Source of the DNA: Candidatus Aadella gelida
GTDB taxonomy: Bacteria; Omnitrophota; Gorgyraeia; Tantalellales; Tantalellaceae
Assembly (NCBI GenBank): GCA_030765205.1
Contig: JAVCDB010000033.1
Location: forward strand, 1 to 45,701
Direction: 5' to 3'
Length of the DNA stretch: 45,701 nucleotides
The notes under the pieces were generated by a model that had not been told where the DNA came from, did no database searches, and saw only the letters and a list, made by a program, of their open reading frames with translations. Of the stretch, positions 1 to 45,701 are shown one piece after another (the stretch's first letter is position 1; each line of letters begins with the position of its first letter). Position numbers and translations under genes: made by a program.

Positions 1-109
1 ATGATCACACTATAAAGCGATTTCAAATCGATTACACACAATATTTGTGCTAATTAATTACAAATTAAGAAGTTACAACATTTCAAAGAGCAAACAACCG
101 GACACTAGT

Positions 110-126
110 GGGGACGTACCCAATTT
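110..126. repeat. REP-like fragment GGGGACGT..CCCAATTT
   Basis: The sequence reads GGGGACGTACCCAATTT. A full imperfect palindrome of the same kind lies at 42598-42619 and a shorter relative at 32421-32435. Such GGGGACGT/CCCAATT motifs resemble the ends of REP sequences mobilised by RAYT (Y1) transposases; that link is inference, and no transposase is in the window. The rest of bases 1-190 holds no gene that can be supported; a small GTACC/GGTAC hairpin sits at 146-161. Confidence 0.4.
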
Positions 127-190
127 ATTTCATACTTGTCTCCTGGTACCATAGAAGGTACAATAAATGATAATAAGAAGGGGGGATAGC

Positions 191-583
191 ATGAAAAGTA
201 CGGATGTTATTGTTGGAGGATTGATACTAATTCTTATTGTAGCGAGCGGAGCCTTTTTTATGCAGATCACTGAGATGAGGCATGAGATGGAACTCCAAGC
301 ACGCGAGATCGATGAAGCGATGCGGGGAGAGGATTATGTGCCGCAGAAAGAGGTGGAGAGTTTTTCTAAAGAGATATCTTTGAGGATTGAAGGATTGTCT
401 GAAGATATTGATGATCTTAGAGAAGAGATGAATCGTGCTCCCGAAACTTCCGGAGGATCTGACGTAGCTGCTGAGATAGGCCGCGAATTTGAGATGCGAT
501 TCACTACTATCAATGATGAGATAACGGGTATACAAAATACCGTGCGTAATCTAGAGAATCAGATAAACAGGGGAACAAGATAG
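191..583 (+). CDS. membrane-anchored coiled-coil hypothetical protein
   Basis: The family is not recognised. The 130-residue product has an N-terminal hydrophobic segment (about residues 6-24) followed by a charged, heptad-like region rich in Glu, Ile, Leu and Arg that should form a coiled coil, broken by a Gly/Ser-rich turn near residues 90-96. It is probably anchored in the inner membrane with the coiled coil projecting outward. The ATG at 191 is preferred over an in-frame ATG at 167 because AAGGGGGG lies 7 bases before it. It is followed 21 bases later by another small anchored protein, with which it probably forms an operon. No enzyme motif is visible. Confidence 0.6.
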   Translation: MKSTDVIVGGLILILIVASGAFFMQITEMRHEMELQAREIDEAMRGEDYVPQKEVESFSKEISLRIEGLSEDIDDLREEMNRAPETSGGSDVAAEIGREFEMRFTTINDEITGIQNTVRNLENQINRGTR

Positions 584-604
584 TCCTAGGATAAGGGAGG
601 GAAT

Positions 605-1015
605 ATGAAAAAGTTCCTGATAGTGATAACGTGTATTGCTATATTTGTCGGGGGATGGCTATTGTATGCTAGGGCTGTTCTTCCAGCGTTCGATAAGAAA
701 GTCAACGAGTTTCATGAAAAGTATAATGAACGTGATTTTGAATACATATATGGAACACTTGTGAGCCAAGAGTTCAAGCGCGCCCTTCCTTACAAGATAT
801 TTTCGGATTATATGGATAAGGTGTATTCGACTGTTGGGAAAGTACTTGAATCTGAACGCGGCGGATGGGGCGTATTTTACAAGGACATAGGGTTGACATT
901 CAACGCCGAATATGACATCAAGAACGAAAGAGGGGAACTTTTAGAAAAATTTACTTTCATAAAGCGCGGAAAAGACTGGCTAATATTCGTATATGATCCC
1001 AGGATGAAAAGTTAA
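605..1015 (+). CDS. membrane-anchored or exported hypothetical protein
   Basis: The 136-residue protein begins with a Lys pair and a hydrophobic stretch (residues 4-22), either a signal anchor or an uncleaved signal peptide. The remaining ~110 residues have mixed alpha/beta character with an end pattern (FTFIKRGKDWLIFVYDP) like small NTF2-like or DUF4019/DUF3887-type extracytoplasmic domains. That resemblance is only suggestive. The RBS AAGGGAGGG lies just upstream of the ATG. It sits between the coiled-coil gene and a flavoprotein gene, 13 bases before the latter. No catalytic residues can be named. Confidence 0.6.
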   Translation: MKKFLIVITCIAIFVGGWLLYARAVLPAFDKKVNEFHEKYNERDFEYIYGTLVSQEFKRALPYKIFSDYMDKVYSTVGKVLESERGGWGVFYKDIGLTFNAEYDIKNERGELLEKFTFIKRGKDWLIFVYDPRMKS

Positions 1016-1028
1016 TAGGCGGTGAAAC

Positions 1029-1454
1029 ATGGAAAATAAGGAATTGAAGGGAAAGATCCTTGATGTGATCAAAAAGTATCCTGTAGGGGCTTTGGGGACC
1101 ATTAAGGATGGTAGCCCATGGGTGAGGTATATGGCGATGAATCCGGAAGACGATTTAACGCTATATACGACAAGTTTTGCTTTATCGAGAAAGATCGATC
1201 AGATAAAGAACAATAATAGAGTTAATGTGGTATTCGGCGCGGATTCGCAGGATTTTACATTGCCTTATGTTAATGTCAACGGGCAAGCTGAGATTCTTAC
1301 CGATAAGGAAAGTAAGGAAAAATGCTGGTGCGAGATGCTTGAGCAGTTCTTTAGCGGTCCGGACGATCCAAATTATGTTGTTATAAGGATCACTCCGGGA
1401 TCCATAGAATATATGGAACACGGCGCACATGAACCCATAGTATACCAACCATAA
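1029..1454 (+). CDS. pyridoxamine 5'-phosphate oxidase-like flavoprotein
   Basis: The 141-residue protein matches the split-barrel FMN-binding family related to pyridoxamine phosphate oxidase and general stress protein 26. The visible pattern is an N-terminal helix, then PVGALGTIKDGSPWVRYM (first barrel strands), LTLYTTSFALSRKIDQIKNNNRVNVVFG (the typical segment where the K-x2-Q-I-x3-P/N-x-V pattern contacts FMN) and a C-terminal strand ending in EYM. These small proteins bind FMN or F420 and reduce unknown substrates; the substrate cannot be read from sequence. Length is normal for the family. The RBS is weak (GGTG). A strong inverted repeat begins at its stop codon. Confidence 0.75.
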   Translation: MENKELKGKILDVIKKYPVGALGTIKDGSPWVRYMAMNPEDDLTLYTTSFALSRKIDQIKNNNRVNVVFGADSQDFTLPYVNVNGQAEILTDKESKEKCWCEMLEQFFSGPDDPNYVVIRITPGSIEYMEHGAHEPIVYQP

Positions 1455-1520
1455 ATTGGGGCTCCCTCACCCAATATATAAGCCAAAAAATAGCAAGATA
1501 ATTGGGTGAGGGGGCCAATT
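1454..1520. repeat. large inverted repeat downstream of the flavoprotein gene
   Basis: Arm 1454-1475 contains AATTGGGGCT followed by CCCTCACCCAAT. Arm 1501-1520 contains ATTGGGTGAGGG followed by GGCCAATT. The inner 12 bp pair perfectly around a ~25-base AT-rich loop, and the outer AATTGG/CCAATT pairs after an internal bulge. There is no T-run, so it is a poor intrinsic terminator and looks more like a REP-type palindrome. The AATTGGGG end resembles the other GGGG-AATT fragments in the window. Confidence 0.6.
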
Positions 1521-1542
1521 AAAAACACAATTAAAAATACGT

Positions 1543-1571
1543 GTTGACAATTTATGTGGTTACGGTTAAAG
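1543..1571 (+). promoter_or_regulatory. candidate sigma-70 promoter for the SlyD-like gene
   Basis: A consensus -35 TTGACA at 1543-1548 is followed after 17 bases by TAAAGT as a partial -10 box. It lies about 50 bases before the start of the PPIase gene and after the inverted repeat that ends the previous unit. The -10 match is only partial, so the exact start is uncertain. Confidence 0.5.
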
Positions 1572-1622
1572 TGGTTAAGCTGTTATTATGGTTTTTGATA
1601 TGAGATGATTAAGGGAGGCCTT

Positions 1623-2120
1623 GTGAAAAGAATTGTTGCGGTTATGATTTCTTTACTTATTTTAGGGGCTAATCCTTTTTTTGCAGAAGGAGAGAAAATG
1701 ACGATACAAAAAGGCAGTAAAGTTTCTTTTGATTATACTTTAACCGTTGACGGAGAGGTTATCGATTCTTCTGATGGAAGAAGTCCTTTGGAATATGTGC
1801 ACGGCTCTGGGGAGATAATACCCGGTCTAAGCAAGGAACTTGAGGGGATGGCCTCGGGTGAAGAGAAGAAGGTTGCAGTACTTCCTGAAGATGGATACGG
1901 TACAGTTAATCCCAAAGCTTTTCAGGAAGTGTCTAAGGACCGGTTTCCTGAAGAAGTAGAGCTTAAAGAAGGGTTAACTTTGGAGGCCAAAGGGCCGGAA
2001 GGTCAGGCAGTGCCCGTTAGGATCACTGAAGTGAAAGATGAAGCTGTTGTAGTGGATTTTAATCACCCACTTGCCGGGAAATCGTTGACATTTGATGTTA
2101 AAATAGTCGCTGTTCAGTAG
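1623..2120 (+). CDS. SlyD-like FKBP-type peptidyl-prolyl isomerase, probably exported
   Basis: The protein catalyses cis-trans isomerisation of Xaa-Pro bonds and acts as a folding chaperone. From the GTG at 1623 the product has 165 residues: a signal-peptide-like start (KR then ~17 hydrophobic residues), then an FKBP core with VSFDYTLTVDGEVIDSS, a PGLSKELEGM segment, an inserted IF chaperone flap (about residues 95-140) and the closing DFNHPLAGKSLTFDVKI strand typical of SlyD. GTG 1623 follows GGGAGG. An internal ATG at 1698 has its own good RBS (AAGGAG) and would give the normal cytoplasmic SlyD, so two products are possible. The His-rich metal-binding tail of E. coli SlyD is absent. Confidence 0.85.
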   Translation: MKRIVAVMISLLILGANPFFAEGEKMTIQKGSKVSFDYTLTVDGEVIDSSDGRSPLEYVHGSGEIIPGLSKELEGMASGEEKKVAVLPEDGYGTVNPKAFQEVSKDRFPEEVELKEGLTLEAKGPEGQAVPVRITEVKDEAVVVDFNHPLAGKSLTFDVKIVAVQ

Positions 2121-2126
2121 GGATAG

Positions 2127-2155
2127 TTGACTTAAATACATTTGTCAGATATAAT
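2127..2155 (+). promoter_or_regulatory. strong sigma-70 promoter upstream of the cold-shock gene
   Basis: TTGACT at 2127-2132, a 17-base spacer and a perfect TATAAT at 2150-2155. Transcription would start near 2162, giving a ~175-base leader before the cold-shock gene. It begins only 7 bases after the PPIase stop codon. Confidence 0.75.
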
Positions 2156-2237
2156 TAATAATTATAGTGACAAAAAGCGACAAAAAGTGTACAATGTCGC
2201 TGTTAATTGAGAAGGTGAGTATAAGGAGTAGAAGTTT

Positions 2238-2280
2238 TGAGCCACAAGGACTTATAAACGCGCGCCTTGTGGTTTTTTTA
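2238..2280 (+). terminator. intrinsic terminator or attenuator in the cold-shock leader
   Basis: CCACAAGG and CCTTGTGG form an 8-bp stem around a ~15-base loop and are followed directly by a run of seven T. It lies between the strong promoter at 2127 and the cold-shock gene, so it either ends a ~115-base small RNA or attenuates the gene. Another weak promoter (TTGTGG, 17 bases, TATATT) overlaps its right arm and could restart transcription after it. Confidence 0.7.
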
Positions 2281-2336
2281 ATGCCTACATATATTCACTG
2301 AAGTTGGAAAAGAACAGTTAGAAGGAGGGAAGTAAG

Positions 2337-2537
2337 ATGGCTAAAGGAACAGTAAAGTGGTTCAACAACCAAAAAGGTTATGGGTTTATTTCTCCTGAAG
2401 AGGGAAAGGATGTATTCGTACATCATAGCGCAATTCAGGGTGAAGGCTATAAGTCTTTAGATGAAGGCCAGGCAGTTGAATTTGAAATTCAGCAGGGTCC
2501 GAAAGGCGAAGAAGCTATAAATGTAGTAAAGCTGTAA
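2337..2537 (+). CDS. cold-shock protein, CspA family
   Basis: The 66-residue single-domain OB-fold protein binds single-stranded RNA and DNA and melts mRNA structure at low temperature or in fast growth. Both nucleic-acid motifs are intact: RNP1 KGYGFI (residues 13-18) and RNP2 VFVHH (26-30), with the conserved KWFN start. Length is exactly that of the family. A strong RBS (AAGGAGGG) precedes the ATG. The gene is preceded by a long leader with a terminator-like hairpin and is closed by a strong intrinsic terminator, so it is monocistronic. The leader could provide temperature-dependent control as known for cspA, but the structure here is not homologous by eye. Confidence 0.95.
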
Positions 2538-2556
2538 TTGATCGTTGCGAAAGCAG

Positions 2557-2612
2557 AAAGAGAGGGTATAGTATCAGGCGAAGAGCCGGTGCTATACCCT
2601 CTCTTTTTTTTG
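2557..2612 (+). terminator. intrinsic terminator after the cold-shock gene
   Basis: AAAGAGAGGGTATAG (2557-2571) and its exact reverse complement (2592-2606) form a 15-bp stem, followed by a continuous T-run. It is one of the strongest terminators in the window. Confidence 0.9.
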
Positions 2613-2690
2613 GGAAAATATTCTCATGTAAATATTCATGTATTTATTGGGGGGAATTGCTATAATATTATGAAGGGTAGGTGATCTTAT

Positions 2691-3095
2691 ATGGACAAGT
2701 TTATTATACAGTTAATTGCCACCAGCAGGATATTGATAGCTGGATTCTTTTTATCTACCGTGGGTTTCTTTGTCGCAATGTCACTGACTTCGATGAGGGT
2801 ATCTGAGGGCGCTAAGATGCTTGGAATACTTGGGATAGCATATCTAGCGGCATATATCCTTAACGGCATAGCTCTTATGAGACTAAAGGAGCATGCCCGG
2901 AAAGATGCTTTATATATGGATTGGGGTATAATCCTTTTTGACGGTATATTTTTTGTCGGAATGAGCCTGGTCTCGGATATAAAATATGGCGGGTTCAGTT
3001 CGCTTTTTTATAGAACACATGGTTCGCTTATTCTTGTGCTACTGATATTTGTATGGGTTTTCGGAAGACCATCCATTAGAAGACAGTTCAAGTGA
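2691..3095 (+). CDS. small integral membrane protein, four predicted helices
   Basis: The 134-residue product is not recognised. Hydrophobic segments at about residues 10-32, 43-64, 77-93 and 107-124 suggest four transmembrane helices with short, positively charged loops and a basic C-terminal tail (RPSIRRQFK), probably cytoplasmic. No catalytic or ligand motif is visible. It begins after a TATAAT box near 2661 and a GGTAGGTGA-type RBS, and is followed 27 bases later by a second four-helix protein; the two are probably co-transcribed and may act together. Confidence 0.65.
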   Translation: MDKFIIQLIATSRILIAGFFLSTVGFFVAMSLTSMRVSEGAKMLGILGIAYLAAYILNGIALMRLKEHARKDALYMDWGIILFDGIFFVGMSLVSDIKYGGFSSLFYRTHGSLILVLLIFVWVFGRPSIRRQFK

Positions 3096-3122
3096 TCTAG
3101 AACAAAATTAAGGAGGATAGTT

Positions 3123-3506
3123 ATGGGGAATGCTGTATTTATCGCCAAACTTGTGGGACCTTTCCTGACGGTTGTAGGTATAGGGATATTGTTGAATCTT
3201 AAGGACTATGATAAAGTTCTCGAAGATTTTACAAAAAATTCCGCATTGCTCTATATGGGTGGATTGATGTCTCTGGTCGTGGGCATGCTGATATTATTGT
3301 ACAGCAATGTATGGGTCCTTGGCTGGGAGGTTATAATCACTATTGTAGGTTGGCTCTCTTTGCTCAAAGGTATACTTTTGATAGTTGCTCCCGGGATCAT
3401 GATAAAAATGGCTTCGAAATGGAAAAGCAAAACCGGTGCATTAGCCGGTCATTCCGTTTTTCTTATCGGGTTTGGAGTGGTTCTTATTATAAGAGGTTAC
3501 TTCTAA
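3123..3506 (+). CDS. small integral membrane protein, four predicted helices
   Basis: The 127-residue product is not assigned to a family with certainty. It has hydrophobic segments at about residues 7-24, 41-60, 66-90 and 107-125, with a GWLSLLKGILLIVAPG stretch resembling small YtpI-like or DUF2065-like membrane proteins, a weak resemblance only. A strong RBS (AAGGAGGA) precedes the ATG. It probably forms a two-gene operon with the preceding membrane protein. A 9-bp hairpin (AGATTAAAG/CTTTAATCT, 3514-3538) without a T-run follows the stop codon. Confidence 0.6.
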   Translation: MGNAVFIAKLVGPFLTVVGIGILLNLKDYDKVLEDFTKNSALLYMGGLMSLVVGMLILLYSNVWVLGWEVIITIVGWLSLLKGILLIVAPGIMIKMASKWKSKTGALAGHSVFLIGFGVVLIIRGYF

Positions 3507-3577
3507 AGCCGGGAGATTAAAGGGAAACTCTTTAATCTAAAGAAAGAAGAGGAAATCTCTCCTCCTACGGGAACTCC

Positions 3578-3605
3578 TTGACAAAAAAGCTCAACACAAT
3601 ATAAT
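3578..3605 (+). promoter_or_regulatory. sigma-70 promoter for the EF-G-like gene
   Basis: TTGACA at 3578-3583, a 16-base spacer and TATAAT at 3600-3605, both perfect boxes. The expected start near 3612 gives a leader of about 143 bases before the coding region. Confidence 0.8.
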
Positions 3606-3631
3606 AATAATATCGTACATGTTTCGAGATT

Positions 3632-3730
3632 TTCCGAGTCCCCGGACCTTGTTATTCCTCAGTTCCCGGTCCTCTCTCGGAAGGGGGGAGCAGGACTTAA
3701 GAACCTTACGGCTTATTTTGTGAGCCGTAA
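3632..3730 (+). promoter_or_regulatory. structured 5' leader of the EF-G-like gene
   Basis: Nested pairing is visible: TTCCGAG (3632-3638) with CTCGGAA (3676-3682), and inside it GGACC (3644-3648) with GGTCC (3668-3672). A second hairpin pairs TTACGGCT (3706-3713) with AGCCGTAA (3723-3730). The RBS GGAAGGAG follows at about 3741. No known riboswitch class is recognised; a regulatory role is inference. Confidence 0.45.
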
Positions 3731-3754
3731 ATCCATTTAACGGAAGGAGTCTAA

Positions 3755-5809
3755 ATGTCTGTTTCAACAAAAGATATCCGCAATATTGTTTTCTTATCCC
3801 ATTCAGGGGCGGGTAAGACCACTTTAGTGGAAAACCTTCTTTTCAAAGGAGGTACCATATCAAAACTAGGTAATGTAAAAAGCGGGACCACTGTTTCAGA
3901 TTATTGTGACGATGAGAAAGAGAGTGCGCATTCTATTAACCTTTCGGTTTCATCTTATGAAACCGGCGGGATTAAAGTTAATCTGTTGGATGCTCCGGGG
4001 TACCTAGATTACGTAGGTGAAGTGTCTTCGGGTGTTAATGCCGCGGATTCTGCCATGCTCGTGATAGATGCCACGGGGGGAGTACAGGTAGGCACCAATA
4101 AATTCTGGAAATTGGCCAAAGCGAGATCTTTACCGGGAATGATAGTGATAAACAAAATGGATAAAGATAATGCTGATTTTGAGAAAGTTCTTGAGAATGT
4201 GAAAAACAGATTTGGAAAGCATTGCATAGCCTTATGTTATCCCAACGGTAAAGGTGCAACGTTTTCGGGTATGGCTAATCTTCTTACGAAAGATGGGCTA
4301 GATAAACTTGAAGGCACAGATAAGGAACGAGCGGATAAACTTGCGAGTGATCTGACTGAAGGTGTTGCAGAATCTGATGACGCTCTTTTGGAAAAATATC
4401 TAGAAGAAGGTGAACTATCAACGGAAGAGCTAAAGAAAGCTTTCAGAGCAGGTGTTGTCTCAGGAAAGATCGTTCCGGTTATCCCGGCTTCTTTCGAAAA
4501 AGGGATAGGTATAGAACAGATCATGACCATGATACGTGACTATATGGCGTCACCGGAAGATAGACCCGGAGTTGAGGTACCGCCCGCAGGAGAAGATGCA
4601 GAACCTGTAGTGATCAAGCCTGACGCGAATGCTTCGTTTTCCGCACAGATCTTCAAGACTATATCCGATCCTTATGCCGGACAAATATCTATATTTAAGG
4701 TTATATCGGGTAAAGCGGTGTCTAGCCAGATCGTAAAGAATACTACTACTGATAATTCTGAAAAGCTGGGGCAGCTCTTTTTTCTTAAGGGAAAAGACCA
4801 GATCCAGGCGGAATTCGTCGTTGCGGGGGATATTGCAGCAGCAGCTAAATTCAAGAACACGCACACGGGAGACTCTCTTTCAGACGACAAAAAACCTTTA
4901 AGGTTCGCCAAAATGAATTTTCCGGAACCGGCAATAAGTTTCTCTATCAAACCCAAAAGTCGTTCGGATGAAGACAAAATATCGGGTGTTCTGGGAAAAT
5001 TGGTTGAAGAGGATCGTACGTTCCAAATGACTCTCGACGAAGAAACACATGAACTTGTTGTCTCGGGTATGGGTGAGATGCATCTTAAGACCATGCTTAA
5101 CAGAATGAAGAGCCGTTACGGGGTAGACGTTGAGGTTGGAACTCCTAAAGTCGCTTACAAGGAAACCGTTATGGGGCAGGGGGACTCCAAATACCGTCAT
5201 AAAAAACAATCTGGTGGTGCGGGGCAATTCGCTGAAGTATGGATGAGGATCGAGCCTATGGAAAGAGGCTCCGGATTTGAGTTTGTAGATGAAGTCGTGG
5301 GAGGCGCAATACCCAAACAACTTGTAGGAAGTTGTGAAAAAGGTGTATTAGGTGCATTGAAATCCGGGTTTATGGCAGGTTACCCGGTGACGGATATTAA
5401 GGTCATTGTATATGACGGAAAGACACATCCCGTAGATTCCAAAGATATAGCTTTTCAGATAGCTGCGGCTCATGCGTTTCGTGAATCGTGCGAGAAAGCT
5501 AAATCATCGCTTCTTGAGCCCATAATGAATGTTGAGCTTACCGTTCCTGAAGAGAATATGGGTGACATCACAGGATCCTTGAGTTCTAGACGCGGTCGGG
5601 TGCAGGGTATGGATTCTGAAGGGGGCATGCAGGTAGTTAAGGCCAAAATACCTCTCGAAGAAATGTATAAATATGCGAATGAATTAAAGTCTATTACTGC
5701 CGGAAGAGCGACCTATACGATGTCATTCTCTCACTACGATGTTGTTCCGAGTAATATAGCGCAGAAGATAATAGATGCAAGTAGTAAGGCTAAAAAGAAA
5801 TCAGAATAA
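3755..5809 (+). CDS. elongation factor G-like GTPase (EF-G2/FusA2 type)
   Basis: A 684-residue translational GTPase with the EF-G domain order: G domain with P-loop SHSGAGKT (15-22), DAPGY (79-83) and NKMD (133-136), then domain II (~290-385), domain III, domain IV and the C-terminal domain V. In canonical EF-G the G3 motif is D-T-P-G-H with a catalytic His; here Tyr83 replaces it, as in the EF-G2/FusA2 branch (for example Thermus EF-G-2), which has ribosome-dependent GTPase activity but an unclear role. It is therefore probably not the main translocase. It stands alone after its own promoter and leader, not in a str operon, and is followed 45 bases later by yebC. Confidence 0.9.
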   Translation: MSVSTKDIRNIVFLSHSGAGKTTLVENLLFKGGTISKLGNVKSGTTVSDYCDDEKESAHSINLSVSSYETGGIKVNLLDAPGYLDYVGEVSSGVNAADSAMLVIDATGGVQVGTNKFWKLAKARSLPGMIVINKMDKDNADFEKVLENVKNRFGKHCIALCYPNGKGATFSGMANLLTKDGLDKLEGTDKERADKLASDLTEGVAESDDALLEKYLEEGELSTEELKKAFRAGVVSGKIVPVIPASFEKGIGIEQIMTMIRDYMASPEDRPGVEVPPAGEDAEPVVIKPDANASFSAQIFKTISDPYAGQISIFKVISGKAVSSQIVKNTTTDNSEKLGQLFFLKGKDQIQAEFVVAGDIAAAAKFKNTHTGDSLSDDKKPLRFAKMNFPEPAISFSIKPKSRSDEDKISGVLGKLVEEDRTFQMTLDEETHELVVSGMGEMHLKTMLNRMKSRYGVDVEVGTPKVAYKETVMGQGDSKYRHKKQSGGAGQFAEVWMRIEPMERGSGFEFVDEVVGGAIPKQLVGSCEKGVLGALKSGFMAGYPVTDIKVIVYDGKTHPVDSKDIAFQIAAAHAFRESCEKAKSSLLEPIMNVELTVPEENMGDITGSLSSRRGRVQGMDSEGGMQVVKAKIPLEEMYKYANELKSITAGRATYTMSFSHYDVVPSNIAQKIIDASSKAKKKSE

Positions 5810-5854
5810 CAGAAATAAGGATTAATACTTCAAAGGTGAGTTCAGGAGGAACAC

Positions 5855-6604
5855 ATGTCAGGTCATTCAAAATGGGCCAGTATTAAACATAAAAAAGGTG
5901 CATTAGATGCTAAACGCGGAAAAATATTCACTAAACTTATAAGAGAAATAACTGTTGCTGCCAGAGAAGGCGGCGGCAATATGGATTCGAATCCCAGGTT
6001 AAGGTTGGCTATACAAAAGGCCAAAGATGCAAATATGCCTGCGGATAATATTGATCGTGGTGTAAAAAAAGGTACTGGAGAGCTGGAAGGGGTATCTTAC
6101 GAGAATGTGTCTTTTGAGGGATACGCCCCGGGCGGAGTAGCTGTCATAGTTGAAGGTCTTACGGATAACAGGAACAGAACTACCGGTGACGTGAGAAGTA
6201 TATTCTCTAAACGTGGCGGGAATATGGCCGGTGCCGGATCTGTTGCTTTTCAGTTCGAAAGAAAAGGTGTTTTTTTAGTGAAAGTATCAGATGCTAAAGA
6301 AGACGAACTTTTGGATATAGCACTCGAGGCCGGTGCAGAGGATCTTACTTCTGATGAAGATTTTTTTCAGGTAACTTGTGCGCCTCAAGAATTCGATAAA
6401 GTAAGGACAGGACTCACGGAAAAAGGCGTTAGGATCGATTCGGGAGAGTTAAGTATGGTTCCCAAAAACACGGTCAAAGTGGATGATGTCGATACAGCTA
6501 AAAAAATACTCACGCTCGTTGAGGAACTGGAAGACAACGATGATGTGCAGGAGGTATATACTAATTTCGATATTCCGGATGAAGTACTTAAAAGTATGGA
6601 ATAG
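5855..6604 (+). CDS. yebC: YebC/PmpR/TACO1 family protein
   Basis: The 249-residue protein begins with the family signature MSGHSKWASIKHKKGALDAKRGK and has the usual length and three-domain plan. Members were described as DNA-binding regulators; more recent work on the family points to a role on the ribosome, relieving stalling at difficult sequences. The neighbourhood fits both views: it follows a translational GTPase and is 4 bases upstream of ruvC, the classical yebC-ruvCAB arrangement. A strong RBS (CAGGAGGA) precedes the start. No unusual residues are seen. Confidence 0.95.
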   Translation: MSGHSKWASIKHKKGALDAKRGKIFTKLIREITVAAREGGGNMDSNPRLRLAIQKAKDANMPADNIDRGVKKGTGELEGVSYENVSFEGYAPGGVAVIVEGLTDNRNRTTGDVRSIFSKRGGNMAGAGSVAFQFERKGVFLVKVSDAKEDELLDIALEAGAEDLTSDEDFFQVTCAPQEFDKVRTGLTEKGVRIDSGELSMVPKNTVKVDDVDTAKKILTLVEELEDNDDVQEVYTNFDIPDEVLKSME

Positions 6605-6608
6605 ATAA

Positions 6609-7100
6609 ATGAAAATATTAGGTGTAGATCCGGGATTGATAAGAACAGGGTACGGTGTTATCGAGGCTAAAGGGCCCGATAAAATGAAACTTATTGAAGC
6701 CGGGCTTATTAAGACATCTGCCGAAGATGGCATTTCGGCGAGGCTCAAGGATATTTACAGTAACCTTACGGATGTGATAAAAGAACATAAACCGAAAGTT
6801 CTTGTTCTTGAAAAGTTGTATTCGCATTATAAACATCCGGCCACTTCTATTCTTATGGGTCATGCGCGCGGTGTGATCTGTTTGGCATGCGGGATGAACA
6901 AAGTGGAGCTGATCAGTTATCCGGCCACGCGTATTAAGAAATCTGTTACAGGTAACGGGAGCGCAAGTAAAGCGCAGGTGCAGCAAATGGTGAAATCTTT
7001 GCTTGGACTTGGCAGAGCACCTGAACCGTATGATATAAGCGATGCTCTTGCTATGGCAATAAGCTATGTTTATATAGAAGGGATAGGTTCTAGGTGCTAG
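6609..7100 (+). CDS. ruvC: crossover junction endodeoxyribonuclease RuvC
   Basis: RuvC cuts Holliday junctions symmetrically after RuvAB branch migration. The 163-residue protein has the RNase H-like fold with its four acidic residues in place: D7 in GVDPG, E68 in VLEK, and D142 and D145 in DISDALA. It starts 4 bases after yebC without a clear RBS, suggesting translational coupling. Its last codons (GGT TCT AGG TGC TAG) are part of a 7-mer repeat array that continues into the intergenic space, so the repeat has shaped the C-terminus. Confidence 0.95.
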   Translation: MKILGVDPGLIRTGYGVIEAKGPDKMKLIEAGLIKTSAEDGISARLKDIYSNLTDVIKEHKPKVLVLEKLYSHYKHPATSILMGHARGVICLACGMNKVELISYPATRIKKSVTGNGSASKAQVQQMVKSLLGLGRAPEPYDISDALAMAISYVYIEGIGSRC

Positions 7101-7215
7101 GTTATAGGTTTTAGGTTAGAGTATAAGGACTGATGTTCTAATGTTTTTTGCGACTAAATTAAGATAGAGCATCGGGCTTTATCCCTTTAACCTAGCACCT
7201 AGAACCTAAAACCTT
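7084..7215. repeat. inverted heptamer arrays between ruvC and ruvA
   Basis: The left array is five consecutive 7-mers from 7084 (TAGGTTC, TAGGTGC, TAGGTTA, TAGGTTT, TAGGTTA). The right array from 7186 is four 7-mers of the complementary type (TTTAACC, TAGCACC, TAGAACC, TAAAACC). The 19 bases at 7086-7104 are the exact reverse complement of 7188-7206. The intervening ~80 bases hold no gene. The array overlaps the ruvC stop codon. Confidence 0.85.
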
Positions 7216-7238
7216 AAAAATAGTGAGTCAGGAGGGAT

Positions 7239-7865
7239 ATGATAGCTCGTATATCCGGCGTTGTTGCGGGGAAAAAGGAAAATACACTTATTTTGGATAC
7301 AGGAGGGATGTGTTATGAAGTGCTCATTCCTCTTGCTGTTATGAATTCTATCAAAGAAGAGAAGACTTTCGAAGAAAAGGTCGAGCTTATAACATATCAT
7401 TATTTTCAAATGTCTCAGACGTCAGCTGTCCCTATACTAATTGGTTTCCAGAACGATATTGAAAAAGAGTTTTTCGAGAAGTTCATCTCAGTATCGGGAA
7501 TAGGACCCAAAGCCGCTTGTAGAGCCTTAGCAGAGCCTTTTTCCGTTATAGCGGGTGCGATAGACCGCGGGGACGAAGTGTATCTTAAAAAACTTCCCGG
7601 GATAGGAAGCCGAAAAGCTGCTGAAATTGTGGCCAAACTTAGAGGTAGGGTCGGGAAGTATGGTCTCATCCAAGATGACGAAAGACGAGAGACGAAGAAC
7701 GAGAAAGAAGACATTAAGTCTGACGCTCTTGAGATATTGCTTCAGCTTCAGTATAAGAAAAATGAGGCTGAAAATATGATAGAAAAAGCGCTGCAAAGGG
7801 AACCGGAACTAAAGACAAGCGAAGAACTTTTGAATGAAGTATATAGAGAAAGATCGGGGAAATAA
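7239..7865 (+). CDS. ruvA: Holliday junction branch migration protein RuvA
   Basis: RuvA binds four-way junctions and loads the RuvB motor. The 208-residue protein has the three expected parts: an N-terminal OB fold (residues 1-65, MIARISGVVAGK...), tandem helix-hairpin-helix motifs (ISVSGIGPKAACRAL and LKKLPGIGSRKAAEIV), and after a charged linker (residues ~143-160) a C-terminal three-helix domain that contacts RuvB. The RBS AGGAGGG is strong. The following 77 bases before ruvB contain a heptamer repeat. Confidence 0.95.
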   Translation: MIARISGVVAGKKENTLILDTGGMCYEVLIPLAVMNSIKEEKTFEEKVELITYHYFQMSQTSAVPILIGFQNDIEKEFFEKFISVSGIGPKAACRALAEPFSVIAGAIDRGDEVYLKKLPGIGSRKAAEIVAKLRGRVGKYGLIQDDERRETKNEKEDIKSDALEILLQLQYKKNEAENMIEKALQREPELKTSEELLNEVYRERSGK

Positions 7866-7869
7866 AAGA

Positions 7870-7918
7870 GACTATAGACCATTGACTATTGACCATAGAC
7901 ATATAATGACCGATGTGG
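7870..7918. repeat. heptamer array with TGACCGATGTG core, ruvA-ruvB
   Basis: 7-mers GACTATA, GACCATT, GACTATT, GACCATA, GACATAT run from 7870 to 7904 and are followed by AATGACCGATGTGG (7905-7918). The same core follows similar arrays at 10393, 14250, 24533 and 27177. Confidence 0.75.
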
Positions 7919-7942
7919 AAAAAGTTTAAAGGGTAACCAAAT

Positions 7943-8995
7943 ATGAGTGAAGAGGCTAAAAGACAAAAGTTTGAGGATAAAGGGGAAGAGATCATTCGTC
8001 AGGAAGAGACAGAAGACGATCTTATAATGAACTTGTCTCTCAGGCCCCAGATGCTGTCCGATTTTGTCGGCCAGAATTCAGTGGTTGATTCTCTTTTAAT
8101 AGCGATCGAAGCTTCCAGAAAAAGAGATGAACCTATGGAACATCTTCTTTTATCGGGACCTCCGGGACTCGGGAAAACGTCTCTAGCAAGGATAATCGCA
8201 AATGAAAGAGGTTCCAAAATAACCGCTACTTCAGGACCTGCGATAGATAGAGCGGGTGATCTTATAGGTATAATGACCAATCTTGCCGAAGGTGACGTTC
8301 TTTTTATAGATGAAATACACAGGCTTTCAAAAGTAGTAGAGGAATTCATTTATCCGGCAATGGAAAACTCTCAAATAGATTTCTTGGTAGATAAAGGGCC
8401 ATATGCAAAGACCGTAAAATTCAATCTCAAAAGGTTCACGCTTATAGGGGCGACTACGCGGTCGGGTCTTTTGAGCGCTCCGCTTCGGGATAGATTCGGC
8501 ATATCATATCATCTTGATTTTTATTCTTCAGAGGATCTGGTCCAGATAATCAAACGGTCTGCGGGTCTTTTGGGTATACATGTCGACGAGGAAGGGGCTT
8601 TTGAGATAGCTATAAGATCTAGAGGGACTCCACGTATAGCTAACAGGCTTCTTAGAAGAGTAAGAGATTGGGTTGAGGTCAAAGCTGACGGCAAAATAAC
8701 AGCCGAAGCCGCAGTAAATGCGCTTGCTATACATGGTATTGATGAAAAAGGTCTTAATCGAATAGATAGAAAATTGCTTGATGTTATGTACTCTTCATAT
8801 AAAGGAGGTCCGGTCGGCATAGAAGCGTTGGCATCGTCGCTTAATGAGGAATCGGACACTATAGAGGACGTTGTCGAGCCGTATCTTCTAAAAATGGGTT
8901 TTTTACGACGTACTCCACGCGGGCGGGAACTTACAGAAGAAGCCGTTAAATATATAGGGAAAATAAGCGGCCAGAAGAAAGATCTTTTCAGTTAA
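7943..8995 (+). CDS. ruvB: Holliday junction DNA helicase RuvB
   Basis: The AAA+ motor of the RuvAB branch-migration complex, 350 residues. Walker A SGPPGLGKTS (71-80), Walker B FIDEIHRL (D123, E124), sensor 1 GATTRSG and the arginine-finger region PLRDRFG are all visible, followed by the winged-helix C-terminal domain (GPVGIEALASSL...PYLLKMGFLRRTPRGR). The N-terminus is about 15 residues longer and more acidic than in many RuvB proteins, which may be a start-site question; the annotated ATG has only a modest RBS (AAAGGGT). It completes the ruvCAB cluster. Confidence 0.95.
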   Translation: MSEEAKRQKFEDKGEEIIRQEETEDDLIMNLSLRPQMLSDFVGQNSVVDSLLIAIEASRKRDEPMEHLLLSGPPGLGKTSLARIIANERGSKITATSGPAIDRAGDLIGIMTNLAEGDVLFIDEIHRLSKVVEEFIYPAMENSQIDFLVDKGPYAKTVKFNLKRFTLIGATTRSGLLSAPLRDRFGISYHLDFYSSEDLVQIIKRSAGLLGIHVDEEGAFEIAIRSRGTPRIANRLLRRVRDWVEVKADGKITAEAAVNALAIHGIDEKGLNRIDRKLLDVMYSSYKGGPVGIEALASSLNEESDTIEDVVEPYLLKMGFLRRTPRGRELTEEAVKYIGKISGQKKDLFS

Positions 8996-9204
8996 TGAGC
9001 GAGGTTCCGGCCAGGCGTATCAAATCGGGTCAGATAAATAGTGAAAAGTATTGTCACATGTCAGCAAACTTCCCAGTTTTTTAATAGAACGCAAAAAATT
9101 TATGTTATATTTTCCAGCTGTTACTTATATCCGCGACAGTGTGGTCTTTTAGGTATGGATGAATATAACCTGTAGAAAATAGCGCGAAATTTAACCTTTA
9201 TGTT

Positions 9205-10368
9205 ATGAAAAAAGTTACGAGTGTGATCATTATTTTTCTGGCGGGGATTTTATGTTTTAGGTTCTTTTTGGTGCCGCCGAGTACATATATCACCAAGAAA
9301 GAACCTTTTATGGTGCGCGTAAGATTACTCAAGAGTTCGGATAAAATAGATATTTCTTCTCTATCGGGATGTAAGGTAGTCAAAAAGGGGACGGATATTA
9401 TTCTTGGAAACTATGGGAAGGACCTTTCAGTGCGGCCTGAGGAAAGATCTATACTCATCAATGACCAGAAACTTTCCGTAGGTGGAGTAACGATTATTCC
9501 GAAAAAGAAGGATACTTTACTTGTTAATAAGACTAGGTATAGAGGTGAAATAAATATATTAAATACTCCTAGTGGTCTTGACGTGATCAATGTTGTTGGA
9601 CTTGAGAATTATCTTAAAGGCGTTGTTCCTCGGGAGATGAACCGGTTCTGGCCGATGGCTGCCATGCAAGCGCAGGCAATAGCATCGCGGAGTTTTGCTG
9701 CAGGAAAAGCCTTGGGAAGGACAAAAGAAGAATATGATATAAGGGCAGATACATTTTCGCAGGTTTACGGAGGCCGTTCAAGTGAAAGATGGCGGTCTAC
9801 TAAGGCTGTCGTTGGTACAAAAGATAAGGTGCTGGTATATGACGGAGAGGTTGTTCCTGCGTATTTTCATTCATGTTGCGGAGGGTATACCCGAGACGTA
9901 TCCGAAGCCTGGGGAGGACGACAGAAACCACTGAAAAAGGTTAGATGTGAGTACTGTAAATTATCACCGCATTTTAGGTGGAGAATAAAGATACCTCAGA
10001 AAGAGATACAAGAAAAGCTTAATAAAAAAGGATATTCTATAGAACGTATAGACGATATAATTGAGGGAGAGAGAGATACCTCCGGCAGGATGAAATATCT
10101 GAGGATAAAATCTGGGAACAGGTGGTTCGAGATCAAGGTCGACGAGTTTCGTTCGGCGGTAGGCAGCAGGACAATAAAAAGTTCAAATTTTCATATAAAA
10201 AAATATCCAAGGTTCTATCTGTTCAGCGGGTATGGATGGGGGCATGGCGTGGGAATGTGCCAGTGGGGAGCTTTAGGAATGGCTTTAAAAAGGAACAGTA
10301 AAGAGAAAATATTGGATAAGTATTATCCCGGAGCAGAAATAAAGGAATTAAGTAAGGTGGTAAAGTGA
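9205..10368 (+). CDS. SpoIID/LytB domain protein (peptidoglycan remodelling)
   Basis: The 387-residue exported protein has an N-terminal hydrophobic signal segment (residues 4-20) and a SpoIID domain: GLENYLKGVVPREM, WPMAAMQAQAIASRSFA, the CCGG segment in FHSCCGGYTRDVSEAWGG, and the closing GYGWGHGVGMCQWGA motif. SpoIID of Bacillus is a lytic transglycosylase; related proteins in non-sporulating bacteria act on denuded glycan strands. No other sporulation gene is here, so a vegetative wall or division role is inferred. The 209-base gap before it shows only an AT-rich stretch and no clear promoter. Its stop codon begins a heptamer array. Confidence 0.9.
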   Translation: MKKVTSVIIIFLAGILCFRFFLVPPSTYITKKEPFMVRVRLLKSSDKIDISSLSGCKVVKKGTDIILGNYGKDLSVRPEERSILINDQKLSVGGVTIIPKKKDTLLVNKTRYRGEINILNTPSGLDVINVVGLENYLKGVVPREMNRFWPMAAMQAQAIASRSFAAGKALGRTKEEYDIRADTFSQVYGGRSSERWRSTKAVVGTKDKVLVYDGEVVPAYFHSCCGGYTRDVSEAWGGRQKPLKKVRCEYCKLSPHFRWRIKIPQKEIQEKLNKKGYSIERIDDIIEGERDTSGRMKYLRIKSGNRWFEIKVDEFRSAVGSRTIKSSNFHIKKYPRFYLFSGYGWGHGVGMCQWGALGMALKRNSKEKILDKYYPGAEIKELSKVVK

Positions 10369-10451
10369 ACAGTGAACAGTGAATAGTTTTTATTGACCGA
10401 TGTGCCGCTCCTTAGAGCTGAACTATTTAACAATTTAACCATTAAACTATT
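10365..10451. repeat. heptamer arrays flanking TTGACCGATGTG, spoIID-queA
   Basis: Left 7-mers GTGAACA, GTGAACA, GTGAATA, GTTTTTA (10365-10392), then the core TTGACCGATGTG (10393-10404), a 16-base spacer, then right 7-mers AACTATT, TAACAAT, TTAACCA, TTAAACT (10421-10448) reaching to within 3 bases of the queA start codon. Left and right arms are partly complementary (GAATAGTT/AACTATT). Confidence 0.85.
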
Positions 10452-11462
10452 ATGAAATTAAAAGAGTTTGTATATGATCTTCCTAAAGAACTGATAGCGC
10501 AGGAACCCTTGAAGAAAAGGGATACCTCCAGGCTTATGGTGATGGATCGGGCTGCAAAAACGGCGAAAATGGGAGCTTTTAGAGATATACTCGCACATAT
10601 TAAAAAAGGTGATTGTGTAGTTTTTAACGATACGAGGGTTGTACCTGTAAGATTTTATGGAAAAAGGAAAACGGGTGGGAAGGTGGAGATATTTCTTTTG
10701 AATCCGTGGGAAAAGTCTCTCGAGGCACTTGTCCGGCCCTCGAAACGGGTTAAGGAAGGTGAAGTTGTCGAACTCGAAAACGGCATTAATGTTACGGTAG
10801 GAGGCAGGACCGATATAGGCAGATCAGTTGAATTTAATGTACCACTCGCAGACGCTCTTAAGACCGGCCATGTACCTCTCCCGCCGTATATATCCAGAGA
10901 GGATAATGATGAGGATAAGGAAACCTATCAGACTGTATATGCCCGTAAGCCCGGAGCAACAGCCTCCCCAACAGCGGGGCTGCATTTTACTGAAGAGCTT
11001 ATCTCTGAAATAAAAAATAAGGGAGCTGAAATAGCGTATGTTACTTTACATACCAGTTACGGGACATTTGCTCCGGTAAGTACCGAGGAAATTGAGGATC
11101 ATCCCATGCATGAGGAATATTATGAGCTTACAGATAGTGCAGCGAGATCGATCAATACAGCGAAAAGAAGTGGAGGAAAAGTTTTAGCTGTGGGAACAAC
11201 TTCTGTCCGCGTTCTTGAAACAGCTGCCGCAGAGAATGGAACGGTCGAAGCAGGTTCCGGTATGACATGTATTTTTATTTATCCGGGATACCGATTCAAA
11301 ATAATTGACGGTATGGTAACAAATTTTCATCTTCCGGGGTCTACGCTTCTTATGCTTGTCAGCGCTTTCGCTGACAGAGAGTTTGTTGTCAGAACATATG
11401 AACAAGCTATTAAGGAAAAATTCAGATTTTTCAGTTATGGTGACGCAATGCTGATAGTCTGA
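10452..11462 (+). CDS. queA: S-adenosylmethionine:tRNA ribosyltransferase-isomerase QueA
   Basis: QueA transfers the ribosyl part of S-adenosylmethionine to preQ1 in tRNA, forming epoxyqueuosine. The 336-residue protein has the full family pattern: FVYDLPKELIAQEPLKKRDTSRLMV, VVFNDTRVVPVRF, ATASPTAGLHFTEEL, VTLHTSYGTFAPV, and GTTSVRVLETAA with FHLPGSTLLMLVSAF near the end. Tgt, which acts earlier in the same pathway, lies 1.3 kb downstream. There is no Shine-Dalgarno; the start codon directly abuts a heptamer repeat array, so initiation is unusual. Confidence 0.95.
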   Translation: MKLKEFVYDLPKELIAQEPLKKRDTSRLMVMDRAAKTAKMGAFRDILAHIKKGDCVVFNDTRVVPVRFYGKRKTGGKVEIFLLNPWEKSLEALVRPSKRVKEGEVVELENGINVTVGGRTDIGRSVEFNVPLADALKTGHVPLPPYISREDNDEDKETYQTVYARKPGATASPTAGLHFTEELISEIKNKGAEIAYVTLHTSYGTFAPVSTEEIEDHPMHEEYYELTDSAARSINTAKRSGGKVLAVGTTSVRVLETAAAENGTVEAGSGMTCIFIYPGYRFKIIDGMVTNFHLPGSTLLMLVSAFADREFVVRTYEQAIKEKFRFFSYGDAMLIV

Positions 11463-11485
11463 CATATCAAGGATAAAAGGGAAAT

Positions 11486-12217
11486 ATGGAAAAGAAAAGA
11501 GAAAGCGGTAGGAAATGCGAGAATATAGAAGAAGCATTAAGGAATACCGAAGAGAAATACAAGATGCTTTATGAAACTTCACGCGACACTATAATGATAG
11601 TTAACCCGGAGAAAGGATTCCTTAGCGGGAATAAGGCAACTTTAGAGATGTTCGGATGTGCGGACGAGAAGGAGTTTATATCCATGTCGCCGGGACAAGT
11701 ATCGCCCGAGTATCAGCCGGATGGTAAACTATCCACAGTAAAATCTCAAAAGATGATGTCAAAAGCACTTAAAGAGGGGTCTTATTTCTTTGAATGGAAA
11801 CACAAAAGAAGGGATGGGGCGGAATTCTTTGCAACGGTACTTTTGACAAGGGCGGATGTGCAGGGTGAAGATGTTTTGCAGGCCACGGTACGAGATGTTA
11901 GCACAAGGAAACAAGACCAGGCTGCATTAGAAAAAAAGACAGCTCTTTTGAATCAGACAAATAAGGAACTTAATCAAAAGATAAAAGAGCTTGAGAAGGC
12001 ATTGAGTCATATTAAGAGGCTTGAAGGACTTGTTCCTATATGCGCAAACTGTAAAAAGATGAGAAAAGATGAAGACAATCCTAAGGATAGGTCTTCTTGG
12101 ATCCCCATTGAGAAGTATATATCCGACAGGACAGAAGCTAATTTCACTCATGGCCTGTGCCCGGACTGCGTAACGAAACTGTACGGGGAAATGAGGCGAA
12201 AAGCCCAGCGGGCATAA
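11486..12217 (+). CDS. PAS domain protein with C-terminal four-cysteine domain
   Basis: The 243-residue cytoplasmic protein has a PAS domain (about residues 20-145, ending ATVRDVSTRKQDQ), a coiled coil (148-180) and a C-terminal module with C186-x2-C189 and C225-x2-C228 in the pattern GLVPICANCKKMR...HGLCPDCVTKLY. That module recurs at the ends of PAS and receiver proteins in several environmental bacteria and probably binds a metal. No kinase, cyclase or methyl-acceptor domain follows, so the output is unknown; it may pass a signal by protein contact, perhaps with the receiver protein encoded next. The RBS is AAAAGGGA. Confidence 0.8.
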   Translation: MEKKRESGRKCENIEEALRNTEEKYKMLYETSRDTIMIVNPEKGFLSGNKATLEMFGCADEKEFISMSPGQVSPEYQPDGKLSTVKSQKMMSKALKEGSYFFEWKHKRRDGAEFFATVLLTRADVQGEDVLQATVRDVSTRKQDQAALEKKTALLNQTNKELNQKIKELEKALSHIKRLEGLVPICANCKKMRKDEDNPKDRSSWIPIEKYISDRTEANFTHGLCPDCVTKLYGEMRRKAQRA

Positions 12218-12305
12218 TAACATTTTGAAAAAAAAGAAAAAAAATGGTAAAATAACGGAACTTTATTGTTTGTAGATAGTTATGAAAATATAAGTTATAT
12301 TTGGA

Positions 12306-12671
12306 ATGGGAATGAATAAAAAAAGAAAAAAAATAGTTATAGCTGATGATAATGTCGAGTTATGCGATCTCGTGAATGATATCATGGAACGCATGGGGCA
12401 TGAAGTTGATTCTGTATATAACGGATATGAGCTTATAGCTTATATGGAAAAAAACAATCCTGCCGTTATAATTTTGGATCTTATGATGCCGGGTAAGGAC
12501 GGATTGTCCGTAATTTCTACTATTAAAGAAATGTCTCCGTACTCAAGGATAGTTATATATAGCGGATACAAGGAATATGAGGACAGTGTTTATTCTAGGG
12601 CAGCGGATAATTTTGTGCTTAAAGGCGGAAGTATCCAAGACCTAGTCTCTGCTGTAGAACAGTGCCTGTGA
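12306..12671 (+). CDS. stand-alone response regulator receiver domain (CheY-like)
   Basis: A 121-residue single receiver domain. The acidic pocket D14-D15, phosphoacceptor D58 (in LDLMMPGKDG), switch residue S86 and lysine K106 are all present, so it should be phosphorylated. There is no output domain; it probably acts by binding a partner. The start may be the ATG at 12306 or 12312. The preceding PAS protein lacks a kinase, so the cognate kinase lies elsewhere. It is closed by an intrinsic terminator. Confidence 0.85.
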   Translation: MGMNKKRKKIVIADDNVELCDLVNDIMERMGHEVDSVYNGYELIAYMEKNNPAVIILDLMMPGKDGLSVISTIKEMSPYSRIVIYSGYKEYEDSVYSRAADNFVLKGGSIQDLVSAVEQCL

Positions 12672-12700
12672 AGGTAAAAGAACTGGAAGAAAAAACAGAA

Positions 12701-12731
12701 AATAGAGAGATATAATCTCTCTATTTTTTTA
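12701..12731 (+). terminator. intrinsic terminator after the receiver gene
   Basis: AATAGAGAGA (12701-12710) and TCTCTCTATT (12716-12725) form a perfect 10-bp stem with a 5-base loop, followed by a run of T. Any transcript for tgt must start after it or read through. Confidence 0.85.
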
Positions 12732-12776
12732 TTTGGTTTGAATAGAGACTTTAACAGAAAAACAGAAAAGGAAAAT

Positions 12777-13886
12777 ATGGATTTTAAGGTCATACATGAA
12801 GATACAGGGTCGAAGGCTCGTTATGGAAAAATGAGTACATTGCACGGGGAAGTGGAAACGCCTGTTTTTATGCCGGTAGCTACGCAGGGATCAGTTAAAG
12901 GGATATCCGGTATGGAACTAGATTCCTGCGGCGTGGAGATGGTAATTTCTAATGCGTACCATCTATATATGAGGCCTGGTGAAGATATTATGAATAAAGC
13001 TGAGGGTCTTCATAAATTCATGGGGTGGAATAAGCCTATAACTACCGATAGTGGAGGGTTTCAGGTGTTCAGTCTGGCGGATCTTCGAAAGATAAAAGAA
13101 GAAGGGGTCGAGTTTAGGTCACATATAGACGGTTCTCTTCACTTTTTCACTCCGGAAAACATTGTGGATTTTCAGTTGGTTCTGGGTAGCGATATAATTA
13201 TGCCGTTAGATGAGTGCGTGCATTATCCCGCGACTCGGGAATATGTGGAAGACTCTGTCGATCTCACACTTAAATGGGCCGCTCGATCAAAGAAGAGGAT
13301 GATAGAAAAGAAAGCAAAAAGCGCCTTATTCGGGATAGTGCAGGGAAGTACATATAAAGATCAAAGGAAGAAATGTGCTGAAGAACTTTCTGCTATGGAT
13401 TTTGACGGGTATTCGATAGGGGGAATAGGGGTCGGTGAACCTACAGAACTTATAAACGAAATGACGGAGCTTACGACTTCGTTCCTTCCGCGTAATAAGG
13501 TAAGGTATCTCATGGGAGTGGGGGTTCCAGGAGACATGCTTGAAGCTATATCATGCGGTGTGGATATGTTTGATTGCGTCATTCCTACGCGTAACGGACG
13601 TAATGGTCAGGCATTTACCTTCACGGGAGAGAAACAGATAAGAAACGCTGTTTTTAAAGAGGATTTCATGCCGATAGAGGAAGGTTGTGATTGTTTTGCG
13701 TGCAAGAACTATACCAAGGGTTATATAAGGCATTTGCTGAACGCTAAAGAGATGCTTGCTTCCAGACTTGTTACTTTGCATAATATCTCTTTTTATGTTA
13801 AACTTATACGAAATTCAAGAGAAGCCATTAAGGAGAACCGGTTTTCGGAGTTTAAGAAAGAATTTATTAAAAAATATAGAAACTAA
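12777..13886 (+). CDS. tgt: queuine/preQ1 tRNA-guanine transglycosylase Tgt
   Basis: Tgt exchanges G34 of GUN-anticodon tRNAs for preQ1. From the ATG at 12777 the product has 369 residues with the family start (DFKVIHEDTGSKARYGKM), ITTDSGGFQVFSL containing the base-recognition Asp (D91), VQGSTY, YLMGVGVPGDM, the nucleophile region DMFDCVIPTRNGRNG and the zinc site CDCFAC...LHN. A longer frame from a TTG at 12738 would start inside the preceding terminator region and is not used. It begins the typical tgt-yajC-secDF string; yajC starts 13 bases after it. Confidence 0.95.
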   Translation: MDFKVIHEDTGSKARYGKMSTLHGEVETPVFMPVATQGSVKGISGMELDSCGVEMVISNAYHLYMRPGEDIMNKAEGLHKFMGWNKPITTDSGGFQVFSLADLRKIKEEGVEFRSHIDGSLHFFTPENIVDFQLVLGSDIIMPLDECVHYPATREYVEDSVDLTLKWAARSKKRMIEKKAKSALFGIVQGSTYKDQRKKCAEELSAMDFDGYSIGGIGVGEPTELINEMTELTTSFLPRNKVRYLMGVGVPGDMLEAISCGVDMFDCVIPTRNGRNGQAFTFTGEKQIRNAVFKEDFMPIEEGCDCFACKNYTKGYIRHLLNAKEMLASRLVTLHNISFYVKLIRNSREAIKENRFSEFKKEFIKKYRN

Positions 13887-13899
13887 ACAAGGAGAAGAT

Positions 13900-14214
13900 A
13901 TGTTGTCATTAGCATTTGCACAAACAGCTTCCGGAGCTGGAGAAGGACAAGTAGCGGCAAACCCTATAATGAGTTTGATGCCGATATTGCTTATTTTTGT
14001 CGTATTTTATTTTCTGCTTATAAAACCTCAGAAAAAACAACAAAAGGTCCACGCCGAGATGCTGAATATGCTTAAAAAGAACGATGAAGTTGTGACTGGC
14101 GGCGGTATTTATGGGACCATTGTAAATATTCAGGATGATATTATAACTTTGCGTATAGACGATAATACTAGGATTAAGATGCAGAAGGGTTCTATATCTA
14201 GGCTAAAAAAGTAA
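13900..14214 (+). CDS. yajC: preprotein translocase accessory subunit YajC
   Basis: The 104-residue protein has one transmembrane helix (about residues 23-41, LMPILLIFVVFYFLLI) followed by the family motif KPQKKQQKVHAEML and a small basic domain with VVTGGGIYGTIVNI. It associates with SecDF at the Sec translocon. The ATG at 13900 is chosen because AAGGAGAAG precedes it; longer in-frame starts lie inside tgt. A heptamer repeat element separates it from secDF. Confidence 0.95.
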   Translation: MLSLAFAQTASGAGEGQVAANPIMSLMPILLIFVVFYFLLIKPQKKQQKVHAEMLNMLKKNDEVVTGGGIYGTIVNIQDDIITLRIDDNTRIKMQKGSISRLKK

Positions 14215-14218
14215 GTTT

Positions 14219-14299
14219 GTAGTGAGTAGTGAGTAGTTTATAGTTTGTATTGACCGATATGATATTCCTTTAAACTACCAACTATGAACAATGAACTAC
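14219..14299. repeat. heptamer arrays flanking TTGACCGATATG, yajC-secDF
   Basis: Left 7-mers GTAGTGA, GTAGTGA, GTAGTTT, ATAGTTT (14219-14246), then core TTGACCGATATG (14250-14261), then right 7-mers AAACTAC, CAACTAT, GAACAAT, GAACTAC (14272-14299). The right arms complement the left (GTAGTTT/AAACTAC). One base of the core differs from the other copies. Confidence 0.85.
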
Positions 14300-14326
14300 G
14301 AGCTAATCAAGAAAGGAATAGAAGGT

Positions 14327-16552
14327 ATGGGAAAAAAACTAAAATGGAAAAGTATATTAGTAATTGGTATAGCCGCTCTGGCTATATGGCTTTCTCACCC
14401 TCCTTTGGACATTCAGGATAATGAGGGTAATGTTGTCCAAGAAGGGAAATTAAATCTAGGACTTGATCTGCAAGGAGGGATGCATCTAATCCTGAAGGTA
14501 GACACGTCTAAATTGTCAGAGGATGAAGCGAAAGATGCTCCGCAAAGAGCTCTAGAAGTTATTAGGAACAGAATAGATCAGTTTGGTGTTCTGGAACCCG
14601 TTATACAGCTTCAGGGTAAGGACCGTCTTCTTGTGCAGCTTCCCGGGATAACAGATAGGGAAAGAGCTAAACAGATAATAGGTAAGACTGCTCACCTTGA
14701 ATTCAAACTCGTAGAGACCGATCCAGAACTGGTCAAAAAGGCTTCCGGAGGGGAAGATGTTGAAGGTTATGAACTTAAAGTGATGAAAAGGCGTGACGGA
14801 GAAACGGAATCTCTTCTTCTAGAAGAAGATGCTGTTCTTACGGGTGACATGCTCGTTGACGCAGTTACTGAGTTCAGTCAACAGGGTTTTGGGATGCCTT
14901 ATGTTTCTTTGGAACTGAATAGTGAAGGTGGTGACATATTCGCAGATATTACAGGGAAAAATATCGGCAGTCGTCTGGCTGTTGTTCTGGACGGAGAGAT
15001 CTATACAGCTCCTGTTATCCGCGAACGGATCCCTTCAGGCAGGGCACAGATAACCGGGAACTTTTCACTTCAAGAAGCTAAGGATATATCACTTATTCTA
15101 AGAGCCGGTGCTCTTCCTGCTCCTGTTGAGATCATAGAGGAACGTAGCGTGGGTCCTGCTTTGGGTAAAGACTCTGTAGAAAAAGGTATTAGAGCTATAT
15201 TGATGGGAGGCCTTGTGGTACTTGCGTTTATGGGGATATATTATCTTCTTGCGGGGATAATAGCGGATCTAGCGCTTGTTCTTAACATCTTCATAATAAC
15301 CGGTGCATTGTCTTATTTTGGAGCTACACTTACTTTGCCGGGTATTGCTGGTTTAGTACTTACCATAGGTATAGCGGTTGATGCCAATGTACTTATATTC
15401 GAGAGGATACGCGAGGAAGCCAGATTAGGTAAAGCTCTAAGGGCCGCTATCCATGCGGGATATGACAAGGCGTTCTGGACCATACTTGATGCTAATGTTA
15501 CGACACTTATTACAGCGCTTATATTATTCCAGTTCGGTACCGGACCGGTAAGAGGATTTGCTACAACTCTTAGCATAGGTATACTCGCGAGTATGTTCAC
15601 GTCGCTTGTAGTGACACGCCTGGTGCTTGACCTTATAACTATGAACAATCCGCGTATGCAGAGCCTTAAGATGATGCAATTCTTCAAGCAGCCCAATATT
15701 CAGTTTATCAAAATACGTAAAATAGCTTATACTTTTTCAGCTATAGTTATAATTCTAGGAATGTCGCTTTTTATTCAAAGAGGCGCAAAAAATTATGGTA
15801 TAGATTTCACGGGCGGAACGCTTCAGCAGCTCAAGTTTACCGAAAATGTATCCATTGAGAAGGTAAGAGGAGTGCTCGAAGATATAGGGCTAGGAGACTC
15901 ATCGATACAAAAGTTTGGAGAGGGAAAAGAGATCATCATCAGATCTTTCGGCGGGAAAACAGATGAAATAGTTGCGAGTCTAAAAGATAAATTCGGCAAG
16001 AATAAATTAGATGTTATGAGGGTCGAGAGTGTGGGACCGGCTGTAGGGGAAGACCTGCGGAGAGCGGCTGTAAAAGCTCTTATCTTTGCTATAATCGGGA
16101 TATGTGTTTACATCTCTTTTAGGTTTGAGTTTAGGTTTGCCATAACCGCTATAATTGCATTAATACATGATGTTGCAATATCTTTAGGTTTGCTAGCATT
16201 AACAGGACGGGAGATATCGTTGCCTGTCATTGCGGCTCTTTTAACAATAGTAGGTTATTCTATAAACGATACCATAGTTCTCTTTGATAGGATAAGAGAA
16301 GACCGTAAAATTATGAGGAAAGCCGGGCAGGAAGAGATAATCAATACTAGTATTAATCAGACTCTTTCACGTACGGTACTTACATCAATTACCACTCTCT
16401 TGGTTGTACTGGCGCTTTTTGTTTTCGGTGGAAAAGTTATTCATGATTTTTCATTTGTTCTGCTAGTAGGTGTCATTGTAGGTACATACTCTTCGATCTT
16501 TATCGCCAGTCCGCTTCTTGTAGATTGGCCGAGTAAGAGGGCGAGAAGATGA
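14327..16552 (+). CDS. secDF: fused protein-export membrane protein SecDF
   Basis: One 741-residue polypeptide carries both SecD and SecF, which use the proton gradient to pull exported proteins out of the SecYEG channel. SecD part: a first helix near residue 10, LNLGLDLQGGMHLIL, the periplasmic P1 domain, then helices with GIAVDANVLIFERIREE. SecF part: GIDFTGGTLQQLKF, then VGYSINDTIVLFDRIRED. About twelve helices are expected. The ATG at 14327 is preferred because GAAAGGAA lies 10 bases before it; an earlier in-frame ATG at 14291 sits inside the heptamer repeat. It follows yajC. Confidence 0.95.
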   Translation: MGKKLKWKSILVIGIAALAIWLSHPPLDIQDNEGNVVQEGKLNLGLDLQGGMHLILKVDTSKLSEDEAKDAPQRALEVIRNRIDQFGVLEPVIQLQGKDRLLVQLPGITDRERAKQIIGKTAHLEFKLVETDPELVKKASGGEDVEGYELKVMKRRDGETESLLLEEDAVLTGDMLVDAVTEFSQQGFGMPYVSLELNSEGGDIFADITGKNIGSRLAVVLDGEIYTAPVIRERIPSGRAQITGNFSLQEAKDISLILRAGALPAPVEIIEERSVGPALGKDSVEKGIRAILMGGLVVLAFMGIYYLLAGIIADLALVLNIFIITGALSYFGATLTLPGIAGLVLTIGIAVDANVLIFERIREEARLGKALRAAIHAGYDKAFWTILDANVTTLITALILFQFGTGPVRGFATTLSIGILASMFTSLVVTRLVLDLITMNNPRMQSLKMMQFFKQPNIQFIKIRKIAYTFSAIVIILGMSLFIQRGAKNYGIDFTGGTLQQLKFTENVSIEKVRGVLEDIGLGDSSIQKFGEGKEIIIRSFGGKTDEIVASLKDKFGKNKLDVMRVESVGPAVGEDLRRAAVKALIFAIIGICVYISFRFEFRFAITAIIALIHDVAISLGLLALTGREISLPVIAALLTIVGYSINDTIVLFDRIREDRKIMRKAGQEEIINTSINQTLSRTVLTSITTLLVVLALFVFGGKVIHDFSFVLLVGVIVGTYSSIFIASPLLVDWPSKRARR

Positions 16553-16578
16553 TATAGTTCGTAGTGCATAGTGTAGAG

Positions 16579-16617
16579 TTATCCACAACAGTAGCTGGGG
16601 TTTAAACCCCAGCTACT
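16579..16617. repeat. DnaA-box-like site plus 26-bp perfect palindrome, copy 1
   Basis: TTATCCACA (16579-16587) matches the consensus DnaA box. It is followed 3 bases later by a perfect palindrome at 16591-16616 whose left half is GTAGCTGGGGTTT; the palindrome extends by one more pair on each side. The same pair of sites in the opposite orientation lies at 38055-38092. It sits between secDF and recJ. A role in replication is not implied. Confidence 0.85.
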
Positions 16618-16710
16618 AGTTATTTAGAATGCGGTCGTAAAACATTATACAGATAGTGCAGAGAACAACATAGCCCGACAAACACAACAAACCCAATAAA
16701 ATCTAAAAAA

Positions 16711-18390
16711 ATGAAATGGAAATCTAACGGGATTAATCAAAGACTTCAAGGTGTCTTAAGCGAAGCTTTGGGGGTTACACCTCTTTTTGCGCAGCTTTTG
16801 GTAAACAGGGGGATAACAACTCCTCGAGACGCTAAGACTTTTCTTTTCGGCGATCTTTCTTCATGTCACGATCCTTTTCTTATGAAGGATATGGATAAAG
16901 CCGTTGCCAGGATAAAAGAGGCCATAGAAAAAAAAGAAAAGATACTTGTTTACGGAGATTATGATGTGGACGGAGTGACTTCCGTGGCGCTTCTTTCGGA
17001 AACGCTGAGAGTGATGGGCGCGGAATATGAAACATTCATACCTAACCGCATGGATGACGGGTATGGTCTCAATATACAAGCGGTCAAAGTTGCGAAGGAA
17101 GATAAAGTCAGTCTCCTGATTACAGTCGATTGCGGAATAAATTCGTATGAAGAGGTAGAATATGCCGGTGAGTGCGGCATCGATGTAATAATTACCGATC
17201 ATCATGTAGAAAGAACCGAGCAACGTCCTGCCGCTTGTGCGATCGTGGATCCGCATCAAACCGGATGTATGTATCCATTTAAAAATCTTGCCGGTGTTGG
17301 TGTGGCATATAAACTTGTATGTGCGCTGACGGATAGCAATGCGGAGGAACATCTTGATCTTGTGGCATTGGGGACCATAGCGGATATAATGCCGCTTGTG
17401 GAAGAAAATCGTATATTAGTAAAAAACGGATTGAAAAAGTTAAGGGGAACAGAGAAACCTGGCATAAAGGCTTTGGTAGAAGTTTCCGGGGTAGAACAGG
17501 AAAAGATAACCTGCCGGAACATAGGGTTTGCTCTCGGGCCGAGGATAAATGCTATGGGAAGGATAGGCTCGGCAGATGTAGCCTTGGATCTCCTTATTTG
17601 CAAAGATAGGCAGACCGCATGGCAACTTGCGTGCAGACTTGATACAGAGAACAAGAACAGGCAAGGGATACAGAAAAACATATTGCGTCAGGCTTTGGAT
17701 AAAGTAGAAAAAGAGATAGATCTCGATGAAGATAAGGTTATAGTTCTTTCTGATGATGCATGGCATCCCGGGATCATAGGTATAGTTGCGTCAAAGATCA
17801 CTGAAGAATATTCACGGCCCGCCATTCTTATAGCATTTGACGGGGAGAACGGAAGGGGTTCAGGAAGAAGTGTAAAAGGATTTAATCTTTTTGATGCGAT
17901 AGGCAGTGCCGAAAACCATCTTGTAGGGTATGGCGGGCACAAACAGGCTTGTGGAATAAATATTAAAAGGGATAACGTAGGGCTTTTTAGAGAAAGTCTA
18001 AATAAGTATGTAAGTCCTAGTAGAGAGGATAAAGATGCTGATGGTGAAGCACTTAAGATAGATCTTCGTATTCCGTTGGCCTATATCGGAGTAAAACTTA
18101 TAAACGAATTAGACCTCTTAATGCCTTATGGACAAGGTAACGAGGAACCGCTGTTCTGCACAAGCGGGATAAGGGTGAAGACGCAGCCAAGATATATTGG
18201 GACAAGCGGATTTAAATTTTTAGCGACATGCGGCACTCAGACTTGTGAAGCTATAACTTTTAGAAAAAACCAGATAACAAAACCCGCCAAAGGGGATGTC
18301 ATTGATCTGGCATATGCCCCATCAATAAATCGTTGGGCCGGAATAGATACCATACAGCTAAATATCAAAGATTTAAGGATAGTTAATTAA
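16711..18390 (+). CDS. recJ: single-stranded-DNA-specific exonuclease RecJ
   Basis: RecJ degrades single-stranded DNA 5' to 3' in recombination and mismatch repair. The 559-residue protein has the DHH motifs: YGDYDVDG (D83, D85, D87), TVDCG (D140), TDHHV (D163, H164, H165), then the DHHA1 region with GSGRSVKGFNLFDAI and GYGGHKQACG, and a C-terminal OB fold. Length is typical of the shorter RecJ proteins. The start has no clear RBS; the leader is purine-poor and follows the palindromic element. A bidirectional terminator lies downstream. Confidence 0.95.
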   Translation: MKWKSNGINQRLQGVLSEALGVTPLFAQLLVNRGITTPRDAKTFLFGDLSSCHDPFLMKDMDKAVARIKEAIEKKEKILVYGDYDVDGVTSVALLSETLRVMGAEYETFIPNRMDDGYGLNIQAVKVAKEDKVSLLITVDCGINSYEEVEYAGECGIDVIITDHHVERTEQRPAACAIVDPHQTGCMYPFKNLAGVGVAYKLVCALTDSNAEEHLDLVALGTIADIMPLVEENRILVKNGLKKLRGTEKPGIKALVEVSGVEQEKITCRNIGFALGPRINAMGRIGSADVALDLLICKDRQTAWQLACRLDTENKNRQGIQKNILRQALDKVEKEIDLDEDKVIVLSDDAWHPGIIGIVASKITEEYSRPAILIAFDGENGRGSGRSVKGFNLFDAIGSAENHLVGYGGHKQACGINIKRDNVGLFRESLNKYVSPSREDKDADGEALKIDLRIPLAYIGVKLINELDLLMPYGQGNEEPLFCTSGIRVKTQPRYIGTSGFKFLATCGTQTCEAITFRKNQITKPAKGDVIDLAYAPSINRWAGIDTIQLNIKDLRIVN

Positions 18391-18412
18391 AGAGTTCGTA
18401 GTAATAAAAGTG

Positions 18413-18461
18413 AAAAAAACAGGAAGACTACCTAAGCTCAAGTAATCTTCCTGTTTTTTTT
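18413..18461. terminator. bidirectional intrinsic terminator between recJ and rpmB
   Basis: An A-run plus CAGGAAGA (18420-18427) pairs with TCTTCCTG plus a T-run (18446-18461). The stem is flanked by A on one side and T on the other, so it serves recJ on the + strand and rpmB on the minus strand, which converge here. Confidence 0.85.
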
Positions 18462-18476
18462 ATGATAGATATTTTT

Positions 18477-18707
18477 TTATGCAGATTTTTTAACGTTACC
18501 GGCTTTTATACATTTGGCGCATGCTTTGATCTTTTTCTTCTTACCATCTATTAAAGCATTAACCGACTGTATATTAGGACAAAAACGTCGTAAGGTCTTG
18601 CCGGTCACTCTTTGGCCGACACCACCTTTGCTCTTAGCCATACCACGACGACTTATTGTCCTACCGCTAACGGGTTTTTTCCCACATATATAACATTCTC
18701 TTGCCAT
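18477..18707 (-). CDS. rpmB: 50S ribosomal protein L28
   Basis: A 76-residue protein of the large ribosomal subunit with the family start MARECYICGKKPVSG and the TLRRFCPNIQ segment. It is a zinc-type (C+) L28 with C5-x2-C8, C43 and C63-x2-C66. The start at 18707 is set by the family N-terminus and by AAGGAAGGG upstream on the minus strand. The first 17 bases of the gene are repeated exactly at 18814-18830, with 106 bases between, so an insertion has split the original leader from the gene; the RBS used now lies in the inserted DNA. Confidence 0.95.
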   Translation of the reverse strand: MARECYICGKKPVSGRTISRRGMAKSKGGVGQRVTGKTLRRFCPNIQSVNALIDGKKKKIKACAKCIKAGNVKKSA

Positions 18708-18830
18708 TGTAAGCCCTTCCTTTATAAGAGATCCTTCGCTTCGCTTTCGCTCGCTCCGGATTAATTCGACCAAACAACTTATGTTCATTTCATTCCATAA
18801 GTTGTGGTCTCATTAACATTCTCTTGCCAT
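18691..18830. repeat. 17-bp direct duplication of the rpmB start flanking a 106-bp insert
   Basis: TAACATTCTCTTGCCAT occurs at 18691-18707 (functional rpmB start, minus strand) and at 18814-18830. The insert between (18708-18813) holds a GATCCTTCGCTTCGCT-type sequence and a 9-bp hairpin CAACTTATG/CATAAGTTG (18775-18783/18796-18804). On the minus strand the upstream copy keeps an AAGGTG RBS and encodes only M-A-R-E-C then stop. The pattern is that of an insertion with target-site duplication. Confidence 0.8.
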
Positions 18831-18890
18831 ATCAGCACCTTTCTTCTATAATTTTAAAGCAGTGCAGATAATATCATAACGAGGTCTATT

Positions 18891-20957
18891 ATGCAAGTGA
18901 AAAAACATCTGACAGATATACCCATAAGATATATGAAAGGAGTGGGTCCTAAAATGGCCTCTATACTAACAAAAGTTGGTATAGATAATGTTTTGGACCT
19001 GATGTATTATCTTCCCCGAAGATATGAAGATCGCAGCAATATAGTGGCAATGAAAGATATAAGCCCCGGAGAGTCGCAAGCCTTTATAGGTGAAGTTCTT
19101 AAGATGAATAGCTTTAGGGCTAGGACTGGGACTGTGATCTTCGAGTTATTTGTGGGTGAGGGGACTAAAAAAGTGTGCGCTATATGGTATAACCAGCCGT
19201 TTATGAGCAAGATGTTCTCCAAAGGACAAAAAGTAATGTTATACGGCAAGGTGGAAAAAGCGGGACGCCTTAACATTACTCATCCGGCATTTGAAATATT
19301 AGAAGAAGGTCAGGATGAGATCCCTTTAGAGATAGGAAGGATCGTCCCTGTATACCCCTTAACCGAATCTCTAACGCAGAAGTATATCAGGAAACTTATT
19401 TTTCATGCCACTAAAACCTATTCCAAGGAGGTTAACGATATCTTGCCAGTACAGCTCAGGGGCAGGAAAAAACTTGTAGATTCCGAATTTGCGGTCAGAA
19501 ATATACATTTCCCATGTTCAGACAAAAGTCTTGAAAAAGCTTATAACAGATTGGTATTCGAGGAATTTTTCATGCTGCAGACAATAATGGCTTTCAGGCG
19601 ACGTCAGATAAGAAAAAAGGGGATCAAACATGAGGCGCATGAAGGGTTGTTACATAGTTTCGGTAATTTATTTGATTTTGAGCTGACTAATGCGCAGAAA
19701 AAATGTATAAAAGATATTGAGAAAGATATGTCAAGCGAACGGCCTATGTATAGATTGCTTCAAGGTGATGTAGGAAGCGGAAAAACCGTTGTTGCGATGT
19801 ATGCGGCACTTATAGCTTCAAAAGGGGGATATCAGACAACTGTTATGGTGCCTACAGAAATACTCGCAAGACAACATTACATAACGTTCAGTAAGATTTT
19901 CATGCCGTTAGGTATGAATGTAAGACTTTTGGTCAACGGTATGGATCAGACCTTGCGGGATACGATTGAAAAGGAGATATCATTGGGGGAGGCCGATATT
20001 GTTGTAGGGACGCATGCTTTGATACAGGACAACATAAAATATGGAAAGCTTGGACTAGTGATCGTGGACGAACAACATAAATTCGGAGTGGATCAAAGAC
20101 AAGCTTTGAGGAAGAAGGGCAAGGATCCCGACATGCTTGTTATGACAGCTACGCCTATTCCGAGAAGCCTTGTGCTTACTGTTTTTGGGGACATGGATAT
20201 ATCTTCTATGAAGGAAAAACCCGCTGGCAGGGACCAAGTCTCCACATACTGGGTAGATGAAGGGAAAAGAGATTCTGTATATTCTTTCATTCGAGGAGAA
20301 GTAAAAGAAGGGCGGCAGGCCTTTATTGTGTATCCTAGAATAAAACAAACACAAAACTCCGAGTTGAGATCCGCGGAACATATGGCTCAGCACCTTAAAG
20401 AAGAAATCTTCCCGGAACTCAATGTAGCGCTTGTTCACGGAAGACTGAAATCCGATGAAAAAGAAAAAGTTATGGAAGACTTCCGAAATAAAAAATATGA
20501 TGTACTTGTCGCGACAACGGTTATTGAGGTAGGGGTAGACATACCCAATGTGACCGTTATGGTGGTGGAGCATGCCGAAAGGTACGGACTAGCGCAGCTC
20601 CATCAGCTTAGAGGCCGGATTGGAAGGGGTAAATACGCGTCATATTGCATACTTCTTGGAGAAGTCAAAACAGATGCTTCATATGAACGTTTGGTTACGA
20701 TGGAAAAGACCAGTGACGGGTTTGAAATCTCTCGCAAAGATCTGGAGATACGGGGTCCGGGAGAATTTTTAGGGACTAAACAGAGCGGTCTTCCCGAACT
20801 CAGATTCGGGAACATTGCGAAAGACTTTTCCATAATGGAAGAAGCCAGAGAGGAAGCGTTCAGTCTTGTGGAAGAAGATCCGGGCTTGGAAAGACCCGGA
20901 AATATAGAATTCAAAAAAGCTATTGAAGAAAGATTTGGGATTAAAGTAATAAAATAA
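18891..20957 (+). CDS. recG: ATP-dependent DNA helicase RecG
   Basis: RecG remodels stalled replication forks and branch-migrates junctions. The 688-residue protein has an N-terminal helix-hairpin segment (MKGVGPKMASIL), the wedge OB fold (about 60-160), then superfamily 2 motor domains: motif I GDVGSGKT (292-299), motif II DEQH (393-396), TATPIPRSL, and the C-terminal QLRGRIGRG and DLEIRGPGEFLGTKQSG motifs. Length is as expected. It is divergent from rpmB. Its stop codon leads directly into copy A of a dispersed ~275-bp repeat element. Confidence 0.95.
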   Translation: MQVKKHLTDIPIRYMKGVGPKMASILTKVGIDNVLDLMYYLPRRYEDRSNIVAMKDISPGESQAFIGEVLKMNSFRARTGTVIFELFVGEGTKKVCAIWYNQPFMSKMFSKGQKVMLYGKVEKAGRLNITHPAFEILEEGQDEIPLEIGRIVPVYPLTESLTQKYIRKLIFHATKTYSKEVNDILPVQLRGRKKLVDSEFAVRNIHFPCSDKSLEKAYNRLVFEEFFMLQTIMAFRRRQIRKKGIKHEAHEGLLHSFGNLFDFELTNAQKKCIKDIEKDMSSERPMYRLLQGDVGSGKTVVAMYAALIASKGGYQTTVMVPTEILARQHYITFSKIFMPLGMNVRLLVNGMDQTLRDTIEKEISLGEADIVVGTHALIQDNIKYGKLGLVIVDEQHKFGVDQRQALRKKGKDPDMLVMTATPIPRSLVLTVFGDMDISSMKEKPAGRDQVSTYWVDEGKRDSVYSFIRGEVKEGRQAFIVYPRIKQTQNSELRSAEHMAQHLKEEIFPELNVALVHGRLKSDEKEKVMEDFRNKKYDVLVATTVIEVGVDIPNVTVMVVEHAERYGLAQLHQLRGRIGRGKYASYCILLGEVKTDASYERLVTMEKTSDGFEISRKDLEIRGPGEFLGTKQSGLPELRFGNIAKDFSIMEEAREEAFSLVEEDPGLERPGNIEFKKAIEERFGIKVIK

Positions 20958-20958
20958 A

Positions 20959-21233
20959 GGTTCTATAGTGAAAAAACAACTGAACCTAAACATGGAGCAA
21001 GAAAGAAGGTACTAAACAAGAAATAGTACCTATGTTGCAAGCGTTTTAAGTAGAAGAACCAGTAACTTAACAGTACAGATATACGGAAGGGCAATATAGC
21101 CGATCTTAACAGGCAAACGAGACCAAAACGCTTGACGATGCTAAACATGAATTTGTACCGAGCGTGAACCAGACAGGGGTAATTTCTAAATAAAAACTAC
21201 TAAACAATCGCGAACCAAACGTGGGTAAGGGGA
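20959..21233 (+). repeat. dispersed structured element, copy A
   Basis: This stretch of about 275 bases without a gene begins CTATAGTGAAAAAACAAC, contains GGTACT/AGTACC arms and the conserved pair CAAGCGTTTT (21038-21047) and AAAACGCTTG (21125-21134), 77 bases apart, and ends AATCGCGAACCAAACGTGGG. Copies B (27216-27449) and C (37271-37495) share the start, the paired arms and the tail. It fills the recG-rsmD gap. No ORF is conserved among the copies, so a structured RNA or MITE-like element is inferred. Confidence 0.8.
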
Positions 21234-21268
21234 CAGTTGCAAAGCTAAATTTGCAAACGGTACAAAGC

Positions 21269-21823
21269 ATGAGAATAATTGCTGGAATACATAGAGGTAG
21301 AAAAATAGAACAGCCCGAGCTTACCGAGGCGCGACCTACAAAGGATAGGGTAAGAGAATCCGTATTCAACATTGTCGCTCCTAATGTCCCGGGGTCAACT
21401 GTTCTTGATATTTTTGCGGGAAGTGGCGCTTATGGGCTTGAAGCCTTATCTCGAGGTGCAAATGAAGCTGTTTTTGTTGACAATAACCGTAGATGTACGG
21501 ATATAATTGAAGAGAATTTGAACAAACTAAAACTATATGAATCTGCCGAGATCGTAGAAAAGGATGTTAAGCAGGCAATCGAACTTATAGGAGCCCAAAA
21601 AAAACAGTTTAGTCTTATCTTTGCGGATCCTCCGTATAACAAGGATTTGGCTAAAAATGTCTTGCTTATAATAAATCAATATGATATATTAAGTGCCATT
21701 GGTTTTTGTATTGTGGAGCATCATGTCAATGAAGACATTCCCGAGGTATCTGGGAATGTTTCTCTTTGTAAACAAAAGACTTACGGAAAAACGGTTATAT
21801 CTGTTTTTAAACATAATGACTAG
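21269..21823 (+). CDS. rsmD: 16S rRNA (guanine(966)-N2)-methyltransferase RsmD
   Basis: RsmD methylates G966 of 16S rRNA. From the ATG at 21269 the 184-residue protein begins with the family start MRIIAGIHRGRKI and has the Rossmann SAM site TVLDIFAGSGAYGLEALSRGA (D47, G51, G53) and catalytic DPPY (120-123). An in-frame GTG at 21221 would add 16 residues unlike the family and lies at the end of the repeat element, so it is not used. No strong RBS is visible. It overlaps coaD by 8 bases. Confidence 0.9.
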   Translation: MRIIAGIHRGRKIEQPELTEARPTKDRVRESVFNIVAPNVPGSTVLDIFAGSGAYGLEALSRGANEAVFVDNNRRCTDIIEENLNKLKLYESAEIVEKDVKQAIELIGAQKKQFSLIFADPPYNKDLAKNVLLIINQYDILSAIGFCIVEHHVNEDIPEVSGNVSLCKQKTYGKTVISVFKHND

Positions 21824-22298
21824 AACAGCAATTTATCCAGGAACATTTGATCCGGTTACATACGGACATCTTGATATTATAGACAGGATGTCGAAATTGT
21901 ATGATACTGTCTATATCGCCGTTGCTAAAAGTGACGAAAAAGGACCGCTTTTTTCGGTTGATGAAAGAGTGGAAATGATAAAAGAAGCGATATCGGGGTA
22001 TAAGAACGTAACGGTAGAAGCCTTCGACGGATTAGTCGTAGATTATGCTGAAAAAAAGGCATCGAAAGTCGTAATTAGAGGCATCAGAATGATATCCGAT
22101 TTCGAATACGAATTTCAGATGGCCCTGACCAATAGAAAACTTAAACCTGAAATTGAAACTGTTTTTATGATGCCAAAAGAGTCATACTCATATCTGTCGA
22201 GTAAATTAATAAAAGAGGTCGCCAGGTTAGGCGCCGATATTTCGCCATTTGTCCCTAAAAATGTGGAAGAAAAACTTAGAAAGAAAACAAAAATATGA
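21816..22298 (+). CDS. coaD: phosphopantetheine adenylyltransferase CoaD
   Basis: CoaD makes dephospho-CoA from phosphopantetheine and ATP. The 160-residue protein begins AIYPGTFDPVTYGHLDII, containing the T-x-G-H nucleotidyltransferase motif, and has ISDFEYEFQMALTNRKL and the SYLSSKLIKEVARLG segment typical of the family. The start at 21816 overlaps the rsmD stop, the common rsmD-coaD arrangement, and the stop overlaps the pta start (ATGA), so the three genes are translationally coupled. CoA produced here is the substrate for Pta encoded next. Confidence 0.95.
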   Translation: MTRTAIYPGTFDPVTYGHLDIIDRMSKLYDTVYIAVAKSDEKGPLFSVDERVEMIKEAISGYKNVTVEAFDGLVVDYAEKKASKVVIRGIRMISDFEYEFQMALTNRKLKPEIETVFMMPKESYSYLSSKLIKEVARLGADISPFVPKNVEEKLRKKTKI

Positions 22299-23293
22299 GC
22301 AGAATATTAGAACTTAGAAAAAAAGCGGGAAAACAAAAAAAACGTGTAGTACTGCCTGAAGGTGAAGACGCACGTGTTGTGAAAGCGGCTGGGTTTATCG
22401 CAGATGAAGGTATAGCGGATATTCTTCTTTTGGGTAATACGGAAGAGATTAAGTCCCTTGCCGAAAAAGAAAAGGTATCTTTAGATAAAGTCGAGATCAT
22501 CGATCCTTCTCTTTGCGAGAATAAAAAAGATATATTCAATAGGTACTATGAACTGCGAAAGCATAAAGGTATTACCCCGGAAGAGGCGGAGAAAACGGTT
22601 TTAGAAAACCTGGTATACTACGGGGCGGTGATGACAAACATGGGTCTTGCCGACGGATTTGTTGCAGGAGCATGCCATACAACTTCAACTGTAGCCCGAG
22701 CGGCTATTCAATGTCTTAAAATAGATAAAAATATCGGTACAGTTTCAAGTTCATTTTTAATGGAAATGATAAACAGCCCGTTCGGAGAGAACGGGCTGTT
22801 TTCTTATGGGGACTGTGCTATTATTCCTTATCCTAAATCCAGGCAGTTAGCGGGAATAGCTATCGCGACAAGTGATCTGTTTGAAAAATTATTTAATGTT
22901 AAACCTCGGGTTGCTTTGCTTAGCTATTCGACTAAAGGGAGCGCAAAATCAGATTCTGTAAATAACGTTAGAGAAGCTTTGGTTAAGATAAGGGCTAAAA
23001 GGCCGGATATCATAATTGACGGAGAACTGCAGCTAGATGCTGCAATAGTTCCGGAAGTTGCTGCACGTAAATGTCCGGGTAGTGTAGTTGAAGGAAAAGC
23101 CAATGTACTGATATTTCCAAATCTTGATGCGGGAAATATCTCTTATAAACTTACGCAACGCTTGAGTAATTCAAGGGCCGTTGGACCAATAATCCAGGGA
23201 TTAGATAAACCTTGCAGTGATCTTTCAAGAGGATGCAGCTGGGAAGATGTTGTCGATACTGCTGCTGTTACTGCGATAAGAGCTCAAGGATAG
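22295..23293 (+). CDS. pta: phosphate acetyltransferase Pta
   Basis: Pta converts acetyl-CoA and phosphate to acetyl phosphate, which AckA uses to make ATP. The 332-residue, single-domain protein has the family course: RVVLPEGEDARVVKAAGFI, GLADGFVAGACHTTSTVARAAIQ, FSYGDCAIIPYP, LLSYSTKGSAKSDSV, DGELQLDAAIVPEVA, VLIFPNLDAGNISYKLTQRL. It lacks the N-terminal regulatory domains of E. coli Pta, as in most bacteria. Inside the gene (22771-22807) is a 13-bp perfect hairpin followed by TTTTCTT, a terminator-like structure that encodes NSPFGENGLFS. Its start overlaps coaD by 4 bases. Confidence 0.95.
   Translation: MSRILELRKKAGKQKKRVVLPEGEDARVVKAAGFIADEGIADILLLGNTEEIKSLAEKEKVSLDKVEIIDPSLCENKKDIFNRYYELRKHKGITPEEAEKTVLENLVYYGAVMTNMGLADGFVAGACHTTSTVARAAIQCLKIDKNIGTVSSSFLMEMINSPFGENGLFSYGDCAIIPYPKSRQLAGIAIATSDLFEKLFNVKPRVALLSYSTKGSAKSDSVNNVREALVKIRAKRPDIIIDGELQLDAAIVPEVAARKCPGSVVEGKANVLIFPNLDAGNISYKLTQRLSNSRAVGPIIQGLDKPCSDLSRGCSWEDVVDTAAVTAIRAQG
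22771..22807 (+). terminator. intragenic terminator-like hairpin in pta
   Basis: AAACAGCCCGTTC (22771-22783) is the exact reverse complement of GAACGGGCTGTTT (22789-22801), with a 5-base loop and a U-rich tail. It lies about 160 codons into pta in the coding orientation. The shape meets the usual definition of an intrinsic terminator, but translation would normally suppress it. Function is inferred. Confidence 0.55.
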
Positions 23294-23361
23294 GTCGGGA
23301 CTCGTGATCCGGGTCTCGGAAATAATTAGTGAGAGTTGAATAGTAAAATAGAAAGGGATAA

Positions 23362-24504
23362 ATGTTAATACTAGTTATAAATTGTGGGTCATCTTCGGTT
23401 AAATACGATCTTTTTGATATTACAAAAGGGTCCTCGGATATTGCCAGAGGCACTATTGAACGTATTGGTGAAGAAGTGTCTGTTATTAATCATCATTCTG
23501 AAGGCAAAGAGATTAGCGAGGAGATAAATTGTCCGGATCATCATAGCGCTATAGAAAAGATTAGAGATGTTATTACGGATAAAGAAATAGGAGTTCTTTC
23601 AGACGTAAAAGAAGTTCTTGGTGTAGGGCATAGAGTAGTGCACGGCGGAGAAGAATTTAATCAAAGCACACTTATCAATGATGAGGTAATTAAAAGTATA
23701 GAAAAATTCTCTGAACTCGCGCCTCTACATAACCCTCCTTCACTCGAGGGAATACGTGGATGCATGAAGATATTTAACGAAGTTCCTCAAGTAGCAGTGT
23801 TCGATACTGCGTTTCATCAATCGATGGAGGAGCATGTTTTTTCGTACGGAATACCATATGAGATGTATGAGAAATACGGAATAAGGCGTTATGGTTTTCA
23901 TGGTACAAGTCACAGGTATGTGTCCTCAAGAGCCGCCGAAGAGATTGGCAAGCCACTTGAGGAGATCAATCTTATAACCGTACATTTGGGTAACGGCTGC
24001 AGCATTGCGGCAATAAGAAACGGAAAAAGCGTTGATACTTCGATGGGGCTTACTCCGCTTGAAGGTCTTTTGATGGGTACACGGTCCGGGGATATGGATC
24101 CCGCTATTATTCCTTTCATCATGAGTAGAGAAGGGATAGGAGTAGATGAAGTAACGGATATTCTTAATAAAAAAAGCGGACTCCTGGGAATCTCCGGGAT
24201 AAGTAATGATATGAGGGATATTTTAAAGGCCGCTGAAGAAGGTAACAAACGAGCGCACCTTGCATATGACGTTTTTTATTACAGGATAAAAAAATACATT
24301 GGAGCATACACTGCGGTGCTAGGACATGTGGACGCAGTTGTATTCACTGCGGGTATAGGTGAAAATGTCCCGCAAATTAAGGATAGATTGAAAGAAGAGC
24401 TCGGGTTCCTTTCAGGTAATGGAACTAAATTTCTGACCATAGGGACTAATGAGGATCTTTTAATAGCTAAAGATACGTATGAAATAGTTAATAAAAGACC
24501 ATAG
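23362..24504 (+). CDS. ackA: acetate kinase AckA
   Basis: AckA makes ATP and acetate from acetyl phosphate and ADP, the final step of acetate fermentation after Pta. The 380-residue protein is of normal length and has the ASKHA-fold motifs: ILVINCGSSSVKYDLF (N7), GHRVVHGG, VFDTAFHQSM, RYGFHGTSHRYV, LGNGCSIAA, DTSMGLTPLEGLLMGTRSGDMDP and FTAGIGEN. The RBS GAAAGGGAT precedes the ATG. The 68-base gap after pta contains a short CTCGTGAT/TCGG repeat. A heptamer array begins just before its stop codon. Confidence 0.95.
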   Translation: MLILVINCGSSSVKYDLFDITKGSSDIARGTIERIGEEVSVINHHSEGKEISEEINCPDHHSAIEKIRDVITDKEIGVLSDVKEVLGVGHRVVHGGEEFNQSTLINDEVIKSIEKFSELAPLHNPPSLEGIRGCMKIFNEVPQVAVFDTAFHQSMEEHVFSYGIPYEMYEKYGIRRYGFHGTSHRYVSSRAAEEIGKPLEEINLITVHLGNGCSIAAIRNGKSVDTSMGLTPLEGLLMGTRSGDMDPAIIPFIMSREGIGVDEVTDILNKKSGLLGISGISNDMRDILKAAEEGNKRAHLAYDVFYYRIKKYIGAYTAVLGHVDAVVFTAGIGENVPQIKDRLKEELGFLSGNGTKFLTIGTNEDLLIAKDTYEIVNKRP

Positions 24505-24544
24505 ACTATAGACCATTGACTATTGACAGAGATTGACCGATGTG
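24497..24544. repeat. heptamer array with TTGACCGATGTG core, after ackA
   Basis: 7-mers GACCATA, GACTATA, GACCATT, GACTATT (24497-24524), then GACAGAGA and the core TTGACCGATGTG (24533-24544). The array includes the last codons of ackA. It is nearly the same as the copy at 27141-27188. Confidence 0.8.
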
Positions 24545-24588
24545 CAAATTAAACGTAATGGTATAAATCAGATAGTGAATAGAAAGTA

Positions 24589-24749
24589 GTTTAAAGGTTT
24601 AAAAGTTAAAAAGTCAAAAGGTCAAAAGGTCTGAGTATTGACTGATTACCCATCAGGGTATAGCGTAATTCGTGATCAGTTATTTGCCCGATACTATAAG
24701 TTTTTAAAATTGCCAGACTTTTCGACTTTTAGACCTTAGACTTTTAAAC
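24589..24749. repeat. inverted octamer arrays upstream of rpmF
   Basis: Left units of about 8 bases (GGTTTAAA, AGTTAAAA, AGTCAAAA, GGTCAAAA, from 24596) face right units of the complementary type (GACTTTTC, GACTTTTA, GACCTTA, GACTTTTA, 24716-24746). The middle holds TTGACTGATTACCC, a variant of the TTGACCGAT core, and a small TACCC/GGGTA hairpin. No gene is present between ackA and rpmF. Confidence 0.7.
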
Positions 24750-24769
24750 TGAACAAGAAGGAGATAGAG

Positions 24770-24994
24770 ATGTCAAAAGTAAAACACAGACATTCGAAAG
24801 AACGCGGACGGAAAAGAAGAACGCATGATAAAGCAGAAGCACCCGCTCCGTTCAAGTGTTCACAGTGCGGTAAAACAAAAATGGCACATTCGATATGTCC
24901 GCATTGCGGATATTACGGTAAGGTAAAGGTCAAGCACATAGAGACCGCCGAGGAACGTAAGGCCAGAAAAGAAGCTAAAAATAAAAAAGCATAA
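24770..24994 (+). CDS. rpmF: 50S ribosomal protein L32
   Basis: A 74-residue basic ribosomal protein with the zinc-ribbon Cys set C30, C33, C43, C46 (FKCSQCG...ICPHCGYYG) and the RHSKERGRKRR N-terminus. The RBS AAGAAGGAG is strong. It is placed before plsX and fabH, the widespread rpmF-plsX-fabH arrangement that ties ribosome production to lipid synthesis. It is a little longer than many L32 proteins because of a Lys/Ala-rich tail. Confidence 0.95.
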   Translation: MSKVKHRHSKERGRKRRTHDKAEAPAPFKCSQCGKTKMAHSICPHCGYYGKVKVKHIETAEERKARKEAKNKKA

Positions 24995-25033
24995 ATGATC
25001 TCGTAATTTGGTGACTTAATTAAATGTCGAAAA

Positions 25034-25093
25034 GAGGAGACCAGTATCTTTGGACCGGTAACGGGAATTAGAGAAGAGATCTCCTGACGGAGG
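25034..25093 (+). promoter_or_regulatory. possible RBS-sequestering switch in the plsX leader
   Basis: AGGAGA (25035-25040) can pair with TCTCCT (25080-25085). The same CTCC can instead pair with GGAG of the plsX Shine-Dalgarno (25089-25093) across the 4-base loop TGAC. The two pairings exclude each other, which would allow on and off states. A trigger is not visible. Confidence 0.35.
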
Positions 25094-25098
25094 ATATG

Positions 25099-26091
25099 AT
25101 GAAGATCGGGCTGGATGCAATGGGGGGCGATAATGCTCCACGGGACCCTGTTTTGGGTGCGGTGGAAGCTGTGCACGAATATGGTTACGATCTGACCCTT
25201 ATAGGGGACAAGGATATAATAAAAGCGAACCTTAAAGGACTTAATTATCCTGCAGATAAAATAGAGATCGTGCATGCTTCAGAAACCATAGAAATGTACG
25301 AACCGGCAGCTCTTTCGGTCAGGAAGAAGCGTGATTCTTCCGTAGTCATAGGCGCGGACCTTCTGAAAAACGGAAAACTTGACGCTTTTGTAAGTGCAGG
25401 GAATACAGGTGCGGTGGTTTGCGCGGCGACCTTAAGCTTGAGACTTCTCCCGGGAGTTGATAGACCCGGAATAGCCGTGATATTTCCGACTTTAGATAAA
25501 CCCTGTATGGTTATAGATGTAGGAGCGAATATAGACCCTAAACCGCTGCATCTTTTGCAATACGGCATTATGGGAGACGCTTATTCAAAACATATCTTGA
25601 ACAAAAAAAATCCGACAGTAGCTCTTCTCAACATAGGAGAGGAAGAAACTAAAGGTACAGATTTTATTAAAGAAGTTCATCTTATGCTTAGTGAAAGTAA
25701 ACTCAACTTTGTAGGAAATGTCGAACCTAAAGAGGTATACAAGGGGAAAGCAGATGTGGTTGTATGCGACGGGTTTATGGGCAATGTGTTTCTTAAGGTA
25801 ACCGAAGGGTTCGCTGATGCGGCACAGGAACTTTTGAAAAAAGAACTTAGAATGAGCAGCTTGATAACAAAACTCGGGGCGTTTCTTACATTACCCGCGT
25901 TCAGAGGGCTTAAAAGAAAGATAGATGCAGCGGAATACGGCGGAGCGCCTCTTATGGGAGTGGATGGGAGTGTTATAATAGCGCATGGATCATCTAATGC
26001 CAAAGCTATAAAGAATGCTATTCGTGCTGCCGCGGAAAATGTCGATCACAAGGTGAGTGTTCATGTAGTCGAAGAACTACAAAGTTATTAG
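25099..26091 (+). CDS. plsX: phosphate acyltransferase PlsX
   Basis: PlsX makes acyl-phosphate from acyl-ACP, the first committed step to phospholipid with PlsY. The 330-residue protein begins MKIGLDAMGGDNAPRDPVLGAVEA and contains SAGNTGAVVCAATL, DVGANIDPKP, LLNIGEEETKGTD, VVCDGFMGNVFLK and YGGAPLMGVDGSVIIAHGSS, all family marks. Two adjacent ATG codons occur; the second (25099) has the better spacing from GGAGG. It follows rpmF and precedes fabH. Confidence 0.95.
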   Translation: MKIGLDAMGGDNAPRDPVLGAVEAVHEYGYDLTLIGDKDIIKANLKGLNYPADKIEIVHASETIEMYEPAALSVRKKRDSSVVIGADLLKNGKLDAFVSAGNTGAVVCAATLSLRLLPGVDRPGIAVIFPTLDKPCMVIDVGANIDPKPLHLLQYGIMGDAYSKHILNKKNPTVALLNIGEEETKGTDFIKEVHLMLSESKLNFVGNVEPKEVYKGKADVVVCDGFMGNVFLKVTEGFADAAQELLKKELRMSSLITKLGAFLTLPAFRGLKRKIDAAEYGGAPLMGVDGSVIIAHGSSNAKAIKNAIRAAAENVDHKVSVHVVEELQSY

Positions 26092-26101
26092 TTCAGACAA
26101 C

Positions 26102-26132
26102 ACCAGCCATAGGCTGGTCAGCCTTCGGCTGA
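26102..26132. repeat. tandem mini-hairpins between plsX and fabH
   Basis: ACCAGCC-ATA-GGCTGGT (26102-26118) is directly followed by TCAGCC-TTC-GGCTGA (26118-26132). The two stems share similar GC cores. There is no T-run, so this is not a standard terminator; it may stabilise or process the mRNA between the two genes. Confidence 0.55.
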
Positions 26133-26154
26133 GACTAACGAAGAGGATAATAAT

Positions 26155-27135
26155 ATGAAAAAGACCGGTATATTGGGTGTAGGAAAATATCTTCCGGGAA
26201 ATGTTCTTACGAACGCTGATCTTGAGAAGATGGTGGATACTAATGATGAATGGATAGTTACACGTACAGGTATTAAAGAGCGCCGGATAGCTGCAGAGAA
26301 CGAAGCCACAAGTGATATGGCCGCAAAAGCAGCAAAAGCCGCCTTAAAGGATGCAGGGCTCACCGCCCAGGATATAGATCTCATTATAGTTGCTACAATA
26401 ACACCCGATATGTTCTTTCCGTCGACTGCATGTGTTCTTCAGGATAAATTGGGTGCCGGTATGGTGCCGGCTTTTGATATAGCTGTTGCATGTTCAGGTT
26501 TCATTTATGGTTTGGCGATAGCCGATAACTTCATAAAAAGCGGGATGTATAAAAAAGCGCTGGTAGTAGCTGCTGAAAAATTATCCTCAGTTACTGATTG
26601 GGAAGACCGTTCTACTTGTGTGCTTTTCGGTGATGGTGCCGGAGCGGCCGTTCTCGGTGAAGTTGAAAAAGGCGGAATACTGGGAGTTTCGCTTGGTGCG
26701 GACGGAAGCAAAGGAGATCTTTTGCAGCTTCCCGCGGGTGGATCACGTATGCCGGCTTCTATAATGACAGTAGAGAACAAATTACATACGATAAAGATGG
26801 AAGGGAACGTTCTTTTTAAACATGCGGTAAAGATAATGGCGGATGCAGCGAAGAGCGTCACGGAACCTTTAGGACTTAAGGGTGATGATATAGACATTAT
26901 AATTCCTCATCAGGCTAATCTGCGTATACTTAATGCCCTTGCAAAACGTATGGGAGTCGATCCTGAGAAGAAAGTGTACCTGAATATAGAGAGATACGGA
27001 AACATGTCGGCAGCTTCGAGTGCGGTAGCATTGACCGAAGCCGTTGAAGTGGGCAGGATTAAAAAAGGCGACATAATACTCATGGATGCGTTCGGCGGCG
27101 GATTAACGTGGGGCGCGTTGGTTATAGAATGGTGA
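26155..27135 (+). CDS. fabH: 3-oxoacyl-ACP synthase III FabH
   Basis: FabH condenses acetyl-CoA with malonyl-ACP to start fatty-acid synthesis. The 326-residue protein has the catalytic triad C113 (AVACSGF), H250 (PHQAN) and N281 (ERYGNMSAAS), the TDEW-like NDEWIVTRTGI start and the GDGAGAAVL segment. Acetyl-CoA for it is also the substrate of Pta encoded upstream. No strong RBS is visible (GAAGAGGAT). It is followed by a 323-base gap with a heptamer array and copy B of the dispersed element, then fabD. Confidence 0.95.
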   Translation: MKKTGILGVGKYLPGNVLTNADLEKMVDTNDEWIVTRTGIKERRIAAENEATSDMAAKAAKAALKDAGLTAQDIDLIIVATITPDMFFPSTACVLQDKLGAGMVPAFDIAVACSGFIYGLAIADNFIKSGMYKKALVVAAEKLSSVTDWEDRSTCVLFGDGAGAAVLGEVEKGGILGVSLGADGSKGDLLQLPAGGSRMPASIMTVENKLHTIKMEGNVLFKHAVKIMADAAKSVTEPLGLKGDDIDIIIPHQANLRILNALAKRMGVDPEKKVYLNIERYGNMSAASSAVALTEAVEVGRIKKGDIILMDAFGGGLTWGALVIEW

Positions 27136-27140
27136 GTATA

Positions 27141-27188
27141 GACAATAGACTATTGACCATAGACTATTGACAGAGATTGACCGATGTG
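27141..27188. repeat. heptamer array with TTGACCGATGTG core, after fabH
   Basis: 7-mers GACAATA, GACTATT, GACCATA, GACTATT (27141-27168), then GACAGAGA and TTGACCGATGTG (27177-27188). The last two units and the core repeat almost exactly those after ackA. No right-hand complementary array is seen here; instead copy B of the dispersed element follows about 28 bases later. Confidence 0.8.
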
Positions 27189-27215
27189 CGAATTCTCTCC
27201 GTCAGGTTACATAAT

Positions 27216-27449
27216 ACCATGTAAAAAAGAATACAACAGATGCAAGAATACGGGACTTATGCTGCAAGCGTTTTAAGGATAAGAACCCAGAACTAAACAT
27301 CACTTTTTATATAAAATGGTATAACCGCCGGATATTAACAAGCAATAGAGACAAAACGCTTGATGTTACATTAACAAAATCACTACACAATCGCGAATCA
27401 AACGTGGACTGTTATTAACAAAATAATTACACAATCGCGAACCAAAAAT
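27216..27449 (+). repeat. dispersed structured element, copy B
   Basis: It shares with copies A and C the segment GCTGCAAGCGTTTTAAG, arms CAAGCGTTTT (27265-27274) and AAAACGCTTG (27353-27362) 78 bases apart, and the tail ACAATCGCGAATCAAACGTGG. The tail segment occurs twice (27390-27412 and 27430-27447), a local duplication not seen in A or C. It fills the space up to fabD and holds no ORF. Confidence 0.75.
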
Positions 27450-27458
27450 AGGATGTTT

Positions 27459-28430
27459 ATGAAAAAATATGGATTATTATTTCCGGGGCAGGGGTCTCAG
27501 ACGGTTGGTATGGGGAAGGCTTTGTATGAAACTGAGCCAGCGGCTAGATGGGTTTTTGACAAGGCGAATGAGGTTCTGGGAAGAGATATAAAGAAGCTTT
27601 GTTTTGAGGGCCCCGAAGAAGATCTTGCCTCGACAGCTAATAGCCAACCTGCGATATTTACTACAAGTATTGCCACACTTAACGTTTTAGCGGAAAAGAT
27701 CAAAGGTGCTCCGGTGGGGGATGAAGATAGAGAGATATTTTCATCCGAAGATATTGTCCGAATAGGCAGCATTAGTATGGGGCTGAGCCTTGGTGAACCT
27801 ACGGCTCTTGTGGCGTCTGGAGCTATGAGCTTTGAAGAGGGGTTAAGATTTGTAGCTAGTAGGGGACAATATATGGAGGAAGCGTCTCAGAAAAATCCTG
27901 GGAAAATGGCTTCCATAATAGGTCTGGAATTAGACAAAGTAGAAGAAGTATGTAAGGGTGTAGGTTGTCAGGTGGCAAACCTGAACTGTCCCGGACAAGT
28001 GGTTATTTCGGGTCATGCAAGCAGAGTGGAACTTGCCTCAGAACTTGTCAAGAACGAAGGCGCTAAAAGAGCGATAATGCTGAAGGTTAGCGGAGCATTT
28101 CATTCGGAACTTATGTCGGATGCAAAAGAGAAACTTAAGGCCATGTTGGAAACAGTAGTTATGAATGAGCCTAGTATAGAGTTTATAAGTAATGTCGATG
28201 CTGAAGTAACTAAGGATCCCGAGAAGATAAAGAGCAATCTTGCTGATCAGCTTGACAGCAGGACCCTATGGGAAAAGTCCGTGAAGAAAGCTATTTCATT
28301 AGGAATAACAGATTATCTTGAGATAGGCCCGGGAAAAGTTCTTAAGGGTTTATTGAAAAAGATCGATAGTACGCTTACAGTCACTCCTATACATAATTTG
28401 GAAGATATAGACACTCTCTTCGAAGGTTGA
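27459..28430 (+). CDS. fabD: malonyl-CoA:ACP transacylase FabD
   Basis: FabD moves malonyl from CoA to ACP. From the ATG at 27459 the 323-residue protein has the LFPGQGSQ start, catalytic S110, R135 in SRGQYM, and H215 in SGAFHS. The nucleophile motif reads GLSLGE rather than the usual GHSLGE, and there is a ~15-residue insertion just before it (GAPVGDEDREIFSSEDI). The rest of the protein, ending DYLEIGPGKVLKGLLKKI, is normal. AcpP and FabG, which often follow fabD, are not here. A start at 27453 is equally in frame. Confidence 0.9.
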   Translation: MKKYGLLFPGQGSQTVGMGKALYETEPAARWVFDKANEVLGRDIKKLCFEGPEEDLASTANSQPAIFTTSIATLNVLAEKIKGAPVGDEDREIFSSEDIVRIGSISMGLSLGEPTALVASGAMSFEEGLRFVASRGQYMEEASQKNPGKMASIIGLELDKVEEVCKGVGCQVANLNCPGQVVISGHASRVELASELVKNEGAKRAIMLKVSGAFHSELMSDAKEKLKAMLETVVMNEPSIEFISNVDAEVTKDPEKIKSNLADQLDSRTLWEKSVKKAISLGITDYLEIGPGKVLKGLLKKIDSTLTVTPIHNLEDIDTLFEG

Positions 28431-28443
28431 GAAAGTCCCCTCT

Positions 28444-28480
28444 AACAGCAAAATAAGCCTTTTTAGGCCTATTTCCTGTT
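28444..28480 (+). terminator. possible terminator hairpin after fabD
   Basis: AACAG...CTGTT encloses AATAAGCCT and AGGCCTATT with mismatches, giving an imperfect stem of about 14 bp close after the fabD stop codon. The tail CTGTTCTGTTC is only partly U-rich. The following ~190 bases hold a TATACT box near 28575 but no supported gene. Confidence 0.4.
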
Positions 28481-28670
28481 CTGTTCGGTCTCGTTTCCAC
28501 ATGAATGGCCTCAATAAAAGTTAAAGATAAAAAAGTAAGAATTCTTCCTTTCTTATTTCTTAATTGCTATGGTATACTTGTGATGTCTGGAAAAAGGTTA
28601 AAAAGGCGGGAGTCTCTAATAACTTTTAAAAACAGTTTAGTCCTAGAAGAGCAGTACAAAGTGGTGCAAA

Positions 28671-29087
28671 ATGAAGAAAACAATTAAAAAGAAAATAACG
28701 GTGATCTTGGTAATAGCGGTATATTGTTCTACAGCCTTTTCAGAACAATCTGCTTCTGCTGATGCCAAGTTCCTAAGCCGTATAGCCAGAAAGCAGGCTT
28801 CTCTGGTAGAGATGGGGCAGAACTATGATGACATGAGAAAAGCTTTTGGTAATCATATGAAGGAACAAGATATGTCGGAAGAGGTATCTAGGGTTATGGA
28901 AAATGCGGCCTTAATGTCCGATTCAAAGTATACCGAAAGATTAGAACAGAAACTAACGGCTATAATTAAAGATTCAATAAATAGTGCGGACAGCCTGAGT
29001 ATGCTGATGCCTAATCCTGCGCTAATGGGGACAGTAACACCGGAATCTGAAGATAAGTTGGAACGAACGGAAGAAAAACAAATATAA
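28671..29087 (+). CDS. secreted hypothetical protein
   Basis: The family is not recognised. The 138-residue product has a signal peptide (KKTIKKK then a hydrophobic stretch to about residue 22, cleavage near TAFSEQSASA). The mature part is charged and mainly helical, with MENAALMSDSKYTERLEQKL and a Met/Leu/Pro-rich SMLMPNPALMG segment. The RBS is weak. It converges with another small secreted protein of similar character, 22 bases away. Both may be periplasmic and co-regulated, but nothing shows a shared function. Confidence 0.55.
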   Translation: MKKTIKKKITVILVIAVYCSTAFSEQSASADAKFLSRIARKQASLVEMGQNYDDMRKAFGNHMKEQDMSEEVSRVMENAALMSDSKYTERLEQKLTAIIKDSINSADSLSMLMPNPALMGTVTPESEDKLERTEEKQI

Positions 29088-29109
29088 AGAAAGTATATTA
29101 TACCGGGAA

Positions 29110-29595
29110 TTAATTAGTGAGCATAGCGGAATTTTCTGCTATGCTTTTTTTTGCGATTTCGGAGAGTTTTTCAGTATTGGTCTTGGCTAGTATTATTTCT
29201 TCAATGACATCGGGATTAGCGATCTCTTTTAATGCTTCTTCAAGATATTCTATATCGTATTTACATTGATTGTCCATGAACTCTAGCCAGCCATTAAGTA
29301 TCTTCACAGTTTCGGGTTTTGTCTCGCTCTTGGTGGATATGGCTATCATGAGTATACGGAAATAAGCTTCAATAGTGGTAAGGGTGGATGTTTCCATTTC
29401 AAAGATACGTTCTAAAGTTCTAAGATCGGCACCCCTTGTGTTTCTGATCTTATTAGGTATGACATTACCTTGTTCCGTTATAGAGTTTCTTAAAGCGAAG
29501 AATTGTTCGACCTGCTTAAAATCCTCGGAATAAGATAACACTGTCCCGGAGAAAATAAGGGATAACACTATAAAAAATGATACAATAATTTTCAA
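29110..29595 (-). CDS. secreted hypothetical protein
   Basis: The 161-residue product begins with a signal peptide (residues 1-22, ending VLSYSEDF). The mature part is predicted all-helical, with the KPETVKILNGWLEFMDNQCKYDIEYLEEALKEI region resembling a helical bundle. No family is recognised. AGGAGTGGGG precedes the ATG on the minus strand, a good RBS. The 3' end of the gene contains a hairpin with a T-run on the + strand, which would end the facing transcript. Confidence 0.6.
   Translation of the reverse strand: MKIIVSFFIVLSLIFSGTVLSYSEDFKQVEQFFALRNSITEQGNVIPNKIRNTRGADLRTLERIFEMETSTLTTIEAYFRILMIAISTKSETKPETVKILNGWLEFMDNQCKYDIEYLEEALKEIANPDVIEEIILAKTNTEKLSEIAKKSIAENSAMLTN
29120..29152 (+). 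terminator. intrinsic terminator for the facing secreted-protein gene
   Basis: AGCATAGC (29120-29127) pairs with GCTATGCT (29138-29145) with a 10-base loop, followed by eight T. It lies inside the 3' end of the minus-strand gene and acts on + strand transcription. Confidence 0.75.
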
Positions 29596-29773
29596 AACCC
29601 CACTCCTACCATAATGTGTATTATTATAATACGCTCTGATTAATATAATATAGCATATTCCTCACAAAAAACAATACTTTATGAAGGTAGATCGTTTCGC
29701 TTGGGGGTCTTGAGCTGTTTTATGAGATGATGGGAATCTTGTCTGCAGATTTTTAAAAAACAGAATTACATGC

Positions 29774-29789
29774 TATAATACTTATCATG
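29774..29789 (+). promoter_or_regulatory. -10 box implying a leaderless mRNA for the HD-GYP gene
   Basis: A perfect TATAAT (29774-29779) ends 7 bases before the ATG at 29787, so transcription should begin at or within a base of the start codon. There is no RBS. The -35 region (TTTTAA near 29751) is weak. Confidence 0.5.
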
Positions 29790-30923
29790 AAAGACAATAC
29801 AAAAAGCAAAGATGAACTGATCTTAGAGATAAAGCAGCTGAGGGAGCGTGTCGAGGAGCTAAGTAAGGGTTCTTTATTTGAAGAAGCCGAGCAGTATAAG
29901 ACCTTGGGCGAGACTATTTTAGACGGTATTCTAATCATAGATTTTAAAGGCGTGATAATATATTCCAATGAATCTGCAGTTCGTATGTTCGGTTATGAAA
30001 AGGCTGATGATGGTATAGGACTCAACGTTTTTAAATTCTTAGCGCCAGAATACAGGTGGAGAGTAATCAAAGATCTTGTTCGTGTTTTTAGCGGAAACTG
30101 GGGTTTTGTCGCGGTTTATAAAGTTCTGACAAAAGACGGCGACCCTTTCTGGGTGGAAACATTAGGAAGAAAAATAAAGTATCAAGGAAAAGTCGCGGAA
30201 CTTATAATATTGAGAAATGTTACCGAGCGCAGGGAAATGGAAGAGGCTATAGAGAATGCTAAACATGATCTTGAGAAAAAGGTGGAAGAGCGGACAGAAG
30301 AGATAAATAGAACGAATGAGGAATTGCAGCACAGCGTTGAAAAGGTAGAAAAATTATTAAAGGGGGCAATTGACGCTTTGTCTTCGGCGGTTGAAGCTAG
30401 GGACAGGTATACGGCAGGACATCAGGAAAGAGTTGCAAAACTGGCTTGTGCGATCGGCAGAAAAATGGGTCTTCCGGAAGAACAGATAAACGGTTTGTAT
30501 ATGGCGTCTGTAGTGCATGATATCGGTAAGATCCGCGTGCCCGCCGCATTGCTTAGCAAAGAGGGACCTTTGCTAAGGGAAGAGTATGAGATAATATATA
30601 CGCATGCACAGTGCGGGTATGATATATTGAAGACAATAGAGTTTCCTTGGCCGGTAGCGCGTATTGTGCAGCAGCATCACGAAAAGATGGATGGGTCAGG
30701 GTATCCTCTGGGCCTGTCCGGTAAAAATATATTGCTGGAAGCCAGGATATTGGCCGTTGCCGATGTTGTGGAAGCCATATCTTTTCCAAGACCTTACCGA
30801 GAAGCCCTGGGGATAGATTACGCTTTAAGAGAGATATTCGAGAAAAAAGGCAACCTATATGATGTCGATGTAGTTGATGCATGTATATCCCTTTTCAGAG
30901 AAAAAAAGTTTACATTCGATTAA
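29787..30923 (+). CDS. PAS-HD-GYP protein, probable cyclic di-GMP phosphodiesterase
   Basis: A 378-residue cytoplasmic signalling protein: short coiled coil (8-30), PAS domain (about 35-145), coiled coil (150-195) and an HD-GYP domain. The HD-GYP metal and substrate residues are present: HD at 244-245 in VVHDIGKIRVP, H297-H298, and GYP at 305-307 in DGSGYPLGLSG. Such domains usually hydrolyse cyclic di-GMP. A PilZ protein, the usual cyclic di-GMP receptor, is encoded 9.5 kb downstream. It has no signal peptide or membrane helix, so the PAS domain probably senses a cytoplasmic cue. Confidence 0.9.
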   Translation: MKDNTKSKDELILEIKQLRERVEELSKGSLFEEAEQYKTLGETILDGILIIDFKGVIIYSNESAVRMFGYEKADDGIGLNVFKFLAPEYRWRVIKDLVRVFSGNWGFVAVYKVLTKDGDPFWVETLGRKIKYQGKVAELIILRNVTERREMEEAIENAKHDLEKKVEERTEEINRTNEELQHSVEKVEKLLKGAIDALSSAVEARDRYTAGHQERVAKLACAIGRKMGLPEEQINGLYMASVVHDIGKIRVPAALLSKEGPLLREEYEIIYTHAQCGYDILKTIEFPWPVARIVQQHHEKMDGSGYPLGLSGKNILLEARILAVADVVEAISFPRPYREALGIDYALREIFEKKGNLYDVDVVDACISLFREKKFTFD

Positions 30924-30945
30924 ATTTAATAACAGGTAAAAAGGC

Positions 30946-31200
30946 ATGTCTAAAATAAAGCTCGATCTTCATGATATATATAATAAAGGAAAGGCTATCG
31001 AATCTGAACTCAATCGGGTAGTTAATGAAGCCGTTGATAAAGGTATAACTACTATTGAGATCATTCCTGGAAAAGGCAGCGGCCAACTCAAAAAACGTGT
31101 ACTGAGATTTCTTGAACAGAAACATATACGCAAGATGTATCACCGGATGGATAAGGACAGTAAAAACTGGGGTAGGTTGTTTATTTATTTGAGAAAGTGA
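30946..31200 (+). CDS. stand-alone Smr domain protein
   Basis: The 84-residue protein is a single Smr domain: KLDLHDIYNKGKAIESEL at the start and IEIIPGKGSGQLKKRVLRFL, with the family's LDLH and GKGSG marks. Smr domains are nucleases that cut branched DNA in MutS2 or, in recent work, collided-ribosome mRNA. Without partner domains the target cannot be told. It follows the HD-GYP gene by 22 bases with a moderate RBS (AGGTAAAAAGG), so the two are probably co-transcribed. Confidence 0.85.
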   Translation: MSKIKLDLHDIYNKGKAIESELNRVVNEAVDKGITTIEIIPGKGSGQLKKRVLRFLEQKHIRKMYHRMDKDSKNWGRLFIYLRK

Positions 31201-31223
31201 AAAGTTTTTTGAATGCTACGCTT

Positions 31224-31300
31224 TCTCATCCTGAGGAGCGAAGCGACGAAGGATCTGTATAAAGACTTAATTAGAGATCCTTCGCTTTGCTCAGGATGAG
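31224..31300. repeat. GATCCTTCGC-type inverted repeat
   Basis: The arm at 31224-31256 contains CATCCTGAGGAGCGAAGCGA and AAGGATCT. The arm at 31275-31300 reads AGATCCTTCGCTTTGCTCAGGATGAG. Together they form a long imperfect hairpin. Sequences of this kind are common dispersed palindromes in many bacterial genomes. A relative is present in the insert at rpmB (about 18724-18760). Confidence 0.75.
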
Positions 31301-31355
31301 GGGCCGAAAATATCCCGACCCCTCATTTATTTTAAAAAGAAATGAAAGGGAAAAA

Positions 31356-32174
31356 ATGAGTTTCATTAAGATTAATAAGAAAAAGTGTATTAAATGCGGA
31401 GCATGTGTAGAAGTGTGTCCGAGAAGTATTTTGAGGATGGGAAAGGGCTGGGTGTCTCAAGCGGCTGAAAAGGCCGAACTTTTATGCATGAAATGCGGTC
31501 ATTGCGTGAGCGTATGTCCTCAAGGAGCCTTTTCGTTACAAAAAATGCCGGCTTCTAAATGTGTTCCAGTGAAAGAAACTCTCAATATAACTCCTAAAGA
31601 AATTGTACAGTTTCTTAAAACACGAAGGTCCATACGTATATATAAAGGAAAGAAAGTCCCCAGAAGCCTTATAGAGAAAATTATAGGTGCCGCATGCTAC
31701 GCTCCTACGGGTATGAATAGAGAAAACGTTAAGTGGAAGGTTGTATATGATAAGAGTGAAGTTGTAAAATTGAAAAATCTTACAGTTGAATGGATGAAGA
31801 GTCTCGTAAAAAAAAGAGATCGCATGGCACAGATGTATAGCTTTCCGGCCATGGTCGCGGCATGTGAAAGAGGTAATGACGTGATACTCCGGGATGCTCC
31901 GCACGTTATAATAGCATACGGACATAAGAGTGATCCCATTGCCGGAATATCGTCAATAATAGCTCTTTCAAATCTAGAACTGGCAATACATGGACATCAG
32001 CTCGGAGGATGTTGGGCTGGTTTTCTTGATAGAGCGATAATGAGCTATCCCAAACTACAAAAAGCATTGAAACTTCCCAAAGACCATCAGTCATACGGTT
32101 CGATGATGGTAGGCTATCCAAAATATAACTACAAAAGAATCCCACAAAGAAAACCCATAGATATCATCTGGTAA
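31356..32174 (+). CDS. ferredoxin-nitroreductase fusion protein
   Basis: The 272-residue protein joins a 2[4Fe-4S] ferredoxin domain to an FMN-dependent nitroreductase domain. The clusters are bound by C11, C14, C17, C21 and C44, C47, C50, C54. The nitroreductase part has the RRSIRIYK start, APTGMNRENVKW and the helix with IHGHQLGGCWAGF. Such fusions, common in anaerobes, move electrons from ferredoxin through FMN to unknown acceptors. The ATG at 31356 follows AAAGGG; a longer frame from 31287 runs through the repeat and is not used. Confidence 0.9.
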   Translation: MSFIKINKKKCIKCGACVEVCPRSILRMGKGWVSQAAEKAELLCMKCGHCVSVCPQGAFSLQKMPASKCVPVKETLNITPKEIVQFLKTRRSIRIYKGKKVPRSLIEKIIGAACYAPTGMNRENVKWKVVYDKSEVVKLKNLTVEWMKSLVKKRDRMAQMYSFPAMVAACERGNDVILRDAPHVIIAYGHKSDPIAGISSIIALSNLELAIHGHQLGGCWAGFLDRAIMSYPKLQKALKLPKDHQSYGSMMVGYPKYNYKRIPQRKPIDIIW

Positions 32175-32177
32175 TTT

Positions 32178-32415
32178 GTGAACAGTGATATGTTGACTAT
32201 TGACTATTGTCTTTTTTTAGATTTTTCTAGACTCATCTTCTTATCCAGATCTCTCGGCTTCTCTGCTTCGCTAAAGCTTCGCAGAAGTCGCTCGAGATGA
32301 CAGAAAGAGGAAATCGGTCATTCTCTGTCTATTGTCAATAGTCCAACATAGTCTCTCGTCCTTCGTTTCTCTACCTTCTGATTTCTAACCTCTGACTTCT
32401 AGTCTCTCATTAACA
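32178..32415. repeat. inverted heptamer composite upstream of the lipase gene
   Basis: The 311-base gap before the lipase gene holds no other gene. The left array has GTGAACA, GTGATAT and GTTGACTATTGACTATTGTC (32178-32211). The right side has GTCTATTGTCAATAGTCCAACAT (32327-32349), its near complement. ATCGGTCA at 32313-32320 is the core TGACCGAT in reverse orientation. A second run of 7-mers (CTTCTGA, TTTCTAA, CCTCTGA, CTTCTAG) follows to about 32408. An internal GCTTCGC/GCGAAGC-like hairpin lies near 32260-32285. Confidence 0.7.
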
Positions 32416-32420
32416 GGTAG

Positions 32421-32435
32421 ACGCCCCCAATTTAA
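32421..32435. repeat. REP-like fragment CCCCCAATTT
   Basis: ACGCCCCCAATTTAA resembles one half of the palindrome at 42598-42619 and the fragment at 110-126. It lies just upstream of the lipase promoter. Confidence 0.3.
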
Positions 32436-32449
32436 CTAACCTCTGCTTT

Positions 32450-32488
32450 TTGTCCCCGCACTGCGAATATGATATACTTCTTAACATG
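32450..32488 (+). promoter_or_regulatory. promoter of the lipase-glp operon, leaderless
   Basis: TTGTCC (32450-32455), a 17-base spacer and TATACT (32473-32478). The ATG at 32486 begins 7 bases after the -10 box, so the mRNA should start at the start codon and lack an RBS. The following gene, glpK, has a normal RBS. Confidence 0.55.
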
Positions 32489-33304
32489 CAAGTTCTCCAA
32501 AAAGAAGATAAAAGCGGAATAATATATAGAACCTGGAAAGCCAGATCTCCCGAAGCGATAGTGCTGTTAGTACATGGTATGGGCGCGCATTCGGCAAGAT
32601 GGAATTTTCTGGGTAATTTCTTGATGAGTAAAGAGATATCTTCATATGCCATAGAGCTTAAGGGTTTCGGTGAGACAAAAACCCTTAAAGGGCATATAGA
32701 TTCCTTGGACATATATTATGAGGATATTATTGCTCTCTATAATATAGCCCGTACGGAAAATCCCGGTAAAAAGGTGTATATCATAGGGGAAAGTATGGGC
32801 GCGCTTCTTTCTTTAGTCTTGATACAAAAAGAAAAAGATATTTGCAGCGGACTAATATGTATATCACCCGCATTTGTGAGTAAAATGAAAATGTCAGTTA
32901 TGGATTATATAAGGATATTTTCTTCGGCAATTTGCTTTCCTCGTAAACAGTTTAGTCTGCCGTTCACTTCAAGTATGTGTACACGTGACGAGGAGTATCA
33001 AAGGGTCATGGATGCTGATGAAAGGGAGCATAGATTCGCTACATCAGGTCTCTTGAGTCGGTTGGCGTGTGTTCAGATGCGCATGGGAAATATCAAGGAT
33101 CGGATAAATATGCCGGTATTATTCCTGATAGCCGGGCAAGATAAACTTGTTGATCCTGAGGCGAGTAAAAAAATATTCAAGCGCATTAAAGCGGAAGATA
33201 AAGGTATAATCGAGTATCCGGAGATGTATCACGCGCTTTCCATTGAAAAGGATAGAGAAAAAGTTTTTGAAGATATGTATGTATGGCTGAAAAAGAGGAT
33301 ATAA
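32486..33304 (+). CDS. alpha/beta hydrolase, monoacylglycerol lipase-like
   Basis: The 272-residue protein belongs to the lysophospholipase/monoacylglycerol lipase branch of alpha/beta hydrolases. The oxyanion HGMG (30-33), nucleophile S103 in GESMGA, acid D219 in AGQDKLVD and H249 in MYHAL form the full triad. It has no signal peptide, so it acts on lipids already inside the cell. It lies 15 bases before glpK, which suggests that it releases glycerol or a glycerol derivative for GlpK. Substrate is inferred from context only. Confidence 0.85.
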   Translation: MQVLQKEDKSGIIYRTWKARSPEAIVLLVHGMGAHSARWNFLGNFLMSKEISSYAIELKGFGETKTLKGHIDSLDIYYEDIIALYNIARTENPGKKVYIIGESMGALLSLVLIQKEKDICSGLICISPAFVSKMKMSVMDYIRIFSSAICFPRKQFSLPFTSSMCTRDEEYQRVMDADEREHRFATSGLLSRLACVQMRMGNIKDRINMPVLFLIAGQDKLVDPEASKKIFKRIKAEDKGIIEYPEMYHALSIEKDREKVFEDMYVWLKKRI

Positions 33305-33319
33305 GTAAGGAGAAATTTA

Positions 33320-34804
33320 GTGAAATATATTTTAGCTATAGATCAAGGCACAACAGGTAGCAGGGCTATTATTTATGATAAAAGGGGGACTAAGGTCGTC
33401 AGCTCGTATCAGGAGTTCCCTCAAAAGTTCCCTAAACCCGGCTGGGTCGAACATGATCCGGTCGAGATATGGAAAAGCGTAAGAGATACCGTACATAGAG
33501 TTTGCAAAAAAGTTCCGACCGGATCCATAAGCGCTATAGGTATAACGAATCAGAGAGAGACTACAGTTATATGGGATGCAGAGACCGGTAAACCCGTTTA
33601 CAATGCTATAGTCTGGCAATGCAGGAGGACCGGAGATAGATGCGCAAAACTGAAAAAGAAGAAAGGTGAGTCCGAGTTCTTTAAGAAAAAAACAGGATTA
33701 CCAATAGATGCATATTTTTCGGCTACTAAAATAGAATGGATATTTAAAAATGTGCCCGGGACTATGGCTAAAGCAAAGAAAGGTAAGTTGCGATTCGGGA
33801 CGACGGACACGTGGATATTATGGAAACTCACCGGAGGGGCGGTGCATGCAACTGACCCTACTAATGCGTCACGTACTATGCTTTACGATATCAATAAACT
33901 TAAATGGGACAGTTCTCTTCTAAAAAGATTCAATATATCTAAAAAAATAATGCCTGAAGTGAAACCCTCTTCAAGTATTTTCGGAAAAACTGTCAAAATA
34001 GGTAATCTTCCCGCAGGTATTCCCATATCGGGTATTGCAGGAGATCAGCAGGCCGCACTTTTCGGTCAAACGTGTTTTGAACCGGGCATGATGAAAAATA
34101 CTTATGGTACAGGATCTTTTGTTCTGATAAATGCTGGGAAGAAAAGACCTGTATCTAAAAATGGACTTATTATTACTTTGGGATGCGGTGCTGATGGTGA
34201 GCCCGTGTATGTTCTTGAAGGAGCGGTGTTTGTTTCCGGGGCTGCAGTGCAGTGGCTTAGGGATGGTTTAGGGCTGATCAAAAGAGCATCGGATTCAGAT
34301 AAGATGGCACGTGCACTTGATAATAATGAAGGCGTATATTTTGTTCCCGCGCTTGTAGGTATGGGCGCTCCGTATTGGGATCCCGACGCAAGGGGAGTTA
34401 TAACTGGTATAACAAGAGGCACGAAAAAGGAGCATATTGTACGTGCTGCACTCGAAGCTATGTGTTATCAGACAAAAGATGTTATAGAAGCTATGCAAAA
34501 GGATACGGGACTTAAGATAAAAGATCTTAGGGTTGACGGTGGAGCGGCAGGGAATGATCTTTTATGTCAGTTCCAGGCTAATATACTTGGAGCTGATGTT
34601 ATAAGACCAAAAATAATTGAGCTTACTTCTTTAGGGGCGGCATATCTTGCTGGTCTTGCTACCGGATACTGGAAGAATACATCTTCCATTAAAAAATATT
34701 GGAAAAAAGATAAAGTGTTTAAACCCCGAATATCACGAAAAGAAGCAGATAATCTGTACAAAGGATGGAAAAATGCCGTAAGTAAGGCACTTTCCGAGAA
34801 ATAA
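33320..34804 (+). CDS. glpK: glycerol kinase GlpK
   Basis: GlpK phosphorylates glycerol to sn-glycerol 3-phosphate. The 494-residue FGGY-family protein has KYILAIDQGTTGSRAIIYD, WVEHDP, ITNQRETTVIWDAETGKPVYNAIVWQCRRT, the GIAGDQQAALFGQ and KNTYGTGSF motifs, and DGGAAGNDLLCQFQANIL. It starts with GTG after TAAGGAG. It is the second gene of an operon with a lipase before and two flavoproteins and a DUF1667 protein after, the arrangement also known in Thermotoga and Clostridia. Confidence 0.95.
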   Translation: MKYILAIDQGTTGSRAIIYDKRGTKVVSSYQEFPQKFPKPGWVEHDPVEIWKSVRDTVHRVCKKVPTGSISAIGITNQRETTVIWDAETGKPVYNAIVWQCRRTGDRCAKLKKKKGESEFFKKKTGLPIDAYFSATKIEWIFKNVPGTMAKAKKGKLRFGTTDTWILWKLTGGAVHATDPTNASRTMLYDINKLKWDSSLLKRFNISKKIMPEVKPSSSIFGKTVKIGNLPAGIPISGIAGDQQAALFGQTCFEPGMMKNTYGTGSFVLINAGKKRPVSKNGLIITLGCGADGEPVYVLEGAVFVSGAAVQWLRDGLGLIKRASDSDKMARALDNNEGVYFVPALVGMGAPYWDPDARGVITGITRGTKKEHIVRAALEAMCYQTKDVIEAMQKDTGLKIKDLRVDGGAAGNDLLCQFQANILGADVIRPKIIELTSLGAAYLAGLATGYWKNTSSIKKYWKKDKVFKPRISRKEADNLYKGWKNAVSKALSEK

Positions 34805-34805
34805 T

Positions 34806-36251
34806 ATGAAAATACATGATGTTGTGATCATTGGCGGCGGGATTATCGGTACATCTATAGCACGTGAGATGTCTCGGTATAGGATAAAAATTGCTCTTAT
34901 GGAAAAAGAAGAAGAGCTGGCGTTCGGTGTGTCGAAATCCAATAGCGGAATAATTCACCCGGGAACGCAGAATGATCCGAGTTCGCTTAAGGGAAAATTA
35001 TGCGTACGCGGAAACGCGATGGTTCGTGAAATCTCCAAAGAACTGGGCATAGATCTTAAAGAGGTGGGCGAGCTTATAATTGCGTTTTCTGAAGAAGAAA
35101 AGACAAGATTATTAGCACTTAAAAAAGACGCTGATATTTTAGGAGTACCAGGAACAAGTATAGTCGATAATGTCTGGCTTAAAAAAAATGAACCAAATCT
35201 TAATGAAGCAGCAGTAGCGGCATTGTATGCCCCTACTGCTGGGATAATTAGCCCGTACAGATATGTTTACGATCTTGCAGAAAATGCCGCATGTAACGGA
35301 GTGGAAATAAATGTAGATACAGAAGTATTGGATATCGTCCGGAACTCGAAAAAGAGGGATAAGTATAGGTTTGAGATAGTGACTTCGAAAGGGACTTTCA
35401 GGGCAAACTATATAATAAATGCTGCCGGTCTTTTTGCGGATGAGATCGCTAGTATGGTAGGGATAGAAGATATTAAGATATCACCTCGCAAAGGTGAAGA
35501 ATTTATTCTGGACAAGAAAAAAGAACATCTTACCGAACATCTACTTTTTCCTCTGCCATCAAAGAAGTCTAAAGGGATACTTGTTACGAGGACTTCTGAT
35601 GGGAATCCAATGATCGGACCTACGGCGGTCGATATTGACGATAAATATGATATATCGACTTCGGATGAAGGCTTTGAGGAAGTCATTAGATCAGCGCAGA
35701 GATTAATGCCATCGATAAATGAAGGTGATATTATATCTTATTTCGCGGGGCTCCGGCCCGCATGCGGTGATGATTTCATTATAAGGTATGAAGATGATCT
35801 TCCGGGATTCATTAATGTTGCGGGGATACAGTCACCGGGTCTTACTGCGGCTCCGGCTGTTGCCGAAATGGTTTTGAATATACTTAAAACTAAAGGTTTC
35901 CGTCCGATGAGAAAACTGTTCTTTCATAAACATCGAAAGAGGACCATACATCTTTTTGATGTTACTTTTAAAGAGACAAAAAGGCTTATTGAAAAGGATT
36001 CGGAATACGGAGATATAGTGTGCAGATGTGAAATGGTATCAGCTAAAGAGATCCGGGATGCTATAAAACGCGGAGCTTCCACCATGGACGGAATAAAATT
36101 TCGTACACGAGCTCAAGCCGGGAGATGTCACGGAAGTTTTTGCACGTGCCGGCTTTTAGAAATACTCAAGGAAGAGACAAAAAAAAGTGCTACTGATATA
36201 ACGAAACGTGGACCGGGATCTGAAATAGTCAAAGGGGTAAAAGGTGAATGA
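34806..36251 (+). CDS. FAD-dependent glycerol-3-phosphate dehydrogenase-like protein with BFD [2Fe-2S] domain
   Basis: The 481-residue flavoprotein probably oxidises glycerol 3-phosphate to dihydroxyacetone phosphate. It has an N-terminal FAD site (VVIIGGGIIGTSIAREM, residues 6-22) followed by a DAO fold with SNSGIIHPGTQ, and a C-terminal BFD-like domain with C406, C408, C441 and C446 for a [2Fe-2S] cluster. It resembles the GlpA-type enzyme of anaerobes that pairs with the next gene's product and the DUF1667 protein. It starts 1 base after the glpK stop codon and overlaps the next gene by 8 bases, so the three are coupled. Confidence 0.88.
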   Translation: MKIHDVVIIGGGIIGTSIAREMSRYRIKIALMEKEEELAFGVSKSNSGIIHPGTQNDPSSLKGKLCVRGNAMVREISKELGIDLKEVGELIIAFSEEEKTRLLALKKDADILGVPGTSIVDNVWLKKNEPNLNEAAVAALYAPTAGIISPYRYVYDLAENAACNGVEINVDTEVLDIVRNSKKRDKYRFEIVTSKGTFRANYIINAAGLFADEIASMVGIEDIKISPRKGEEFILDKKKEHLTEHLLFPLPSKKSKGILVTRTSDGNPMIGPTAVDIDDKYDISTSDEGFEEVIRSAQRLMPSINEGDIISYFAGLRPACGDDFIIRYEDDLPGFINVAGIQSPGLTAAPAVAEMVLNILKTKGFRPMRKLFFHKHRKRTIHLFDVTFKETKRLIEKDSEYGDIVCRCEMVSAKEIRDAIKRGASTMDGIKFRTRAQAGRCHGSFCTCRLLEILKEETKKSATDITKRGPGSEIVKGVKGE

Positions 36252-37227
36252 ACGCGATCTTGTTATAGTCGGGGGAGGACCTGCCGGGATGGCAGCCGCT
36301 ATATCGGCATATGAGAATGGTATTAGAGATATACTTGTACTTGAGAGAGATCAATTTTTAGGAGGAATACTCAATCAGTGTATACATACCGGTTTTGGAT
36401 TGGAGTATTTTGATGAAGTGCTTACGGGGCCGGAATATGCTGACCGATTCGAGAAAAAGATCAGAGGAATATCCGGTATAGAAATTAGGTTGAGATCCTT
36501 TGTTGTCGACTTAACTGAAAATAAGGTAATTACCTATCTTATGCCCGGGAAAATAGAGACGGTTAAAGCCAGGGCGCTTATTATGGCTACGGGATGCAGA
36601 GAAAAAACACGTGAAATGGTACATATCGCGGGTACAAGGCCGGCAGGTATATTTTCTGCGGGACTTGCACAGAAATTGATCAATATTGAAGGATTATTGC
36701 CCGGGAAAGAAATTGTGATCGTGGGATCCGGTGATATTGGTCTTATTATGGCACGCAGATTTATATTGGAAGGCGCGAAAGTAAAAGCTGTTATTGAAGT
36801 GCAGAATGAAAGCCGGGGTCTTTTAAGGAACATGATACAATGTATAGAAGATTTTGAAGTGCCCATATATTTTAGGCATAAAGTCTCAAAGATTATCGGT
36901 CGGGATAGGGTGGAAAAGGTCGAGATAGCGGAATTAGATGGCGGTCCCGGCGGGAAAATAATATCAAAGAAAGTTATTGAATGCGATACCGTACTTATGT
37001 CGGTAGGCCTTATCCCCGAGAATGAACTTATAGAGATGGCGGGAGTTAGACTTGATAAAAATACTAATTCTCCAATATCAGATGAGACCAATAAAACATC
37101 TATCCCGGGACTCTTTGTATGCGGGAATGCGTTCAAGGTATACGATATTGTCGATACTGTTTCCAAAGATAGTGTAGAAGCGGGACGTATGGCGGCGAAG
37201 CATCTGGGGATAAAGGATGAAGGATAA
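36244..37227 (+). CDS. NAD(FAD)-dependent oxidoreductase of the glycerol operon
   Basis: The 327-residue protein has two Rossmann sites: FAD at LVIVGGGPAGMAAAISA (residues 6-22) and NAD(P) at IVIVGSGDIGLIMARRF (about 159-175), and the closing GLFVCGNAFKVYDIVDTVSKDS. A CIHTGFGLEYF segment near residue 43 replaces the redox CxxxxC of disulfide reductases, so it is not a thioredoxin reductase. In Thermotoga-type operons the same order (glpK, GlpA-like, this protein, DUF1667) occurs; it probably takes electrons from the GlpA-like subunit to an acceptor. It begins with GTG inside the end of the previous gene. Confidence 0.85.
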   Translation: MNERDLVIVGGGPAGMAAAISAYENGIRDILVLERDQFLGGILNQCIHTGFGLEYFDEVLTGPEYADRFEKKIRGISGIEIRLRSFVVDLTENKVITYLMPGKIETVKARALIMATGCREKTREMVHIAGTRPAGIFSAGLAQKLINIEGLLPGKEIVIVGSGDIGLIMARRFILEGAKVKAVIEVQNESRGLLRNMIQCIEDFEVPIYFRHKVSKIIGRDRVEKVEIAELDGGPGGKIISKKVIECDTVLMSVGLIPENELIEMAGVRLDKNTNSPISDETNKTSIPGLFVCGNAFKVYDIVDTVSKDSVEAGRMAAKHLGIKDEG

Positions 37228-37270
37228 GGGTAAAGGATGAAGGATTAAGGATGAAGGAGTTAGAGCGTCA
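37208..37270. repeat. heptamer array GATGAAG/GATAAGG before copy C
   Basis: Tandem 7-mers of the type GATGAAG, GATAAGG, GATTAAG, GATGAAG start in the last codons of the oxidoreductase gene and run to about 37259. Similar units (ATGAAGGATAAGGGATGA, 37496-37513) resume after the dispersed element and run into the start of the DUF1667 gene. So copy C lies inside a heptamer array. Confidence 0.65.
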
Positions 37271-37495
37271 GGTACTATAGTGAAAAAACAACCAAATCTA
37301 AACATGAAACAAAAAGAACGAACTAATGGAAAAAACAGATACTATGCTGCAAGCGTTTTAAGTAGAGGAATATGTAACTTTAAGGCACAGATATACGATA
37401 GGGCAGAACGGATAACTTAACAGGAAAACGAGACCAAAACGCTTGACGTAACTATAACAAGACAGCTATACAAGTGCGAGCCAGACGTGAGTAAA
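37271..37495 (+). repeat. dispersed structured element, copy C
   Basis: It starts with CTATAGTGAAAAAACAAC as in copy A, has ACTATGCTGCAAGCGTTTTAAG, arms CAAGCGTTTT (37350-37359) and AAAACGCTTG (37436-37445) 76 bases apart, and the tail ACAAGTGCGAGCCAGACGTGAG. The middle part (CACAGATATACGATAGGGCA) matches copy A closely. It separates two genes of one operon and holds no ORF. Confidence 0.8.
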
Positions 37496-37508
37496 TGAAG
37501 GATAAGGG

Positions 37509-37871
37509 ATGAAAAAGAAGATAACATGTATAGAATGTCCTGTTGGGTGTTCCATTTTAGTGGATATCGAGGACTCAAAAATAGCCAAAATAAGCGGCGA
37601 GAAATGTCCCAAAGGTGAAAAATATGCTATAAGCGAGATAGAGAATCCTGTAAGAGAAGTTACTTCAACTGTAAGAGGCGAAGGTTTGTCTCTTAAACTT
37701 GTGCCTGTAAGAACTCGTGGAGCAGTACCTAAGGGTCGCATTATGGATGTCATGGAAGAAATAAGAAAAATAAAGGTTACTAAAGATTTGAAGATAGGCG
37801 AAAAAGTATCGGAAGATCTTTTGGGACTAGGAATAGATATTATCGCTACGCGTAAGGCGGATAAAAAATGA
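37509..37871 (+). CDS. DUF1667 protein of the glycerol operon
   Basis: The 120-residue protein matches the small DUF1667 family: KKKITCIECPVGCSI near the start, with C7, C10, C14 and C33 (EKCPKG), which may bind an Fe-S cluster, followed by YAISEIENPVREVTSTVR and the VPVRTRGAVPKG segment. It is found with GlpA-like and NAD(FAD) oxidoreductases and is thought to be a subunit or electron carrier; the exact role is not known. A heptamer repeat lies at its start, and it overlaps a 39-codon ORF by 4 bases. Confidence 0.88.
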   Translation: MKKKITCIECPVGCSILVDIEDSKIAKISGEKCPKGEKYAISEIENPVREVTSTVRGEGLSLKLVPVRTRGAVPKGRIMDVMEEIRKIKVTKDLKIGEKVSEDLLGLGIDIIATRKADKK

Positions 37872-37987
37872 CTAAAAGGGCCGTTTCAAAACGGCAAAAA
37901 GATATAGCACGTACTATAAGAAATGAGAAAGAAAAATATCCTTCCAAACTTAAAATATCAAAAATAAAAAAAAGACCTGCCCGGTAA
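37868..37987 (+). CDS. small basic protein, 39 residues
   Basis: The ORF begins with an ATGA overlap at the DUF1667 stop codon and ends at TAA 37985-37987. The product is very basic (about 16 Lys/Arg of 39: TKRAVSKRQKDIARTIRNE and KYPSKLKISKIKK). No family is recognised. The coupled start supports translation; the hairpin GCCGTTT-CA-AAACGGC early in the ORF and the short length argue for caution. Confidence 0.4.
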   Translation: MTKRAVSKRQKDIARTIRNEKEKYPSKLKISKIKKRPAR

Positions 37988-38000
37988 TAAAGTTGATATT

Positions 38001-38029
38001 TTGACATGTTTACTATCATCGGCTATACT
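38001..38029 (+). promoter_or_regulatory. strong sigma-70 promoter before the glycosyltransferase gene
   Basis: TTGACA (38001-38006), a 17-base spacer and TATACT (38024-38029). Transcription would start near 38036 and include the palindromic repeat in the leader. Confidence 0.75.
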
Positions 38030-38054
38030 AATAACAATAATTATCATTAGACAA

Positions 38055-38092
38055 GTAGCTGGGGTTTAAACCCCAGCTACAATTGTGGATAA
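38055..38092. repeat. DnaA-box-like site plus 26-bp perfect palindrome, copy 2
   Basis: The palindrome (38055-38080) is identical to that at 16591-16616. TGTGGATAA (38084-38092), the reverse complement of TTATCCACA, follows 3 bases later. The whole unit, with the flanking AGAGTTATCCACAA, is the inverted equivalent of copy 1. It lies in the leader of the glycosyltransferase gene. Confidence 0.85.
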
Positions 38093-38161
38093 CTCTGGAC
38101 GAGATGGTATGTGGTCTGTGGTTATATAACGACAAAATAGTCGGTAAGGGATACTCGTAAT

Positions 38162-38911
38162 GTGAATAATATATTCATTTCTATAGTTGTTCCGGCTTTT
38201 AATGAGGCCAAGAGACTGCCTGTTTTTCTTGATAAGCTGATCTCTTATTGTGCATCCCAAAATAAAAGATATGAGATCATTATTGTAGACGATGGGAGTA
38301 CGGATAGTACTCTAGAAGTGGTCGAGGATTTTAAGGATCGGTTTCAGGACCTCTATGCTGTAAAGATAAGAAAGAACAGGGGTAAAGGTTATGCGATCAA
38401 GAGAGGTTTCTTGAAAGCTCAGGGTGATATCTGTGTATTCCTCGATGCTGACGGATCCGTGACGCCGGATGAGATAGATAAGAATCTGCATTATATTACA
38501 GAAGGCGGATATGATGTCTTTATCGGTTCAAGAGTTTTGAAGAATAAAGAACAGGTCTTCGAAGCGAAATGGTACAGAAAACTTATGGGCAGAATATTCA
38601 ACCTGTGCATAAAAATATTTCTTTTCAAAAACATAAAAGACACACAATGCGGGTTCAAAATGTTTAGAAGCGAAGTCGTAAGACCTTTATTTAAAAGGGT
38701 TTACTTGAGAGGTTTTGGGTTTGATATGGAAGTGTTGTATCTTGCGTTTAAAATGGGGTATAGGGTCAAGGAAGGGGCCGTATCATGGCATCATGTTGAT
38801 GGTTCAAAAATAAATGTAATTTCTACTTCTTTAAGCATGTTCTTCAATATTCTTCAGATCAAGAACAGACATTATTTGAAAGATTATAGGTCCAGAGAGG
38901 AAAATAAGTGA
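38162..38911 (+). CDS. family 2 glycosyltransferase (dolichyl-phosphate glucosyltransferase-like)
   Basis: The 249-residue GT-A enzyme has ISIVVPAFNEAKRLP, DDGSTD (43-48), DADGS (95-99, the metal and sugar nucleotide site) and the CGFKMFRSEVVRPLF segment typical of polyprenyl-phosphate glycosyltransferases. It lacks extra C-terminal transmembrane helices. It probably transfers a sugar to a polyprenyl phosphate for glycan or glycoprotein assembly. It starts with GTG and its stop codon overlaps the GTG of the next gene, so the two are coupled. Confidence 0.88.
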   Translation: MNNIFISIVVPAFNEAKRLPVFLDKLISYCASQNKRYEIIIVDDGSTDSTLEVVEDFKDRFQDLYAVKIRKNRGKGYAIKRGFLKAQGDICVFLDADGSVTPDEIDKNLHYITEGGYDVFIGSRVLKNKEQVFEAKWYRKLMGRIFNLCIKIFLFKNIKDTQCGFKMFRSEVVRPLFKRVYLRGFGFDMEVLYLAFKMGYRVKEGAVSWHHVDGSKINVISTSLSMFFNILQIKNRHYLKDYRSREENK

Positions 38912-40329
38912 TAACGTCTAAAAATCGATATCAGAGTATGGTGGCCTGGAGTGTAGGTATATCAATACTTATCATGTTCTTCACAGGCTGTTCCGATAAT
39001 AAAAAAACAGGTGTTTATCAGTATGAAAGAAAAGCCGATAAACATATAGAAGAAAATAGGTATGACCAAGCGATCTATATATTGCATGAGGGGTACGAGA
39101 CTTATCCTGAAAGCGAGAAAATGCTTGAGAAACTTACTTCTGGATATATACGTTACGCGCGTTTTCTTGACGGAAAAGGCGAGATCGACGAGGCTATAAA
39201 GAAAATGGAAACAGCTCGTGAGATGGATGAGAAAAACAAAGCTGCAATGCAGGAGTTATCGTATCTTTATGCCAAGAAATCCGTCGAAGAATCCTCGGAC
39301 CAAAAAACAGGAGAAGCTCTAGAACTTTCACTGAAAGCCGTAGATACGGCAATGCGATCTAAAAAAGTCCGAAAAAACACAGCAATATATTTTCATAATA
39401 GAGCAATAGAGGCCCTGCAAAAGAACGATGATAGAACAGTTCTTTTGTGCCTTAATGCTTCATATGTTTTGAGAACAAGCTTTGAAGTGCTTGATCTTTT
39501 AGGTCTGTATTATTACCAGAAAAACGATTTAGAAAGAGCTCTTTTTTACTGGGAGAAGGCCGTAAAGATAGATCCGGAGAGGGAAGGAATAAACGAAAAG
39601 ATAGAGAAGGTGCGCCGGGAGATAGCATTCTCCGGTAGTAAGAGTGCACTGGAAACTGAATACTTTAATGTTCAGTTTTACGGTGATCATAATCTTGATG
39701 CCGAGAAATTATCGAAAACATTGGAACAAGTCTATGACGAGGTTGGAAACGACCTTGGGTTTTATCCTCCGAAAAATACGCCTATCGTTTTTTACAAAGA
39801 AAAAGATTTTAGAAATATATTCAAACAACCCGGTATTGTAAGAGCTTTTTATGATGGATCCGGAATACGGATATCGATCAATGTGGATATTGATGATCCG
39901 GTCTTTCCAAGCATTGTCGCTCATGAGTACACGCATGCCGTTATATCGATGATGACCAATAATGAATGCCCAATATGGTTGCATGAAGGCGTAGCTGTAT
40001 TTGAACAGGCAAGATATACAAAACTTTCATTGCTATATTTAATGGGGGAGATCAAGAAGGGCAAAACGTTAACTTTGGAAGAAGTAAATGAGGGTTTTTC
40101 CGAAAAGACGGATAGTCAAAAGATAGCTTTGAGTTATGAAGCCGCATATACGGCGGTCCTGGTTATACTTGATAAATGGGGATGGGACGGTTTGAGGGGT
40201 CTAATGCACAATATGGGACGGGGAATGCATTATGCTAATGCGATGGATGAGGAGTTCTACATTTCACGTGAAGGATTTGAGAGTATCTGGAACGAATATC
40301 TAAAAAAACTATTTTTAGACTCAAACTGA
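38908..40329 (+). CDS. TPR lipoprotein with gluzincin-type metalloprotease domain
   Basis: The 473-residue protein is a lipoprotein: N-terminal hydrophobic stretch and lipobox F-T-G-C28. Residues ~35-235 form TPR-like helical repeats (for example YDQAIYILHEGYETYPESEKMLEKLT and DLERALFYWEKAVKIDPE). The C-terminal part has HEYTH (339-343) and a downstream Glu in WLHEGVAVFEQ (E360), the pattern of MA-clan zinc peptidases of the DUF1570/peptidase MA-like type. It is therefore a periplasmic or surface protease or a scaffold. Coupled to the upstream glycosyltransferase, it may act in the same envelope process. Confidence 0.85.
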   Translation: MITSKNRYQSMVAWSVGISILIMFFTGCSDNKKTGVYQYERKADKHIEENRYDQAIYILHEGYETYPESEKMLEKLTSGYIRYARFLDGKGEIDEAIKKMETAREMDEKNKAAMQELSYLYAKKSVEESSDQKTGEALELSLKAVDTAMRSKKVRKNTAIYFHNRAIEALQKNDDRTVLLCLNASYVLRTSFEVLDLLGLYYYQKNDLERALFYWEKAVKIDPEREGINEKIEKVRREIAFSGSKSALETEYFNVQFYGDHNLDAEKLSKTLEQVYDEVGNDLGFYPPKNTPIVFYKEKDFRNIFKQPGIVRAFYDGSGIRISINVDIDDPVFPSIVAHEYTHAVISMMTNNECPIWLHEGVAVFEQARYTKLSLLYLMGEIKKGKTLTLEEVNEGFSEKTDSQKIALSYEAAYTAVLVILDKWGWDGLRGLMHNMGRGMHYANAMDEEFYISREGFESIWNEYLKKLFLDSN

Positions 40330-40348
40330 TAGGAAAACAATATTTTTC

Positions 40349-40377
40349 TTGACAATTAAGCATAAAAGAGTTAGAAT
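40349..40377 (+). promoter_or_regulatory. sigma-70 promoter of the PilZ gene
   Basis: TTGACA (40349-40354), a 17-base spacer and TAGAAT (40372-40377), about 20 bases before the start codon region. Confidence 0.75.
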
Positions 40378-40403
40378 AAGAAAAAGTTACAAGAGGGATA
40401 GAT

Positions 40404-40760
40404 ATGTATGAAGGTGCGGAAAGAAGAAAATACAAGAGAATCACTAGGCCATTTGTAGCAAGGTTTCGCATATTGACTGAAGATGGTGACGGAGGACTTT
40501 TTCCGGGTTGGGATATCGTAAATGTACAGGATTTGAGTGCTGGCGGGATATTATTTAATTATGACGACAGGATAGCCGAGGATTCTAAGCTGGAGTTCAA
40601 ACTTAATATTCCTACGATTGACAAACCTGTCGGATGTGTAGGAAAGGTAGTGTGTGCGATAAAGGAACCTAATTCTTCACGGGTGCGTATCGCTTCGGTT
40701 TTTACCGAGATAGATTTTGTGACAAAGGATGAAATAAATAGATTTGCGGAAACAACATAA
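40404..40760 (+). CDS. PilZ domain protein, probable cyclic di-GMP receptor
   Basis: The 118-residue single PilZ domain has both binding motifs: RKYKR (residues 8-12, RxxxR) and DLSAGGI (43-49, D/N-x-S-x2-G). Such proteins change shape on binding cyclic di-GMP and act on partners in motility, envelope or polysaccharide systems; the partner is not evident. It has its own promoter and terminator, so it is a single-gene unit. The RBS AAGAGGG precedes the ATG. A PAS-HD-GYP protein that may remove the ligand is encoded 9.5 kb upstream. Confidence 0.9.
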   Translation: MYEGAERRKYKRITRPFVARFRILTEDGDGGLFPGWDIVNVQDLSAGGILFNYDDRIAEDSKLEFKLNIPTIDKPVGCVGKVVCAIKEPNSSRVRIASVFTEIDFVTKDEINRFAETT

Positions 40761-40794
40761 GTGTATTAGCGCAGGAAGGTGCTAGAGAAGAGAG

Positions 40795-40833
40795 AAAAAA
40801 ATAGGGATGCCGTATGGCGCCCCTATTTTTTTT
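40795..40833. terminator. bidirectional terminator between the PilZ gene and recN
   Basis: A-run plus ATAGGG and GCC (40795-40812) pairs with GGC and CCCTAT plus a T-run (40815-40833). It serves both converging genes. Confidence 0.85.
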
Positions 40834-40873
40834 GTGTAAATAAGAATTAAAATTTATCAAAAGAACAGTCTTA

Positions 40874-42559
40874 TCACTTTTTAGCCCCGCCCCTTGAGAG
40901 CATACTGGAAGCATGTTCTACCGCAATGTCACTTTCAGTGTCACCGGCCATCATTTCAGCTATCTCTTTTAGCCGGGCTTTATGATCAAGAGTTTCGACT
41001 TCAGTGAAGGTCCGTCCATTTTTTACGGTTTTCATGACCTTTTGATGTTTGTCTCCGAAAGAAGCTATTTGAGGAAGATGTGTGATCAAGATTATCTGAC
41101 GATTCCCTGAAAGCTGCTTAAGTTTTTCTCCTATTACTGTACCCAGACGTCCGCCGATCTGCGCGTCTATTTCGTCAAAGATAAGTACGGGGATAGGGTC
41201 GACCTTGGTCAAGGCCTCTTTAAGTGCAAGCATGACGCGCGCAGCCTCTCCTGAGGAGACGATCTCGGCCAACGGCTTGAGATCTTCACCTTTATTAGGG
41301 CTTATATAAAAAACTGCCTTATCGGTTCCCGTAGAGGATAGTTCTGTTTTGTCTATCTGACACTTAAACTTTACATTTTTTATCCCAAGTTCCTTGAGTC
41401 CCTTTTCAATTGTGGATCTTAGAGCTATCGCGGTTTCAGATCGCTTTTCAGTAAGCGCCGAAGCGGCTTTTTCGGCCTTGATCAGTGAGGATTTGAGCTG
41501 CTTCTTGATATCGGCATCATTGTGCTCAAGATTTATGAGAAGGTCGTATTTTTCTTTAGCCTTTTGGTAGAAAACCATAACATCTTCAAGTGTGGGTCCG
41601 TATTTACGTGTGAGTTCATGGTAAATATCAAGACGTTTGTTTACTTCATCAGCTCGTTGAGGGTGGAAAGAAAGTTCCTCAAGATAATCTGTGATAAGAG
41701 AAGATAGATCCGAGGCGTCTTCTTGTATTCGTGATAATATCTCAGATAGGGGTGAAGTAGACTCGTCAGTAGAATTCAAAATATTCATAAAAGTAAAAGC
41801 TTGAGAGGCAATTTTGTTTGCCCCATTTTCTTCGTTATCAAAAAGTTCTAGAATGCTTGAGGCAGACGCGTGAAGCTTTTCTGCGTTATTTACCCGGGAA
41901 CTTTCTTTTATAAGTTTTTCATGTTCGGTGATGTCTAGCGGGACCTGCTCAAGTTCTTTGATCTGATGTGATAATGTATCTAGCTCTCTTTCGCTGTTTG
42001 CGGACAGTTCTTCCAATCTTATAGATTCTTTTTTGAGGGTAAGATAAGAGTCAAATGTTTTGGAATATATTCCCATTTTATTTTTTATATTGGAGAGCGC
42101 ATCCAGCATTGAGAGATGATTACTTTCTGATAAGAGCATTTGATGATCATGGGGGCCATGTAGGTCAACCAATCGGTTCCCTATAGATTTTAACTGTCCG
42201 ACAGTCACGGTACGACCGTTTAGCTTATTCTTACTGCGTCCGTCAGGTAGAAAAGTGCGACTAATTATCAAGATGTTTTCATCGTCATCGATATATTCTG
42301 AAAATAAAGGATTTATGGATAAAAATTGAGAAGAAAGATCCAGTACCGCTTCGATCATGCATGAACTATTAACGTCATGTATGTGAGACGAACTGAGTTT
42401 ACCTCCGAGGGCCACCTGAAGGGCGTCAATTAATATGGATTTACCCGCACCGGTCTCGCCGGTGAGAATATTGAGACCTTTATCAAAATCCACGGTTAAT
42501 TGGTCTACTAGCCCGAAATTTTTAATAATAAGATTAGACAGCATAGTATTTTCAAACAT
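40874..42559 (-). CDS. recN: DNA repair protein RecN
   Basis: RecN is an SMC-like ATPase that acts early in double-strand break repair. The 561-residue protein has LIIKNFGLVDQLTVDFDKGLNILTGETGAGKSILIDAL (Walker A, residues 34-41), a long central coiled coil, then the signature ISPNKGEDLKPLAEIVSSGEAARVMLALK and Walker B VLIFDEIDAQIGGRLG. Length is normal. The family start suggests the second ATG (42544); the first ATG (42559) has a slightly better RBS (GGTAG), so either is possible. It is divergent from the giant gene, with a 167-base shared upstream region. Confidence 0.93.
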   Translation of the reverse strand: MFENTMLSNLIIKNFGLVDQLTVDFDKGLNILTGETGAGKSILIDALQVALGGKLSSSHIHDVNSSCMIEAVLDLSSQFLSINPLFSEYIDDDENILIISRTFLPDGRSKNKLNGRTVTVGQLKSIGNRLVDLHGPHDHQMLLSESNHLSMLDALSNIKNKMGIYSKTFDSYLTLKKESIRLEELSANSERELDTLSHQIKELEQVPLDITEHEKLIKESSRVNNAEKLHASASSILELFDNEENGANKIASQAFTFMNILNSTDESTSPLSEILSRIQEDASDLSSLITDYLEELSFHPQRADEVNKRLDIYHELTRKYGPTLEDVMVFYQKAKEKYDLLINLEHNDADIKKQLKSSLIKAEKAASALTEKRSETAIALRSTIEKGLKELGIKNVKFKCQIDKTELSSTGTDKAVFYISPNKGEDLKPLAEIVSSGEAARVMLALKEALTKVDPIPVLIFDEIDAQIGGRLGTVIGEKLKQLSGNRQIILITHLPQIASFGDKHQKVMKTVKNGRTFTEVETLDHKARLKEIAEMMAGDTESDIAVEHASSMLSRGGAKK

Positions 42560-42597
42560 ATTCTACCATTAGATAATAATTTTTCAAATCATATTTG

Positions 42598-42619
42598 TAA
42601 TTAGGGACGTCCCCAATTA
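42598..42619. repeat. REP-like imperfect palindrome
   Basis: TAATT, AGGGACGTCCCC, AATTA form an imperfect palindrome of 22 bases between recN and the giant gene. It is the most complete of the GGGGACGT/CCCAATT family in the window. Confidence 0.5.
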
Positions 42620-42653
42620 AACGGGTTAAACATGAAATAGTTAGCAAAAAGAG

Positions 42654-42683
42654 TTTACATATTATGCACAAGGGTATTATAAT
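42654..42683 (+). promoter_or_regulatory. sigma-70 promoter of the giant secreted protein gene
   Basis: TTTACA (42654-42659), an 18-base spacer and TATAAT (42678-42683). It lies 44 bases before the GTG start and gives a short leader with RBS GGAGG. Confidence 0.7.
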
Positions 42684-42726
42684 AGTGGTGTTAGTAGTTT
42701 TAAAACCAAGATAAACTGGAGGATAT

Positions 42727-45701
42727 GTGAATCGTATAAAAAACAATATTTTCAGCAATATCCTATCAATACTCGTTTTATTTACGTTCTTGTCTTCAAA
42801 TCTCACCATAGCTAACGGTACCGAGCTATCTTATCAAAATATTTCTCCTCCATGGATAATGGCCGCGTCTCCTTCACCCGGGAGAGAAGCTTTTCAGCGG
42901 CAAGTTCTGTCTCATTGGACATACAATTATGTGTTTCTAACCATATCTAAATTTCTCTTGGAAAAACGCGGAGAAACAGAAGAATTGAAAAGTTTCTTAA
43001 AAGAAGCATTATCGGGAAGAGAGAAAGAAATAAGGGATATGTATGTTTTTATTGATGAGGTCACGGTCGCGAGAGATAAGGTAAGGATACTTTTCAAAAA
43101 GGACGGTAAAAGGGGCGTAGCCGAAATATGGAGAGCTCCGGAAAATGAAGACCAAAAATTTGTTATCATGATAAGACCCGATGAAGTGAACGCTTCCGGT
43201 ATCGGAGAAGGTCAGGATAAGGATAGGCGTTTTGATATATCGCGGATGTCAGTTGCTTCTCTTTCTCTGGAAGGCTTTATTCCCGAACTGAAAGAAAAAG
43301 AAGCGATAGAGGCAAACACTAGAGGGGGCTTGGGTGCGTATGACGGGGATAAACAGGAAGGGCTAGCCCGGATCGGAGCTGCTGGTATGGGTTTTCAACC
43401 CGGATACGCGTTAGGATCTATAGACGGAGAGATCACGAAGGTCGATTATAAAAAACTTGCTGAAGAAGGAATAATAGAAGCCGTGGATACCGGTGATGAA
43501 GCTCTCGAGGTTTGGGCCGGTGCGGAAGACAACCTGGTAACTGGGGAACACTACGATAATAATGTCAAGACCAGGGTAGAGGTATACAGGGTGAACCGCG
43601 GAGGGACCTGGAAATATATCTTTGTTTCCGATGTTTTTGACAGGTTATACGCGGACGGATTCCTGCACAGGTTCATGCAACAGGTGGTATTCGGTAAAGC
43701 GGTATATGTGTTCATGAAAAAGCATAATGTAAGGCCGGATATCATTCATCTAAACGAGACCCCTCCAGTTGTCGCCGCCATGTTAATAAGGGCCGATGAA
43801 AATTTTAACGATACCGCTATAGTCTATACTAACCATACTCTTGTCCCTGCTGGCTTTCATGATCAGAGGTTCAGCCGTAGGCGAATAGGACTGGATGTGG
43901 GGCGTATGGAATATCTTATGGGACTTCCAGAAAATAAAGTCGATAATTTTAGGAAATTTTTTATGAGGAATGGTAATACGGTGGATTTCTGTCACGCGGC
44001 AATGAAAATAGCGGATGTCATAAACGCGGTAAGCGATGAGCATGCTGAACGAACCGTAAAACTATTTAGGGACGAATATGGGGTAGATCTTGAGGGTAAA
44101 GTAATCGGGGTCCTTAACGGTTCCGGAGAGGAATGGGTCAGTGCCGGTCTGAAAGACTTGATGGAAAAAGGGAGCCTGCCTACAGCTGACGAGATATGGG
44201 AAAATCACGAAGCCAATAAAGGCGAGGTGTATGAGGAAATAGAGGAACGTACTGGCATAAAGTTGGATCCGAAAAAACTTACTATGTGGGCGGTGCGTAG
44301 GATAGTTGAATATAAGAGCCAGTATCCGGTCCTTCGGTTCATTGTGTATATTCTGTGTTCAAGCAAGGAAGAATCCTTTACCCGCGAGAGACTTATGGAA
44401 CTGTGGCGGCGGGATATGCCAGCTCTATCAGGAAAATATGCCGGAAAGGTCTATAATAAAGATATAGAGAGGACCGCGGAACACATACTGGATAGGCTTT
44501 TCGCCGGCAGGGATACTATAAACGGTCTTGATATGCAATTAGTTATAGGAGGGCCAGAATATGAGAAAGATTGGGGAAGACAATTCCGTAAATGGATGAG
44601 GGATATCCCGGAGATCAACGGGAACGTGGTGTTTTTGGAAAATCATGAACCAAGTCTTCTGTATACGCAGGCCATAGCTTCGGATATATGCATCAATATG
44701 CCCAGACCGTTCGAAGAAGCTTGCGGAACCTCCGACCAGCGCAGTGCCCGCAACGGCGGCGTTAATATCGCTTTAATGGGGGCGGGTCCGGTCGAGTGGA
44801 TGAGGGAATATAATGAAAAGACCGGCAATGGTAGCGGATTCTTCATCGGGCCGTATCTACGTGAGACCGGGGACGGTGCAGAGGCCGATCTCAAAAGTTT
44901 TTACAATAATGCACCCGTTGATGTTCTCCTGAAAGCCGAAAAAGCTTCGGGACTTTTCAGGAGAAGAAGCAAACTTAAATGGAAAGGGCTTATGCTCAAT
45001 GCTTTTATGGACAGCACTTTCGGGCTGGACAAAAAAGCGGTTACCGCATATGCTATGGAGGAAAGATATGCTAGTCTGGTATATCGTAACGCTATTGCCG
45101 AAAGAAGAGGCATAGATAGTGTCAGAAAAAAGGAGAGGACCTTGCTGGAACAATTGCTTGAACCGGATATGGAAAAAGAACCCGTAAAATATACAGCGTA
45201 TAAGGTAGCCGGTCTTATTGGCAAGGATAATATTGACGATGCGGTCAGAGAATTTTGTATTAAGTATTTGAGTTCCAATGAAGAGGGAAATGACTTTACT
45301 GTCAAGATGTTCAACATGTTGATAAGCGCGGCTGACAAGGATAAAGGAGTCATTGGTAGGATCAGAGAGTTTTCTAAGGGGATAAAGCAAGAGATTAGAG
45401 AAGTTATAACAGATCCTGAGGCATTATGGTATTTTCAGAATATAATAGGTCAGGCAGTTGTTATCTTGTCTGCTGTAGAAGACGGGATAAAAGGTGCCGG
45501 AGAGATGAGGGTAACTAATGATTCCGGTAATATGCTGCAAGCGGGAGATAAAGACAGAGGCCAAAGTTTTATAGATGAAAGTAGTATTCCAACGGGACTA
45601 GGGTCGGCCGGTGCGGAGGGTATGCCGGGTGCATATGACAGGGGATATGAGACGTTCAAGAAATTGGGCGACAATATCCTGGAAGACTTGGTATATGGTC
45701 G
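42727..45701 (+). CDS. large secreted glycogen-phosphorylase-like protein, 3' end outside window
   Basis: An open frame of at least 991 codons runs off the right edge. GTG 42727 follows GGAGG, and an in-frame TAA at 42712 excludes earlier starts. Residues 1-29 form a signal peptide. Residues ~35-740 resemble alpha-glucan phosphorylases: GGLG (200-203), IHLNE (340-344), YTNHTLVPAG (367-376), NAVSDEH, VRRIVEYK (523-530), VVFLENHEPSL and PFEEACGTSDQR (661-672). In phosphorylases the last motif reads EASGTSGMK, whose Lys holds pyridoxal phosphate; here it is R672. It may be inactive, PLP-free or a binding module. Residues ~920-985 are a Gly-rich linker, suggesting more domains downstream. Confidence 0.8.
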   Translation, partial: MNRIKNNIFSNILSILVLFTFLSSNLTIANGTELSYQNISPPWIMAASPSPGREAFQRQVLSHWTYNYVFLTISKFLLEKRGETEELKSFLKEALSGREKEIRDMYVFIDEVTVARDKVRILFKKDGKRGVAEIWRAPENEDQKFVIMIRPDEVNASGIGEGQDKDRRFDISRMSVASLSLEGFIPELKEKEAIEANTRGGLGAYDGDKQEGLARIGAAGMGFQPGYALGSIDGEITKVDYKKLAEEGIIEAVDTGDEALEVWAGAEDNLVTGEHYDNNVKTRVEVYRVNRGGTWKYIFVSDVFDRLYADGFLHRFMQQVVFGKAVYVFMKKHNVRPDIIHLNETPPVVAAMLIRADENFNDTAIVYTNHTLVPAGFHDQRFSRRRIGLDVGRMEYLMGLPENKVDNFRKFFMRNGNTVDFCHAAMKIADVINAVSDEHAERTVKLFRDEYGVDLEGKVIGVLNGSGEEWVSAGLKDLMEKGSLPTADEIWENHEANKGEVYEEIEERTGIKLDPKKLTMWAVRRIVEYKSQYPVLRFIVYILCSSKEESFTRERLMELWRRDMPALSGKYAGKVYNKDIERTAEHILDRLFAGRDTINGLDMQLVIGGPEYEKDWGRQFRKWMRDIPEINGNVVFLENHEPSLLYTQAIASDICINMPRPFEEACGTSDQRSARNGGVNIALMGAGPVEWMREYNEKTGNGSGFFIGPYLRETGDGAEADLKSFYNNAPVDVLLKAEKASGLFRRRSKLKWKGLMLNAFMDSTFGLDKKAVTAYAMEERYASLVYRNAIAERRGIDSVRKKERTLLEQLLEPDMEKEPVKYTAYKVAGLIGKDNIDDAVREFCIKYLSSNEEGNDFTVKMFNMLISAADKDKGVIGRIREFSKGIKQEIREVITDPEALWYFQNIIGQAVVILSAVEDGIKGAGEMRVTNDSGNMLQAGDKDRGQSFIDESSIPTGLGSAGAEGMPGAYDRGYETFKKLGDNILEDLVYG

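Follow-up and report, generated by a model that had tools for sequence, protein, structure and literature searches.

To our knowledge, GT35 is the only glycosyltransferase family that depends on PLP. The residue numbering used below is mapped to rabbit phosphorylase, and the roles of the active-site residues are those generally given for that enzyme. Among glycosyltransferases, the GT4 trehalose phosphorylases show that a retaining phosphorylase can do without PLP. GT4 is listed as retaining (PMC8950772). A published proposal has PLP take the place of a nucleotide in an NDP-sugar-dependent proto-GT35 (PMC11046441). The locus described here also touches on the giant open reading frames of Omnitrophota (PMC10066038), among which V. 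archaeovorus has a protein of 39,678 aa; multi-domain giants that mix polysaccharide enzymes, methylases and others are described in a second paper (PMC12419801). No report of a GT35 clade lacking the PLP lysine was found in the openly accessible journal papers searched.

The window, that is, the whole stretch of 45,701 nt that was analysed, is an entire contig, C62, from a MAG of 1.59 Mb. The open end of the frame of interest is thus an assembly end. The frame and its signals, all on the forward strand, are as follows.

42727..45701, forward strand: open reading frame with a GTG start at 42727, 991 codons, stop-free up to the contig end
42718..42723, forward strand: Shine-Dalgarno sequence GGAGGA ahead of the GTG start, read from the sequence
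42654..42683, forward strand: sigma-70-like promoter TTTACA-18-TATAAT, a consensus match alone, at 11/12 positions, where shuffles of the region yield 2.3 promoter-like hits
42727..42816, forward strand: signal-peptide-like N-terminus (aa 1-30) by a home-made heuristic, with a helix at 2-26 in the model
42886..43179, forward strand: N-terminal domain (aa 54-151), seen in BLAST to L043, L045 and L047 and in the model, common to family proteins without this GT-B domain or with another
43240..45117, forward strand: GT35-type GT-B domain without the PLP lysine (aa 172-797), from profile searches, AlphaFold model and Foldseek
45142..45480, forward strand: helical module (aa 806-918), seen in BLAST to L042-L050 and in the model, which opens the shared C-terminal part and is cut by the contig end

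A sequence-only reading of this DNA had described a secreted giant protein with its own promoter, still open after 991 codons, and much of that description holds. The upstream gene is divergent, and the ORF therefore needs a separate promoter. The N-terminus has a basic start followed by a hydrophobic stretch, and the home-made signal-peptide rule is positive for it and for 15/15 complete clade members from Omnitrophota and Elusimicrobia, and negative for eight controls; the rule flags 6/28 genes of the window, mostly plausible exported or membrane proteins. By this heuristic the protein is probably exported. The word giant suits the relatives, which occur in very large open frames, and membership of a family of large multi-domain proteins is borne out; the window protein itself is probably of about 1,500 aa at full length, as judged by homology. 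The missing 510-540 residues or so, again by homology, did not turn up on the other contigs of the assembly. Joining the ORF to contig C96 was considered and rejected, as the protein there is another, complete one, sharing only the C-terminal domain.

By profile searches and predicted structure, the central domain is a GT-B fold of the phosphorylase (GT35) type, as the sequence-only reading had proposed from an alignment by eye. Searched as a single sequence, it matches TIGR02094 with E=2e-23, at 83 bits below the curated cut-off of 191.7, and PF00343 with 5.5e-5, at 22.1 bits below the cut-off of 27; the GT5 profile PF08323 is matched above its cut-off (2.5e-10, 40.9 against 22.7) and the GT5 profile TIGR02095 below it (47.7 against 328). 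A family profile built from 21 relatives, run against PDB sequences, finds the S. copri phosphorylase at 2e-42 over 563 columns, classical phosphorylases at about 1e-22 and GT5 enzymes at best at 6e-7. The AlphaFold model of the ORF has a mean pLDDT of 79, the GT-B core being mostly above 85, and in Foldseek it retrieves phosphorylase at E 9e-24, all 50 of the 50 listed PDB matches being GT35. The TM-scores of 0.4-0.5 are those expected when a multi-domain protein with movable domains is compared as a whole query. A viral fold search gave generic GT-B matches only. Membership of GT5 is rejected because profile and fold both point to GT35; in addition, the window has RGGLG in place of the GT5 motif K-[TV]-G-G-L, the K/R lying one position closer to the glycines in 23/35 clade members, and EACGTS in place of E-P-C-G-L.

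The residues that carry the main finding are the following.

43321..43347, forward strand: glycine loop RGGLGAYDG (aa 199-207), in which GGLG follows a basic residue that PLP-bearing GT35 lacks at this place
43825..43851, forward strand: YTNHTLVPA with His370 (phosphorylase His377), His in 35/35 of the clade
44110..44136, forward strand: VLNGSGEEW with Asn464 (Asn484), Asn in 35/35 of the clade
44296..44316, forward strand: RRIVEYK with R524 (K568 position), R525 (R569) and K530 (K574), being R, R and K in 35/35
44716..44742, forward strand: EACGTSDQR with E664 (equivalent of Glu672) and R672 at the PLP-lysine position (codon CGC, 44740-44742)

Arg672 had been placed opposite the PLP lysine by the sequence-only reading. 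It takes that position exactly in every alignment made. The exchange extends well beyond this locus: among 35 non-redundant clade members the position is Arg in 33, Lys in one (L007 and L037 being a single gene) and Ala in one (L143), so that conservation in homologues, which the earlier reading had suggested checking, is confirmed. Lys is kept, by contrast, at each of the 33 ordinary GT35 loci checked from the phylum, of which 19 are of TIGR02094 type and 14 are classical. On these alignments Arg at the PLP-lysine position is a clade-wide trait. The position of Tyr648, a contact of the PLP ring, is Tyr in 0/35 clade members and in 21/21 aligned PLP enzymes. The equivalents of H377, N484, R569, K574 and E672 are kept in 35/35 members at roughly 25-50% identity; the phosphate-contact residues G675 and T676 are also kept, and the Met679 position is mostly Gln. 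The Arg at the K568 position, which had been pointed out as a neighbouring exchange, was considered as further evidence that function has been lost; it is ordinary, being found in 15/15 PLP-bearing TIGR02094 enzymes aligned. Two features are unlike PLP-bearing GT35 and reminiscent, in the alignments, of GT5: a basic residue directly before GGLG (23/35 in the clade, 0/21 in PLP GT35), and the Cys of E-x-C-G (20/35 in the clade, 6/6 in GT5), where PLP GT35 has Ser (21/21). The member with Lys (L037, 2865-5702, forward strand) lies inside the Arg clade, reads GTSNMK at the PLP position and has Phe at the Tyr648 position; its Lys is possibly a reversion or a retention.

Strong matches (>330 bits) are present in 33/384 genomes of the phylum. 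The clade is also found in two Planctomycetota records and one Elusimicrobia record, homologues being mostly from Omnitrophota, in support of the origin that had been guessed for this DNA. A tree rooted with GT5 places the Arg clade (support 91) outside the whole of PLP-bearing GT35 (97), as its sister group. AU tests do not reject its grouping with TIGR02094 (p=0.316) and do reject its grouping with the classical phosphorylases alone (p=0.023). By these sequence comparisons the Arg clade is a previously unlabelled branch within or beside GT35. We favour a secondary loss of PLP over an ancient PLP-free line because the taxonomic range is narrow and the branches are long. That the clade is a surviving PLP-free proto-GT35 line, older than the recruitment of PLP and a link between the GT5 synthases and the phosphorylases with PLP, we regard as unlikely.

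The domain is one module of a family with a common N-terminal part (aa 1-164), a common C-terminal part (from about aa 800) and differing middles: a Lys-bearing phosphorylase in L043, a divergent GT-B in L042 and L045, and none in L047, L048 and L050. The region that had been read as linker-like is preceded by the helical module, so that the description applies only to what follows it. Downstream domains could be followed through the relatives. The helical part is succeeded by a module that Foldseek matches (E 1.6e-5) to the cupin phosphoglucose isomerase of archaea, all of the top 10 hits being that enzyme; a PDB sequence search with this module was uninformative, and the fold was found by Foldseek instead. 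In L047 (residues ~345-605) the module has H-x-Q, and its P-G-Y motif lacks a His; from such motifs, read by eye, the metal site is apparently altered. Next comes a C-terminal domain of ~250 aa without a Pfam match, which is present in 18/99 related genomes, most of which belong to that family. In 20/20 proteins examined the open frame ends with this domain, and those with a complete N-terminus are signal-peptide-like, making it a candidate sorting or anchoring domain. Proteins ending in it carry GT2+HD, radical SAM+B12, methyltransferase+deaminase, PRTase or GT-B (L101, L104-L106, L108, L111-L115). One is encoded on C96 of the window's own genome (L053, 4401-10982, forward strand), a signal-peptide-like B12-binding/radical-SAM/methyltransferase protein of 2,193 aa; the same contig encodes a signal-peptide-like, transketolase-like protein of 1,283 aa (349-4200, reverse strand) with GGG where GDG is expected. 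Both of these long proteins are assembled from enzymes of a cytosolic type. The missing tail of the window protein is predicted by homology to consist of the cupin isomerase-like domain and the shared C-terminal domain.

Elsewhere in the clade the phosphorylase-like module keeps company with sugar-phosphate and glucan modules. It is fused directly to a PGM whose TASHN and DGDADR motifs are intact (L033), and lies beside PGI and GT5 (L057), beside a GT5-type GT-B and iPGM (L055), or beside GH13-like domains (L032, L034), the GH13-like neighbours having lost the nucleophile in 2/3. The mosaic protein L032, of 2,499 aa and signal-peptide-like, also contains a sigma-70 region 4 domain (residues 2133-2185, Pfam 7e-7). 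The longest open frame with such a module has 70,450 codons (G173:C2, around 138404). In Planctomycetota (L063/L064) the module is a stand-alone gene of 643 aa (9914-11845 in L063) with Arg and without a signal peptide, and the gene next to it, in divergent orientation, encodes a GT5-like GT-B domain; in L063 this neighbour (4115-9628, reverse strand) encodes 1,837 aa and has, by eye, a GH13-like part as well. Conversely, the Lys is present in the phosphorylase of L043, a protein with a signal peptide, and in that of L153, an open frame of 12,255 codons. The sequence-only reading had tied a PLP-free fold to a place outside the cytoplasm; loss of the lysine and probable export both stand, but export as the cause of the loss is contradicted by these two exceptions, Arg without a signal peptide and Lys in a mosaic or giant protein.

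We propose, with a probability of about 0.5, that this GT35-related clade lacks covalent PLP and would act as a PLP-free retaining GT-B enzyme on NDP-glucose or on Glc1P/Pi, as a module of exported mosaic proteins. This reading is preferred because the fold, the donor-sugar and phosphate residues and the sugar-phosphate context are kept while the PLP lysine and Tyr648 are lost. The window domain would then probably act on sugars without PLP. A nucleotide sugar might occupy the place that PLP has in phosphorylase, or free phosphate/glucose-1-phosphate might be used, PLP-free, as in GT4 trehalose phosphorylases; phosphate could be held in part by R672 and by the basic residue in front of the GGLG loop, and the substrate would be an alpha-glucan. 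The proposal has to reckon with the expected absence of both NDP-sugars and PLP outside the cytoplasm, where another source of activated sugar would be needed, and the Lys of L037 suggests that the position may be less strict. The partner modules with lost catalytic residues, namely the GH13-like nucleophile (2/3) and the apparently changed metal ligands of the cupin isomerase-like module, favour the main rival, in which the GT35 fold serves a surface or exported mosaic as a pseudoenzyme that binds glycans or sugar phosphates for adhesion, sensing or scaffolding. The loss of the lysine itself, the signal-peptide-like N-termini of the complete Omnitrophota and Elusimicrobia members and the GGG of the exported transketolase-like protein in the same genome point the same way. 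Binding alone, however, would not need five donor-sugar and phosphate residues invariant in 35 sequences, and an intact PGM is fused alongside the domain in L033; we therefore hold a pseudoenzyme to be possible but rather unlikely.

The Schiff base of glycogen phosphorylase is itself dispensable for catalysis. This, together with the retention of R569, K574, G675 and T676, would fit a phosphorylase in which PLP is still the cofactor but is held non-covalently, Arg standing in for Lys. The ring contact at Tyr648 is nevertheless lost in every member and Met679 has mostly become Gln, and we consider such an enzyme improbable. Decay of an ordinary GT35 phosphorylase could be tolerated through redundancy, given the separate intact phosphorylase at C108 of the same genome; yet Arg recurs in 33/35 members across three phyla and many genomes, in intact frames with invariant catalytic residues, which makes decay, or an error of sequencing or of alignment at this position, very hard to credit.

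With the phosphorylase fold and sugar site but no PLP lysine, the clade makes the proto-GT35 proposal (PMC11046441) testable. The clade raises the questions of which donor is used and whether restoring Lys restores PLP binding. For the exported mosaic proteins and giants of Omnitrophota, whose functions are obscure, it supplies a biochemical theme of alpha-glucan and sugar-phosphate modules.

Compared with known systems, the phosphorylase-like module lies in giant frames of the published Omnitrophota kind, although the passages available from those papers (PMC10066038, PMC12419801) name no phosphorylase-type domain. The likeness to GT4 trehalose phosphorylases would be one of the proposed mechanism; no specific sequence link with them was found. 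The GT5 synthases (GlgA; PF08323) resemble the clade in the absence of PLP, probable for the clade, in a donor-site Arg/Lys pair, His and Glu, and, for much of the clade, in the Cys of E-x-C-G; they differ in that the clade has E-A-C-G-T-S rather than E-P-C-G-L, a longer domain of GT35 type and a better match to GT35 in profile and fold. Classical phosphorylases (TIGR02093; rabbit GP, E. coli GlgP/MalP) share the fold and the glucose and phosphate residues, but are more distant from the clade, read KR..YK and keep the Lys. Closest are the TIGR02094 phosphorylases (GT35; S. copri 9l6i/20yr), with the same GT-B fold, motif order, RR..YK, His377, Asn484 and E-A-x-G-T-S; the clade departs from them in the Arg that replaces the PLP lysine, the lost pocket Tyr, the basic residue before GGLG and its place as a module of mosaic proteins.
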